NCBI GenBank assembly: GCA_017484095.1
Contig: JAFUTU010000031.1
Span: forward strand, 1 to 49,000
DNA length: 49,000 nt
Reading direction: 5' to 3'
Source of the DNA: Ruminococcus sp.
GTDB taxonomy: Bacteria; Bacillota; Clostridia; Oscillospirales; Ruminococcaceae
Under the pieces are notes generated by a model. That model was given only the letters and a program-made list of their open reading frames with translations. It was not told where the DNA came from and made no database searches. The position numbers and the translations under genes were made by a program. Of the stretch, positions 1 to 49,000 are shown one piece after another; positions within the stretch are counted from its first letter, which is position 1, and each line of letters starts with the position of its first letter.

Positions 1-1
1 A

Positions 2-2158
2 AATGACCTGGAGCAGTACTGTTACATATGGGACGTTGATAAGTCTCTCTGGAACAGTGATTTTTCGGCGGCAGGCGGTCTCACTGAGAAACAGCTTGCC
101 AGGATCAATATGCTGAGAAGATCGGTCATAGAGCCGTTTGACAAGTTCAAAGCAGCTATCGGCGCAGAGCCTACAGCGGCACTTATATCAAAGGCATTGT
201 ATGACCTTTTCAGAGACATCAAGTTCACATCGCAGACCTACTCTGTTTTTCACCGTGCCAATGAGACCGACAGTGAAAATGCGCTCGAAGCAGCACGAGG
301 CTTCAGGCAGCTGTGGAGCAGCTCTCTCAGTGCGATAAAAACTATATACGATCATGTCGGCGATGAGCCTATGTCGCTCAGAAGATATTCAGACCTTTTC
401 AGGGTGATGCTCTCGGGCATAAGTGTTTCAAAGCCGCCACAGAAGCTTGACTGTGTGCTGCTTTGTCAGGCTGGACATTCAAGAACAGGCTTTGCACGCA
501 CCGTTTTTGCAGCTGAGGTAAACGACGGAGTTTTCCCTGCAAACGTATCGTCCGGAGATCTGATAACTGAGCATGAAAAGCAGCTTCTTGAACAAACGGA
601 GGGAATATACCTTGGCCGCAGTGCAAGGGCACAGTTCCAAATGGAGAAGCTTACCTGCTACAATGCCCTTACTTTGCCGACCCAAAACCTGTATGCGCTT
701 TATTCGCAGGCTGACCTTCTCGGCAATTCAAAGAGACCCTCTATGCTTATAGCAGAGCTGGAGGGTATGTTCGGCAAAGGCATACATATAAATGCTTCGC
801 TCCTTCCTGTTGAAAGCTTTGTTGCAAATTACCGCAGCGCTTACTATAAATACCTTGAAACTATAGCTTCTAGAGATGACGTGACTGAGACTTTAAGGGC
901 TTTGCTCACTCTGTCAGAGGAATACCGTGAACGGCTTGCAGCCCATAAGGATATACATGAGGACGGTCATTATTCTCTTCCCGAAAAAGCAGCCGATGAG
1001 CTGTTTTTCAATAACGGTAAGCTTTATATATCACCAACACAGCTCGAAACCTATTTCAAGTGTCCGTTCTCATATTTTTGCAAGTACGGGCTCTCTTTGC
1101 GTGCGCCTTCAAAAAAGACGGTAGGCGCCGCAAATAAGGGTCTGCTCATACATTCGATGCTGGAGCATCTGATTTCAGATAAGAGCGAGAAAATGGGCTT
1201 TGGTGAGGCAATGCTCGCTATGAGCGACGAGGAGCTGTTACAGCGTGTTAAAGAAGAGGTACACGCGTATATTGATGAAGAGCTCGGAGGGGATTTTGCA
1301 AAGCCTGCCAACTTTGACCATATCGTTTGCCAGCTGGAGGAGACCTCCTATGAGATCGCATTGTTTGTCAGAGATGAGCTTGGGGGTTCTAAATTCAGAC
1401 CAAAGCTTGTAGAGTATAAGCTCAACGATGCCGAAAAGCAGTTTGAGATAGATGCAGGCAACGGCAAGAAGCTTATTCTCGGGGGCACTATAGACAGAGC
1501 CGATGTTTATGAAGATAACGGCGAGATGTATGTGCGCGTTATCGACTATAAGACCGGCAGAAAGACCTCCTTCAAATATTCAAAGCTGTATCACGGACTT
1601 AATTTGCAGATGTTTGTTTATCTTACAGGTCTGCTGTGCTCTGACGGGATATTCGATAAGTCTAATGAGCATATACGTCAGGCGGGAGTTATGTATTATA
1701 TCTTCGGTAAGCCTTTAAAGAAAAAGGTCGTGCAGTCTCCCGATGAAGAGGAAGACATAGAACTGACTAAGACAAAGCTTCTTGAATCATTCAAGCCTGA
1801 GGGCAGAACAGTTGACAGCGAGAATGTTTTGCGTGCGTATAATGAGAGCTCCTCTTACGCTTATGTGCCATATAAGATATCGAAAAAGACGGGTATTGAT
1901 GAGGGCGGCGTTACAAACGCGGGCTTTACAGCGCTGAGGACCTTTGCCCAGAACAAGATAGCACAGTTCGGGCGTGACCTTTCGGGCGGCAGGATAAGTG
2001 CCAGACCGCTTGACAACACCTGCACATACTGTGATTATGCAGGCATTTGCGGCCTTATTAACCGTGACAGCGCAATAAACACTGATGATAAGGTATATGA
2101 CAGCCTTCTCAGGGAAGAGCTTTCAAGGATAGCGAAAGAGGGTGAGCACAATGAGTGA
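2..2158 (+). CDS. addB: ATP-dependent nuclease subunit B, 3' part (AddB)
   Basis: The frame is open from base 2, so the gene starts before the window; 718 codons are visible. AddB is the partner of AddA in the helicase-nuclease that processes double-strand breaks for RecA recombination. The visible part holds the C-terminal RecB-like nuclease: an ID-x-A-D segment followed by VIDYKTG near visible residues 496-520. It also shows the cysteines of the AddB iron-sulfur staple, with C-P-F-S-Y-F-C near residue 353 and C-T-Y-C-D-Y-A-G-I-C near 675-685. The stop overlaps the addA start, so the two are translationally coupled. The N-terminal helicase-like half is outside the window. Confidence 0.93.
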   Translation, partial: NDLEQYCYIWDVDKSLWNSDFSAAGGLTEKQLARINMLRRSVIEPFDKFKAAIGAEPTAALISKALYDLFRDIKFTSQTYSVFHRANETDSENALEAARGFRQLWSSSLSAIKTIYDHVGDEPMSLRRYSDLFRVMLSGISVSKPPQKLDCVLLCQAGHSRTGFARTVFAAEVNDGVFPANVSSGDLITEHEKQLLEQTEGIYLGRSARAQFQMEKLTCYNALTLPTQNLYALYSQADLLGNSKRPSMLIAELEGMFGKGIHINASLLPVESFVANYRSAYYKYLETIASRDDVTETLRALLTLSEEYRERLAAHKDIHEDGHYSLPEKAADELFFNNGKLYISPTQLETYFKCPFSYFCKYGLSLRAPSKKTVGAANKGLLIHSMLEHLISDKSEKMGFGEAMLAMSDEELLQRVKEEVHAYIDEELGGDFAKPANFDHIVCQLEETSYEIALFVRDELGGSKFRPKLVEYKLNDAEKQFEIDAGNGKKLILGGTIDRADVYEDNGEMYVRVIDYKTGRKTSFKYSKLYHGLNLQMFVYLTGLLCSDGIFDKSNEHIRQAGVMYYIFGKPLKKKVVQSPDEEEDIELTKTKLLESFKPEGRTVDSENVLRAYNESSSYAYVPYKISKKTGIDEGGVTNAGFTALRTFAQNKIAQFGRDLSGGRISARPLDNTCTYCDYAGICGLINRDSAINTDDKVYDSLLREELSRIAKEGEHNE

Positions 2159-5100
2159 TACAGCCGTAAAATGGACGCCTGAGCAGCAGCGTGCTATCGA
2201 CGCCAGAGGCAAAGGGATGATAGTTTCTGCGGCAGCAGGCAGCGGAAAAACAGCTGTGCTCATCGAAAGAATGATACAGCTCCTGAGTGATGAGAATTCA
2301 AAAGTGCCTGCTGACAGGCTGCTTGCCGTTACATTTACCAATGATGCAGCAGCTCAGATGAGGGAAAAGCTTTCGGCAGCCTTTGCACAAAAGCTCAGGC
2401 AGGACCCCGAAAACAAGTGGCTCCTTCAGCAGCAGAACCTTTTGCAGCTTGCAAGGATATCGACGATAAATTCGTTTTGCCTTGATCTTGTGAAGTCAAA
2501 CATAAATATGTTTGAGCTGAGCGGCGGTCTGACCGTGCTTGAAGAAAACGTTCAGACACTTATATACGAGAGATCCCGTGATGAGGCTTTGCAGGAGCTT
2601 TGCAGGTCATTCCCGAAGGAATATGAGCTTCTTACAGCTTCGTTCTCACAGGGGCAGCTCACAGACGTTATATACTCGTTCTACACTTTTTTCAGATCTC
2701 TTCCGTTCAGAGAGGACTGGCTTGAAAAAGCGAAGAACAACTTTACTGACAGGTCACTTTTTGATAAGCTGATGTCGGAGCGCTTTGAAAAGGCCGAGAA
2801 GCTTTTGAAGACAGCCGAGCAGCATCTTGAACTGTTTGAGCAGTACAGCCGATACAGTGATGAGCTGTTTACCCTCAGTGATTATTCAAAGCTGTATGAA
2901 AATGCCGACAGCGACCGCGCTCTGCTTAGGAAGCTCAGTGATCTTGTAAAGGCGCAGGATATCGATGCTATCGCAGAGCTAGATGCATCACTTGACAGGA
3001 TAAAGCCCGTAGTTACCACATCGAAGATATTCAAGGCGCTTGCCGAAGATATACAGGCACTGATAAAAGAGAAGCACTCACTCGCCAAGAACGAAAGAGA
3101 ATGCTTCAAAGAGTGCATTATCGGGATAAAGGATATGTTCTCTCTCTCTGAGGAGATACTTGTCGGCAATATGCTGACAAACAGAGATATTCTTTCATCT
3201 CTGGCAAAGCTGTGCCAAATGATCGACGATATCGCGATGCAGGAAAAGACAGAGCGAAACGGCATAACCTTTTCTGATGCAGAGCTTATGGCAAAGGAGC
3301 TGTTGGTCAGACTTGAAAACGGAAAGCTCGTTAGGACAGAGCTTGCCGAAGAGATACGTGCTAACAGGCTCTATGAGGTTATCTTCATTGATGAGTTTCA
3401 GGACGTGAATGACCTGCAGGAGCTTGTGTTCAGAGTCCTTTCTGATACGGATGACCTGAATATAATGGGCAGAAATGTGTTCGTTGTTGGTGACGTTAAG
3501 CAGGCTATCTATAAGTTTCGCTTGTCTGATCCAGGGCTTTTCATCAAGACCGAAAAAGATGCGAACGATCCCGATAACGCTTCACAGCTCGAGGCTGTGA
3601 ACCTTAACTGTAATTTCCGAAGCCGCAAAGAGGTGATAAACTACGTAAACTTTGCGTTCTCATCACTGATGACCGAGGCTTGCGGAGGAGTACTCTATGA
3701 TGAGAGCCAGCAGCTTGTGCAGGGTGCCAAGTATGATGAGCGGTTCTGTCCTGCTGAGGTATATTTTGTTGACAATGATCCCGGTTTCAAGAAAAAGTAC
3801 GGCTTTAGCCGTGAAAATTATGAGACTGCACTTATCATCAAAAAAATGCTTGATGACAAGGAGCCAGTTTTTGAAAACGGAAAGTCAAGACCATGCACGG
3901 CAAGTGACTTCTGTATCCTGGCACAGACCAATTCTGAGATCAAGGCTGCAGCCGCAGCACTTGAAGCTGTAGGCCTCAGAGTTTATTCAAAGGATACCGA
4001 CGGTTATCTCAGATCAAGGGAGATATCTCTCGTTCTCGATATGCTCAGGGTTATCGACGATCCTATGAATGATATCGCCTTTGCGGCGCTTATGCTGTCC
4101 CCTATCCTCAGCTTCACTCCCGATGAGGCTGCAGAACTTTCCGTGCTTTCTACACGGGCAGAGCCAACAAAGCATTACTGGCAGATCATTCTCGGAACAG
4201 ATAAGGAAAAGAGCTCATCACACGATAAGGAGACCGATTATATCGACCTCGGCAATAAGGCTTTGCAGCAAAAGTGTACATATGCCTACAGGCTTGTTAC
4301 AAAGCTCAGGTTCATGTCAATGGATATGTCGCTTGAGGATCTTATAAAAAAGATCTATGATCTTACTGACCTTATGGGTATAACCTCTCTGTACCTTGAT
4401 GCTGACAAAAAGCGTGCTAACCTCAGGCTGCTGTTACAGTATGCCGCTTCATATGAGCAGAACAGTCTTGAAGGCGTAACAGGCTTTCTCAGATACATTG
4501 ATTCGGTATCTGCGAACAAGTCAGCTTTCAGCAAGGCGGTAACATCATCGCAGGGCACTGATTCGGTCTATGTCAAGACCTACCATGCTTCAAAGGGACT
4601 TGAATTTCCGTTTGTGTTCCTGAACGATCTTGACAGAGCCTTTGATAAGGTAAGCGATGCGGCGATAATGCATAATGAGCTTGGCTGTGCTTTCCGATTC
4701 CTTACAGAAAGACAGCGCATAGTTAAGAAGAGCATTTATTACGACTATCTCAGAAATCTCACTGTACTAGATGAAAAGAGCGAAAGACTGAGACTTTTGT
4801 ACGTTGGCTGCACAAGAGCAAGAGAGAAGCTGTTTTTATGCTGTGCACCATCTTATAAGTCGAATGAGACCTTTGAGCATGCACTTCAGAAAAAGAGGCA
4901 ATACCTGTCCTCTCTTGCAGGCAAGTGTGATATATCTGATACCGTCAGTGAGGCAAACTCAATGCTTGACTGGGTGCTGATCTCACTTTTCAGGATGCAC
5001 AGCTGTGACGAGGCAGAATACTGGTTCGCGCTTTCAGATACGGGCATAGAAAAATCTGATGAGCCTGATCCTGATATTGTTTTAACTGACCTGTCACGAA

Positions 5101-5843
5101 GCGGCAACTTCCCCGATGAGCGTAGTGATACAAAAAAGCAGCCCCCGACTGTAAATGAGCAGCTGCTGCGTGAGCTCAAAGCCCGTGCAGACTTTGACAT
5201 AGACCATGCGGCGTCACAGGTGCAGGCAGCATCAAAAATGACCGTTACCGAGATCGTCTCTGCCGAGCATGAAAAGTCACACGGAATAACCGAGGACTTC
5301 TTCCCGAACCTGCCAAGGCTCGATGATGAGAACGATGAGCTCTCGGCTGCTGAAAAGGGTACCTTTACCCATAAGTTTATGGAGGTGGCCGATTATCAAA
5401 AGGCAGAGCAGAGCGTTCGTGATGAGCTTGAAAGGCTTGTAGGTGAAGGGTTTTTCTCCCGAAAGGAAGCATCGGGCGTTTACGTGGAGGCTCTTGAAAA
5501 GTTCTTCTCATCAGACCTTTATCTGAGAATGAAGCGCTCAGATGTGATAATGCGCGAGAAACAGTTCCTGGTAGGCTTTGATGATCTTGCTCTTGATAAC
5601 AGGTATGAGCAGTATCTCTCAAACGGCTCTATGCTTCAGGGTATTGCTGACTGTATCTTCAAAGAGAACGGAGAATACATCATAGTTGACTATAAGACAG
5701 ACCGCTTTAAGGATGAGAGCGAGATGATGAAATACAGTGTTCAGCTCGATCTTTATAAGGCGGCGTTCGGTCTTCTGCTGGATGTCCCCGTAAATGGCTG
5801 CTGTATTTATTCGTTCTGGTTGGGCAGGGCAGTTGATCTTTAA
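2151..5843 (+). CDS. addA: ATP-dependent helicase/nuclease subunit A (AddA)
   Basis: A UvrD/Rep-type helicase with a C-terminal nuclease, the motor subunit of AddAB; 1230 residues, normal for the family. Walker A (A-A-G-S-G-K-T) is near residue 30, the Walker B-like I-F-I-D-E-F-Q-D near 411, and the nuclease motif I-I-V-D-Y-K-T-D near 1180, so both activities look intact. The start chosen is ATG 2151, which overlaps the end of addB by 8 bases and has an AAAGAGGG ribosome site about 8 bases upstream. An in-frame GTG at 2142 lies inside that site and is unlikely. A new promoter follows the stop, so the operon seems to end here. Confidence 0.95.
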   Translation: MSDTAVKWTPEQQRAIDARGKGMIVSAAAGSGKTAVLIERMIQLLSDENSKVPADRLLAVTFTNDAAAQMREKLSAAFAQKLRQDPENKWLLQQQNLLQLARISTINSFCLDLVKSNINMFELSGGLTVLEENVQTLIYERSRDEALQELCRSFPKEYELLTASFSQGQLTDVIYSFYTFFRSLPFREDWLEKAKNNFTDRSLFDKLMSERFEKAEKLLKTAEQHLELFEQYSRYSDELFTLSDYSKLYENADSDRALLRKLSDLVKAQDIDAIAELDASLDRIKPVVTTSKIFKALAEDIQALIKEKHSLAKNERECFKECIIGIKDMFSLSEEILVGNMLTNRDILSSLAKLCQMIDDIAMQEKTERNGITFSDAELMAKELLVRLENGKLVRTELAEEIRANRLYEVIFIDEFQDVNDLQELVFRVLSDTDDLNIMGRNVFVVGDVKQAIYKFRLSDPGLFIKTEKDANDPDNASQLEAVNLNCNFRSRKEVINYVNFAFSSLMTEACGGVLYDESQQLVQGAKYDERFCPAEVYFVDNDPGFKKKYGFSRENYETALIIKKMLDDKEPVFENGKSRPCTASDFCILAQTNSEIKAAAAALEAVGLRVYSKDTDGYLRSREISLVLDMLRVIDDPMNDIAFAALMLSPILSFTPDEAAELSVLSTRAEPTKHYWQIILGTDKEKSSSHDKETDYIDLGNKALQQKCTYAYRLVTKLRFMSMDMSLEDLIKKIYDLTDLMGITSLYLDADKKRANLRLLLQYAASYEQNSLEGVTGFLRYIDSVSANKSAFSKAVTSSQGTDSVYVKTYHASKGLEFPFVFLNDLDRAFDKVSDAAIMHNELGCAFRFLTERQRIVKKSIYYDYLRNLTVLDEKSERLRLLYVGCTRAREKLFLCCAPSYKSNETFEHALQKKRQYLSSLAGKCDISDTVSEANSMLDWVLISLFRMHSCDEAEYWFALSDTGIEKSDEPDPDIVLTDLSRSGNFPDERSDTKKQPPTVNEQLLRELKARADFDIDHAASQVQAASKMTVTEIVSAEHEKSHGITEDFFPNLPRLDDENDELSAAEKGTFTHKFMEVADYQKAEQSVRDELERLVGEGFFSRKEASGVYVEALEKFFSSDLYLRMKRSDVIMREKQFLVGFDDLALDNRYEQYLSNGSMLQGIADCIFKENGEYIIVDYKTDRFKDESEMMKYSVQLDLYKAAFGLLLDVPVNGCCIYSFWLGRAVDL

Positions 5844-5855
5844 CAGATAAAAGCC

Positions 5856-5884
5856 TTTACAACACACGCAAAGCGTGCTATAAT
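5856..5884 (+). promoter_or_regulatory. SigA-type promoter with a dyad in its spacer
   Basis: TTTACA (5856-5861), a 17-base spacer and TATAAT (5879-5884). The spacer contains a perfect inverted repeat, CACGC-AAA-GCGTG (5865-5877), placed where a repressor would block RNA polymerase. It should drive the esterase and TraB genes. Confidence 0.75.
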
Positions 5885-5945
5885 ATCTAACAGGCAGATG
5901 CTGAATTTTCAAAAAGTCAGTGACAATAATAAAAAGGATGATACT

Positions 5946-7031
5946 ATGAAAAAAATAATTGCCGATTCCACGAATATGAAGCTTATAGGCAGAGTATATA
6001 TGAATGATGATACCCTGTGGCTGGGAATGTCGGGCTCAGGTGTCGAGTTTCGCTTCAATGGCAAGGGGCTCACAATGACCCTGTGTGCCGATGAGGTGTA
6101 CACAGGTGAACGCAAGGACTTTGCCAGAGCAGCTGTATACATAAACGGCAGCAGAGAGCATGATCTGCTTTTCGATCAGCAGTTCAAAACTGTAACTGTC
6201 TCTCCTGACGGAGAGTGTGTCATCAGGATCATAAAGCTTTCAGAGTGTGCGATGGGCAATGTTGGCATAAAGCCAATACTGGCTGATGATGATGACAGTA
6301 TAGTACCTGTTGAGGATAAAGCGCATAAGATCGAATTTATCGGTGATTCAATAACCTGCGGTTACGGCGTCGATGACGAGAACGAACTCCACCCGTTCAT
6401 GACCGAGACCGAAGATGTGACCAAGGGCTTTGCATATAAAACGGCAGAGGCTCTCGGCTATGATTATTCAATGTTCTCGCTTAGCGGTTACGGCATAATC
6501 AGCGGCTATACCGATGACGGCACCAGACATGAGGATCAGCTCGTGCCGACGTTTTATGAGAGCTACGGTTTTTCTATCGGCAGCTTCGGCGGTATAAAGC
6601 CTATGGATATTGACTGGGATTTCAGGCGTTATGTACCTGATATCATAGTTATAAACCTCGGCACTAATGATGACAGCTACTGCGGCAGCGATGAGGGAAG
6701 GCGTAACTTCTATTCCACCAAGTATACGGAGTTTCTGCACGTTGTAAGAAAGCACAATCCGAACGCGCATATCGTCTGCGCTCTCGGCGTTATGGGCGAT
6801 AACCTTTTCCCTGCGCTTGAAAGAGCAGTTGATGCCTTCATGAAAGAAACGGGTGACAGGAATATAACTCTGCTGCATTTCACTCCGCAGAACGGTGAGC
6901 TTGACGGCTATGCCGCAAATTATCACCCAACTGAGAAAACTCACAAAAAGGCAGCCGCATCACTTACCGATGTGATAACTATGATACAAACAGATAAACA
7001 AAAAGGAGACAATAATGAAAAAGATAATTAG
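5946..7031 (+). CDS. SGNH-family esterase, carbohydrate esterase 2-like
   Basis: A 361-residue hydrolase with the two-part architecture of CE2 acetyl esterases: an N-terminal beta-rich domain (residues 1-120) and a C-terminal SGNH domain. The nucleophile block G-D-S-I-T is near residue 135, block III N-L-G-T-N-D near 240, and the histidine block H-P-T-E-K-T-H near 330. CE2 enzymes deacetylate plant polysaccharides or oligosaccharides. No signal peptide is visible, so it probably acts on imported oligosaccharides. ATG 5946 is preferred over the upstream ATG 5898 because AAAAGGA precedes it at proper spacing. It overlaps the next gene by 17 bases. The substrate is inferred. Confidence 0.82.
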   Translation: MKKIIADSTNMKLIGRVYMNDDTLWLGMSGSGVEFRFNGKGLTMTLCADEVYTGERKDFARAAVYINGSREHDLLFDQQFKTVTVSPDGECVIRIIKLSECAMGNVGIKPILADDDDSIVPVEDKAHKIEFIGDSITCGYGVDDENELHPFMTETEDVTKGFAYKTAEALGYDYSMFSLSGYGIISGYTDDGTRHEDQLVPTFYESYGFSIGSFGGIKPMDIDWDFRRYVPDIIVINLGTNDDSYCGSDEGRRNFYSTKYTEFLHVVRKHNPNAHIVCALGVMGDNLFPALERAVDAFMKETGDRNITLLHFTPQNGELDGYAANYHPTEKTHKKAAASLTDVITMIQTDKQKGDNNEKDN

Positions 7032-8100
7032 TATGTGCATATCCATATGCCTGTGTGCTGCGGTGTTCAGCGGATGTACAGAGAATTCTCCGAGCTCATC
7101 AGAAAAAAAGACAGAGGCAAGCTCCTCGGCAGTTGAGGAAACAACAGACGTAAGCTCAGAGCTTGAAAGCGAGGCAGAGGTAATGAGTGCTCCTGAGAGC
7201 AAGCCTGAGGAAACATCATCATCTCAGTCAGAGCCCGCACCCGAAGAGACCTCTGACATAACTCCTGCTATGTGGACAGTTTCAGATGATGACGGCCACG
7301 AGATGACACTGCTGGGCTCTATGCACGCATTGACGGAGGAGGATTATCCTCTCCCCAATGAGATAATGGACAGGTACAACAGTGCAGATATACTTGCTGT
7401 GGAGTGTGATATAAAGTCGGAAGAATCTGCGAAGATGAGCTTTGCTATCCTGAAGGATGCATATTATGATGACGGTACGACCTTGAAGGATCATATATCG
7501 GAAGAGGGCTATGAGGCTCTCTCAAATTATCTCAGTGACACTATGTATGATATCTCGACGCTTGAAAAAATGAAGGCATGGGCTGTCGACAGTGTTTTAG
7601 AGGAGGTAGGACTGCAGCTTTCAGGGCTTGAATACGACAAGGGCGTTGACGGCTATCTGCTTTCTCTCGCTCATGACAGCGGTAAGCAGATATATGAGGC
7701 CGAGAGTATTGAGTTCCAGATGGATATGCTGCTGGGCTTTTCAGATGAGATATACGATTTTCTTTTCAGGTCACTTGAAGACTACACCCCGCAGGACAGT
7801 GCCGATGAGCTTATAGATATGCATGAAGCATGGAGAACAGGCGATGTCGAAGCGCTTGACGATACCGAGGAGGAAGAGGCAGAGGAGCTTTCCGACGAGG
7901 ATCGGGCGATATATGATGAATACAACAAGCAAATGCTCATAGACCGAAATGCTGGCATGGAGGAGTGTATAAAGGAGCTTCTTTCAGAGGGCAAGAACGT
8001 GTTCTTTGTTGTTGGAGCCGCCCACTATATAGGTGATGACGGTATAATCTCTCTGCTTGAAAAGGACGGCTATAAGGTCGAAAGGGTAAAGTATAAATAA
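7015..8100 (+). CDS. TraB/GumN-family lipoprotein
   Basis: A 361-residue protein with a lipoprotein signal (K-K start, hydrophobic stretch, lipobox V-F-S-G-C with Cys21) and then a Ser/Glu-rich linker to about residue 85. The TraB/GumN domain starts at T-L-L-G-S-M-H-A and includes A-V-E-C-D, ending with F-F-V-V-G-A-A-H-Y. Family members are erythromycin-esterase- or peptidase-like and poorly characterised. The start lies inside the esterase gene with AAAAGGAG upstream, so the two are co-translated. An acidic stretch rich in Glu/Asp lies near residues 280-295. Anchoring to the outer face of the membrane is inferred; the function is unknown. Confidence 0.82.
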   Translation: MKKIISMCISICLCAAVFSGCTENSPSSSEKKTEASSSAVEETTDVSSELESEAEVMSAPESKPEETSSSQSEPAPEETSDITPAMWTVSDDDGHEMTLLGSMHALTEEDYPLPNEIMDRYNSADILAVECDIKSEESAKMSFAILKDAYYDDGTTLKDHISEEGYEALSNYLSDTMYDISTLEKMKAWAVDSVLEEVGLQLSGLEYDKGVDGYLLSLAHDSGKQIYEAESIEFQMDMLLGFSDEIYDFLFRSLEDYTPQDSADELIDMHEAWRTGDVEALDDTEEEEAEELSDEDRAIYDEYNKQMLIDRNAGMEECIKELLSEGKNVFFVVGAAHYIGDDGIISLLEKDGYKVERVKYK

Positions 8101-8127
8101 TACACGGTGATAGTTAAAACACAAAAT

Positions 8128-8165
8128 CGCCTCCTGTTTCTCACAGGAGGCGTTATGTGTTTTGT
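8128..8165. terminator. Bidirectional intrinsic terminator
   Basis: A 10-bp perfect stem, CGCCTCCTGT (8128-8137) with ACAGGAGGCG (8143-8152), and a 5-base loop sit between the convergent TraB and gpmA genes. T-rich sequence follows on the + side and AAAA precedes it, giving a U tract on the - side. Confidence 0.8.
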
Positions 8166-8169
8166 TCTC

Positions 8170-8919
8170 TTATTTAGCTTTGCCCTGATTTGCAACGCCT
8201 GCCATTTTAGCAGCAAGCTCATCAGGATCGCACAGATACTGCTTTCCTATAACATTGAAGTCATCATCAAACTCATAAACCAGCGGGATAGCAGTAGGGA
8301 TATTTACGCCGATGATCTCTTCATCACTGAGATCATCAAAGTATTTCACAAGTGCTCTCAGGCTGTTGCCGTGAGCAGCTATAACTACTCTCTTTCCGGC
8401 TTTCATCTGGGGCTTGATCTCTTCCTCAAAATAAGGTACTGCTCTTGCGATAGTATCCTTGAGGCTTTCCTGAAGTGGGAGCTCCTTGGGATCAACATCT
8501 CTGTACTTGGGATCCTTAGCAGGGTTTCTTTCATCATCCTCTGTAAGAGCCATAGGCGGTATGTCGAACGATCTTCTCCAGATCTTTACCTGTTCCTCGC
8601 CGTATTTAGCAGCAGTCTCGCTCTTGTTCAGACCCTGCAGTGCTCCGTAATGTCTTTCATTGAGCTTCCAGCTCTTAACAACAGGCAGCCACTCTCTGTC
8701 AAGCTCTGCCAGAACATTATTAAGTGTGTGGATAGCTCTCTTCAGATATGAAGTGTAGCAAAGATCAAAGTCATATCCTGCCTCTTTAAGAGCTCTGCCG
8801 CCCTTCTTAGCCTCTTCAACTCCGTTTTCGGAAAGCTCAACATCGGTCCATCCTGTGAACTTGTTCTCCTTGTTCCACTCACTTTCGCCGTGGCGAATAA
8901 GTACCAGTTTCATGCTCAT
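8170..8919 (-). CDS. gpmA: 2,3-bisphosphoglycerate-dependent phosphoglycerate mutase
   Basis: A 249-residue cofactor-dependent phosphoglycerate mutase, the usual GpmA length, interconverting 3- and 2-phosphoglycerate. The phosphohistidine motif [10 protein letters not shown] is at the N-terminus (His10) and the second histidine lies in A-A-H-G-N-S near residue 183. ATG 8919 is chosen because AAAGGA lies 9 bases upstream; the open frame extends to 9006 without another ribosome site. It follows tpiA and a small membrane-protein gene on the same strand, so the three are probably co-transcribed. Confidence 0.95.
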
Positions 8920-8987
8920 AATAATAATTCCTTTCGTTTCATATATTTTTCCCTGCCTTGGCAGAGTAAAAACCGTTTCAGTATTCT

Positions 8988-9746
8988 TTACCAGAATATC
9001 ACGCAAAGCCCCGTTCTGGAATTGATAAGATAGGAAGGCGAATGTTGCTTTTGTTCACCTATGGAATAGACCTCGGCACCGCTCATCTTTTTGCCTATGC
9101 TGTCGCAGTAGGCTGCAAGCTTGGTGTATACGAAGTCTCCTTCAAAGCATTCCTCGCCGCCCTGTTCAAGTGCAGCCTGCTTCAGCTGCTCACGGCCTTC
9201 CTTGTCGGCAATAAAATGAATCCTCACACTGCCGTGTTCCTTACTGCCCCATTTTTTGGAGATAAGCTCCATTTTAAAGCCCTTGCAGCTTTCGGGGAGC
9301 TCATCGGGGATAAAGTCGAGCCCTTCAATATTTTTGCCGTAATTCCCGATCATATAGAGTGTGAGCTTTGTTTTGTAAAGGCTTTTATTAGAGTTGCCGA
9401 GCCCTGCCATAAGACCTATTCCCGCAGCCAGTATGATGACCGCGATCACCCTTATCACCATTGAGGTGACAAGCCTCTTTTTGCCGGGCTCTTTACGGTT
9501 CAGCAGCCACTGCCCGATAATATACAACAGCCCGAACCCCGAGATCGGCAGCATAAAATATATGTACGCACCGAAGCCGAACACAGGCATCAGCATAAGC
9601 GCACCTCCGATAGGTATATCAAGAACACGTCTCATCGGGCGAATAGGCTTTTCTTCGTAAATGCCTGTTACGATCTTTATCTCGCGCTTTTGTACTTCGG
9701 CAGTACTTTCTGTTTTTACAGTTGCCTCAGCAGCCACAGCGATCAC
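8988..9746 (-). CDS. Hypothetical membrane protein between tpiA and gpmA
   Basis: 252 codons from a GTG at 9746, which has an in-frame stop a few codons upstream and only a weak ribosome site, so the start is uncertain. Residues about 45-85 and 95-115 form two or three membrane segments. The remaining C-terminal 130 residues are soluble and predicted to face one side. I do not recognise the family. The gene is 38 bases after tpiA and 68 before gpmA in the same direction. Confidence 0.65.
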
Positions 9747-9784
9747 ACTCTTTTACTTAATGAACGAAGCTAAAATATTTGTTC

Positions 9785-10561
9785 TCAGCCCTCAACAGCA
9801 GCCTGAACGATAGTATTGAAATCGGGAGCCTTCAGTGAAGCGCCGCCGATAAGTCCGCCGTCGATATTTGGCTTAGTAAGCAGCTCAGCAGCGTTGCCCG
9901 CATTCATAGAACCGCCGTACTGGATAGTAACAGCGTCAGCAGCTGCCTGATCGTAAAGCTTAGCAAGGGTAGCTCTTATAAATGCGCAAACCTCTTCGGC
10001 CTGATCCGGAGTAGCTGTAAGACCTGTGCCGATAGCCCATACAGGCTCATAAGCGATGACAACATTTTTAAGCTCCTCAGCAGTAACGTCCCAGAGATCA
10101 AGCTTTATCTGACGGGAGATAACTTCCTCAGTGATGTTGCACTCACGCTCCCACTTGAGCTCGCCTACACAAACGATAGGCTTAAGTCCAGCTGCAAGTG
10201 CAGCCTTTGTTCTCTTGTTAACGGTCTCGTCAGTCTCACCGAAATACTGTCTTCTCTCGGAGTGACCGATAACAACGTACTCAACACCTACCTCAACGAG
10301 CATATCAGCGCTGATCTCGCCTGTGAAAGCGCCGCTCTTCTCAAAGTGAACGTTCTCTGCGCCGACCTTAACGTTAGAGCCCTCAGTAGCAGCAACTGCT
10401 GTTTCAAGATTTGTGAAAGGAACACAAGCGATGACCTCGACCTTGCCCTCTGCATTAGCTACCAGCGGCTTGATAGCCTCGAGCAGCTCCTTAGCCTCAG
10501 GTCTGGTCTTGTTCATCTTCCAGTTGCCTGCGATGATAGCTTTTCTCAAAGATTTGTTCAT
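9785..10561 (-). CDS. tpiA: Triosephosphate isomerase
   Basis: A 258-residue TIM-barrel enzyme interconverting glyceraldehyde-3-phosphate and dihydroxyacetone phosphate. Visible motifs are A-G-N-W-K-M-N at the N-terminus, the catalytic histidine in G-H-S-E-R-R near residue 100, the catalytic glutamate in A-Y-E-P-V-W-A-I-G-T-G near 173, and the phosphate-binding Y-G-G-S near 220. The start has AAAGGAG about 9 bases upstream. It has its own consensus promoter and leads the unit tpiA, membrane protein, gpmA. It also receives the dihydroxyacetone phosphate made by the nearby fucose pathway. Confidence 0.97.
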   Translation of the reverse strand: MNKSLRKAIIAGNWKMNKTRPEAKELLEAIKPLVANAEGKVEVIACVPFTNLETAVAATEGSNVKVGAENVHFEKSGAFTGEISADMLVEVGVEYVVIGHSERRQYFGETDETVNKRTKAALAAGLKPIVCVGELKWERECNITEEVISRQIKLDLWDVTAEELKNVVIAYEPVWAIGTGLTATPDQAEEVCAFIRATLAKLYDQAAADAVTIQYGGSMNAGNAAELLTKPNIDGGLIGGASLKAPDFNTIVQAAVEG

Positions 10562-10612
10562 AGTAAAAACTCCTTTATTTGAAAATTTGACTAACTATAA
10601 TTCGTCTATCAT

Positions 10613-10641
10613 ATTATACTACATTTTCTTTATCGTGTCAA
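10613..10641 (-). promoter_or_regulatory. tpiA promoter
   Basis: On the minus strand, TTGACA (10641-10636), a 17-base spacer and TATAAT (10618-10613): a perfect SigA consensus. Expected leader to the tpiA start is about 45 bases. Confidence 0.85.
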
Positions 10642-10673
10642 TCAAAAATGCTTCAAATTAACACTCTTTAAAC

Positions 10674-10700
10674 AAAAAGACCGACGCCGAAGCATCGGTC
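10674..10700 (-). terminator. Intrinsic terminator after the DUF3592-like gene
   Basis: Minus-strand stem GACCGATGC / GGCGTCGGTC with a TTC loop, followed by TTTTTG. It ends the unit upstream of the tpiA promoter. Confidence 0.8.
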
Positions 10701-10705
10701 ACAAA

Positions 10706-11224
10706 TCATATCACAAGTATCACACCAAGTGCGATGATTATGAGCCCGATTCCCAGAGCAGCATAGCCGAACGGGTGGCTCTCTTTTTCGGGAACGTTCT
10801 CCTCCTCATCGCCCTGAACCTCACTGTCAGAGGCACTGTCAACATAGAACCTTGAAGGGTCGTCGGGGTCATACTTGATGTCGATGAAGTCACCCTTTTT
10901 AAGGTCATCGTCATCAACTATCTGGTCGTATTTCTCTCCGTCTACCTCGTACCCTATCTTCCACTGCACGAAGATGCGCGGCTCTCCTCCTTCTTCAAGG
11001 GGCGGAAGCTTCTGTCTCTTCTTCTGCAGCACCTTTGCCTTTATCGGAACGTAATTGTCCTCCTTGGGTATGTTCTGCGAATTCTCCTGCGGAAAGAGCT
11101 CATATCCCTGCATTATTTTTATGCCGAAATAAATAAGGCCCATACCCGTGCACACAAGCACCAGACCGATTATTCCCTGTGTGCCCAGTCCTTGCGATGC
11201 ACTTTTTGCAAGCAATGTCAGCAT
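10706..11224 (-). CDS. DUF3592-like two-TM membrane protein
   Basis: 172 residues with a membrane segment near 17-38 and another at the extreme C-terminus (about 152-172). Between them is a soluble beta-rich domain with Y-E-V-D-G-E-K-Y, then K-G-D-F-I-D-I-K-Y-D-P-D-D-P-S. That pattern is typical of DUF3592-like proteins, whose function is unknown. The start has AAGGAGAG upstream. It lies 61 bases after pgk, separated by a possible weak terminator. Family assignment is by pattern only. Confidence 0.7.
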   Translation of the reverse strand: MLTLLAKSASQGLGTQGIIGLVLVCTGMGLIYFGIKIMQGYELFPQENSQNIPKEDNYVPIKAKVLQKKRQKLPPLEEGGEPRIFVQWKIGYEVDGEKYDQIVDDDDLKKGDFIDIKYDPDDPSRFYVDSASDSEVQGDEEENVPEKESHPFGYAALGIGLIIIALGVILVI

Positions 11225-11240
11225 TTGTTTCTCTCCTTAC

Positions 11241-11270
11241 AAAAATGGGACGGCAGATGACCGCCGCCCC
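11241..11270 (-). terminator. Possible weak terminator between pgk and the DUF3592-like gene
   Basis: On the minus strand a GGGGCGGC / GCCGTCCC stem with a short loop is followed by ATTTTTG. The U tract is only five bases, so partial read-through into the next gene is likely. Confidence 0.45.
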
Positions 11271-11285
11271 ATAATGATGCGTGAA

Positions 11286-12506
11286 TTATTTGTCAGCAAT
11301 AACGTCTATACCGGGGAGCACCTTGCCCTCAAGATACTCAAGTGATGCGCCGCCGCCTGTAGAGATGTGGCTCATCTTATCGGCGAAGCCGAGCTGGATA
11401 ACAGCTGCTGCGGAATCGCCGCCGCCGATGATAGTCGTAGCGTCAGTATCGCCGAGTGCCTTAGCAACTGCGATAGTGCCTGCTGCGAGAGTTGGGTTCT
11501 CAAAAACGCCCATAGGTCCGTTCCATACAACGGTCTTAGCGCTCTTTACTTCATTTGCGAAGAGCTCTCTTGTCTTCTCACCGATATCAAGACCCTCCTT
11601 GTCAGCAGGGATCTTGTCAGAATCAACTGTCTCAACAGCGATCTCGGCATCGATAGGATCAGGGAAGCTGTCAACTACAACAGTGTCGATAGGCAGGAGC
11701 AGCTTCTTGCCGTTTGCCTTAGCCTTCTCGATCATCTCCTTGCAGTAATCGAGCTTGCTGTCATCAACGAGAGACTTACCTACCTCATAGCCCTGAGCCT
11801 TAAGGAAGGTGTAAGCCATACCGCCGCCGATAATGAGCGTGTCGCACTTCTCGAGGAGGTTTGAGATAACGTTGAGCTTGTCAGCTACCTTAGCGCCGCC
11901 GAGGATAGCAACAAAAGGTCTTACAGGAGTCTCTACTGCGTTTCCGAGGTAGTTGATCTCCTTCTGCATAAGATAGCCTACTGCTGTTTCCTTAACGAAC
12001 TTTGTAACGCCTGCTGTAGATGCGTGAGCTCTGTGAGCAGAGCCGAAAGCGTCCATTACGAATACCTGATCGTCGACTAGATCTGCGAGCTCCTTAGCGA
12101 AGTCCTCACCGTTCTTGGTCTCCTCAGCGCCTCTGAATCTTGTGTTCTCAAGTACAACGATATCGCCGTCAGCCATTTCAGCAACTGCCTTCTTAGCGTT
12201 ATCGCCTACTACTGTATCGTCCTTAGCGAAGGTCACCTTTGCGCTTACCAGCTCAGCCAGTCTTGCTGCTGCGGGAGCGAGCGAGAACTTATCCTCGGGA
12301 CCGTTCTTCGGCTTTCCGAGATGTGAGCAGAGAACAACCTTTGCGCCGTTCTCAACGAGCTTGTTGATAGTAGGGAGAGCTGCGGTGATCCTGTTGTCGT
12401 TTGTGATAACGCCGTCCTTGAGCGGAACGTTGAAATCAACTCTTACAAGGACCTTTTTGCCCTTTACATCAATGTCTTCAACTGTGACCTTGTTTAAACC
12501 TGCCAT
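11286..12506 (-). CDS. pgk: Phosphoglycerate kinase
   Basis: 406 residues, normal for Pgk, which makes ATP from 1,3-bisphosphoglycerate. Visible motifs are [10 protein letters not shown] near residue 20, the substrate-binding S-H-L-G-K-P near 63, and the C-terminal nucleotide loop [13 protein letters not shown] 12506 gives the family-typical start (M-A-G-L-N-K-V). The open frame upstream to 12614 runs through the promoter and is not used. A consensus promoter lies between fucA and pgk, but no terminator separates them, so fucose-operon read-through is possible. Confidence 0.97.
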
Positions 12507-12585
12507 GATTATCTGACATCCTCTCATTATAAATTTTTCGCACCTCAGTGCGTTATTGACTGTTATAAATTTAACAACCAAACCT

Positions 12586-12614
12586 ATTATACAATATACA
12601 CCCAAAAAAATCAA
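12586..12614 (-). promoter_or_regulatory. pgk promoter
   Basis: Minus strand TTGATT (12614-12609), a 17-base spacer and TATAAT (12591-12586). It lies about 20 bases after the fucA stop. Confidence 0.75.
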
Positions 12615-12634
12615 GTGTTTTGCTCATATATTTT

Positions 12635-13315
12635 TTATTCGGAGTATTTTTTATACCCCGGGTGCTTGCCCGTAACGCCGTACTGTGCTCTCATGCCGAT
12701 GAGCCTGTCGATATTGTCTCTGTCGATATCCTTGACTCCGCCGAGAAGCCTTGCTACCAGAGATATCTGCGCCTGAAGCTCCAGAGTTTCCATTCTGTAA
12801 TAAGCGGTCGTCAGGTCAGCTCCGACGGTGAGCGCACCGTGATTGGTGAGCAGCATAACATCGTGATAGGGAAGGTACGGCTCGATCGCTTCGGGCACCT
12901 CAAAGGTAGATGGTGTGCCGTAAGGTGTAAGCGGCACCGAGCCCACAGCTATGACCGTCTCTATCATGCAGTAGTCATCAAGCGGTATATGAGCACACGC
13001 GAACCCCGTTGATACGGGCGGGTGTGCATGAACGACAGCACCGACATCCGGTCTGTCATTGTAGCATTTCATATGCATTTTTATTTCCGAGGAGGGTCTC
13101 CAGTCCTCGGCAGGCTTTTCAATAATGTTGAAGTCTTTATCTATAAGGCCGATGTGGTCTCTTGTTATCTCATATTTAGAGATGCCTGTCCTTGTTGCAA
13201 GAAAGCGGTTCTCATCGACCTTTACGGTCACGTTTCCGTCATTAGCTGCGACCCAGCCCTTGGTCCACATCTTGTGGCAGACCTCAACTATCTGATCCTT
13301 GATATCTTCGTACAT
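12635..13315 (-). CDS. fucA: L-fuculose-1-phosphate aldolase (class II aldolase)
   Basis: A 226-residue zinc aldolase of the FucA/AraD/RhaD superfamily, expected to split fuculose-1-phosphate into dihydroxyacetone phosphate and L-lactaldehyde. The predicted zinc ligands are His96 and His98 (H-A-H-P) and His159 (N-H-G), with Glu77 (S-S-E-I-K-M-H) as the acid/base. The phosphate-binding R-T-G-I-S is near residue 42. It is last in the fucI-fucK-fucU-fucA operon, 15 bases after fucU, with GAAAGGA upstream. The context decides between fuculose-phosphate and other sugar phosphates. Confidence 0.88.
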   Translation of the reverse strand: MYEDIKDQIVEVCHKMWTKGWVAANDGNVTVKVDENRFLATRTGISKYEITRDHIGLIDKDFNIIEKPAEDWRPSSEIKMHMKCYNDRPDVGAVVHAHPPVSTGFACAHIPLDDYCMIETVIAVGSVPLTPYGTPSTFEVPEAIEPYLPYHDVMLLTNHGALTVGADLTTAYYRMETLELQAQISLVARLLGGVKDIDRDNIDRLIGMRAQYGVTGKHPGYKKYSE

Positions 13316-13330
13316 ATTTTCAGTCCTTTC

Positions 13331-13774
13331 TTATTCGGGTATGACAACGCCCTTCTGGAGCATTATGTTCGCATAGATCGCTGTTTCACCCGTAGCAACG
13401 ATAGCATAAGCTTTTTTCGCCTCTTCATAAAAGGCAAAGCGTTCTATCTCGCCGACGGTGTCGGCGCCTCTTTCATCGTGCTTTGAGATTATTGCCTTAT
13501 ATTCGTCCCAGATAGGAGTTTCGGCATTGTCACCGGGCATCACCTGCATAAGGCTTACAGGCTTGTCTACATAGGTGTCCAGCGGAAAGAGAGCAAGTAT
13601 AGCGTCCAGCAGTTCGGGAACTCCGTGGCCGTCACAGCGTATCACCTTTGCGTTTTTGCCCATGCTCTCGGCAGGGAAGTTGCCGTCCGCGATAACTATC
13701 CTGTCTGAATGACCCATTTCGCACAGAGTCTTCAGAAGCTCAGGCGATAATATGGGTGGTATGTTTTTAAGCAT
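13331..13774 (-). CDS. fucU: L-fucose mutarotase (RbsD/FucU family)
   Basis: A 147-residue RbsD/FucU-family protein that interconverts the alpha and beta anomers of fucose, feeding the isomerase. It carries the family's L-K-x-I-P-P-x-L-S-P-E-L-L start, G-H-x-D-x-I-V-I-A-D and a C-terminal Y-A-N-I-M-L-x-K-G-V. ATG 13774 is chosen: AAAGGAG lies 10 bases upstream, while the GTG at 13783 is too close to it. It overlaps the end of the kinase gene by 8 bases. Confidence 0.92.
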   Translation of the reverse strand: MLKNIPPILSPELLKTLCEMGHSDRIVIADGNFPAESMGKNAKVIRCDGHGVPELLDAILALFPLDTYVDKPVSLMQVMPGDNAETPIWDEYKAIISKHDERGADTVGEIERFAFYEEAKKAYAIVATGETAIYANIMLQKGVVIPE

Positions 13775-15125
13775 CGTGCTCACTCTCCTTTACGGCGTTT
13801 ATCTGTATTTTCAGGTTGCCCAGAGCTGTTGCCTCTGAGGGACCCTTCACCACCTGCTTGCCGCTGTATTTTTCGGTAAGCTCACACAGCAGTGAGTCTT
13901 TAGTCCCTCCGCCGACGATATAAAGCTTGTCAAACGTTTTTTCTGTGCAGGTTTCGAGCTCTTTTATGGTTTTTGCAAACTTCATAGCAAGGCTGTCATA
14001 AATGCACCTGATTATCGCGCCATCGTCACGGGGCTTGCCAACGCCCGAACGCTGACATATCAGAGATATCCTGTTAGGTATATCCCCCGGGGCAGCAAGA
14101 GAGGGGTCATCGGTATCTATTATGTACTGGCTCGTTGCTTCTCTTGCGAGGGCTTCCATATCGGCATAGGAGTAGTCTCTGCCGTTTCTGTTCCAGAAGC
14201 GTCTGCTCTCCTGGATGAGCCAGAGCCCTGTAAGGTTTTTGAGAAATGACGTTTTACCGCCGTAGCCCTTCTCATTAGTAAAGCTCAGGAGCATTGACTG
14301 ATCCGAAAGTATCGGCTTATCGAGCTGTGTTCCGAGCAGGCACCATGTACCGCAGCTGAGAAAAGCAAAGTCCTCGCCGGTATCGGGTGCAGCGGCTGCC
14401 ATAGCACACTGCGTATCGTGGCCGCAGACTGCCACCACCTTTATCGGCTTTATGCCTAGCTCTTCACAAAGCTCTGCCCTGAGTTCGCCTACGACTGTGC
14501 CCGGCATTACCACCACCGGCAGGAGCCTTGGCGGTATGTTCATTTTGTCAAGAACATCTGCGCTCCACTGATTCGTAACAGCATCGAGCATCTGTGTTGT
14601 AGATGCCATTGAAAGCTCTGTATACACTCTGTCACTGAGGAAGTATGAGAGCAGGTCGGGCATCATCATTATTCTGGCTGTTCTGTCTAAAAGCTGGGGC
14701 CTGCTGTCAACGAGAGACCTGAGCTGAAAGACGGTATTTATATCCATGATCTGTATGCCTGTAAGCTTGTAGAGTTCCTCGGGAGATACGTCATCGGCAC
14801 ATTTTTCAGCCATGCCGTTTGTTCTCTTGTCACGGTAATGGATCGGGTTCTCTAAAAGTCTGCCGTCAGCACCGATAAGGCCGAAGTCAACTCCCCAGGT
14901 GTCTATACCGATGCTTGCAAGCTCGGGATAAGCTTTAGCTTTTATAAGGCTCTGCTTTATCTCATGGAACAGTCTCAGAACGTCCCAGTACATCGTATCT
15001 CCGACGGTAACGGGGTCGTTCGTGAAGCGGTGTATCTCCTCGGTAACTATCTCGCCGTTCTCAAGCCAGCCTACAACAGCTCTTCCGCTTGAAGCACCGA
15101 GGTCTATAGCTAAATGTACTGCCAT
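13767..15125 (-). CDS. fucK: FGGY carbohydrate kinase, L-fuculokinase (rhamnulokinase-like)
   Basis: A 452-residue FGGY kinase. The N-terminal phosphate loop reads A-I-D-L-G-A-S-S-G-R, more like rhamnulokinase than enterobacterial FucK. G-I-D-T-W-G-V-D-F-G near residue 83 and the C-terminal I-V-G-G-G-T-K-D-S-L are also family motifs. Because isomerase, mutarotase and aldolase for fucose surround it, it most likely phosphorylates L-fuculose. Rhamnulose is the alternative, but no rhamnose isomerase is present here. It follows fucI by 19 bases. Confidence 0.85.
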   Translation of the reverse strand: MAVHLAIDLGASSGRAVVGWLENGEIVTEEIHRFTNDPVTVGDTMYWDVLRLFHEIKQSLIKAKAYPELASIGIDTWGVDFGLIGADGRLLENPIHYRDKRTNGMAEKCADDVSPEELYKLTGIQIMDINTVFQLRSLVDSRPQLLDRTARIMMMPDLLSYFLSDRVYTELSMASTTQMLDAVTNQWSADVLDKMNIPPRLLPVVVMPGTVVGELRAELCEELGIKPIKVVAVCGHDTQCAMAAAAPDTGEDFAFLSCGTWCLLGTQLDKPILSDQSMLLSFTNEKGYGGKTSFLKNLTGLWLIQESRRFWNRNGRDYSYADMEALAREATSQYIIDTDDPSLAAPGDIPNRISLICQRSGVGKPRDDGAIIRCIYDSLAMKFAKTIKELETCTEKTFDKLYIVGGGTKDSLLCELTEKYSGKQVVKGPSEATALGNLKIQINAVKESEHDA

Positions 15126-15144
15126 AATTTATCACCTTCGAGCG

Positions 15145-16947
15145 CTACTTCATGCCTTTGTACATAGGACCGTAGTTCTGGCAGGCTCTGTAGTCTGCGC
15201 CCTCCTTGTCCATACCGAAGGCGTTCCATGCGGCAGGGCGGAATATCTTCTCCTCGGGAACGTTGTGCATTGCAACAGGTATCCTGAGGATAGATGCGAG
15301 AGTTATGAGGTCAGCGCCAACGTGACCGTAGCTGATAGCGCCGTGGTTAGCGCCCCAGTTGTTCATAACGTCATAGGCTGTCCTGAACGGTGCAGCGTCT
15401 GTAACTCTGGGTGTGAACCAGGTGCAAGGCCAGGTGTAGTCTGTTCTTTTCCAGAGGATATCGTTTACCTCCTCGGGCAGCTTTACTGTCCAGCCCTCGG
15501 CTATCTGAATCATAGGACCGAGACCCTTGACGAGATTGAGCCTTATCATTGTGACAGGCATCTCGGCGTCAGTTACATATCTTGATGAGAAGCCGCCGCC
15601 CCTGAAATATCCGCAGTCTGCATAGTTCCAGGTCGTAGCCTCCATAATGGCCTTCTGGTCGGCTTCGGTAACGTTCCACCATTCTTTCATAACGGGCTGT
15701 CCGTTCTCATCAAGAGCCTTTCCGCACGCATCGAGACACGCAGCGCCTGAGTTTATAAGGTGGATAAAGCCGCCTGCCTCCTTAGCCTTGCCTGTGAGAT
15801 CGTAGTTCGCAGCTTTTTTGAGAGCATCCGGGCTCCAGTATGTACGAACGTCAGCAAATATCTGGGCACGGTTAGTGAGCAGCTTCAGGAAGAGCATTCC
15901 GAGACCGTTAAGGACATCGTTCTCCGTTGCGAGAACGTATGGCTCTCTTGCGCCGTTCCAGTCGAACGTGGTGTTGAGGAGCGCCTCGGGGAAGTCACAG
16001 TTCGGATAGAAGTCAGTCCACTGTCTCTGCCCCTGGAAGCCTGCTGCGATAGCGTTATGACCTACCATTTCTTCCTCTCTGCCCTTGGGGAGCTTATCGT
16101 TGCCGTTCATAAGGTCTTTGATGATGCACATCATCTTGACAACGAACTCCCAGTCCTTCTCTTTCTGCTCGGGAGTTTTCTGCAAGAATTCAGGGTTCTT
16201 GTCAAAGCCCTCCTTGCAGTTTGCCTTTGTCCATGCAAGAGCCTTCTCGTACTCTTCTTTATCGTAGATCTCTTCGGTCATTCGTCTGATTATCTCGACC
16301 TCATCTACTGATTCAACTCTCATACCGAGGTATTCTTCAATGAACGCAGGGTCGATAATAGAGCCTCCTATACCCATACAGATAGAGCCTATCTGGAGGT
16401 ATGACTTGCCTCTCATAGTAGCGGCAGCAACAGCAGCCCTGCCGAAGCGCAGGAGCTTTTCTTTTACATCTGCGGGTATCTCGGTGTCATCTGCCTCGCA
16501 GACATCATGGCCGTAAATGCCGAATGCAGGCAGACCCTTCTGAGCATGAGTTGCAAGAACAGATGCAAGATACACAGCTCCCGGTCTCTCAGTACCGTTA
16601 AAGCCCCAGACTGCCTTTATCGTGTTCTTGTCCATGTCCATAGTCTCGGCGCCGTAGCACCAGCAGGGAGTTACGGTAAGGGTTATATCAACGCCTGCCT
16701 TTTTAAACTTTGCTTCGCAGGCAGCAGCCTCAGCAACTCTGCCGATAGTAGTATCAGCTATAACTACCTTTACGGGCTCGCCGTTTGAATATCTGAGGTT
16801 GTCCTCAAAAAGCTTTGCGGCTGACTTTGCCATGTTCATAGTCTGGTCCTCGAGAGATTCTCTTACCCCGAGAGCACCGCGTCTGCCGTCGATGGTAGGT
16901 CTGATGCCTATAACAGGGTAATCTCCGATAAGTCTGTTCTTTGCCAT
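15145..16947 (-). CDS. fucI: L-fucose isomerase
   Basis: 600 residues, close to the family length of about 590. It is a manganese-dependent ketol isomerase converting L-fucose to L-fuculose. Recognisable segments are [11 protein letters not shown] near residue 15, [10 protein letters not shown] near 100, the acidic active-site region [10 protein letters not shown] near 343-352, and S-Y-G-H-V-G-A-D near the C-terminus with the conserved histidine. It is first in the fuc operon, behind its own promoter, with a GGAGGT site. No transporter or dedicated regulator is adjacent. Confidence 0.96.
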
Positions 16948-17000
16948 AAATAATACCTCCGTCTCAGATAAAATGTCGATAAGATAACTCTTATACTAAA

Positions 17001-17029
17001 ATTATAACATAATCTTTCGGATTTGTCTT
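17001..17029 (-). promoter_or_regulatory. fucI promoter
   Basis: Minus strand AAGACA (17029-17024), a 17-base spacer and TATAAT (17006-17001). The weak -35 fits a promoter needing activation or catabolite control, but no clear operator was found. Confidence 0.6.
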
Positions 17030-17105
17030 GTAAAATATTCGGGCGCACTTTTGTGCAGATTGCATATAAATATTCGCTGAAAGTTATAAAATAAGAAATA
17101 AAGAA

Positions 17106-17134
17106 ACAAAAACAGCCCCGAATTACGGAGCTGT
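17106..17134 (-). terminator. Intrinsic terminator after the FkbM gene
   Basis: Minus-strand stem ACAGCTCCG / CGGGGCTGT with a 5-base loop and one G-T pair, followed by TTTTTG. It separates the FkbM gene from the fuc operon. Confidence 0.85.
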
Positions 17135-17142
17135 AGGTGGTG

Positions 17143-18204
17143 TTATGGATATGCGGTTATCGTAGTTTCCCATGCAGGGTAGTATCTGTCCTGTCTGAGA
17201 TAATAGCGCAAGCCTCTTTTTATACTGTCGATATGGTTTATCAGATCGAAATAATCATAAGGCCTGTGATACGCAGCTGTACAAATTATTGGACTGTATT
17301 TGCGGATAGTCTCTTTGCTGCCGTCAAGGGCTTCCCGGTCTGCGCCTTCTACATCGTACTTGATGAAGTCAGCCCCTGCCCCTGAGAGGACACTGTCAAG
17401 ACTGACGCTGCGGACCCTTTTGCCTGAGGATGAGACCGAAGCTTGCCTGCCTGAGCCTGACGAAAAGAGCAGCTCACCATCAGAGTTCCATGCGGCTGCG
17501 TTTATATACTCGATGTTTTTAAGCTGAGAGGTGTTTCTTATAAGCTTCTGGAAGTTTTTCTTTTCGGGCTCTATGGCATAGATCTTTTTGTAATGCCCTT
17601 TGCAGATGCTCACAAAGTCTGTCACTGTATCACCGTTATAAGCGCCTAAGTCACAATAAACAGCATTATCGGGCACGGCCGTGAGCTTTGAGCCCTCTGC
17701 ACTGAGAGAGAAGGCTTTTCTGAGGAAAGCAAGATCACCTGTTATTTTGTAAGAAGTGAGCAGCTCGAAAGTTTTTCTTGATATGTCATCACCAAGCAAG
17801 GAATATGCGTGCTCGGCTTCGGCTATGCGTTCAAAGAATATGTGCTTTTCAAAGGCTCCGTCACCGATGACGCTTACCTCTGGGGCTATGAGCTCATGAC
17901 GCTCGGAGATATTATCTATCCTTTGCATTACATCGGGCAGGGAAGTGCCGAACGCAAGCAGTATGAGCATATCACCGTACTGTTCCTCCAGCTGAGAGAG
18001 TGTACTAACTTTATATCCGTGGAAGACAGTGCCTCTGGCAAAGTCATCACTGGCAAAAACTGCCGAGCACTTAATGCCTGAGATCTCAAGCTGACGAAGT
18101 ATCTTATCGGCGCCGCTGCCCATGCCGTAAAGCACTACAGGCTTTTTTGTCTCAGCTGCGCGCTCCTGCCACGGGGTGAGCGCTTTTAGTGTTTCAGTCT
18201 GCAT
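17143..18204 (-). CDS. FkbM-family SAM-dependent methyltransferase
   Basis: A 353-residue, two-part protein. Residues about 20-115 form a Rossmann-like nucleotide-binding region (V-V-L-Y-G-M-G-S-G-A-D-K), as often seen ahead of glycan-modifying domains. Residues about 170-340 are an FkbM methyltransferase with the SAM motif Y-C-D-L-G-A-Y-N-G-D-T, the acidic A-I-E-P-E-K-K and I-K-Y-D-V-E-G-A-D. Such enzymes usually O-methylate sugars or lipids; the substrate is unknown. ATG 18204 has a GAGG-type site upstream; the frame beyond it overlaps a terminator and is not used. Confidence 0.82.
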   Translation of the reverse strand: MQTETLKALTPWQERAAETKKPVVLYGMGSGADKILRQLEISGIKCSAVFASDDFARGTVFHGYKVSTLSQLEEQYGDMLILLAFGTSLPDVMQRIDNISERHELIAPEVSVIGDGAFEKHIFFERIAEAEHAYSLLGDDISRKTFELLTSYKITGDLAFLRKAFSLSAEGSKLTAVPDNAVYCDLGAYNGDTVTDFVSICKGHYKKIYAIEPEKKNFQKLIRNTSQLKNIEYINAAAWNSDGELLFSSGSGRQASVSSSGKRVRSVSLDSVLSGAGADFIKYDVEGADREALDGSKETIRKYSPIICTAAYHRPYDYFDLINHIDSIKRGLRYYLRQDRYYPAWETTITAYP

Positions 18205-18215
18205 AATTACCTCAC

Positions 18216-18246
18216 AAAAAAAAGGACGGCGCATTTCACACCGTCC
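18216..18246 (-). terminator. Intrinsic terminator after the PH-domain gene
   Basis: Minus-strand GGACGG / CCGTCC stem closing an 11-base loop, followed by eight T. It sits only about 12 bases from the FkbM start, so that gene may depend on read-through or on a promoter inside the hairpin region. Confidence 0.75.
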
Positions 18247-18253
18247 GATATTA

Positions 18254-18661
18254 TCAGAATATATCAAGACCGTCAATGTCTCCGTCAGAATGACCGTAAT
18301 CGGCACCTACCATGTCTCTTCCGCGAACACGGTATTTGTCACGGTTCGCATTGATGTACTTGTCAAGCTGAGCCAGTACATCTCTTGGCTTTTTGACGCA
18401 CTTGATCTCCTTAACGGGAGTGTCAACGTCTTTAACGTTCATAACGATAGAGCCGCACTTGAACATACGCTGTCCGAGGGGCAGAACAAGCTTCTTGTCG
18501 ATAACTCTGTAAAGCTCAAGCTCGTCCTCCTCAACTCTGAGAAGACCTTTTCTTGTAATGAATTTGTCTTTGGTAAGAAAGTATCTTGTGAACGAAAGAG
18601 GAAGCCCGAACAGAGTTCTTTTCTTATCAGTCCATACATAATCTATCCCGTCGTTTTTCAT
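18254..18661 (-). CDS. Small bacterial PH-domain protein
   Basis: 135 residues without a membrane segment. Residues about 20-95 show the strand-rich pattern of the bacterial PH (DUF304-like) fold: L-P-L-S-F-T-R-Y-F-L-T-K-D-K-F-I-T-R-K-G-L-L, then E-D-E-L-E-L-Y-R-V-x-D. The C-terminal tail is Asp/Gly-rich. Function unknown. ATG 18661 is chosen, with AGGAG 8 bases upstream; the GTG at 18667 is too close to it. It has its own promoter and terminator and so looks monocistronic. Confidence 0.7.
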   Translation of the reverse strand: MKNDGIDYVWTDKKRTLFGLPLSFTRYFLTKDKFITRKGLLRVEEDELELYRVIDKKLVLPLGQRMFKCGSIVMNVKDVDTPVKEIKCVKKPRDVLAQLDKYINANRDKYRVRGRDMVGADYGHSDGDIDGLDIF

Positions 18662-18726
18662 TGTCACCGCTCCTTATATATAGAGTAGATGTCAGAGCTT
18701 TGATGTAAGCCTCTGAGGTCAAGCAT

Positions 18727-18755
18727 ATTTTAACATATTGTAAATCATTTGTCAA
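18727..18755 (-). promoter_or_regulatory. Promoter of the PH-domain gene
   Basis: Minus strand TTGACA (18755-18750), a 17-base spacer and TAAAAT (18732-18727). Confidence 0.75.
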
Positions 18756-18777
18756 GTGCTCGCTTTATTAGGGGGGG

Positions 18778-18897
18778 CTTTCCGGTCGCCCCCTTAAACC
18801 CCCTTCGGGTACATAACTATTTATTAGGTGCGACCACTAAGTAAAAACCAAAGCAAAAGTACGGCGTGGATCAGCCGTGCGGCGAGCACCGCTCCGT
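18778..18897. repeat. Intergenic repeat module A, copy 1
   Basis: About 115 bases nearly the same as 45575-45689. Shared blocks include CTTTCCGGTCGCCCCC, AACCCCCTTCGGGTA, TTAGGTGCGACCACTAAG, CCAAAGCAAAAGT and a final hairpin block ending GCCGTGCGGCGAGCACC. It abuts the 3' end of the 6S-like RNA. No reading frame is shared by the copies. Confidence 0.8.
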
Positions 18898-18906
18898 GTG
18901 GGAACA

Positions 18907-19157
18907 CAAAAACTGCCTTGCCGTCGCACAGATGATAAACCCGCTGTAAAGCAGGGTGGGTAAAACGTCCCAATGGTTTCTCGCTCCCAGCGTCGCTGAT
19001 AGAAGCCTGAGGCAGAACACATTTTGCTGCGCTCTCCCTCGGACCTCTAACAGCGGAGGTCTGCAATCCTGCATCGGAGTACGGATCCCTTTTGATAAGT
19101 GTTGGATTTAAAATAACCGTGCTTGATCGTACAAGGCAGTCATATTCTGTTTTTATT
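18907..19157 (-). ncRNA. ssrS: Structured RNA of about 250 nt, candidate 6S RNA
   Basis: A minus-strand transcript is bounded by a promoter at 19192-19164 and a U tract at 18911-18907. Its ends pair perfectly: ACTGCCTTG (19140-19132) with CAAGGCAGT (18920-18912), then TTTTT. Inside are the strong hairpin GACCTC/GAGGTC and, near the 3' side, a small hairpin ACCC-GCT / AGC-GGGT. One long closing stem around a mostly paired rod, and a small 3' bubble hairpin, are features of 6S RNA, which binds SigA RNA polymerase. No coding frame with a ribosome site fits. I could not run a covariance search. It is somewhat longer than typical 6S RNA. Confidence 0.55.
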
Positions 19158-19163
19158 GTCTGT

Positions 19164-19192
19164 ATTATACCACATATCGCCCGAATATTCAA
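19164..19192 (-). promoter_or_regulatory. Promoter of the 6S-like RNA
   Basis: Minus strand TTGAAT (19192-19187), a 17-base spacer and TATAAT (19169-19164). Start of transcription expected near 19157. Confidence 0.75.
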
Positions 19193-19250
19193 TAGGTAAT
19201 ATATGCAAATTTCCGTACAAAAAATTGTACATTATTCATCTTGACAAGTC

Positions 19251-19607
19251 TCAGGAATAGATGCCTGGATCGTTTTGCTCTTCCTCGTCATCAAAATCAA
19301 ACATTTCGTTGATACGCTCTAAAAAGATATTGCCTATCTTCTCAAATTCGTCATCATCATCTATTGAGGCGAGTATCTCCTCATTGTTCTCATCAAACTC
19401 TGACCTGAGTATCACCAGGTCGCCCGATGCGTCAAGTGCTTCGGCTGGGTCTTCAAAATACGGTGTCAGCGCATAATACTTCTCGCCTTCGTATTCCATA
19501 GCGTCTAAAAGCTCAAAGGTGTGCTTCTCGCCTGTCTCATCTTCAAGCTCATAAAGGTCGGGCGCAAACTCGTTCATCTCATCAATAGTCTTATCCATAT
19601 CGCTCAT
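19251..19607 (-). CDS. DUF1292 acidic protein
   Basis: 118 residues, very acidic, with the DUF1292 core: L-E-D-E-T-G-E-K-H-T-F-E-L-L-D-A-M-E-Y, then E-G-E-K-Y-Y-A-L-T-P-Y, and V-I-L-R-S-E near residue 75. The family is widespread in Firmicutes and uncharacterised; it is often found with the Holliday-junction resolvase-like gene ruvX, which is not adjacent here. ATG 19607 has AGGAG 8 bases upstream. The C-terminus is a Glu/Asp-rich tail. It is transcribed alone from a consensus promoter. Confidence 0.88.
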   Translation of the reverse strand: MSDMDKTIDEMNEFAPDLYELEDETGEKHTFELLDAMEYEGEKYYALTPYFEDPAEALDASGDLVILRSEFDENNEEILASIDDDDEFEKIGNIFLERINEMFDFDDEEEQNDPGIYS

Positions 19608-19626
19608 AGTATCAGCTCCTTTAAGT

Positions 19627-19675
19627 AGGTACAAAAAAACGGCACACAGGACGCTTATAAACGCCTTATGACCGC
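19627..19675 (-). promoter_or_regulatory. Terminator-like hairpin in the DUF1292 leader
   Basis: Between promoter and start codon, an imperfect minus-strand stem CGGCGG.../...TGTGCCG is followed at once by seven T and then the ribosome site. It could act as an attenuator, but the pairing is imperfect. Confidence 0.35.
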
Positions 19676-19687
19676 CGCAACACCTTT

Positions 19688-19716
19688 ATTATACTACAAT
19701 AATAATAAAATGTCAA
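19688..19716 (-). promoter_or_regulatory. DUF1292 gene promoter
   Basis: Minus strand TTGACA (19716-19711), a 17-base spacer and TATAAT (19693-19688): perfect consensus. It is divergent from the large-RNA promoter about 60 bases away. Confidence 0.85.
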
Positions 19717-19774
19717 GCATATTTTGCAAAGTTTATATTAAATAAAATATTCTGAAAAAAGTTGAAAAAAACTA

Positions 19775-19803
19775 TTGACATTTCACAAAAAGTGTGATAT
19801 AGT
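19775..19803 (+). promoter_or_regulatory. Promoter of the large noncoding RNA
   Basis: TTGACA (19775-19780), a 17-base spacer and TATAGT (19798-19803); a start near 19811 is expected. The spacer also contains a short dyad, CAC-AAAAA-GTG. Confidence 0.85.
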
Positions 19804-20281
19804 ATATACAAGGAAAAAGAAAGACCCGGATAGCTGAGGCACAGGCTTCACAAGGGCGGGGCTGAATAACGGTCGGGAGACGCAGTACAGCTTCAGCGGT
19901 GGAACTTAGGCCGGGTTCGAGGGAGGTTCTTTTCCTGATATCCACAGGCTTTTATATGGGAACGTCAATAGTCGTGAAACAGTGCAATGCATGATACCAG
20001 CTCGGCTAAACGCATATAAGGTCTAATAAGGTCAGAGAGGAGCGAGTCCAATGGATGCATCAGAGATCTTAAGGGTATCCGCAAGGCTCGGCAGATCTTT
20101 TAAGTAACAGGGATCGGGACCCGTACATACGAGACGGCAGATCCAAGCTTTTAAAAGTTATTTGAAGATGGAAGGTCTGCTCAGAGCTGACGGCGGTCAC
20201 AACAATTTGTCATTACAATAAGGATACCCACACTTTTACAATTGAATATTTTCGTAACTTCATATATAAGGAGTGATCGTT

Positions 20282-20314
20282 ATGATCCGTTCAAGAAGGT
20301 TTACGAATATCTGA
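20282..20314 (+). CDS. Possible 10-residue peptide in the large RNA
   Basis: AAGGAG (20268-20273) lies 8 bases before ATG. The frame reads M-I-R-S-R-R-F-T-N-I and stop. The other 10-residue frame in this RNA also ends in basic-F-x-N-I-stop, with different third bases. Whether it is translated is unknown. Confidence 0.3.
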   Translation: MIRSRRFTNI

Positions 20315-20548
20315 GTGTCTGGAGTGATCCCCATGTACAGTTTAGGTTTTATTACTTAGGTTTTTATATTATTTCTAGTGAGAGAGTGAGTCCGATGAGA
20401 AGTTAGTTTTCATCTGAATATATTCACATAAATTGTTGGAGCGGCGCACGGGGCGCCTAAGATGTCCTGCCTGACGGGCAGGAAAGTATTTAACTATTGA
20501 TTCTTTTCAGATCTAAATAATCATCTAACACTTAGGGAGTGGTGCGTT

Positions 20549-20581
20549 ATGAAAATGCACGCAAAGTTTCTGAACATTTAA
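20549..20581 (+). CDS. Possible 10-residue peptide in the large RNA, second copy
   Basis: AGGGAG (20534-20539) lies 9 bases before ATG. The frame reads M-K-M-H-A-K-F-L-N-I and stop. It resembles the frame at 20282-20314 in length and in its last residues; translation is unproven. Confidence 0.3.
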   Translation: MKMHAKFLNI

Positions 20582-20798
20582 GAGATGGGAGTGAGTCCGC
20601 CTAAGAGTTCAGTCAGGCCGATAAATGCGTCGGCATAGGATGATAATATTTTGAAGGGATGTTTATTCCAATGGCTTAACTAAAGTTTATCCAGAAAAAC
20701 TTATTATTTTGAAAGGAAATAGATCCGATGGGATAGTGTAGCTTTCTTTGATGTTTTCCACTGAGTTTCTCAGCGGGAGCAAAGTTTAAGTTTGTGCA

Positions 20799-20832
20799 GT
20801 GTGCGGCGTGAATCAGCCGTGCGGCGAGCACC
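20799..20832. repeat. Repeat module A core inside the large RNA
   Basis: A 33-base block matching the terminal hairpin of module A at 18870-18890 and 45660-45689 (GCGGCGTG, then ATCAGCCGTGCGGCGAGCAC). It lies exactly between two aligned units of the large RNA, after the tail of one and before the purine run of the next. Confidence 0.75.
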
Positions 20833-20972
20833 TGAGAGGAAATAGATCCAATGAAATAGCTTAAGTTTTGATGATAGTTCCCCTGTTATCTCGTGGGAAC
20901 ACTGCTTTAAGTTTGGGCATATTACGTGTGAAAGGCGTGAGTCCGAAATTTTAGTTAATACTGATAATAGAT

Positions 20973-21002
20973 AAGACCGCTCGGTGTTCGGGCGGTCTTT
21001 TT
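20973..21002 (+). terminator. Terminator of the large RNA
   Basis: AAGACCGC (20973-20980) pairs with GCGGTCTT (20992-20999), with a further CG/CG pair inside, then a run of T to 21002. Confidence 0.85.
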
Positions 21003-21243
21003 GTGCGGTGAGCACCGTGTCAGGTGTCAGGTCATTAAGTTTTTATTAGCCTTATTAGGGGGCGTTTCCGAGAGCTTGCGGTTAGTATTCAGTTCCAATA
21101 GGGTTTGTATATGTTGTGGTATGCTCCACAATTCTGATTATGACTTGTGTGGGACGGTTTTTGAGTGCGCCAATAGGCTATAGGAACATGAAAGACAATT
21201 GCTCTCGTTAATAATTACCTCATCCAACGGAATAGGCTGAGAA
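21003..21243. other. Non-coding spacer after the large RNA
   Basis: It contains a short hairpin CGGTG-AG-CACCG (21006-21017), a module-A-like fragment and a GTGTCAG doublet near 21018-21033. No gene, promoter or clear terminator for the minus-strand lipoprotein gene was seen. Confidence 0.5.
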
Positions 21244-22020
21244 TTATTCATCGCAGTTAAGGTAAAGCCCAACAAGTGCGTCGGATATAAGGGCGTGATC
21301 CTCGTCGGTCAAAGTATAATAGCTGTCTGAGAAATTGATGGTTCCCTCTATCCTGTCCTGAAGCCTTATAATATTTGTTCCGTCGGTATATTTGAACAAT
21401 GTGAGCTTAAAGCACTTTGGGTGCTTTGAAAGCTCATTATAATCATCAAAATTAACGCCCGACCATTCGGTAAAAATCGATATCCTTCTTAAACCGCCCT
21501 CTTCAGTTTCCTTTCTTCTGTCGGGCTTTTCACCGTATTCTACCGCCTCGCCCTTTTCAAAATCCCAGCCGTCATAATAAACAGGCTGATATTTTTCTTC
21601 GATATATTTCATCATATTCTCGCCGTAGTTTGCGAGAAAAACAGAATGTGTAGTGCGCTTATCTTCATTATCATCAGTAGCATGAACGATAGTATAACGC
21701 TCTTTGACAGTTCCCTCTTCAAGCAGGATCTTAGTTTCCTCAGTGTCTTCCTCTTCGGGGGTAAACCTATTGAAAGCATCTAAGTATCTCTCCTTATCTT
21801 CATCAGAGATATTTGCTACATCAAAGTTCTTCTGCGAGTCGGATGGTGTCTCTGAGGAGCTTATCTCAACGCTTGAAACATCTTCTTCCTGTGAGGAGAA
21901 AACCTCTGTGCGAGAGGTTGTTGCAACATCTTGTTTGTTACTGCTGTCATTGCTTCCGCAGGAGCATAACAGACTCAGGCAAAGCGAAATTACAGGAATT
22001 GTCTTTTTCATATCAGCCAT
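21244..22020 (-). CDS. Hypothetical lipoprotein
   Basis: 258 residues from ATG 22020, with GGGGGAG about 8 bases upstream. An N-terminal K-K, hydrophobic stretch and lipobox L-L-C-S-C (Cys21) indicate export and lipidation. A Ser/Thr/Glu-rich linker follows to about residue 65, then an acidic soluble domain without a family I recognise. It includes F-T-E-W-S-G-V-N-F-D-D-Y near residue 185. It stands alone on the minus strand between the large RNA and a small gene, and its function is unknown. Confidence 0.72.
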   Translation of the reverse strand: MADMKKTIPVISLCLSLLCSCGSNDSSNKQDVATTSRTEVFSSQEEDVSSVEISSSETPSDSQKNFDVANISDEDKERYLDAFNRFTPEEEDTEETKILLEEGTVKERYTIVHATDDNEDKRTTHSVFLANYGENMMKYIEEKYQPVYYDGWDFEKGEAVEYGEKPDRRKETEEGGLRRISIFTEWSGVNFDDYNELSKHPKCFKLTLFKYTDGTNIIRLQDRIEGTINFSDSYYTLTDEDHALISDALVGLYLNCDE

Positions 22021-22101
22021 TGGTATCACTCCCCCTGTTTACATTATAGCACTTTTAAAGCCTACTGTCAACCATAATAACAAAGTCAATCGCCTGAAAA
22101 G

Positions 22102-22134
22102 AAAAAGCCTTATCCCCGAATTATAGGGGATAAG
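22102..22134 (-). terminator. Intrinsic terminator after the small protein gene
   Basis: CTTATCCCC (minus 22134-22126) pairs with GGGGATAAG (22117-22109) around an 8-base loop, followed by GC and a T-rich tract. Confidence 0.8.
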
Positions 22135-22160
22135 ACAATTCCTAATAAGTATCTATGCGA

Positions 22161-22391
22161 TTATTCCTGAAGCTCCTTCATCAAAGAAACTCCGTCCTTA
22201 AAACCGACCTTGTATGCAGCTCTCATCTCAGCGGCGGCGGTATCGCTCACGCAGTCGAGGATTTTGTGGAATACATCAATCTGCTCCTCGCTCAGAGAGT
22301 CCTCAAAGGGAATGCAGAGCTTGTTAAACTCGTCGGAAAACTCAGCGGCGTGAATATCACCCTGTCGGAAGTTGTAAAGCATATCAATCAT
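22161..22391 (-). CDS. Small hypothetical soluble protein
   Basis: 76 residues from ATG 22391, with AAAGGG 9 bases upstream; the ATG at 22400 lies inside that site. The protein is mostly helical and acidic: M-I-D-M-L-Y-N-F-R-Q-G-D, E-E-Q-I-D-V-F-H-K-I-L-D near residue 40, and a C-terminal Y-K-V-G-F-K-D-G-V-S-L-M. It resembles short DUF-type helical proteins of Firmicutes but I cannot name the family. A clear terminator follows, so it is its own unit. Confidence 0.68.
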   Translation of the reverse strand: MIDMLYNFRQGDIHAAEFSDEFNKLCIPFEDSLSEEQIDVFHKILDCVSDTAAAEMRAAYKVGFKDGVSLMKELQE

Positions 22392-22501
22392 TGTATGCAC
22401 CCTTTCGGTAATTATTTAGCTTGTTGTACCTGTCTTACAATGTTTCTTTGAAAACTTCTTTACCGCTACTGTCCTAAGGTCAATAGTTTTAAACTAAACT
22501 A

Positions 22502-22591
22502 ACACCCTACCCTACGGGGAGGGAAAACAGTTTAACAGCACCTAACTACTAACGCGGGGTGGGGGCGTCCGCCCCGTGCGCCGAGCGCCAG
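22502..22591. repeat. Intergenic repeat module C, copy 1
   Basis: Shares a CCCTACGGGGAGGG-type hairpin, TTTAACAGCAC / TTTGATAGCAC, CTACT and CGGGGTGGGGGCG with 30259-30352. Its tail (GTGCGCCGAGCGCC) is a variant of the module-A hairpin. It fills much of the 295-base gap upstream of gapA. Confidence 0.65.
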
Positions 22592-22625
22592 AATATTAAA
22601 TAATTGTGACTTTCTGAAAAAGGTC

Positions 22626-22654
22626 TTGCAATGATGAGGAAAATGGTGTATAAT
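22626..22654 (+). promoter_or_regulatory. gapA promoter
   Basis: TTGCAA (22626-22631), a 17-base spacer and TATAAT (22649-22654). The ribosome site AGGAGGT follows near 22673. Confidence 0.8.
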
Positions 22655-22686
22655 AGAAGTATCAAAATTTTAGGAGGTAAACTACA

Positions 22687-23730
22687 ATGGCAAATGTAAA
22701 AGTTGCAATTAACGGTTTTGGACGTATCGGACGTCTTGCATTCAGACAGATGTTCGGAGCAGAGGGCTATGATGTTGTTGCTATCAACGACCTTACCAAG
22801 CCTTCCATGCTCGCAAACCTGCTCAAGTATGACACCGCACAGGGCGGCTACTGCGGCACTATCGGCGAGGGACTCCACACTGTAAGTGCAGATGACGATG
22901 CAAATACTATCACTGTTGACGGCAAGACTCTTACTATCTACAAAGAGGCAGACGCATCCAAGCTTCCTTGGGGGGAGATCGGCGTAGATGTAGTACTTGA
23001 GTGTACAGGCTTCTACTGCTCAAAGGAGAAGAGCCAGGCTCATATCGATGCTGGCGCAAAGAAAGTCGTAATTTCCGCACCTGCAGGCAAGGATCTGCCA
23101 ACTATCGTATACTCAGTAAACGAGAATACCCTTACACCTGATGACAAGATCATATCAGCTGCATCCTGCACAACAAACTGCCTCGCACCTATGGCAAAGG
23201 CACTCAATGATTTTGCAGAGATCAAGAGCGGTATCATGAGCACTATCCACGCTTACACCGGCGATCAGATGATACTTGACGGTCCTCACAGAAAGGGCGA
23301 CCTGAGAAGAGCAAGAGCAGGTGCTGCAAATATCGTACCTAACAGCACAGGTGCTGCAAAGGCAATCGGCCTTGTTATTCCTGAGCTCAACGGCAAGCTT
23401 ATCGGTTCTGCACAGAGAGTTCCTGTACCAACAGGCTCAACAACAATCCTCACAGCAGTAGTAAAGAGCGACAAGGAAGTTACTCCTGAGGCTATCAACG
23501 CTGCAATGAAGGCTGCTGCTTCCGAGAGCTTCGGCTACAACGAGGATCCTATCGTATCCAGCGACGTTATCGGCATGAGATACGGCTCGCTCTTCGATGC
23601 AACTCAGACAATGGTTTGCAAGATCAGCGACAGCTGCTACGAGGTTCAGGTTGTTTCCTGGTATGACAACGAGAACAGCTACACCAGCCAGATGGTAAGA
23701 ACTATCAAGTACTTCGCAGAGCTGGGCTAA
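22687..23730 (+). CDS. gapA: Glyceraldehyde-3-phosphate dehydrogenase
   Basis: 347 residues. The N-terminal Rossmann fold has I-N-G-F-G-R-I-G-R, and the catalytic cysteine is Cys161 in [12 protein letters not shown] near residue 34 suggests NAD preference. It oxidises glyceraldehyde-3-phosphate to 1,3-bisphosphoglycerate, feeding the Pgk encoded about 10 kb away. The AGGAGGT ribosome site and compact codon choice (many C/A-ending codons unlike the neighbours) suggest high expression. It is monocistronic. Confidence 0.98.
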
Positions 23731-23740
23731 GTCTTGCCAG

Positions 23741-23822
23741 ACGGGCGGACACGCTACTCTATGTAGCGATTAGTAGAAACAAATCTGCCCGAGGGGTAAG
23801 TACTGCAACAGGCAAGTTAGCT
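23741..23822. repeat. Intergenic repeat module B, copy 1
   Basis: About 75 bases shared with 30133-30205 and, inverted, 46062-46135: CTACTCTATGTA, ATTAGTAG, AACAAATCTGCCCGA, GGGTA and GCAACAGGCAAGT. It lies between the gapA stop and its terminator, so it is part of the gapA transcript. Confidence 0.8.
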
Positions 23823-23850
23823 GTATTTTTAACATAATTAAAGCATTAAT

Positions 23851-23884
23851 AAGACCGTCCCTGTTTTTAGGGGCGGTCTTTGTT
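23851..23884 (+). terminator. gapA terminator
   Basis: AAGACCGTCCC (23851-23861) pairs with GGGGCGGTCTT (23870-23880); the following T tract is short. It may work in both directions. Confidence 0.75.
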
Positions 23885-23892
23885 GCTTTTGT

Positions 23893-25176
23893 TTAATTTA
23901 TTAGTACTTCAGCTTCGTCGGATATCTTCTTTTCTCCTCTGCAGTCGAGGGCGCTGTTCTCTTCATTCTCAGTGACTGAGATGTGTACCTCACCGCCGTT
24001 TATGATGAGGTCGCCGTTTGAATCAAGCCCGTCTCCTGCGGATACCACATTCAGCACACCTGCGTTCATCGTCAGGCATACACCCTCCTGTGCAGCTGTA
24101 TCAATGTCTTCATTGTCCTTGTTGCCTGAGCAGTTAATGCCGTCGTCAACAGCGTTTATCGAGATGTTACCACCGTCTATGGTAACGGTCTTGGCTTCAA
24201 AGCCCTCATGGCTCTCAGTGATGTTCACTGTGCCTGCGCTTACGGTTATATCGTTGTCCGCATTCACGGCGTCATCACCCGAAGATATCTCTATATCAGC
24301 ACCTGTCAGGCTTATATCTCCCTTAGACCTCAGTCCGTCATCACTGCAGACAGCATTGATGCTCCCGCCCTCAGCCGAGATATACGTAACTGCCGACACC
24401 GCAATAGATCCGCACTCTATGCTTATATCTCCACCGGATATGCTAACATAGCCCTTCTCTTCGTCATCATCGTTAGTTGAGCGTATCCCGTTTGAGCCTG
24501 CATTCAGTACCGTTTTTCCGCCTGATATCTTGACACAGTCCTTCCCTTCGAGAGCAGTCTTTTCAGACGTTATCGTTATGTTTCCGTCAGCTATAATCAA
24601 GTCGTCCTTAGAAACTATCCCGTGCTTGTAATTGCCGTTCACAGTGAGAGAGCCGCTTCCGTTGAATGTAAGGTCAGCCTTTGAGAAAATGCACCCGTCA
24701 GTGTTCTCATCATCACCGAGAGAGTATTCGCTGCCGTCAGTCAGCACATTATCGGTGCCGCCTTCAAGAGTTATTATCACCTTGTCTGCATTCCTGATGA
24801 GCACAGGCGCATTGTCAGAGCAGGAAAGCTTAACACCCTTGAATATCAGCTGTATCTCAGCGTCCTTGTCGGCATCAACTATTATCCTGCCGTCAGAGCA
24901 TTCACCGCTTATCACATACTCTCCCGAGGCGCTTATCGTGACCACAGCGCCCTCAGCCTGAGTTCCGTCTCCGCTTACCTCAGCCTTTGCGTCAGCAAAG
25001 CTTACAGTGCCTGCGCTGCTCTCATCATATCCAACGTCTAAGTCCTCAGCTGAAAGTGAAGTGTCATACTTCCCAGAAGCCGTGCTCTTATCAGCAGAAG
25101 AGCTGCTGTCGTCAGCGCATCCGTAAAGCAGTGCAGAGCATATCATCAGTGCGATCAAACCAGTGTGTATTTTCAT
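23893..25176 (-). CDS. Cthe_2159-like carbohydrate-binding lipoprotein
   Basis: 427 residues with a lipoprotein signal (lipobox L-L-Y-G-C, Cys20) and a Ser-rich linker. A long run of short beta-strand repeats follows, built on patterns such as I-S-G-G-D-I-S-I-E, I-D-G-G-N-I-S-I-N and D-D-G-I-N-C-S-G, typical of a parallel beta-helix. The order matches the DUF4353/Cthe_2159 family; the Clostridium thermocellum member binds cellulose and pectin-type polymers. It is last in the VTC / DUF4956 operon, 71 bases after DUF4956. An AGGATA-type ribosome site precedes ATG 25176. Binding specificity is not readable here. Confidence 0.82.
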   Translation of the reverse strand: MKIHTGLIALMICSALLYGCADDSSSSADKSTASGKYDTSLSAEDLDVGYDESSAGTVSFADAKAEVSGDGTQAEGAVVTISASGEYVISGECSDGRIIVDADKDAEIQLIFKGVKLSCSDNAPVLIRNADKVIITLEGGTDNVLTDGSEYSLGDDENTDGCIFSKADLTFNGSGSLTVNGNYKHGIVSKDDLIIADGNITITSEKTALEGKDCVKISGGKTVLNAGSNGIRSTNDDDEEKGYVSISGGDISIECGSIAVSAVTYISAEGGSINAVCSDDGLRSKGDISLTGADIEISSGDDAVNADNDITVSAGTVNITESHEGFEAKTVTIDGGNISINAVDDGINCSGNKDNEDIDTAAQEGVCLTMNAGVLNVVSAGDGLDSNGDLIINGGEVHISVTENEENSALDCRGEKKISDEAEVLIN

Positions 25177-25200
25177 AGCATTATCCTCGCCGGTAGTGTA

Positions 25201-25235
25201 ATATCCCCCCGCTTGTGCGAAGGGATATTTTTTGT
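25201..25235. other. Hairpin between DUF4956 and the binding lipoprotein gene
   Basis: ATATCCC (25201-25207) pairs with GGGATAT (25222-25228), extended by GC pairs. The T run lies on the + side, opposite to the operon, so on the operon's RNA it is more likely a processing or stability hairpin than a terminator. Confidence 0.5.
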
Positions 25236-25247
25236 TGTTAGCCTATT

Positions 25248-25952
25248 TTACAGTGTTGTGTCTGATTCATCGGCAGCCCTGGCACACATTATCTCCAGAT
25301 TGCCGTTTCTTGTTCTTATCTCGTCAATGAGCTTCTTCTCATCAGATGAGCTGTGGAACACTACCTCATACTTCAGCTTGAACAAGCTTCCCATATTAGT
25401 GGTCTTTACCGATACCAGCTCGTGAGAATCAGTGTAGCTGTCGAAAATATCATCGAAAGCGCCGTCATAGTCCAAGCTCTCGGGGATAGTTACCGTAAGC
25501 TGCTTGAGAGAGCTCTTCTTTGCTCCCACAGGGATAAACGAGTAGATAAGGTAGATGATGCTCACACCTATTGCCAGTATAGCTGCCACCGCCAGCTGAT
25601 CTGTGCCCGTTGCAAGACCCACAGCCATAGCTAAGAATATAGCGCATATATCCTGAGCGCTTCCCGGTGCAGACCTGAACCTTACCAGTCCGAACGCACC
25701 CATAACGGCAACGCCTGTTCCAACATTTCCGTTTACCAGCATTATCACTACCTGAACTATAACAGGCAGCAGCGCCAGCGTCATCATAAAGCCCTTTGAT
25801 TTCTTATCCCTTATACTGAACGCAAACGCTATCACAAGGCCAAGCCCCAGAGATACCAGCGAACAGATCAGAAACTCCTTATTTGAAACAGCCGCAAGCG
25901 ACGTAGTAGTGTCAGTAGATGAGGCTGCGATAGTCAGCAGATTATTAAGCAC
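25248..25952 (-). CDS. DUF4956 membrane protein
   Basis: 234 residues. Four hydrophobic segments lie at about 28-47, 54-74, 78-90 and 108-140, with the conserved loop G-A-F-G-L-V-R-F-R-S-A-P-G-S-A-Q-D characteristic of DUF4956, and a soluble C-terminal domain from about 150. The family regularly sits next to VTC polyphosphate polymerases and Cthe_2159/CotH-type surface proteins; its role is unknown. The GTG start overlaps the VTC stop by 8 bases (GTGCTTAA), with AAGG upstream. Confidence 0.87.
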   Translation of the reverse strand: MLNNLLTIAASSTDTTTSLAAVSNKEFLICSLVSLGLGLVIAFAFSIRDKKSKGFMMTLALLPVIVQVVIMLVNGNVGTGVAVMGAFGLVRFRSAPGSAQDICAIFLAMAVGLATGTDQLAVAAILAIGVSIIYLIYSFIPVGAKKSSLKQLTVTIPESLDYDGAFDDIFDSYTDSHELVSVKTTNMGSLFKLKYEVVFHSSSDEKKLIDEIRTRNGNLEIMCARAADESDTTL

Positions 25953-26673
25953 AGATGATCACCTTTCCTTTTTTTATTTCTTCCGCAAGCTCCCTCTTAT
26001 AGGCAGTGCCGTATTTAGAGAATGAAGCAGGGAAGATATTAAGTTCGTCTAAAATGTGTGAGAGCCATAACGGCATTGTTCCGGGTATCTTTATCTCCAT
26101 TATCCTCGTCCCGGGTGAGAGCAGCTCCTTTCCCCAGACTCCTTTATCGAGTCCTAAGCATTCCTCTCTGTAAAGGATATGAGTATCCATCGTAAGTCTG
26201 AGGTCGGGGTCCTCCTTGCCCTGAAAGGCTAACCTGTCGTAGCTTAAAAACATTGCAGGTGCACAGCCCTCATAGTGTCCGAGGAAGTATTTCAGCTCAG
26301 ATTCTATCTGTCTGTTCTTGTCGGGTCCCTCTCCTCCCGAGAGGAACTCCTCAGCCTCAGCAAGAGTCATATCAACTCTTCTCTTATAAACTATACCCTT
26401 GTACTTCTTTTTCAACTCTACGAATACCGTGCTTTCCTTGTTCGGAACGCTGTAGCTTCTCAGCCTCAGCTTTTCCTTGTATACGGGCTTTTCGATAGAA
26501 TTTCTCACAAGTATATGTGAGGGCGTATCGAAATAAATGTTATATACCGTACACTTCGGGTACTGATCGGGCTTGAAGTAAGGCTCTATCCTCTCCATAA
26601 AGAGATTGTAGGTCTGCTCATCAAGTACATATTTCTTTTCAACTCTCTGGAATATATCCTGATATGCTCCCAT
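25945..26673 (-). CDS. VTC-domain polyphosphate polymerase-like protein
   Basis: 242 residues with the VTC fold of the triphosphate-tunnel superfamily: R-V-E-K-K-Y-V-L near the N-terminus, Y-N-I-Y-F-D-T, K-L-R-L-R-S-Y and V-F-V-E-L-K-K-K-Y, all basic or acidic tunnel residues, then an ending M-E-I-K-I-P-G. Yeast Vtc4 makes polyphosphate from ATP; bacterial members in this gene context are not proven to. ATG 26673 is preferred, with GAGGTGA upstream; the GTG at 26682 lies within that site. First gene of the operon, behind an operator shared with the two-component system. Confidence 0.87.
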   Translation of the reverse strand: MGAYQDIFQRVEKKYVLDEQTYNLFMERIEPYFKPDQYPKCTVYNIYFDTPSHILVRNSIEKPVYKEKLRLRSYSVPNKESTVFVELKKKYKGIVYKRRVDMTLAEAEEFLSGGEGPDKNRQIESELKYFLGHYEGCAPAMFLSYDRLAFQGKEDPDLRLTMDTHILYREECLGLDKGVWGKELLSPGTRIMEIKIPGTMPLWLSHILDELNIFPASFSKYGTAYKRELAEEIKKGKVIICA

Positions 26674-26705
26674 ATAACTCACCTCGTTCTCTTATCTTGA
26701 TTAAG

Positions 26706-26738
26706 AGTATAACCCGTGTACTTTAAATAAACTTTAAG
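26706..26738 (-). promoter_or_regulatory. VTC operon promoter with response-regulator operator
   Basis: Minus strand: the direct-repeat block (26738-26720) matches CTTWAAGTTWRTTTAARGT, with CACG after it and -10 TATACT at 26711-26706. There is no good -35; the repeats occupy that place, as at activator-dependent OmpR/PhoB-type promoters. The same block at the same distance precedes the response regulator gene. Confidence 0.65.
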
Positions 26739-26740
26739 CT

Positions 26741-26796
26741 GAAAAACTTTTTTTGAAAAATTTTTTTGAAAAACTATTTTTGAAAATTCTTTTCAC
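26741..26796. repeat. Tandem GAAAA / T-tract repeat upstream of the VTC promoter
   Basis: Four near-copies of GAAAAACTTTTTTT starting at 26741, 26755, 26768 and 26782 (spacing 13-14). They form alternating A and T tracts just upstream of the operator and might act as an UP-type or bending element. Confidence 0.55.
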
Positions 26797-26847
26797 ACAC
26801 ATTTTTTTGACCTTTTTTCGGTGATCATCCGACCTTTTTGTTGTTAA

Positions 26848-28065
26848 TTATCCGAGAATTACCTTATGGAACACTTTCTTTCCCTTTTTGATGATAACAG
26901 GCTCGGAGAGGTCAACAAGGCCCTTCGGGTCAGTGAACTTAGCATCGTTCACAGCTATGCCGTTTTGGGTAACAAGGCGCCTTGCCTCACCGTTTGAAGC
27001 ACACAGCCCGCACTTTACGAGAAGTGTCAGTATGCCTATCTTTCCGTCCTCAGTATCAGCAGCAGCTATCTCGGTAGAGGGCATATTCTCACTGTCACCG
27101 CTTCCGGCAAATATAGCCTTTGCAGCAGCGTCAGCCTTCTTAGCCTCTTCCTCGCCGTGGATAAGCTTTGTAAGCTCAAATGCCAGCAGCTCCTTAGCCT
27201 TGTTGAACTGAGCGCCCTCCATTGTCTTTTCCATTTCCTCGATCTCCTCGATAGGAACGAATGTCAAAAGCTTGAGGCACTTGATAACATCGGCATCGTC
27301 AACATTTCTCCAGTACTGATAGAAGTCATAGGGGCTGGTCTTTTCAGCATCGAGCCATACAGCGCCCTTCTCTGTCTTGCCCATTTTCTTGCCCTCAGAG
27401 TTCAGCAGCAGTGTGATCGTCATAGCGTAAGCGTCTTTTCCGAGCTTCTTTCTTATAAGCTCAGTGCCGCCCAGCATATTAGCCCACTGGTCATCACCGC
27501 CGAACTGCATATTGCAGCCGTAGTCGGTGTACAGCTTGTAGAAGTCGTATGACTGCATTATCATATAGTTGAACTCAAAGAATGTGAGACCCTTCTCCCA
27601 GCGCTGCTTGTAGCACTCGAACGAGAGCATCTTATTTACCGAGAAGTGAACACCTATTTCTCTGAGCATATCAACGTAGTTGAGGTTGAGCAGCCAGTCA
27701 GCATTGTTTACAGCGATAGCCTTTCCGTCGCCGAACTCAATAAAGCGTGACATCTGCTTTTTGAAGCACTCAACGTTGTGGTCGATAGTCTCCTTTGTCA
27801 TCATCTTTCTCATATCGCTCTTGCCCGAGGGGTCACCGATCATACCTGTACCTCCGCCAAGCAGCACGATAGGCTTGTTGCCTGCCATTTGCAGTCTCTT
27901 CATAAGGCACAGTGCCATAAAGTGACCAACGTGAAGGCTGTCGGCAGTAGGGTCAAACCCTATGTAGAAGGTAGCCTCACCGTTGTCGATAAGCTCCTTT
28001 ATCTCCTTCTCGTCTGTGAGCTGAGCTATCAGCCCTCTTCTCTGAAGTTCTTCAAAACAAGTCAT
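26848..28065 (-). CDS. tyrS: Tyrosyl-tRNA synthetase
   Basis: 405 residues, class I synthetase charging tRNA-Tyr. The HIGH-like motif appears as H-V-G-H near residue 43, tyrosine-recognition residues in Y-I-G-F-D-P-T, and the KMSKS loop as K-M-G-K-T near 228. A C-terminal S4 RNA-binding domain begins near residue 340. A GGAGG site precedes ATG 28065. It follows the NimA-like gene by 20 bases and shares its promoter. No T-box leader is visible: the leader is only about 80 bases. Confidence 0.97.
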
Positions 28066-28085
28066 TTATTTTTCCTCCAATTATA

Positions 28086-28556
28086 TTATTTTTCGTTTAC
28101 AAGCTTTCCTGTCATATGCTCGATATCAAGCTCCATAACGAGGGTAGCCTTTGCGCATTTTTCTATCTCCTCATTGATATAGATCTCATCGTCCGTGAAC
28201 TTATAGCTGAGCCTTCTGCAAAGCTCTATAGCCTCATCAAAGTCCTCGACTATCTTAATTCTCCCGAACACGACAACGCTCTTTACATTGAGCGCCCAGT
28301 CGCCCTCTTTTTTGAAGCCCTTATCAAACACCGTATAGCAGACCTTTTCGTGCTTCCTTACAGCCTCAACTCTGTGGCCGACCTTTCCTCCGTGGAAGTA
28401 CAGCTTGCCGTTCTCATAGTAATGATTTATCGGCACACAGTAGGGGTAGTCGTCATCGCCGAGCATAGCAAGCACTCCTCTTGTCTCATTTTTGAGAAGC
28501 TCAATACATTCCTCCTCAGAGACAGCCTGCTTTTCTCTTCTCATCTTACGGAACAA
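28086..28556 (-). CDS. NimA-like pyridoxamine 5'-phosphate oxidase-family protein
   Basis: 156 residues, a split-barrel flavoprotein of the PNPOx-like/NimA group: M-F-R-K-M-R-R start, then L-L-K-N-E-T-R-G-V-L-A-M-L-G, P-Y-C-V-P-I-N-H-Y-Y, and the flavin-site region L-Y-F-H-G-G-K-V-G-H-R near residue 52. Such proteins bind FMN or heme and some reduce nitroimidazoles; the natural substrate is unknown. The start is TTG 28556, with AAGGTGG 6 bases upstream; the family start sequence supports it over the later ATG. It leads the tyrS operon. Confidence 0.85.
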   Translation of the reverse strand: MFRKMRREKQAVSEEECIELLKNETRGVLAMLGDDDYPYCVPINHYYENGKLYFHGGKVGHRVEAVRKHEKVCYTVFDKGFKKEGDWALNVKSVVVFGRIKIVEDFDEAIELCRRLSYKFTDDEIYINEEIEKCAKATLVMELDIEHMTGKLVNEK

Positions 28557-28588
28557 ATCTATCCACCTTCATATCGTTCATAAATAAA

Positions 28589-28626
28589 CCCTTCCGTCAC
28601 TGGTATTAGTACTAGCTGCGGAAGGG
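28589..28626 (-). promoter_or_regulatory. Hairpin in the nim-tyrS leader
   Basis: A perfect CCCTTCCG / CGGAAGGG stem around a 22-base loop, followed by TTTATTTATG, lies between the promoter and the start codon. It is terminator-like but the U tract is interrupted. Confidence 0.5.
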
Positions 28627-28643
28627 CCTGCTGCTATCATATA

Positions 28644-28672
28644 ATGATAACATTTATATTATATTTTGTCAA
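28644..28672 (-). promoter_or_regulatory. nim-tyrS promoter
   Basis: Minus strand TTGACA (28672-28667), a 17-base spacer and TATCAT (28649-28644). Confidence 0.75.
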
Positions 28673-28694
28673 CGGTATTTTATGAACTTTTTTG

Positions 28695-30062
28695 TTAAGC
28701 CTGTTTTTTATTCTCGCCCTTTGCGTGAACTCTGCCCAGATGAGCATAAAAGCTTATATAGCCGTTCTTTGCGTGGCAGCTTATCCTGCCCTTGTGAGCT
28801 TCAACTATAGCAGCCGCAACTGAGAGCCCTATACCGTAGCCGCCCTTTTTCTCGCCGTCCTGCCTTGCGTGAGATGTATCCTCGCGGTAGAAACGGTCAA
28901 AAAGCTTCTCGGGGTGCTTAGGCGGCACAGCGCACGGGTTCTTCACACTTAGCCTTATGCCCTTGCCCTCAGGCTTCAGGGTCACAAGTATTTTTCCGCC
29001 CTCGTCAGAATACTTGACTGCATTCTCTGTCAGCACAGATGCAAGCTGTCTTATCGAGCCCTCATCACCGTAATACGTGAGGCCGCTGTCAATATCGAGC
29101 TCAATGCTCTTGCCGTTGGTCTCAGCCAGTGTTCTGAACGGCTCTGCTGTATCCTCAACAGCCTTTGATATATCAAACTCTATAAAGCTCAGCTTATCTG
29201 ATACGCCCTCAGCCCTTGCAATATTTAGCATATCTTTTATAAGCTCACTCAGTCTTGCCACCTGGTTTTTGATGCTCTCTGTCCATTCGCTGGATTCGCC
29301 GGTAAGCTCTATCACCTCAGTATTTGCAGAGATTATAGCCAGCGGAGTTTTAAGCTCATGCCCTGCGTTTGTGATGAACTGCTTTTGTCTTTCCATATTC
29401 TCGATAACAGGCTTTACAGCTCTCTTCGAGAAAATAACTATCAGCAAAAGTACTATCAGAAAAGCAGAAATGCCTATCGTTACCGATATTATAAGAAATG
29501 TTCTCTCTGTGCTTATCTCTGAGCGGCAGTCCAAGAAAACTATCATTTTTCCGCTGCCTGTATCACATACTTTATATTTATAAATATCTGTGTAGCCGCT
29601 TTCCTTGTCGGAGACCTCTTTTGCGTATTCTATAGCCTTTTCGCTTGAAACTGCCGCAATGTGGCCTGTGTCCACCTTGGTAACATCGCCGTCCTCATCA
29701 AGGTTCACCACAAAGAACCTGGTCTTGTATCTTGTTTCTTCATTGAAGTTTTTCTGATCCATTCCCTTGAAGAATTCTCTGTCGCTGTGTGACTGATCGC
29801 TTTTATCTTCTTCGGGTTTATCATCGGGCATTTCCTCGGGCTTGTCCTCAGGCTTGTCGGAGGGCTTATAGTTCGGTTCCTCCATACGTCCCAGCTCAGG
29901 GAAGCCGCCGCCGTTATCGATGAGCATATCGATGACCTCTTCGGCAGACTTATCCATATTATAGTGATTTATCACATTTATAGCGCCCACCACCAGCAGC
30001 TCGACCACGAACAGACTGACCGCAGCGATAAGCACGAATTTACGTCTTAATTTTTTTATCAA
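28695..30062 (-). CDS. Sensor histidine kinase
   Basis: 455 residues. Membrane segments are near 9-30 and 188-212, enclosing an extracellular domain that begins with a Pro/Lys/Asp/Glu-rich spacer (K-P-S-D, K-P-E-D, K-P-E-E, K-P-E-E at about 66-86). Then come the phosphoacceptor box G-H-E-L-K-T-P-L near residue 236 and the ATPase motifs E-N-A-V-K-Y-S, D-R-F-Y-R-E-D and G-I-G-L-S. The start is TTG 30062, with AAAGGA 9 bases upstream. It should act with the response regulator gene upstream, separated here by about 290 bases of repeats. Confidence 0.93.
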   Translation of the reverse strand: MIKKLRRKFVLIAAVSLFVVELLVVGAINVINHYNMDKSAEEVIDMLIDNGGGFPELGRMEEPNYKPSDKPEDKPEEMPDDKPEEDKSDQSHSDREFFKGMDQKNFNEETRYKTRFFVVNLDEDGDVTKVDTGHIAAVSSEKAIEYAKEVSDKESGYTDIYKYKVCDTGSGKMIVFLDCRSEISTERTFLIISVTIGISAFLIVLLLIVIFSKRAVKPVIENMERQKQFITNAGHELKTPLAIISANTEVIELTGESSEWTESIKNQVARLSELIKDMLNIARAEGVSDKLSFIEFDISKAVEDTAEPFRTLAETNGKSIELDIDSGLTYYGDEGSIRQLASVLTENAVKYSDEGGKILVTLKPEGKGIRLSVKNPCAVPPKHPEKLFDRFYREDTSHARQDGEKKGGYGIGLSVAAAIVEAHKGRISCHAKNGYISFYAHLGRVHAKGENKKQA

Positions 30063-30132
30063 TCCGATCAGTCCTTTCGTAATGGCTCCCTCATTGGGGG
30101 TTTTGCGGTTGGCGCTCGCCGCGCGGCTAATT

Positions 30133-30205
30133 CGCTACTCTATGTACGGATTAGTAGCAACAAATCTGCCCGAAGGGTAGGTATTGCAACAGGCAAGTGC
30201 CAAAC
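30133..30205. repeat. Intergenic repeat module B, copy 2
   Basis: Matches 23748-23821 and, inverted, 46062-46135. It is preceded at 30108-30130 by a module-A-like block (GGCGCTCGCCGCGCGGCTAA). It lies between the response regulator and kinase genes. Confidence 0.8.
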
Positions 30206-30219
30206 TAACAGAGTATAAA

Positions 30220-30240
30220 TGTTCGCGCAGCGTTACTTAT
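30220..30240. repeat. Intergenic repeat module D, copy 1
   Basis: The 19-base string AATGTTCGCGCAGCGTTAC recurs inverted at about 45500-45518 in the spacer of the ACT / UPF0210 genes. Confidence 0.65.
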
Positions 30241-30258
30241 TAATAGTCTCAAGCAAAG

Positions 30259-30352
30259 CTACCTCCCTCCCCTTCGTGGGAGGGCGAATGGTTTGATAGC
30301 ACACAGCTACTGAAAACGGGGTGGGGGCGATGGTGCAGGGGCACGCCCCTGC
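30259..30352. repeat. Intergenic repeat module C, copy 2
   Basis: Contains the CCCTCCCC / GTGGGAGGG hairpin, GTTTGATAGCAC, ACAGCTACTGAAAACGGGG and GTGGGGGCG shared with 22502-22591 and, inverted and shorter, with 45395-45455. It ends with a GC-rich hairpin (GCAGGGGC/GCCCCTGC), close to the response regulator stop. Confidence 0.7.
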
Positions 30353-30355
30353 GGG

Positions 30356-31027
30356 CTAGCACTCTTCCAGAGAATAGCCCATTCCTCTTGATGCTTTGAT
30401 GACAACATTTGCGCCTACTGCGGTAAGCTTTTTCCTGAGATATGATATATACACCCATACCACATTTATCTCAGCGTCTGAATCGTAGCCCCAGATCTTT
30501 TCCATGAACCGTTCTGTTGAGATGAGCCTTTTCGGGTTCATCATCATAGTTTCAAGCATCTGGTACTCTTTATTTCCAAGCCTCTGAACTCCGTCAGGTC
30601 CTGTGAGCTCAAAATTCTCACGGCTGAGAGTTATATTACCGAATTCCAGCGTGTTGGAGGAAAGCTCAGTCTTGCGCCTTGTCATCGCCCTTATCCTTGC
30701 CAGCAGCTCGCCCATTGCGAACGGCTTGGTGAGATAATCGTCTGCTCCCGAGTCCAGTCCCGTTATCCTGTCGTCAACGTCCGACTTCGCCGTAAGAAGC
30801 AGCACAGGCACATCAACGCCCTCAGAGCGTATCTTTTTCAGCACTTCGATACCGTCCATCTTAGGCATCATTATATCCAGAATTATCCCGTCATAGTTCT
30901 CAGCCTTAGCCCAGCTGTAGGCGTCAAGCCCGTCATAAACTGCGTCAACGGAATAATTATTGTGCTTAAGTATAGCTACCAGCGCCCTTGAAAGCTCCTT
31001 TTCGTCCTCTGCAAGCAGAAGTCTCAT
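30356..31027 (-). CDS. OmpR/PhoB-family response regulator
   Basis: 223 residues. The receiver domain has the acidic pocket A-E-D-E, the phospho-acceptor Asp51 in I-I-L-D-I-M-M-P, a conserved L-L-L-T-A-K, and K in L-T-K-P-F. The C-terminal winged helix (from about 128) has the usual E-Y-Q-M-L, S-T-E-R-F-M-E-K-I-W-G and V-Y-I-S-Y-L-R-K-K-L. GGAGGA precedes the start. Its own promoter carries the direct-repeat operator also found at the VTC operon, so autoregulation and control of that operon are likely. Confidence 0.95.
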   Translation of the reverse strand: MRLLLAEDEKELSRALVAILKHNNYSVDAVYDGLDAYSWAKAENYDGIILDIMMPKMDGIEVLKKIRSEGVDVPVLLLTAKSDVDDRITGLDSGADDYLTKPFAMGELLARIRAMTRRKTELSSNTLEFGNITLSRENFELTGPDGVQRLGNKEYQMLETMMMNPKRLISTERFMEKIWGYDSDAEINVVWVYISYLRKKLTAVGANVVIKASRGMGYSLEEC

Positions 31028-31052
31028 ACGATCTCCTCCATTCTCTTATCCG

Positions 31053-31085
31053 ATAATACATCATGAACCTTAAACTAACTTAAAG
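31053..31085 (-). promoter_or_regulatory. Response regulator promoter with shared operator
   Basis: Minus strand: block 31085-31067 fits CTTWAAGTTWRTTTAARGT, then CATG and -10 TATTAT at 31058-31053. Distance from block to -10 is identical to the VTC operon promoter. Confidence 0.65.
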
Positions 31086-31111
31086 TATATCACAGTTTGT
31101 AATTTTTTGCA

Positions 31112-31142
31112 AGAAAAAGCTCCGCATTTTCAGCGGAGCTTT
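31112..31142 (-). terminator. fucO terminator
   Basis: Minus strand AGCTCCGC / GCGGAGCT stem, 7-base loop, then TTTTTC. Confidence 0.85.
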
Positions 31143-31151
31143 AAATCACTG

Positions 31152-32300
31152 TCAGAATGCCTTCTTGTATATCTCAAGAATAGACTCGACTGTGCAGGGC
31201 CTTGGGTTGCCGCCTGTGCAAACATCGGCAAATGCAGACTCTGAAAGTGCCTGCAGGTCTTCCTCCTTGACGCCTATCTCGTGCAGCTTCTCAGGGATGC
31301 CAACGTCCTTGGAGAGCTGTCTTACTGCGTCAACAGCAGCCTTTCTGTAAGCGTCCTCGTCCATACCTGTGGTGTCAACGCCCATAGCCTCAGCGATGTA
31401 CTTGAACTTGTCGCCTGTGTAAGTAGCGTTATACTCCATTACATAAGGTAGCAGCACAGCGTTAGCTATACCGTGAGGTGTATCATAGAAAGCGCCGAGA
31501 GGGTGAGCCATTCCGTGAACAACGCCCAGTCCAACGTTCGAGAAGCCCATACCTGCCACATACTGACCGAGAGCCATATCCTCACGTCCCTGCGGGTCGT
31601 TCTCAACAGCCTTTCTGAGAGACCTTGAGATTATCTCTATAGCTTTAAGGTGCATCATGTCCGTAAGCTCCCAAGCTGCAAGCGTGGTGTAACCCTCTAT
31701 CGCATGAGTGAGAGCGTCCATACCTGTAGATGCTGTAAGTCCCTTAGGCATTGATGACATCATATCACAGTCAACAACTGCAACAACAGGGATATCGTGA
31801 GGGTCAACACAAACGAACTTTCTCTTCTTCTCCTCATCGGTGATAACGTAGTTGATAGTTACCTCAGCTGCTGTACCTGCCGTTGTAGGCACTGCTATGA
31901 TAGGTACACAAGGGTTCTTGGTGTCTGCAACGCCTTCGAGAGATGTAACGTCTGCAAATTCAGGGTTGTTGATGATTATGCCTATAGCCTTTGCAGTATC
32001 CATAGCTGAGCCGCCGCCTACCGCAACGATAGAATCAGCCTCAGCCTTTTTGAATACCTCAACGCCGTCCTTAACGCAGGCAACGCTCGGATTAGCCTTA
32101 ACGTTTGAGAATACCTCATAGGGCAGCCCTGCCTCATCAAGAAGAGCAGTTACCTTCTGAGTAACATTGAATTTAAGAAGATCGGGGTCAGTCACTACGA
32201 GTATCTTTTTGAAGGCTCTTTTCTTAGCCTCGGTAACGATCTCAGCGATAGCGCCTGAGCCGAAATAAGATGTCTCATTGAGTATCATTCTGTTTGCCAT
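31152..32300 (-). CDS. fucO: Lactaldehyde reductase (1,2-propanediol oxidoreductase)
   Basis: 382 residues, an iron-dependent group III alcohol dehydrogenase very close to enterobacterial FucO: M-A-N-R-M-I-L-N-E-T start, G-G-G-S-A-M-D-T nucleotide motif, then T-T-A-G-T-A-A-E-V-T. The iron ligands are an Asp and a His in D-A-L-T-H-A, and two more His in H-G-M-A-H-P and T-P-H-G. It reduces L-lactaldehyde, the product of FucA, to 1,2-propanediol and regenerates NAD+. ATG 32300 has AAAGGCGG upstream. It is monocistronic and lies far from the fuc operon. Confidence 0.93.
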   Translation of the reverse strand: MANRMILNETSYFGSGAIAEIVTEAKKRAFKKILVVTDPDLLKFNVTQKVTALLDEAGLPYEVFSNVKANPSVACVKDGVEVFKKAEADSIVAVGGGSAMDTAKAIGIIINNPEFADVTSLEGVADTKNPCVPIIAVPTTAGTAAEVTINYVITDEEKKRKFVCVDPHDIPVVAVVDCDMMSSMPKGLTASTGMDALTHAIEGYTTLAAWELTDMMHLKAIEIISRSLRKAVENDPQGREDMALGQYVAGMGFSNVGLGVVHGMAHPLGAFYDTPHGIANAVLLPYVMEYNATYTGDKFKYIAEAMGVDTTGMDEDAYRKAAVDAVRQLSKDVGIPEKLHEIGVKEEDLQALSESAFADVCTGGNPRPCTVESILEIYKKAF

Positions 32301-32474
32301 AATTATTCCGCCTTTCAGTGTTAGATAGTAAGCAATAAGCTTATTGAAAGTATACAGTAATATTATTATCATATTAAGAATTTTTGTGAAATATTATATG
32401 AACCGCTCAGAGAAGCTCAGCAGCAAAAACGTTAAAATTTACCGTTTGTTGATTAATGGGTTTTTCTGATGTGC

Positions 32475-32480
32475 TATAAT
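32475..32480 (+). promoter_or_regulatory. -10 box for the ABC exporter operon
   Basis: TATAAT about 32 bases before the ABC gene start. The -35 is poor (TTAATG at 16 bases, or TTGATT at 20 bases), so an activator may be involved. Confidence 0.5.
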
Positions 32481-32511
32481 GGTAGGAGATCAATTATTGG
32501 AGTGCTGATAT

Positions 32512-34254
32512 ATGCTGAAGCTGTTTCGGTATCTGAAAAATTATAAAAAAGAAAGCATCATAGGCCCTGTCTTTAAGCTAATAGAGGCCTGTTTTGAGCT
32601 GGCTGTGCCGCTGGTCATGGCAAATATAATAGATGTAGGCATCAAAAATTCTGACAAGGGCTACATCTACAAAATGGGTGCAGTTCTCGTTTTGCTCGGA
32701 GCTTTAGGCCTTGCCTGCGCCCTTACCGCACAGTATTTTGCGGCTAAGGCGTCCCTTGGCTTTGCAACTGCACTGAGAAGAGAGCTCTTTCATCATATAA
32801 ACACTCTCTCCTATGCCGAGATAGATTCTATAGGCAACCACACCCTTGTCACCCGAATGACCGCAGACGTGAACACCGTGCAGACAGGCGTTAATATGCT
32901 TTTAAGGCTGTTTCTGCGCTCACCTTTTATAGTTATAGGCTCTATCATAATGGCGTTAACGATATCTGTGAAGCTTACCCTCATATTCATTTTGATGACG
33001 CCTGTTCTCGCATACGTTATCTATAAGATAATGGCAGTTACTACTCCTAAATTCAAAGACATTCAGAAGCAGCTCGACAAAACGAACCTTATGACCTCTG
33101 AGACACTGACGGGAGCGAGAGTGATAAGGGCATTTTCAAGACAGGAAGATGAGACCTCCGCCTTTGCCGAGGCAGCTGAGGACCTCAGGCGCAGACAGAT
33201 AATCGCAGGGCGCATATCTGCGCTTATGAACCCTATGACCTACGTTATCTGCAACCTTGCGATAATCGCAGTTATATGGTTCGGTGCTAAAAACGTTTAT
33301 GCCGGCAGTATAAGTCAGGGCGAGCTGATAGCGCTGGTAAACTATATGAACCAGATACTTCTGGCTCTTCTCGCAATGACGATACTGGTAACAAGTATCA
33401 CAAGAATGCAGGCGTCAGCTGTCAGGATAAACGATATTTTTGATATAAACACCTCGATAGAGGATGGCTCAGACAAAGCAGTTGAGACTGACAGCTCTGC
33501 CCCTTGTGTAGAGTTCAGAAACTGCGTGTTCTCATACCATGCCGATGATGACCCGGAGCTTGAAGGCATATCATTCAAGGTGCAGCACGGTGAGACAGTC
33601 GGTATCATCGGCGGTACGGGCTCGGGAAAATCCACTCTTATGAACCTTATACCCCGCTTTTATGATACTGATTCGGGCGAGGTGCTGGTTGACGGTGTTA
33701 ACGTGCGTGAGTATCCCCTCAGACAGCTGAGAGGGAAGATCGGTATAGTGCCGCAAAGGGCAGTGCTGTTCAAGGGCACGGTAAGAGACAATATGAAATG
33801 GCGTGATGAGAATGCCGATGACGAGCAGATAATGAAGGCACTGTCTATTGCCCAGGCGAAGGACTTTGTTATGCAAAAGCCCGAAGGTCTGGACTACATA
33901 ATAAATCAGGAGGGCAAGAACCTTTCAGGCGGCCAGCGCCAGAGGCTGACTATCGCACGGGCTCTTACAGGCAGCCCTGAGATCCTTATCCTTGATGATT
34001 CAGCTTCAGCGCTCGACCTTGCTACAGATGCAGCGCTCAGGCGGGCTATTGCCCGTGAGACCGAGGGACTTACGGTGTTTATAGTATCGCAGAGAGTTTC
34101 ATCTATAAGGCGCGCAGATAAGATAGTCGTCCTCGATGACGGCAGGATAGCAGGCATAGGCACTCATGGCGAGCTTGTCACCTCCTGTGAGGTATACCGC
34201 GAGATATGCAATTCTCAGCTTTCTGAAAAGGAGGCTAAGAGCAATGAAAAATAA
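32512..34254 (+). CDS. ABC exporter half-transporter, degenerate-site subunit
   Basis: 580 residues: six membrane segments in the first 310 residues and a C-terminal ATPase. Walker A is G-G-T-G-S-G-K-S-T near residue 366, and the signature L-S-G-G-Q is intact near 475. Walker B reads L-I-L-D-D-S: the catalytic glutamate is replaced by aspartate, as in the non-hydrolysing site of heterodimeric exporters such as TM287/288. It pairs with the next gene, which it overlaps by 11 bases. Substrates could be drugs, lipids or peptides; none can be chosen from sequence. TTGGAG precedes the start. Confidence 0.92.
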   Translation: MLKLFRYLKNYKKESIIGPVFKLIEACFELAVPLVMANIIDVGIKNSDKGYIYKMGAVLVLLGALGLACALTAQYFAAKASLGFATALRRELFHHINTLSYAEIDSIGNHTLVTRMTADVNTVQTGVNMLLRLFLRSPFIVIGSIIMALTISVKLTLIFILMTPVLAYVIYKIMAVTTPKFKDIQKQLDKTNLMTSETLTGARVIRAFSRQEDETSAFAEAAEDLRRRQIIAGRISALMNPMTYVICNLAIIAVIWFGAKNVYAGSISQGELIALVNYMNQILLALLAMTILVTSITRMQASAVRINDIFDINTSIEDGSDKAVETDSSAPCVEFRNCVFSYHADDDPELEGISFKVQHGETVGIIGGTGSGKSTLMNLIPRFYDTDSGEVLVDGVNVREYPLRQLRGKIGIVPQRAVLFKGTVRDNMKWRDENADDEQIMKALSIAQAKDFVMQKPEGLDYIINQEGKNLSGGQRQRLTIARALTGSPEILILDDSASALDLATDAALRRAIARETEGLTVFIVSQRVSSIRRADKIVVLDDGRIAGIGTHGELVTSCEVYREICNSQLSEKEAKSNEK

Positions 34255-35995
34255 AAGCTCAGGCTCATCGGCGCTTAAGCCTCTTCTCACATATGCAAAG
34301 CCGTACAAGTCTCTGTTCGTGCTGTCAATGGTGTTCTCGGTTATATCTGTTGCGGCAACGCTTTATGCGCCTATACTCATCGGTGATGCTGTCGATAAGG
34401 TGGTCGGCAGCGGCAATGTTGATTTCAAAGCCCTCGGAGCTATACTTGTAAAGCTCGGGGCGGTAGCTCTCATTACGGGGATATCTCAGTGGCTGATGGC
34501 TCTTTGCACAAACAGGATAACCTATATGGTCGTGCAGAGAGTTCGCGAGGACGCCTATAATAAGCTGCACAGGCTGCCTCTCTCGTATATAGACTCTCAG
34601 CCGCACGGCGATATCATCAGCCGCATAATAACTGACGTTGAGCAGATTTCTGACGGCCTGCTTATGGGATTTTCTCAGCTGTTTACTGGTACTTGTACAA
34701 TTTTTGGTACACTTATCTTTATGCTGTCGATAAATGTGAAGATAGCCCTTGTAGTGGTTGTGATAACGCCGCTCTCGCTGTTTGCGGCTAGGTTCATCTC
34801 AGACAATACGTTCAGGCTTTTTCATGAGCAGTCTGTCGTCAGGGGAGAGCTGACCTCTCTGGTAGAGGAGATGACGGGCAACAGCAAGACCGTTGCAGCC
34901 TTCTGCTATGAGGAAAAGAGCGAGGAGCAGTTTGAAAAGCTGAATCTGAAGCTGCAGAAGATAGGCGTAAGAGCGACCTTCTTCTCGTCGCTAACAAATC
35001 CTACAACCAGATTTATAAACGGTCTGGTGTATACGTCGGTAGGTATCATAGGTGCAATGTCGGTAATTGGCGGCGGCTTCACAGTCGGCAACCTGACGAG
35101 CTTTCTTACCTATGCGAACCAGTATACAAAGCCGTTCAATGAGATATCGGGCGTTATAACTGAGCTCCAGAGCGCACTTGCATCCGCTAAGAGAGTTTTT
35201 GAGCTTATAGCTCTTCAGGAGGAAAACCCTGATGACAGTGATGCAAAGGTGCTCACAGAGGTAGACGGCACAGTCGATATCGAGCACGTATATTTCAGCT
35301 ATGACCCCAAGGTAAGCCTTATAGAAGACTTTGACCTTCACGTAAGGCAGGGCCAGCGGATAGCGATAGTCGGTCCTACAGGCTGCGGAAAAACAACTAT
35401 GATAAATCTGCTCATGCGCTTTTATGACGCCGACAGAGGCGAGATCAGCATAAGCGGTGAGCCAATAAAGCACTGCACCAGAAACTCTATGCGCTCTATG
35501 TACGGAATGGTGCTGCAGGACACATGGCTGAAAACAGGAACTATCAGAGAGAATATCTGTTATGCAAAACCTGACGCAACGGACGAAGAGATAATTGCGG
35601 CTGCAAAATCGGCACACTGCCACAGCTTTATCAAGCGTCTGCCTAAGGGCTACGATACCGTAGTTTCCGATGCGTTTGCATCTATCTCTCAGGGTCAGAA
35701 GCAGCTGTTGTGCATAGCAAGAGTTATGCTCTGCCTGCCGCCGATGCTGATACTTGATGAGGCTACCTCGTCAATAGACACCAGAACCGAGATACGTATA
35801 CAAAGAGCGTTTGAAAAAATGATGAAGGGCAGGACGAGCTTTATCATAGCGCACAGACTCTCAACTATAAAAAATGCTGATACTATCATAGTTATGCGTG
35901 ACGGTCACATTATAGAGCAGGGCAGACACGACGAGCTGCTTGAGAAAAACGGCTTCTATGCCGAGCTTTATAATTCACAGTTTGCTGAAAGCTGA
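34244..35995 (+). CDS. ABC exporter half-transporter, catalytic subunit
   Basis: 583 residues from ATG 34244 (AAAAGGAGG upstream), with six membrane segments and an ATPase. Walker A is G-P-T-G-C-G-K-T-T, Walker B L-I-L-D-E-A keeps the catalytic Glu, but the signature is I-S-Q-G-Q rather than L-S-G-G-Q. The deviant signature faces the deviant Walker B of the partner, which creates one weak and one active site: the hallmark of a heterodimeric exporter. The start lies within the preceding gene, so synthesis is coupled. Confidence 0.93.
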   Translation: MKNKSSGSSALKPLLTYAKPYKSLFVLSMVFSVISVAATLYAPILIGDAVDKVVGSGNVDFKALGAILVKLGAVALITGISQWLMALCTNRITYMVVQRVREDAYNKLHRLPLSYIDSQPHGDIISRIITDVEQISDGLLMGFSQLFTGTCTIFGTLIFMLSINVKIALVVVVITPLSLFAARFISDNTFRLFHEQSVVRGELTSLVEEMTGNSKTVAAFCYEEKSEEQFEKLNLKLQKIGVRATFFSSLTNPTTRFINGLVYTSVGIIGAMSVIGGGFTVGNLTSFLTYANQYTKPFNEISGVITELQSALASAKRVFELIALQEENPDDSDAKVLTEVDGTVDIEHVYFSYDPKVSLIEDFDLHVRQGQRIAIVGPTGCGKTTMINLLMRFYDADRGEISISGEPIKHCTRNSMRSMYGMVLQDTWLKTGTIRENICYAKPDATDEEIIAAAKSAHCHSFIKRLPKGYDTVVSDAFASISQGQKQLLCIARVMLCLPPMLILDEATSSIDTRTEIRIQRAFEKMMKGRTSFIIAHRLSTIKNADTIIVMRDGHIIEQGRHDELLEKNGFYAELYNSQFAES

Positions 35996-36019
35996 ATTTG
36001 TAAATAAAATGTTAAGCGC

Positions 36020-36048
36020 TTGACAAAATTCGGGCACTGTGATATAAT
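36020..36048 (+). promoter_or_regulatory. rpmE promoter
   Basis: TTGACA (36020-36025), a 17-base spacer and TATAAT (36043-36048), perfect consensus. The leader of about 105 bases has no obvious terminator and may hold a ribosomal-protein control site. Confidence 0.85.
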
Positions 36049-36161
36049 ACATAAGTTGATTGTATCGACATTAATAAAAACGCTGCATAGAACTACTGTC
36101 TAAACTGAAATGATGGGCTTCTATGAGTCATAACATTTGGTTTGGAAGGAGGAGCTAAAAG

Positions 36162-36362
36162 ATGAGAGAAGGAATTCATCCTGTATACGAGGAGACAACT
36201 ATCACCTGCGCTTGCGGTAATGTTATCAAGACTCGTTCTACAAAGAAGGATATCAAGGTCGAGATCTGCTCGAAGTGCCACCCGTTCTTCACAGGCAAGC
36301 AGAAGCTTGTTGACACAGGCGGACGTGTAGACAGATTCAAGAAGAGATTCAATCTTGACTAA
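36162..36362 (+). CDS. rpmE: Ribosomal protein L31 (zinc-binding type)
   Basis: 66 residues of the 50S subunit protein L31. It keeps Cys16, Cys18, Cys36 and Cys39 (C-A-C-G and C-S-K-C), so it is the zinc-containing C+ form, not the zinc-starvation paralogue. A GGAGGAG site precedes the start and a strong terminator follows, as expected for an abundant single-gene transcript. Confidence 0.97.
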
Positions 36363-36366
36363 TTGC

Positions 36367-36398
36367 AGAGAGAACGGCAAAAACCGTTCTCTTTTTTT
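36367..36398 (+). terminator. rpmE terminator
   Basis: GAGAACGG (36370-36377) pairs with CCGTTCTC (36384-36391), then seven T. Confidence 0.9.
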
Positions 36399-36429
36399 GC
36401 TTTTACTTAAATTTTGATGAGGTGAGCTT

Positions 36430-36948
36430 ATGCCTGAATATTTTGACCTTTATGACAGAGAACTCAGACCCACGGGAGAAAAGTGGGAGAGAAGAGAAAC
36501 AGTGCCCTTGCCCGAGGGCAGATTTCACTATGTGGTCAATATCCTCTGCATAAATAAAGACGGAAAGATACTTATAACTCAGCGCCACCCCGATAAGCCA
36601 TACGGCGGCTGGTGGGAGGTGTCGGGCGGCTCTGTCGTTTCGGGAGAGAAGCCGCTTGACGGCGCTGTGAGAGAGCTTTTTGAGGAGACAGGTCTTAAAG
36701 CTGAGCCTTCCGAGCTGCGCTATTTCGGGCAGATAATAAGAGAGCGCTCGGGCTGTGTTCATAACTTCTATATGTATGAGGGAGATTTCTCTGAGGAGGA
36801 TATAGTTTTGCAGGAGGGCGAGACTGTAGATTTCAGGCTCGTTACGCCAAAAGAGCTCGAACAGATGAGTGACAGGCTTGAGTTTCTTGATTTCTCCTTT
36901 AATCGCCTGAGAGCAGTCTTTGCAGACATTTTCTTTCATCATATCTGA
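36430..36948 (+). CDS. Nudix hydrolase
   Basis: 172 residues with a complete Nudix box near residues 74-96: G-G-S-V-V-S-G-E, then R-E-L-F-E-E-T-G-L. The N-terminus (Y-F-D-L-Y-D-R-E-L-R-P-T-G) is like isopentenyl-diphosphate isomerase-type Nudix proteins, but the Cys/His pair that defines the isomerase is not clear, so a pyrophosphohydrolase for a nucleotide or related compound is likelier. A GAGGTGAG site precedes it. It lies 14 bases before the next gene in one run. Confidence 0.88.
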   Translation: MPEYFDLYDRELRPTGEKWERRETVPLPEGRFHYVVNILCINKDGKILITQRHPDKPYGGWWEVSGGSVVSGEKPLDGAVRELFEETGLKAEPSELRYFGQIIRERSGCVHNFYMYEGDFSEEDIVLQEGETVDFRLVTPKELEQMSDRLEFLDFSFNRLRAVFADIFFHHI

Positions 36949-36962
36949 TAAGAGGACGAGCT

Positions 36963-37592
36963 ATGAATTATGTAACTATCTATGAAGAGGCTGAGGGCAC
37001 CTACACCGAAAAGCGCTCTGACTTTATCGGGCATATTGCTCCCGTCAAAAACGGCGAGGAGGCAGCCGCTTACGTTGAAAGGATAAAGGCGGAGAACCGC
37101 AAGGCAAGGCACAATGTTTATGCCTATATAGTGCGTGAGGGCAACATCACCAGATACAGTGATGACGGCGAACCCCAGGGAACGGGAGGTATGCCTGTGC
37201 TCGATGTGCTCAGAAAGCAGGGGCTTACTGATGTTTGTGTCGTGGTGACACGATATTTCGGAGGTATACTGCTAGGCGCTAACGGGCTTGTGAGGGCTTA
37301 TTCAACTGCCTGCGCAGAGGCTGTTTCAAATGCGAAGAAAATGTATATGTGTGATTGCTCTCGCCTTGAGTTTTCTGTAGATTATACCCTTTACGGCAAG
37401 GTGAGCTATCTTCTGCCTGCGTTTAAGGTGATAATGGAAAAAGAAGACTTTGCTGATGTTGTGAATATCAGCCTCCTTGTGAGAAGAGAGCTTTGCGAGG
37501 AGCTGAAAAATCAGCTTACAGATGCTTCCAACGGGAATGTTTTGTTGTCGGAAACAACAGGATTGACTGCTGATTTCGGTGAAAATTTGTGA
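36963..37592 (+). CDS. yigZ: YigZ/IMPACT-family protein
   Basis: 209 residues of the UPF0029/IMPACT family: K-R-S-D-F-I-G-H near residue 20, A-R-H-N-V-Y-A-Y, D-D-G-E-P-Q-G-T-G-G near 70, then V-V-V-T-R-Y-F-G-G-I-L-L-G. The C-terminal half is a ferredoxin-like domain. Members in bacteria are uncharacterised, with a suggested role in translation or stress. It follows the Nudix gene, with a GAGGAC site upstream. Confidence 0.9.
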   Translation: MNYVTIYEEAEGTYTEKRSDFIGHIAPVKNGEEAAAYVERIKAENRKARHNVYAYIVREGNITRYSDDGEPQGTGGMPVLDVLRKQGLTDVCVVVTRYFGGILLGANGLVRAYSTACAEAVSNAKKMYMCDCSRLEFSVDYTLYGKVSYLLPAFKVIMEKEDFADVVNISLLVRRELCEELKNQLTDASNGNVLLSETTGLTADFGENL

Positions 37593-37686
37593 TAAACTAC
37601 AAAGTTTTTTGAAAAGTATTAAAAAAAGAGGGTTTTTAAAGAGAATTTCGGTATATATAAGTAGTTGTGTGTAAAGGAGGGAGCTT

Positions 37687-38685
37687 ATGTTTGAAGCGAA
37701 GCAAAGACTGATGCAGTATGAGAAGCTGATGCTCTGTGAGCAGGCGCAGTCGTCCTTTTCATCAAAGGGCAGAGAACGCCCGGAAGAGCCGGACGAGGTC
37801 AGGACGGACTTTCAGCGCGACCGCGACAGGATACTTCATTCAAACGCTTTCAGGCGCTTGAAGCATAAGACACAGGTGTTCCTCTCTCCTGCCGGAGATC
37901 ACTACAGGACGAGACTTACTCACACCCTTGAGGTGAGCCAGATAGCGAGAACGATCGCGCGAGGGCTGCTGCTGAATGAAGACCTTACCGAAGCTATAGC
38001 TCTGGGTCACGATCTGGGGCATACTCCGTTCGGTCATGCAGGTGAGAGAACTCTCAATGAGCTCAACCCTGACGGCTTTCACCATTATGAGCAGGGTCTG
38101 CGAGTGGTAGACCTTATAGAAAAGGACGGCAAGGGTCTTAACCTTACATATGAAGTGCGTGACGGCATACTAAAGCACACGAATATGACTGCCGAGACAA
38201 AAGAGGGCTGTGTCGTCAGAAAGGCTGACGTGATAGCCTATATCAATCACGATATCGACGACTCGATAAGAGCAGGCATACTTACTGAGGAGGATATCCC
38301 GAAGCAGATCAGAGATATCCTTGGCAATTCAAAATCAGAGAGGATAGCCACTCTTGTTAAAGATGTTATCCTGCACGGGGCAGACGAGATCGGAATGTCT
38401 GCCGAGATAGAGATAGCTTTTGATACACTGCACAAGTTCATGTTTGACAGTGTGTATTTCAATCCTAAGTGTAAAAGCGAGGAGGCTAAGGCAAAGGCTA
38501 TGATAATAAAGCTTTATGAGTATTATCAGAGACATATCGAAAAGCTGCCTGCCGAATATCTGAATCTCGCTTATAATTACGGAACTGACAGAGCCGTCTG
38601 CGATTATATCGCAGGAATGACGGACGGCTTTGCGGTAGAGACCTTTAAGGAGCTGTTCATTCCGAAGGGCTGGGCAGGCTACTGA
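37687..38685 (+). CDS. dgt: HD-domain dNTP triphosphohydrolase (dGTPase-like)
   Basis: 332 residues with the metal ligands of HD phosphohydrolases: R-L-T-H-T-L-E-V-S near residue 77 (His), H-D-L-G-H-T-P-F-G-H-A near 115 (His-Asp), and a later Asp in the helix containing N-H-D-I-D-D. R-x-x-A-F-R-R-L-K-H-K-T-Q-V-F is the conserved start of the dGTPase group. It hydrolyses dNTPs to nucleosides and triphosphate, which controls dNTP pools ahead of the adjacent primase gene. AAAGGAGGG precedes ATG 37687. Confidence 0.92.
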   Translation: MFEAKQRLMQYEKLMLCEQAQSSFSSKGRERPEEPDEVRTDFQRDRDRILHSNAFRRLKHKTQVFLSPAGDHYRTRLTHTLEVSQIARTIARGLLLNEDLTEAIALGHDLGHTPFGHAGERTLNELNPDGFHHYEQGLRVVDLIEKDGKGLNLTYEVRDGILKHTNMTAETKEGCVVRKADVIAYINHDIDDSIRAGILTEEDIPKQIRDILGNSKSERIATLVKDVILHGADEIGMSAEIEIAFDTLHKFMFDSVYFNPKCKSEEAKAKAMIIKLYEYYQRHIEKLPAEYLNLAYNYGTDRAVCDYIAGMTDGFAVETFKELFIPKGWAGY

Positions 38686-38705
38686 TAAAAGAGGCGGTGA
38701 ACTGA

Positions 38706-40490
38706 TTGCCATTACCTATAGATTTTATAGAGCGGCTGAAAACTGCCAACCCGATAGACGAGGTCATGGGCAGTTATGTGTCTCTCAGGCGGTCGGGCAG
38801 AGATTTTGTGTGTCTTTGTCCGTTCCATAATGAGAAGACGCCCTCTTGCTATATACACCCCGATCAGGAGTATTTTCACTGCTTCGGCTGCGGAGCAGGC
38901 GGTGATGTCATCACCTTTACGATGAAATACAATAACCTCGATTACTGGGAGGCGGTAAAGCTTCTTGCAGAGCGCGGAGGTATACCGCTGCCGCAGGATA
39001 ATGCGTTTTCTGATAAGGGGCAGGATATCCGCAAGAGGATATATGAGATGAACAAGATCGCAGCAAGGTTTTTCTACGATAAGCTGCGCTCGCCCGAGGG
39101 CAGGGAGTGCCTTGCGTATCTCATAAACAAAAGAAGATTAAAGCCCGAAACAATAAAAAAATACGGTATGGGCTTTGCTCCGAACAGCTGGTCTGAGCTT
39201 AAAAGCCATATGCTCTCCGAGGGTTTTACCGAGGACGAGCTGCTGAAGGGATCTCTTATAACGAATTCGAGGAACAATTCAAAAAATACGTTCGACTTTT
39301 TTGTCAACAGAGCAATGTTCCCGTTCTTTGACCTGGCAGGGCATATAGTCGGCTTCGGAGGGCGAGCACTCTCACCCGATGACAAGAGAAAGTATCTCAA
39401 TTCCAGAGATACCGCAGTTTACAATAAGGAAAGATACCTCTTTTCGATGAACTTTGCCAAAAATGCCTGCGTAAAGGACAAGCAAATACTTCTCTGTGAG
39501 GGTAATCTCGATGTTATATCTTTAAATCAGGCAGGGTTTGAAAATGCTGTAGCTTCCTGCGGAACTGCCCTTACACCTCAGCAGGTGAAGATAATCTCAA
39601 ATTATGCTGACAGCGTTGTCATCTGCTATGACAGTGACGAGGCAGGTCAGAAGGCTACCCAGAAAGCTATAAGGCTTATCTCGGAGACGGGACTGAAAAC
39701 AAGCGTTATAAAAATGAACGGCGCCAAGGACCCCGATGAGTACATAAACAAATTCGGTCCTGACCATTTCAGGCACCTTATAAAAGGCTCGGAGGACGCA
39801 GTGCTTTTCAGGCTCGATATCTGCAAGGACGGCAAAGACCTTGATACCGAGGCAGGAAGATATGAATATATAAAAGATGCCTGCAAGGTGCTGGCAGAGC
39901 TTTCATCGCCTGCACAAAGAGAGGTCTATATCTCAAGAATAGAAAAAGAGACCGAGATAAACCGCTCTGTTATAAAAAGCGAGCTCGATTCACTTATGCG
40001 CCGCAATAGCAGAGCTGATAAAAAACGCGACTGGAACAGAACGGCAACGTTCTCAAATTTCAAGCGTGACGATATCAATCCCGAGGCTCACCGTCACCGT
40101 AAGGAGACTGCCTGCGAGGAAGGGCTTATCTACTATATCTATAAGAATAAAGATAAGTGTGCTGATATCTTAAAAAGGCTGCCGCCCGAGCGCTTTGTCA
40201 CAGACTTTAACAGGCGGCTGTACAAGAGCCTTACCGATAAGATAATCAATGACCTTGATTCGTCGGTATCATCGTTCAATGATGAATTTTCACCCGATGA
40301 GGTGGGAAAGCTAACAGCAATGCTCGACCACTACGCTGAGCTGGAAGTGAGCGAGCAGGTAGCTGAGGACTATATCAAGGCGCTGCTTGAATATAATGGC
40401 GGCAAGAGCAGGGCTGATTATTCCGACGATAAGAACAACGAAGCGTTTTTTGATGATATAAAAAGGCTGAGAGACCGCAAAAAACGATGA
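38706..40490 (+). CDS. dnaG: DNA primase
   Basis: 594 residues. The N-terminal CHC2 zinc finger is at [10 protein letters not shown], then [10 protein letters not shown]. The RNA polymerase core region contains M-G-F-A-P-N-S-W, and the TOPRIM motif [10 protein letters not shown] near 265 carries the catalytic Glu, with C-Y-D-S-D-E-A-G near 310. The C-terminal third is the helicase-interaction domain. The start is TTG 38706, after a GAGGCGGTGA-type site. Linked to rpoD, as in the macromolecular synthesis operon. Confidence 0.95.
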
Positions 40491-40527
40491 CAGTATAAAA
40501 ATCCAATACACTATGGGGGTAATACAA

Positions 40528-41631
40528 ATGAGCGAAAAGAAATCATCAATAATGGAAAACCTGATGCAGCACGGCAAACAGACAGGTAAGCTGACGACTA
40601 AGGAGATCACTGATGCTCTCGAAAAGCTTGACTTTGACGTTGAGCAGATGGACAGCTTTTACGATGCCTGCGCTGCTAACAATATCGAGATCATAGACGA
40701 TGTTACGGTCGATGATACGCTTGTTCTCGTAAACCCTGAGGACGAGCTCGATCAGGACGGAGTTGATATATCGCTCTCTACAGACGGTATAGCTATGGAC
40801 GACCCTGTAAAGATCTACCTCAAGGAGATCGGAAGGGTGCCGCTGCTGACCTCTGAGGAGGAGATACAGCTTGCCGAGCAGATGTCAAGCGGAAACGAAG
40901 CTGAGGCTAAAAAGGCAAGAAAGAGACTTGCTGAGGCGAACCTGAGACTTGTGGTATCTATCGCAAAAAGATATGTCGGCAGAGGTCTTTCCTTCCTTGA
41001 TCTTATCCAGGAGGGTAATATGGGTCTTATCAAGGCAGTTGAGAAGTTCGATTATACAAAGGGATTTAAGTTCTCAACCTACGCTACCTGGTGGATAAGA
41101 CAGGCAATAACCAGAGCAATAGCCGATCAGGCAAGAACTATACGCATACCTGTTCATATGGTAGAAACTATAACCAAGGTAAAGAAGGCTTCATCTCAGC
41201 TGCTGCATAAAAACGGCCATGACCCCTCACCCGAGGAGATCGCAGAGGAGCTTGATATGAGCGTTGAGAGAGTAAGGGAGATAATGCGTATAGCTCAGGA
41301 CCCTGTATCTCTTGAAACGCCTATTGGTGAGGAGGAGGATTCTCACCTCGGTGACTTTATCCCTGATGATGATGCCCCGGCTCCTGCTGAGGCTGCATCT
41401 CTCGTTCTTCTGAAAGAGCAGATCAATCAGGTGCTCTCCACCCTTACAGACAGAGAGGAGAAGGTGCTAAGGCTGCGTTTCGGCCTTGAGGACGGACGCT
41501 CCAGAACACTCGAAGAGGTAGGTCAGGAATTCAACGTTACCCGTGAGCGTATCCGCCAGATAGAGGCCAAGGCTCTCAGAAAGCTTCGCCACCCGAACAG
41601 GAGCAACAAGGTAAGAGATTATCTCGACTGA
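40528..41631 (+). CDS. rpoD: RNA polymerase primary sigma factor SigA
   Basis: 367 residues. Region 1.1 is short, region 1.2 is at [11 protein letters not shown] near 95, region 2 contains [12 protein letters not shown], region 3 begins I-P-V-H-M-V-E-T, and region 4 ends [19 protein letters not shown] 40528 is chosen because GGGGGT lies about 7 bases upstream; the ATG at 40513 is part of that site. The many TTGACA/TATAAT promoters in the window are its expected targets. Confidence 0.97.
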
Positions 41632-41646
41632 TTTCAAGGAGGAGCA

Positions 41647-42075
41647 ATGTTTATAACGCTTGAGACCGATTACGCGGTCAGGATAACCTCGGTGCTGTGC
41701 GAAAAGGGCGTGAAAACAGACGCCAAGAGCATTTCCGAGGAGGCTGCCGTGACGCTGAGGTTCACTCTGAAGATACTCAGGAAGCTTGTCGGTGCAGGGC
41801 TGGTAAAGTCCTTTAAGGGAACAAGGGGCGGCTACATAATAGATATGGATCCGAAGGATATAACTCTGAGAATGGTGATAGAGGCTATCGAAGGGCCGTA
41901 TTATTTCTCGCGCTGTCTGGCTCCAGAATGTGAGTGCAGTCAGGGCTCTGCAAATGAATGCAGCTGCAGAAAGGCGTTCGGAGAGGTAAGCGACCTTGTA
42001 AGAAATAAGCTTGATGAGTATAATTTTTACGACCTTATCAATGCCGATAAAAAGGATAAAGAAGCTGTGCAATGA
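41647..42075 (+). CDS. Rrf2-family transcriptional regulator with cysteine cluster
   Basis: 142 residues with an N-terminal winged helix typical of Rrf2 proteins: Y-A-V-R-I-T-S-V-L, I-S-E-E-A-A-V-T-L-R-F-T-L-K-I-L-R-K-L, then G-T-R-G-G-Y. A cysteine cluster at 90, 95, 97, 105 and 107 would bind an iron-sulfur cluster, so it is probably a redox or iron-sensing regulator. It lies 15 bases after rpoD with AAGGAGGA and overlaps the GH25-like gene by 4 bases. Its targets are unknown. Confidence 0.9.
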   Translation: MFITLETDYAVRITSVLCEKGVKTDAKSISEEAAVTLRFTLKILRKLVGAGLVKSFKGTRGGYIIDMDPKDITLRMVIEAIEGPYYFSRCLAPECECSQGSANECSCRKAFGEVSDLVRNKLDEYNFYDLINADKKDKEAVQ

Positions 42076-42959
42076 GCAAAAAATTCAGACTTGACCGTGA
42101 TGCGCGCCGAAGGATAGACAATGAGTTTCCCGAGGGCGTTGCCGAGGACTACTCAAACTATGATGAGTATGACGAGGAGCAGGAACAAAAAAGCGACCGC
42201 CGCAGACGAAGAACAGCCCGCTTTGTAATAAAGCTGACGGCACTGTGCCTTGTGCTGCTGACGGTGATGACCTGTGTGCTCCTGTATACGGGATATATCT
42301 GGTTCAATGAGCCGAGAAAGCGCGATTATCCATACCGCGGCCCGATAATAGATGCCGATATGGGCAAGATCGGCTGGCAGGCATTCTCTCAGCAGAATAT
42401 ACAGTTTGCCTATATAACCGCGACCAAGGGCAAGGGCTATGTTGACGAGCGCTTTGAGTATAACAAAAAAAACGGTGAGCCTACCGACCTTCCGCTTGGG
42501 TATCTTCATATATTTGAGCCGAAGCAAAACGGCAGAGCTCAGGCAGAGCATTTTATCAGTACTGTCGGCAATAAGATGACAGGCAGACTGATACCTGCGG
42601 CTGAGATCGAATACAGCGGCGTTGACAGGATAATAAACCCCGATGTTGAGAACTCTGTCGAGAACCTTAAGGAGTTTGTTGCGGAGATAGAGTCGCAGTA
42701 CGGTGTGAAGCCTATGCTTTTGTGTCGGGAGAAGGAATACAGGCAGCTCATACTGCCATATGATGAGTTCGAGGGCTGCCCCATATGGATAGACAGCATT
42801 TTTACCGAACCCGATAAAGACATTGACTGGACCCTGTGGACGTATACTCCCAGGGCGAAATACCGCTATTATGACGGTGATAAATATGTTGATGTTGCGG
42901 TATTAAACGGCGCAGAAAGTGACTTTAAAAAATTATTAGTACCAAAAAGTGTACAGTAA
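42072..42959 (+). CDS. GH25-like membrane-anchored protein (lysozyme fold)
   Basis: 295 residues. A charged N-terminus is followed by one membrane segment at about 50-75, so the C-terminal domain faces outside. That domain has the GH25 order: P-I-I-D-A-D, G-W-Q-A-F, I-Q-F-A-Y-I-T-A-T-K-G-K-G-Y-V-D-E-R-F, then L-I-P-A-A-E-I-E. Where lysozymes have D-x-E, this has E178-x-E180, with Asp94 present, so activity is uncertain. Family lysozymes cut the peptidoglycan glycan chain. It is the last gene of the dnaG-rpoD-rrf2 run. ATGA overlap with rrf2. Confidence 0.78.
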   Translation: MSKKFRLDRDARRRIDNEFPEGVAEDYSNYDEYDEEQEQKSDRRRRRTARFVIKLTALCLVLLTVMTCVLLYTGYIWFNEPRKRDYPYRGPIIDADMGKIGWQAFSQQNIQFAYITATKGKGYVDERFEYNKKNGEPTDLPLGYLHIFEPKQNGRAQAEHFISTVGNKMTGRLIPAAEIEYSGVDRIINPDVENSVENLKEFVAEIESQYGVKPMLLCREKEYRQLILPYDEFEGCPIWIDSIFTEPDKDIDWTLWTYTPRAKYRYYDGDKYVDVAVLNGAESDFKKLLVPKSVQ

Positions 42960-42972
42960 AACAAAGCGTAAA

Positions 42973-43004
42973 AATACCCCCGATCGTTTTCGGGGGTATT
43001 ATTT
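42973..43004. terminator. Bidirectional terminator between GH25-like gene and gpsA
   Basis: AATACCCCCG (42973-42982) pairs with CGGGGGTATT (42991-43000), loop 8 bases, T-rich on the + side and A-rich before it. It ends both convergent units. Confidence 0.9.
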
Positions 43005-43007
43005 TTA

Positions 43008-44012
43008 TTATGAAAGAAACTCGTGCTCAGTCTCGTTCTTCGGGGGTCTGCCCATAAGGTTTTTAAGCGCTTCTTTGGCAGGGGCTCCGTCGAACAGTAT
43101 CCTTGCAAGTTCTTCGGTGATAGGCATTTCTATACCGAGCTTTTTAGCCAGATCTCTCGCATTCTTGGTGCAAATGTAACCCTCGACCGTGCCCACCTGA
43201 CGTACAGCCTCCTCTGGGTCTGTACCCTTGCCGATGAGTATTCCTGCACGGCGGTTTCTTGAATGCATAGAGCAGCAGGTAACTATCAGGTCACCTATTC
43301 CGCTGAGGCCGTTGAAGGTCTCCTCCTGAGCGCCCATTGCAGCACCCAGCCGTGATATCTCGTAGATGCCTCTTGTCATAAGCGCAGCCTTTGTGTTGTC
43401 GCCGTAGCCGAGACCGTCACAAACACCTGCCGCAAGTGCGATGATGTTTTTCATAGTGCCGCCTATCTCGCTGCCTATCTCGTCATCGTTCACATAAACT
43501 CTGAAAGTCTGGTTTGAAAGAGTTGACTGTATGTAGTATGATACCTCACGGCTGTCAGAGGATGTAACGATAGTTGTCGGCATACCTCTTGCTACCTCCT
43601 CAGCATGAGAAGGACCTGTAAGCACAGCCACATGGTTTTGAGGAAAGCATTCCTTGGCTACCTGACACATAGTTTTCAGTGAGCCTGTTTCGAGACCCTT
43701 TGCAGTGTTTACAACTATGGTCTTTTGCTCAATGAAGGGTGCAGCCTGCTCGCATACGCTCCTGAGAAACGGTGAAGGTATACCGAGAATAACTATATCC
43801 TTGCCTTTAACGCAGGAGATATCGGTAGTCAGTTCAATGGTTTTGTTCACGTTCACCCCGGGAAGCTTAGCTTTTAGCTGCCCCGTGCGCTTTATAGTGT
43901 CTATCTCATCGCTGAAGGCAGACCATACAGTTACGTTGTGGCCTGCATTGTCAGCCATTATTGCAAGAGCAAGCCCGAAGCCGCCCGAGCCAAGTATCGT
44001 AATGTCAGACAT
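43008..44012 (-). CDS. gpsA: Glycerol-3-phosphate dehydrogenase [NAD(P)+]
   Basis: 334 residues. The N-terminal nucleotide fold has I-L-G-S-G-G-F-G-L-A-L-A; the catalytic lysine lies in G-G-T-M-K-N-I-I-A-L-A-A-G near 191, and G-D-L-I-V-T-C is near the substrate site. It reduces dihydroxyacetone phosphate to sn-glycerol-3-phosphate for phospholipid synthesis. It is 12 bases after the UPF0210 gene, with GGAGGTAAG upstream. Confidence 0.96.
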   Translation of the reverse strand: MSDITILGSGGFGLALAIMADNAGHNVTVWSAFSDEIDTIKRTGQLKAKLPGVNVNKTIELTTDISCVKGKDIVILGIPSPFLRSVCEQAAPFIEQKTIVVNTAKGLETGSLKTMCQVAKECFPQNHVAVLTGPSHAEEVARGMPTTIVTSSDSREVSYYIQSTLSNQTFRVYVNDDEIGSEIGGTMKNIIALAAGVCDGLGYGDNTKAALMTRGIYEISRLGAAMGAQEETFNGLSGIGDLIVTCCSMHSRNRRAGILIGKGTDPEEAVRQVGTVEGYICTKNARDLAKKLGIEMPITEELARILFDGAPAKEALKNLMGRPPKNETEHEFLS

Positions 44013-44024
44013 AGCTTACCTCCG

Positions 44025-45380
44025 TCAGTTTTTAAGCGAGTGCAGCGGTGCAGGTATCTGACCGCCTCTGTTTATGAATTTTGATGAGCTCTCGGTGTGC
44101 AGCGGCATTATAGGTCCTTTTCCGAAAAGACCGCCCCAGTCGAGGGAATCTCCGACATCTTTGCCGATAGCAGGGATTATCCTTACGGCAGTGGTCTTTG
44201 TGTTCACCATACCGATAGCAGCTTCGTCAGCAATTATGGCAGCTATAGTATCCGGCTCTGTGTCTCCGGGAACACATATCATATCAAGACCTACAGAGCA
44301 TACAGCAGTCATAGCTTCAAGCTTATCAAGACATAGCGTGCCTGCCTCGGCAGCATCTATCATGCCTGCGTCCTCGGAAACAGGGATAAATGCGCCCGAA
44401 AGACCGCCGATACGCGAGCAAGCCATAACTCCGCCCTTTTTGACAGCATCGTTGAGCAGTGCCAGACAAGCTGTAGTTCCGTGAGTGCCGCAGCGTTCAA
44501 GGCCGATCTCTTCAAGAATATGAGCGACAGAATCACCGACAGCAGGTGTAGGCGCGAGTGAAAGATCAACTATTCCGAAGGGAACTCCAAGCCTTTCGGA
44601 AGCTTTCTGCCCTACGAGCTGACCTACTCTTGTGATCTTGTACGAGATCGTTTTGATAACGTCAGAAATCTTGGTTATGTCGGCATCGGGATATTTTCTG
44701 AGAGCTGCTCTTACAACTCCGGGACCCGATACTCCGACATTTATCATACAGTCAGGCTCGCCGACACCGTGATAAGCGCCTGCCATGAACGGGTTATCCT
44801 CGACAGAATTGCAGAACACCACAAGCTTTGCAGCACCAAAGCACGCCTGATCTATAGTTGCCTCAGCGCACTGCTTGATTATCCTGCCCATTATTTTGCA
44901 GGCATCAAGGTTTATACCTGTTTTTGTTGAGCCTATGTTAACAGAGGAGCACACTCTTTCAGTATTAGCAAGAGCTTCCGGGATAGACTCGATGAGCTCT
45001 AAGTCACCGTCTGAAAAGCCCTTCTGTACCAGGGCAGTGTAGCCGCCGATGAGGTTTACTCCAACTGCCTTTGCAGCCTCGTCCATAGCCTTTGCGAACG
45101 GCACAGGTGAGCATTTGCAGGCAGCCGAGATAATAGCTATCGGCGTAACAGAGATACGCTTGTTGATGATAGGAATACCTAGCTCTTTTTCTATCTGCTC
45201 TCCGACCTTGACAAGATCTTTTGCTTTTAAGGTTATTTTATCATAGACCTTTTTGCACGCCTTGTCGATATCGGGGTCTACGCAGTCAAGAAGAGATATT
45301 CCCATTGTTATCGTCCTGATATCAAGGCACTCGTCCTGTATCATTCTGATAGTTTCTAAAATGTCATATTGATTAATCAT
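44025..45380 (-). CDS. UPF0210 (DUF711) protein
   Basis: 451 residues of the UPF0210 family, related in fold to glycyl radical enzymes but without the glycyl-radical loop needed for activity. Segments: D-I-L-E-T-I-R-M-I near the start, [18 protein letters not shown] near 220, and [12 protein letters not shown]. In Firmicutes it is normally next to a UPF0237 ACT protein, as here, but 316 bases of repeats now separate them. GGGAGGTAAG precedes the start. Confidence 0.9.
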
Positions 45381-45394
45381 TTTTCTTACCTCCC

Positions 45395-45455
45395 CCGCCC
45401 CACTTTCTGTAGCTGGGTGCGGCTAATCTGTGTGCCCTCCCACGTGAGGTTGACA
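45395..45455. repeat. Intergenic repeat module C, inverted partial copy
   Basis: Read on the minus strand it has GTGGGAGGGCACACAG, AGCTACAGAAA and GTGGGGCGGGGG, as in 30259-30352. It ends against, and supplies bases of, the ribosome site of the UPF0210 gene. Confidence 0.6.
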
Positions 45456-45499
45456 TGACACAGTCATGCCCGGTGTATATTTTGTTTTAAGATATTAAA

Positions 45500-45518
45500 C
45501 TGTAACGCTGCGCGAACA
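45500..45518. repeat. Intergenic repeat module D, inverted copy
   Basis: GTAACGCTGCGCGAACATT matches 30220-30240 inverted. Confidence 0.65.
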
Positions 45519-45574
45519 TTCGCACTATGTAAGTCGGGCACTTTCCTGTTAATACTATGCCCTTTGAAGGGTGG

Positions 45575-45689
45575 CTTTCCGGTCGCCCCCCTTAAACCCC
45601 CTTCGGGTATACATCTACTAATTAGGTGCGACCACTAAGCTAAAGCCAAAGCAAAAGTGCGGCGTGAATCAGCCGTGCGGCGAGCACCG
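45575..45689. repeat. Intergenic repeat module A, copy 2
   Basis: The best match to 18778-18890, in the same orientation, including the terminal GCCGTGCGGCGAGCACC hairpin block. It lies between the ACT gene (transcribed from the right) and the UPF0210 gene. Confidence 0.8.
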
Positions 45690-45696
45690 TCGAGCA

Positions 45697-45969
45697 CTAT
45701 ATGTGGTGCATACAGTTGAAGATGTCCTCGTGCATAACAAGCACTTTGAGACCCCATTCGTTTTCGCCCTTTGCAGTAAGAGCATCAGCCATTACAGCAA
45801 AGTCAACGTTCAGCTTAGATACATCGACCAGCATTATCATAGCGAAAATATCCTCGATGACAGACTGTGTCACCTCGATAACATTAGCATTATATTCAGC
45901 GCAGCAGGTGCTTACCTTTGCAAGTATGCCTACAGCGTCCTTTCCGATAACAGTTACAACTGCTCTCAT
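45697..45969 (-). CDS. ACT-domain protein (UPF0237)
   Basis: 90 residues, one ACT domain: V-V-T-V-I-G-K-D-A-V-G-I-L-A-K-V-S, then N-A-N-V-I-E-V-T-Q-S-V and F-A-M-I-M-L-V-D. ACT domains bind small ligands such as amino acids; UPF0237 members occur with UPF0210 and have unknown roles. AAAGGAG precedes the start. No terminator is seen, so transcription probably continues through the repeats into the UPF0210 and gpsA genes. Confidence 0.92.
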   Translation of the reverse strand: MRAVVTVIGKDAVGILAKVSTCCAEYNANVIEVTQSVIEDIFAMIMLVDVSKLNVDFAVMADALTAKGENEWGLKVLVMHEDIFNCMHHI

Positions 45970-45989
45970 ATAGATTCTCCTTTCAGAAT

Positions 45990-46029
45990 ATTATACCATT
46001 ATTATAGCATATAAGATAAAAAAAGTAAA
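45990..46029 (-). promoter_or_regulatory. Promoter of the ACT / UPF0210 / gpsA operon
   Basis: Minus strand TTTACT (46029-46024), a 17-base spacer and TATAAT (46006-46001). A second TATAAT at 45995-45990 could serve instead. Confidence 0.65.
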
Positions 46030-46061
46030 GATGTGTGAACAAAAAACTCGTTGCACTTTGT

Positions 46062-46135
46062 TAATTTGGCACTTGCCATTTGCAGGTCTTACCCTTCGGG
46101 CAGATTTGTAGCTGCCAATCCGTACATAGAGTAGT
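46062..46135. repeat. Intergenic repeat module B, inverted copy
   Basis: Minus strand reads CTACTCTATGTACGGATT, ACAAATCTGCCCGAAGGGTA, and GGCAAGTGCCAAA, as in 30133-30205. It sits between divergent promoters of the ACT gene and recG. Confidence 0.8.
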
Positions 46136-46151
46136 AAGATAGCCGTGCTAC

Positions 46152-46180
46152 TTTACATTATTCAAATTTTGTGCTATAAT
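46152..46180 (+). promoter_or_regulatory. recG promoter
   Basis: TTTACA (46152-46157), a 17-base spacer and TATAAT (46175-46180), about 36 bases before the start codon. Confidence 0.8.
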
Positions 46181-46215
46181 TACACTGATAAGGTGTGTTA
46201 AAAGGAGGTGTCGCA

Positions 46216-48243
46216 GTGAAAGAGTTACTAAAGCCGATAGTTTATCTGAAAGGCGTGGGTCCCAAAAGGGCAGAGCGGTTTGAAAAGCTAGGCGTTAAAA
46301 CTGTGTATGACCTTCTTTGCTTTTACCCGAGGTCTTATTTAGACCTCAGCAGCCCCGTAACGATCGCTGAGGCTCCTCCCAATGAGCAGGCTCTTGTCAG
46401 GGGCAGAGTTTTCAAAAAGCTCCCTCCTGCACGGATACGAAAGGGAATGACTATCTACCGAGCAGCTGTAACCGATGACACGGCTGACCTTATAGTTACT
46501 ATATATAATAATGAATACGCATTTGACAAACTCCGTGAGGACGGTGAGTACCTGCTGCTTGGCAAGATAACAGGAAGCATGCTACGCAAGGAGATAAACT
46601 CTCCGCTTATTTTTGACGCAGATACCGATGAGAAGATACAGCCCGTCTATCACCTTACAGAAGGCTTGACGCAGCTGACACTCAGAAATGCCGTCCGCAA
46701 CGCTTTGGCTCACTTTGATTCTGTCATCTATGAGCCTGTGCCCGACAGCATTACAAAAAAAGAGGGGCTCTGCTCGTTAGCCTATGCGTTTGAGAATATC
46801 CATTTCCCTGCGGACACCTACGCCTTTGAAACTGCCAAGAAAAGGCTTGTGTTTGATGAGTTCCTGACATTAAGGCTGTCGATGCTGCTTCTGAGAGGCA
46901 GGAACCGCCAGAAGGGCGGCACCTCTCTTAAAATGCTTGATATGGCGCCTTTTTATAGCTCTCTTCCTTTCACGCCGACCGGCTGTCAGCTTCGCGCTGT
47001 GGAGGAATGCGCCCGTGATATGTCGGGTGATGTGCCTATGAACAGACTTTTGCAGGGCGATGTTGGCTCAGGAAAGACGGCGGTAGCGGCTGCTCTTGCA
47101 TATGTTACAGCAAAAAACGGCTGTCAGACTGCCTTGATGGCGCCGACTGAGATACTTGCAAACCAGCATTTTGAGACTATGAAGTCTTTCCTTGAACCGC
47201 TGGGCATAAAGGTGTGCCTGCTTACGGGCTCGCTCACAAAAAAGAAAAAAGATGAGACAAAGGCTGCCCTTGCCGCAGGCGAATACAGTGTTGCGGTAGG
47301 TACACACGCTTTGGTGCAGCAGTCTGCACAGTTCAAAAGCTTAGCTCTGGTCATAACAGATGAACAGCACCGTTTCGGCGTTGGTCAGAGAGATGCTCTC
47401 GCTTCAAAAGGAAAAGACCCTCATAAGCTGGTAATGTCAGCCACTCCGATACCGAGGACACTAGCCCTTATGATCTACGGAGACCTTGATATATCTGTTC
47501 TCGATGAATTGCCCGCAGGCAGACAAAGGGTGGAGACATATGCCGTTACAGGCAAAATGAGACCTAGAGTATACAATTATATAAAGCAGCACCTTGACGA
47601 AGGCAGACAAGGCTATATCGTCTGTGCGATGATAGAAGACAATGACAGTGACCTTCAGAATGCGAAGGACTATGCCGAGAAGCTGAAAAACGGTGAGTTC
47701 AAAGACTATCGAGTAGGTCTTTTGCACGGCAGGATGTCCGCTGTTGAAAAAGAAGCCGTTATGACAGATTTCTATGAGCATAAGATCGATCTGCTCGTAT
47801 CTACCACAGTCGTTGAGGTAGGCGTTGACGTGCCTAATGCCGCTATCATGGTGATCGAGAATGCAGACCGCTTCGGTCTTTCGCAGCTCCACCAGCTGAG
47901 AGGACGCGTCGGCAGGGGAGAGCACAAGTCAAGCTGCGTTCTTATAACCGACAATGTGAATGAAGAAGTCGTAAAAAGGCTGAAAATACTGTCTAAGACC
48001 AACGACGGCTTTAAGATATCCGAGGAGGACCTGAGACTCAGAGGCCCGGGTGACTTCTTCGGCAGCAGGCAGCATGGTCTGCCTGAACTGAAAATAGCCA
48101 GTATGTCAGAGGATGTGGACGTAATGCACAGAGCCTCACGGGCAGCACAGGAGATGACAGACGCAGACCCTAAGCTCTCCCGCCCTGAGCACAGACAGCT
48201 CCGTGAGCTGACAGAAATGATGATACTGGCTGTAGGCAGCTGA
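46216..48243 (+). CDS. recG: ATP-dependent DNA helicase RecG
   Basis: 675 residues. The N-terminal wedge domain contains L-K-G-V-G-P-K-R-A. Helicase motif I is G-D-V-G-S-G-K-T near 283, the DEAD-type box appears as I-T-D-E-Q-H-R-F-G near 380, and motif VI Q-L-R-G-R-V-G-R-G near 560. It reverses stalled forks and branch-migrates Holliday junctions, complementing AddAB at the start of the window. The start is GTG 46216, with AGGAGG 7 bases upstream, not the GTG at 46195, which precedes the site. Confidence 0.97.
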   Translation: MKELLKPIVYLKGVGPKRAERFEKLGVKTVYDLLCFYPRSYLDLSSPVTIAEAPPNEQALVRGRVFKKLPPARIRKGMTIYRAAVTDDTADLIVTIYNNEYAFDKLREDGEYLLLGKITGSMLRKEINSPLIFDADTDEKIQPVYHLTEGLTQLTLRNAVRNALAHFDSVIYEPVPDSITKKEGLCSLAYAFENIHFPADTYAFETAKKRLVFDEFLTLRLSMLLLRGRNRQKGGTSLKMLDMAPFYSSLPFTPTGCQLRAVEECARDMSGDVPMNRLLQGDVGSGKTAVAAALAYVTAKNGCQTALMAPTEILANQHFETMKSFLEPLGIKVCLLTGSLTKKKKDETKAALAAGEYSVAVGTHALVQQSAQFKSLALVITDEQHRFGVGQRDALASKGKDPHKLVMSATPIPRTLALMIYGDLDISVLDELPAGRQRVETYAVTGKMRPRVYNYIKQHLDEGRQGYIVCAMIEDNDSDLQNAKDYAEKLKNGEFKDYRVGLLHGRMSAVEKEAVMTDFYEHKIDLLVSTTVVEVGVDVPNAAIMVIENADRFGLSQLHQLRGRVGRGEHKSSCVLITDNVNEEVVKRLKILSKTNDGFKISEEDLRLRGPGDFFGSRQHGLPELKIASMSEDVDVMHRASRAAQEMTDADPKLSRPEHRQLRELTEMMILAVGS

Positions 48244-48259
48244 AAACAGGAGGTAATTT

Positions 48260-48856
48260 ATGGATTCTTTGAAGCTTCTGCTTTATATTCTGGCAAGGAT
48301 AGGGCTTATGCTGCTGCTTTGCGTGTTTGGCGCCTTTGTGGGCGTTATCCTGTTCCCGTCGCTTTGTAACCTTATGCCCGGTTCGTGGATGAGCGTCAAG
48401 AATATTCTTATAGATCAGAGTAACGAGAGCATTATCGCCTTTGCTATATGTACTATTATAATGGTACGTGTATTTTACAATGACGGCAAGATACACGCAG
48501 CGTATGAGGAATGGAGCAGTATAACCATAACAACAGTTTTGCTGCTGATGATATTTTTCTACTTCATTCCTGCGATATTTTATACTTCGTTCAGCTCCGA
48601 GGGTAAGGGCGAGGTATTCTATCTAGTGTTCTATTATCCTTCTGTCTGGCTGAGAGACGGCTTCGGGTTGGAATATACGGTAAGTGTGCTCGTTGGTATG
48701 GGAGCTACACTGCTGCTGTGCTTTGCTGCATATCTGATCTCGTTCAGACTTTATGTCAAAAAGCATCCTGTTATCCTTAAACGTATGCAGGAACCGCCTG
48801 AGCCCGACGATGATGAGGAGGACGATGATGACGACCCCGACCCGTGGGATGAATAG
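48260..48856 (+). CDS. Hypothetical membrane protein with acidic tail
   Basis: 198 residues with four likely membrane segments near 9-31, 55-75, 86-110 and 135-165, and a C-terminal tail of almost only Asp/Glu/Pro after P-P-E-P. It follows recG by 16 bases, with AGGAGGT upstream, and probably shares the recG transcript. I do not recognise the family. Confidence 0.7.
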   Translation: MDSLKLLLYILARIGLMLLLCVFGAFVGVILFPSLCNLMPGSWMSVKNILIDQSNESIIAFAICTIIMVRVFYNDGKIHAAYEEWSSITITTVLLLMIFFYFIPAIFYTSFSSEGKGEVFYLVFYYPSVWLRDGFGLEYTVSVLVGMGATLLLCFAAYLISFRLYVKKHPVILKRMQEPPEPDDDEEDDDDDPDPWDE

Positions 48857-49000
48857 CTGTATTGTTTTGGTAAAAGTGATAAAAAGTTAAACAAATTATC
48901 ATATTTGTACAAAACTCATAAAAAATGTGACGATTTTTTGTAAACTAAAAAAGTAAAAATGGCAGTTTTGCCCTTGCGAAAAAATGAAAATGATGTTATA

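Follow-up and report, generated by a model that had tools for sequence, protein, structure and literature searches.

ROOL, GOLLD and OLE are large bacterial RNAs that have promoters of their own. The 6S RNA targets RNA polymerase by promoter mimicry, and sponge RNAs like CsrB and RsmZ carry many repeats of a GGA-bearing motif that resembles a ribosome-binding site. The genus Ruminococcus comprises bacteria found in rumen and gut, of which R. albus and R. bicirculans can be cultured.

Translation signals of comparable kinds are described in several reports. The leader of axe-txe contains two-codon minigenes, and among minigenes two-codon ORFs are reported to be the most toxic, the effect being stronger with a strong Shine-Dalgarno (SD) sequence (PMC8708949). 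The odc1 motif is a structured RNA with a conserved ORF of 11 residues (PMC8632094), and in Staphylococcus aureus the pairing of extended SD sites reaches past the core anti-SD in the direction of the start codon (PMC13009471). A further study lists 3161 candidate RNAs of 27-219 bp (PMC8040213), among which fragments of the RNA described here may be found.

The RNA analyzed here lies in a stretch of 49,000 nucleotides from Ruminococcus sp., which as a whole is called the window. It resembles ROOL, GOLLD and OLE in being large, bacterial and equipped with its own promoter, but its conserved elements are predicted translation signals and it has no match to their models. With the axe-txe minigenes it shares the order of SD, AUG, one codon and stop, whose translation yields nearly no product; axe-txe, however, has two minigenes in a leader that act in cis on the next gene, whereas the array has about ten sites in a stand-alone RNA. 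Motifs of the odc1 type likewise combine a structured RNA with a conserved ORF, but there it is a single uORF ahead of a gene, and the S. aureus extension concerns ordinary genes and an AU dinucleotide near the start, where the array has CC. The repeated GGA-bearing motif recalls CsrB and RsmZ, but in the array the motifs are followed by start and stop codons. With 6S RNA it shares the locus and, as proposed below, the strategy of imitating a site to which a core machine binds; the 6S model (RF00013) has 187 positions and the array RNA does not match it. No described class of stand-alone RNA with serial start-stop frames was found in the literature searched, which covered few subscription papers. 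By its sequence the array RNA fits neither a leader nor a purely noncoding RNA, and it would represent a novel type of RNA in bacteria.

The transcription unit

An earlier note, made from the letters of this DNA, had claimed a TTGACA-17-TATAGT promoter. It is present, with the -35 hexamer at 19775-19780, a spacer of 17 nt and the -10 hexamer at 19798-19803; 11 of 12 consensus positions are matched, TG stands ahead of the second hexamer, and it scores best among nine promoter-like sites in the stretch (shuffle mean 3.6). The same promoter, in the form TTGACA-17-TATA(G/T)T, was found in 25 of the 26 RNAs with an anchorable first motif (window counted in), the predicted start being located 176-285 nt 5′ of that motif; in this placement, L040 was wrongly anchored. 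For the window, transcription is predicted to start near 19811. The spacer contains the dyad TCACA-N5-TGTGA (19783-19797), and TGTG occurs in 25 of 25 promoter spacers and ACA in most of them; the dyad is possibly an operator, or merely belongs to the extended -10.

The longest forward frame within 19811-21002 has 54 codons, in line with the upper limit of 60 given earlier. The stem and U tract noted at the end exist as an inverted repeat (arms 20973-20983 and 20989-20999, then T's), but a strict terminator scan of the window does not list them, nor does a search for perfect stems yield any in the window. A hairpin with a perfect stem and a T run was detected in 13 of the 25 RNAs with a placed start, the window included in the 25: in 12 of them it lies between +1054 and +1676, in L049 at +2047, which gives a length of about 1.05-1.7 kb for 12 of the 25 RNAs. 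The 5′ domain folds as it had been drawn (-41.2 kcal/mol for 19811-19943), but no better than shuffled sequences (z -1.05, 34 of 200 shuffles equally good), and an exceptionally stable 5′ domain was rejected on these grounds. The predicted features are collected in Table 1.

Table 1. Features predicted at the array locus, with positions in the window.
Feature	Position	Strand	Remark
Likely 6S RNA, downstream of DUF1292	18906..19145	-	RF00013, 33.8 bits
DUF1292 protein gene (PF06949), divergent neighbour, fixed locus anchor	19251..19634	-	
Promoter TTGACA-17-TATAGT, extended -10	19775..19803	+	also in relatives' RNAs
Micro-ORF array RNA (predicted transcript)	19811..21002	+	sequence comparison
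5′ leader, AGGAAAAAGAA/UUCUUUUCCU closing stem	19811..19941	+	fold no better than shuffles
Shine-Dalgarno AGGAGCGAGTCCA and first ORF 20051-20107, MDASEILRVSARLGRSFK-stop	20038..20107	+	
AAGGAG site and micro-ORF 20282-20314, MIRSRRFTNI-stop	20268..20314	+	
GGAGTGATCCCC site and micro-ORF 20333-20359, MYSLGFIT-stop	20321..20359	+	
GAGAGTGAGTCCG site (weak Shine-Dalgarno) and micro-ORF 20395-20406, AUG AGA AGU UAG	20382..20406	+	
AGGGAG site and decapeptide ORF 20549-20581, MKMHAKFLNI-stop	20534..20581	+	
AUG-less GGGAGTGAGTCC site; GUG frame 20591-20638, MSPPKSSVRPINASA-stop, start codon uncertain	20587..20638	+	
GAAGGG site and micro-ORF 20671-20679, AUG GCU UAA	20653..20679	+	
GAAAGGAAATAGATCCG site and micro-ORF 20728-20736, AUG GGA UAG	20711..20736	+	
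Dispersed repeat inside array	20801..20832	+	
GAGAGGAAATAGATCCA site and micro-ORF 20851-20859, AUG AAA UAG	20834..20859	+	
AUG-less GAAAGGCGTGAGTCC site; GUG frame 20937-20954, MSPKF-stop	20930..20954	+	
Predicted terminator: inverted repeat and U tract	20973..21002	+	

Conservation and genomic context

By DNA comparison, matches were obtained in 28 of the 61 genomes searched. Of these, 27 belong to the 29 genus genomes, counting that of the window, and some have short matches only; the one genome outside the genus has a match of 27 nt. R1, a model of one module with 63 positions, matches 26 of the 29 genus genomes and all 20 with a completeness of at least 90% and a contamination of at most 5%, while the three unmatched genomes are 70-86% complete; its match to the window itself (20271-20331) is weak. 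Named members include the R. albus strains 8, AR67 and KH2T6 as well as R. bicirculans 80/3 and R. sp. FC2018. The unit of about 1.2 kb postulated in the earlier note thus recurs among the relatives, and a single conserved transcription unit of this size with its own promoter is almost certain.

For the comparison within the genus, 26 loci from 25 genomes were used, which together with the window give 27 RNAs, some of them near-copies; two loci, L053 and L056, are truncated at the end of a contig. One genome (G002) carries two nearly identical copies of the locus, L052 and L053 on contigs C42 and C30, of which one is cut by the contig end; they represent a duplication or an assembly artefact.

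In the window and in 25 of the 26 loci the array RNA adjoins a divergent DUF1292 gene, and in L056 the contig ends before its position. On the far side of this gene, a 6S RNA match attains the gathering score of 46.4 in 8 of the 13 related loci that were scanned; the match in the window is full-length but has a large insertion and stays below it with 33.8 bits (E 6e-5). The genes downstream of the array differ between clades. The commonest cluster (11 loci) is on the other strand, as is the first downstream ORF in 19 of the 25 loci that have one, compared to 6 of 25 on the same strand by crude ORF calling. No gene kept genus-wide was found when downstream clusters and first ORFs were compared, and a gene leader or uORF attenuator was rejected for want of a conserved same-strand gene. 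An RNA of a phage or mobile element was likewise rejected due to the fixed position beside DUF1292 and the absence of matches to one exact decapeptide pattern in viral contigs.

The Rfam scan of the window returned no family for the array at gathering score. With E values up to 5, only weak, sub-threshold hits to RefA9 and Ocean-VII were obtained for 19650-21250, and none to ROOL, GOLLD, OLE or 6S; in 13 related loci only 6S reached the gathering score. ROOL, GOLLD, OLE and other Rfam families were rejected accordingly, which agrees with the earlier statement that no diagnostic sequence of the first three is visible. A CsrA sponge was also rejected: a search for CsrA (PF02599) was negative in all 29 genus genomes, and the control search was positive in 3 of 14 named genomes.

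Anatomy of the array

Across the genus a first ORF of about 16-18 codons (MDASE..., MDVSE..., MGALD...) precedes three repeated elements. Element (a) reads RAAGG-N6-10-CCR-AUG and then runs for one or a few codons to its stop; Met-Ala-stop is the commonest product, and Met-Arg-Ser-stop, Met-Gly-stop and Met-Glu-Ile-stop occur as well. At one position, that of the site 20382-20406 in the window, ten relatives have AUG-UAA instead. Element (b) reads GGGAGUGGUGCAUUAUG... and forms a hairpin with the AUG in its loop, which opens an ORF of 10-16 residues mostly ending in Leu-Asn-Ile-stop (LNI-stop). In the window, the decapeptide AUG is located in the loop of the hairpin 20542-20548/20554-20560, and this hairpin was counted in the relatives. 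The third element (c), AGGAGUGAGUCC, lacks an AUG and is followed by a frame GUG-Ser-Pro-(Lys/Pro)... to a stop.

There are about ten predicted ribosome-binding sites per RNA, mostly 50-90 nt apart, and the decapeptide is often present in several copies. In RNAs of the R. albus type the elements are arranged in tandem modules of about 190-220 nt. Two alignments of such modules were made, A1 with 29 modules and A2 with 33 of 34 modules from 12 loci, in which one module of 190 nt (L055) was omitted. In nearly all of the 29 aligned modules the next site follows the stop of the LNI ORF by about 6 nt. The distance from site to site is at least 40 nt in 300 of 301 cases with a peak at 50-54, whereas 33% would fall below 40 after random placement, related modules being counted repeatedly and part of the spacing being imposed by the ORFs themselves. 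The parts between the sites vary among clades, and the sites recur.

Reading frames and stop codons

In the 27 RNAs, 264 SD-led ORFs of at most 20 codons were counted versus 57 in dinucleotide shuffles, 136 of at most four codons versus 17.3, and 172 with CC at -3/-2 versus 2.4, with one on the antisense strand. Since trimming at the 5′ end missed the promoter in 12 of the 27 RNAs, mostly through a start upstream of it but in L040 and L056 for different causes, the counts for the array, stops, decapeptides, pairing, AUG-less sites and spacing include some upstream sequence. CC at -3/-2 was found in 148 of 231 micro-ORFs, but in only one of the 102 protein genes with an SD at these loci. For the window alone, three micro-ORFs of at most four codons (shuffle maximum 4) and seven of at most 20 codons (maximum 6) were obtained, and the five with CC (maximum 1) are the only clear excess. 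The sequence case for an array is therefore a comparative one, in which the window alone is not decisive and several of the RNAs are near-copies.

The stop codons were analyzed without requiring anything after the AUG, and sites less than 70 nt from the trimmed end were dropped. An in-frame stop within four codons follows at 124 of 185 sites, whereas the two other frames give 19 and 44. If the first ORF of about 17 codons is left out, the numbers are 124 of 151 versus 10 and 40, and for distinct sequences, again excluding the first ORF, 103 of 123 versus 9 and 33. Sites of the AUG-GC class have UAA as their third codon in 35 cases, UAG in 20, UGA in 20 and UGG in none, another codon being present in 11 of 86; the absence of UGG among 75, with 5.3 expected from independent columns (Fisher p 8e-4), is indicative, as the rows are related. 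In total, 75 AUG-GCW-stop sites in the 27 RNAs consist of SD, start codon, one sense codon and stop, as a two-codon minigene does.

The pattern GAAAGG-N6-10-CCRATGGCWTRR matches 67 times in 21 of the 29 whole genus genomes, its reversed form not at all. All 67 matches are located at the array locus, two of them up to 70 nt past the trimmed 3′ ends, and none ends in TGG, which the pattern permits. The window's own genome has no match because its sites deviate (GAAGGG, AUG GGA UAG, AUG AAA UAG).

Among 65 decapeptide places, 56 have both anchors, all 56 in frame with spacings of 21, 24, 27, 30 and 36; three more have the ORF with an inexact 3′ anchor, and six have no AUG near the 5′ anchor. At such a place in L044, UUG or GUG was read in frame by eye. 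The 47 copies ending in LNI use CUG, UUG or UUA for Leu, AAU or AAC for Asn and AUU or AUC for Ile, and stop with UGA or UAA, not with UAG. At 65 of 79 distinct AUG-less sites, a stop is found within 12 codons of the GUG frame compared to 29 in the single control frame that is informative, since a UGA is built into the second one; these 79 sites keep the frame, yet they have no well-placed start.

Taken together, the RNA very probably contains an array of translated micro-ORFs whose frame and stops are under selection. The earlier note had named conserved codons in this span as evidence against its reading, and this applies in part, the micro-ORFs being the putative case. Its large functional RNA, new or divergent, stands as a conserved unit with covarying hairpins and no Rfam match, but not as a noncoding RNA of the ROOL/GOLLD/OLE type: conservation of structure alone in an untranslated RNA, as is typical of these, was rejected in view of the apparent selection on frame and stops.

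Other genera and families

Forty other genera of the family were searched for the DUF1292 protein, with matches in 35 genomes, and the order was searched for PF06949. In this way 31 loci from other genera (29 of the 35 matched genomes, plus two) and 27 loci from other families (27 of 52 matched genomes) were examined over 1500 nt on the RNA side. At least one micro-ORF of at most four codons with SD and CC was found on the RNA strand in 15 of the 31 other-genus loci, five of them via a single site, versus none of the 27 other-family loci. A looser test gave 35 of 62 sites in frame versus 5 and 12 (16 of 31 loci) for the other genera, 2 of 8 sites (1 of 27 loci) for the other families and 0 of 4 on the opposite strand within the family. 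In about half of the 31 other-genus loci no array is present in the 1500 nt.

The sites in other genera read, e.g., AAAAGGUGAGUCCA-AUG, and the predicted products are MY, MK, ME, MQ, MC, MR, MT, MI and M alone. The residue after Met, if there is one, is thus free to change, and therefore initiation and an early stop appear to be what is kept. A longer ORF with an acidic N-terminal part, the counterpart of the first ORF in the window, opens 11 of the 15 loci. In L098, two of four AAAGGUGA-type sites have no stop at the third codon and continue beyond it.

RNA structure and pairing with 16S rRNA

Covariation among relatives was analyzed in the 33 R. albus-type modules of alignment A2. Here three hairpins were found with 96.2% of cells paired and nine pairs with two-sided changes, in total 68 cells versus 22.9 in shuffles, a control that ignores relatedness; sliding the partners abolishes the signal. 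Further pair types amount to 16, below the 18.4 of the shuffles. According to these alignments, the hairpins between the micro-ORFs covary.

The 16S rRNA 3′ end reads GGATCACCTCCTTTCTA in two relatives (G016, G023), and a search for 16S rRNA in the window's own assembly gave no match. Both ends of this tail are complementary to the motif GAAAGG...(A/G)UCC. Predicted 16S duplexes of -9 kcal/mol or better number 556 versus 299 in shuffles, a 1.9-fold excess only, and 78 in antisense. CC takes part in the best duplex for 86 of 91 distinct motifs, where it contributes 2.7 kcal/mol (-9.20 versus -6.53 kcal/mol without CC). The G's of the SD are predicted to be less accessible (unpaired 0.26 versus 0.47 over all positions) and the AUGs more open (0.55, and 0.74 in the decapeptide hairpin). 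A small cis hairpin between GG and CC was rejected, the third pair forming in 48 of 91 motifs versus 43.6 expected and showing no covariation.

Proposed function and alternative explanations

Confidence is high for the anatomy and low to moderate for the function. The favoured explanation, at a probability of roughly 0.4, is a translated transcript that catches ribosomes and acts as a ribosome sink in trans. It would be made in quantity from its strong promoter, and a predicted ribosome-binding site every 50-90 nt would pair with the 16S 3′ tail (GAAAGG...AUCC against GGAUCACCUCCUUUCU). Each site would admit one initiating ribosome and release it immediately at a stop only one to three codons further on. 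In this way ribosomes, initiator tRNA and release factors would cycle on the RNA with no protein made. The decapeptide sites with LNI-stop may slow termination and hold ribosomes longer; at the AUG-less sites, 30S subunits may bind but fail to initiate, or the occupancy may likewise be prolonged. The net effect would be a tunable ribosome sink in trans adjoining 6S RNA. A switch in cis is unlikely because no gene is kept genus-wide downstream. The conserved peptide parts (LNI, MSPK/MSPP) speak against a plain sink: some nascent peptides therefore seem to matter, and a plain sink needs none. Further points against the sink are the limited gain in predicted 16S pairing, the low predicted accessibility of the SD G's, the AUG-less sites, the three genus genomes unmatched by R1, the other-genus loci that show no array, the two L098 sites that run past the third codon and the one other-family locus positive in the looser test. 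That the RNA is a global translation regulator, in which abundant mimics of ribosome-binding sites load a train of ribosomes and throttle protein synthesis as the ribosome's counterpart of 6S, is a doubtful extension.

One alternative is a nascent-chain sensor, in which the repeated decapeptide with LNI-stop stalls terminating ribosomes under some condition and the stalled ribosome covers the GGAGUGAGUCC site about 6 nt downstream, so that the state of translation sets the fold, stability or processing of the RNA, which then acts itself or through a fragment. The synonymous codons for LNI, the absence of UAG, the close following site in nearly all of the 29 aligned modules and the start codon in a hairpin loop agree with this. 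It is nevertheless unlikely, as it has no genus-wide downstream gene to control and does not account for AUG-Ala-stop and AUG-stop or for a second residue that is free to vary in other genera. Conservation at the peptide level, together with the frequent multiple copies of the decapeptide per transcript, would suit a production of peptides (decapeptide, first ORF, MSPK) as signals or effectors, which is quite improbable given that AUG-stop and two-residue products are hardly peptides and the second residue is free among genera.

Alternatively, the task may lie in the covarying hairpins of a structured scaffold, with the ribosomes on the micro-ORFs only shielding it or ordering its folding; PMC8708949 discusses how translation of minigenes may shield a transcript from attack by an endonuclease. 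The high paired fraction and the two-sided changes are consistent with such a scaffold, but the parts between the sites differ among clades whereas the sites recur and are the recognisable part in other genera, and the further pair types stay below the shuffles, which makes it improbable. A plain noncoding RNA of the ROOL/GOLLD/OLE kind, in which the strings of SD, AUG and stop arise by chance from a structural motif rich in purines, could explain the AUG-less GG...CC motifs and the local hairpins; it is hardly credible in view of the frame and stop tests in the genus and in other genera, the missing Rfam match and the third GG-CC pair that does not covary in cis.

If the ribosome loading is true, the array RNA would be, to our knowledge, the first natural RNA that titrates ribosomes. 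A ribosome-titrating RNA and 6S RNA would then share one locus, and a kind of gene between coding and noncoding could be missed by gene finders and RNA finders alike.

Further sequence elements at the locus

A 32-nt repeat, GTGCGGCGTGAATCAGCCGTGCGGCGAGCACC, is present in three copies in the window (18859-18890, 20801-20832 and 45657-45688), one of which is located inside the array RNA. In the genome of the window 17 matches were found, the query itself included, and further ones in near relatives. At 20217-20260 of the window, an element GGATACYC...ACAATTGAATATT recurs in most of eight RNAs compared. It has no micro-ORF assigned and resembles an LNI-coding stretch without a start.
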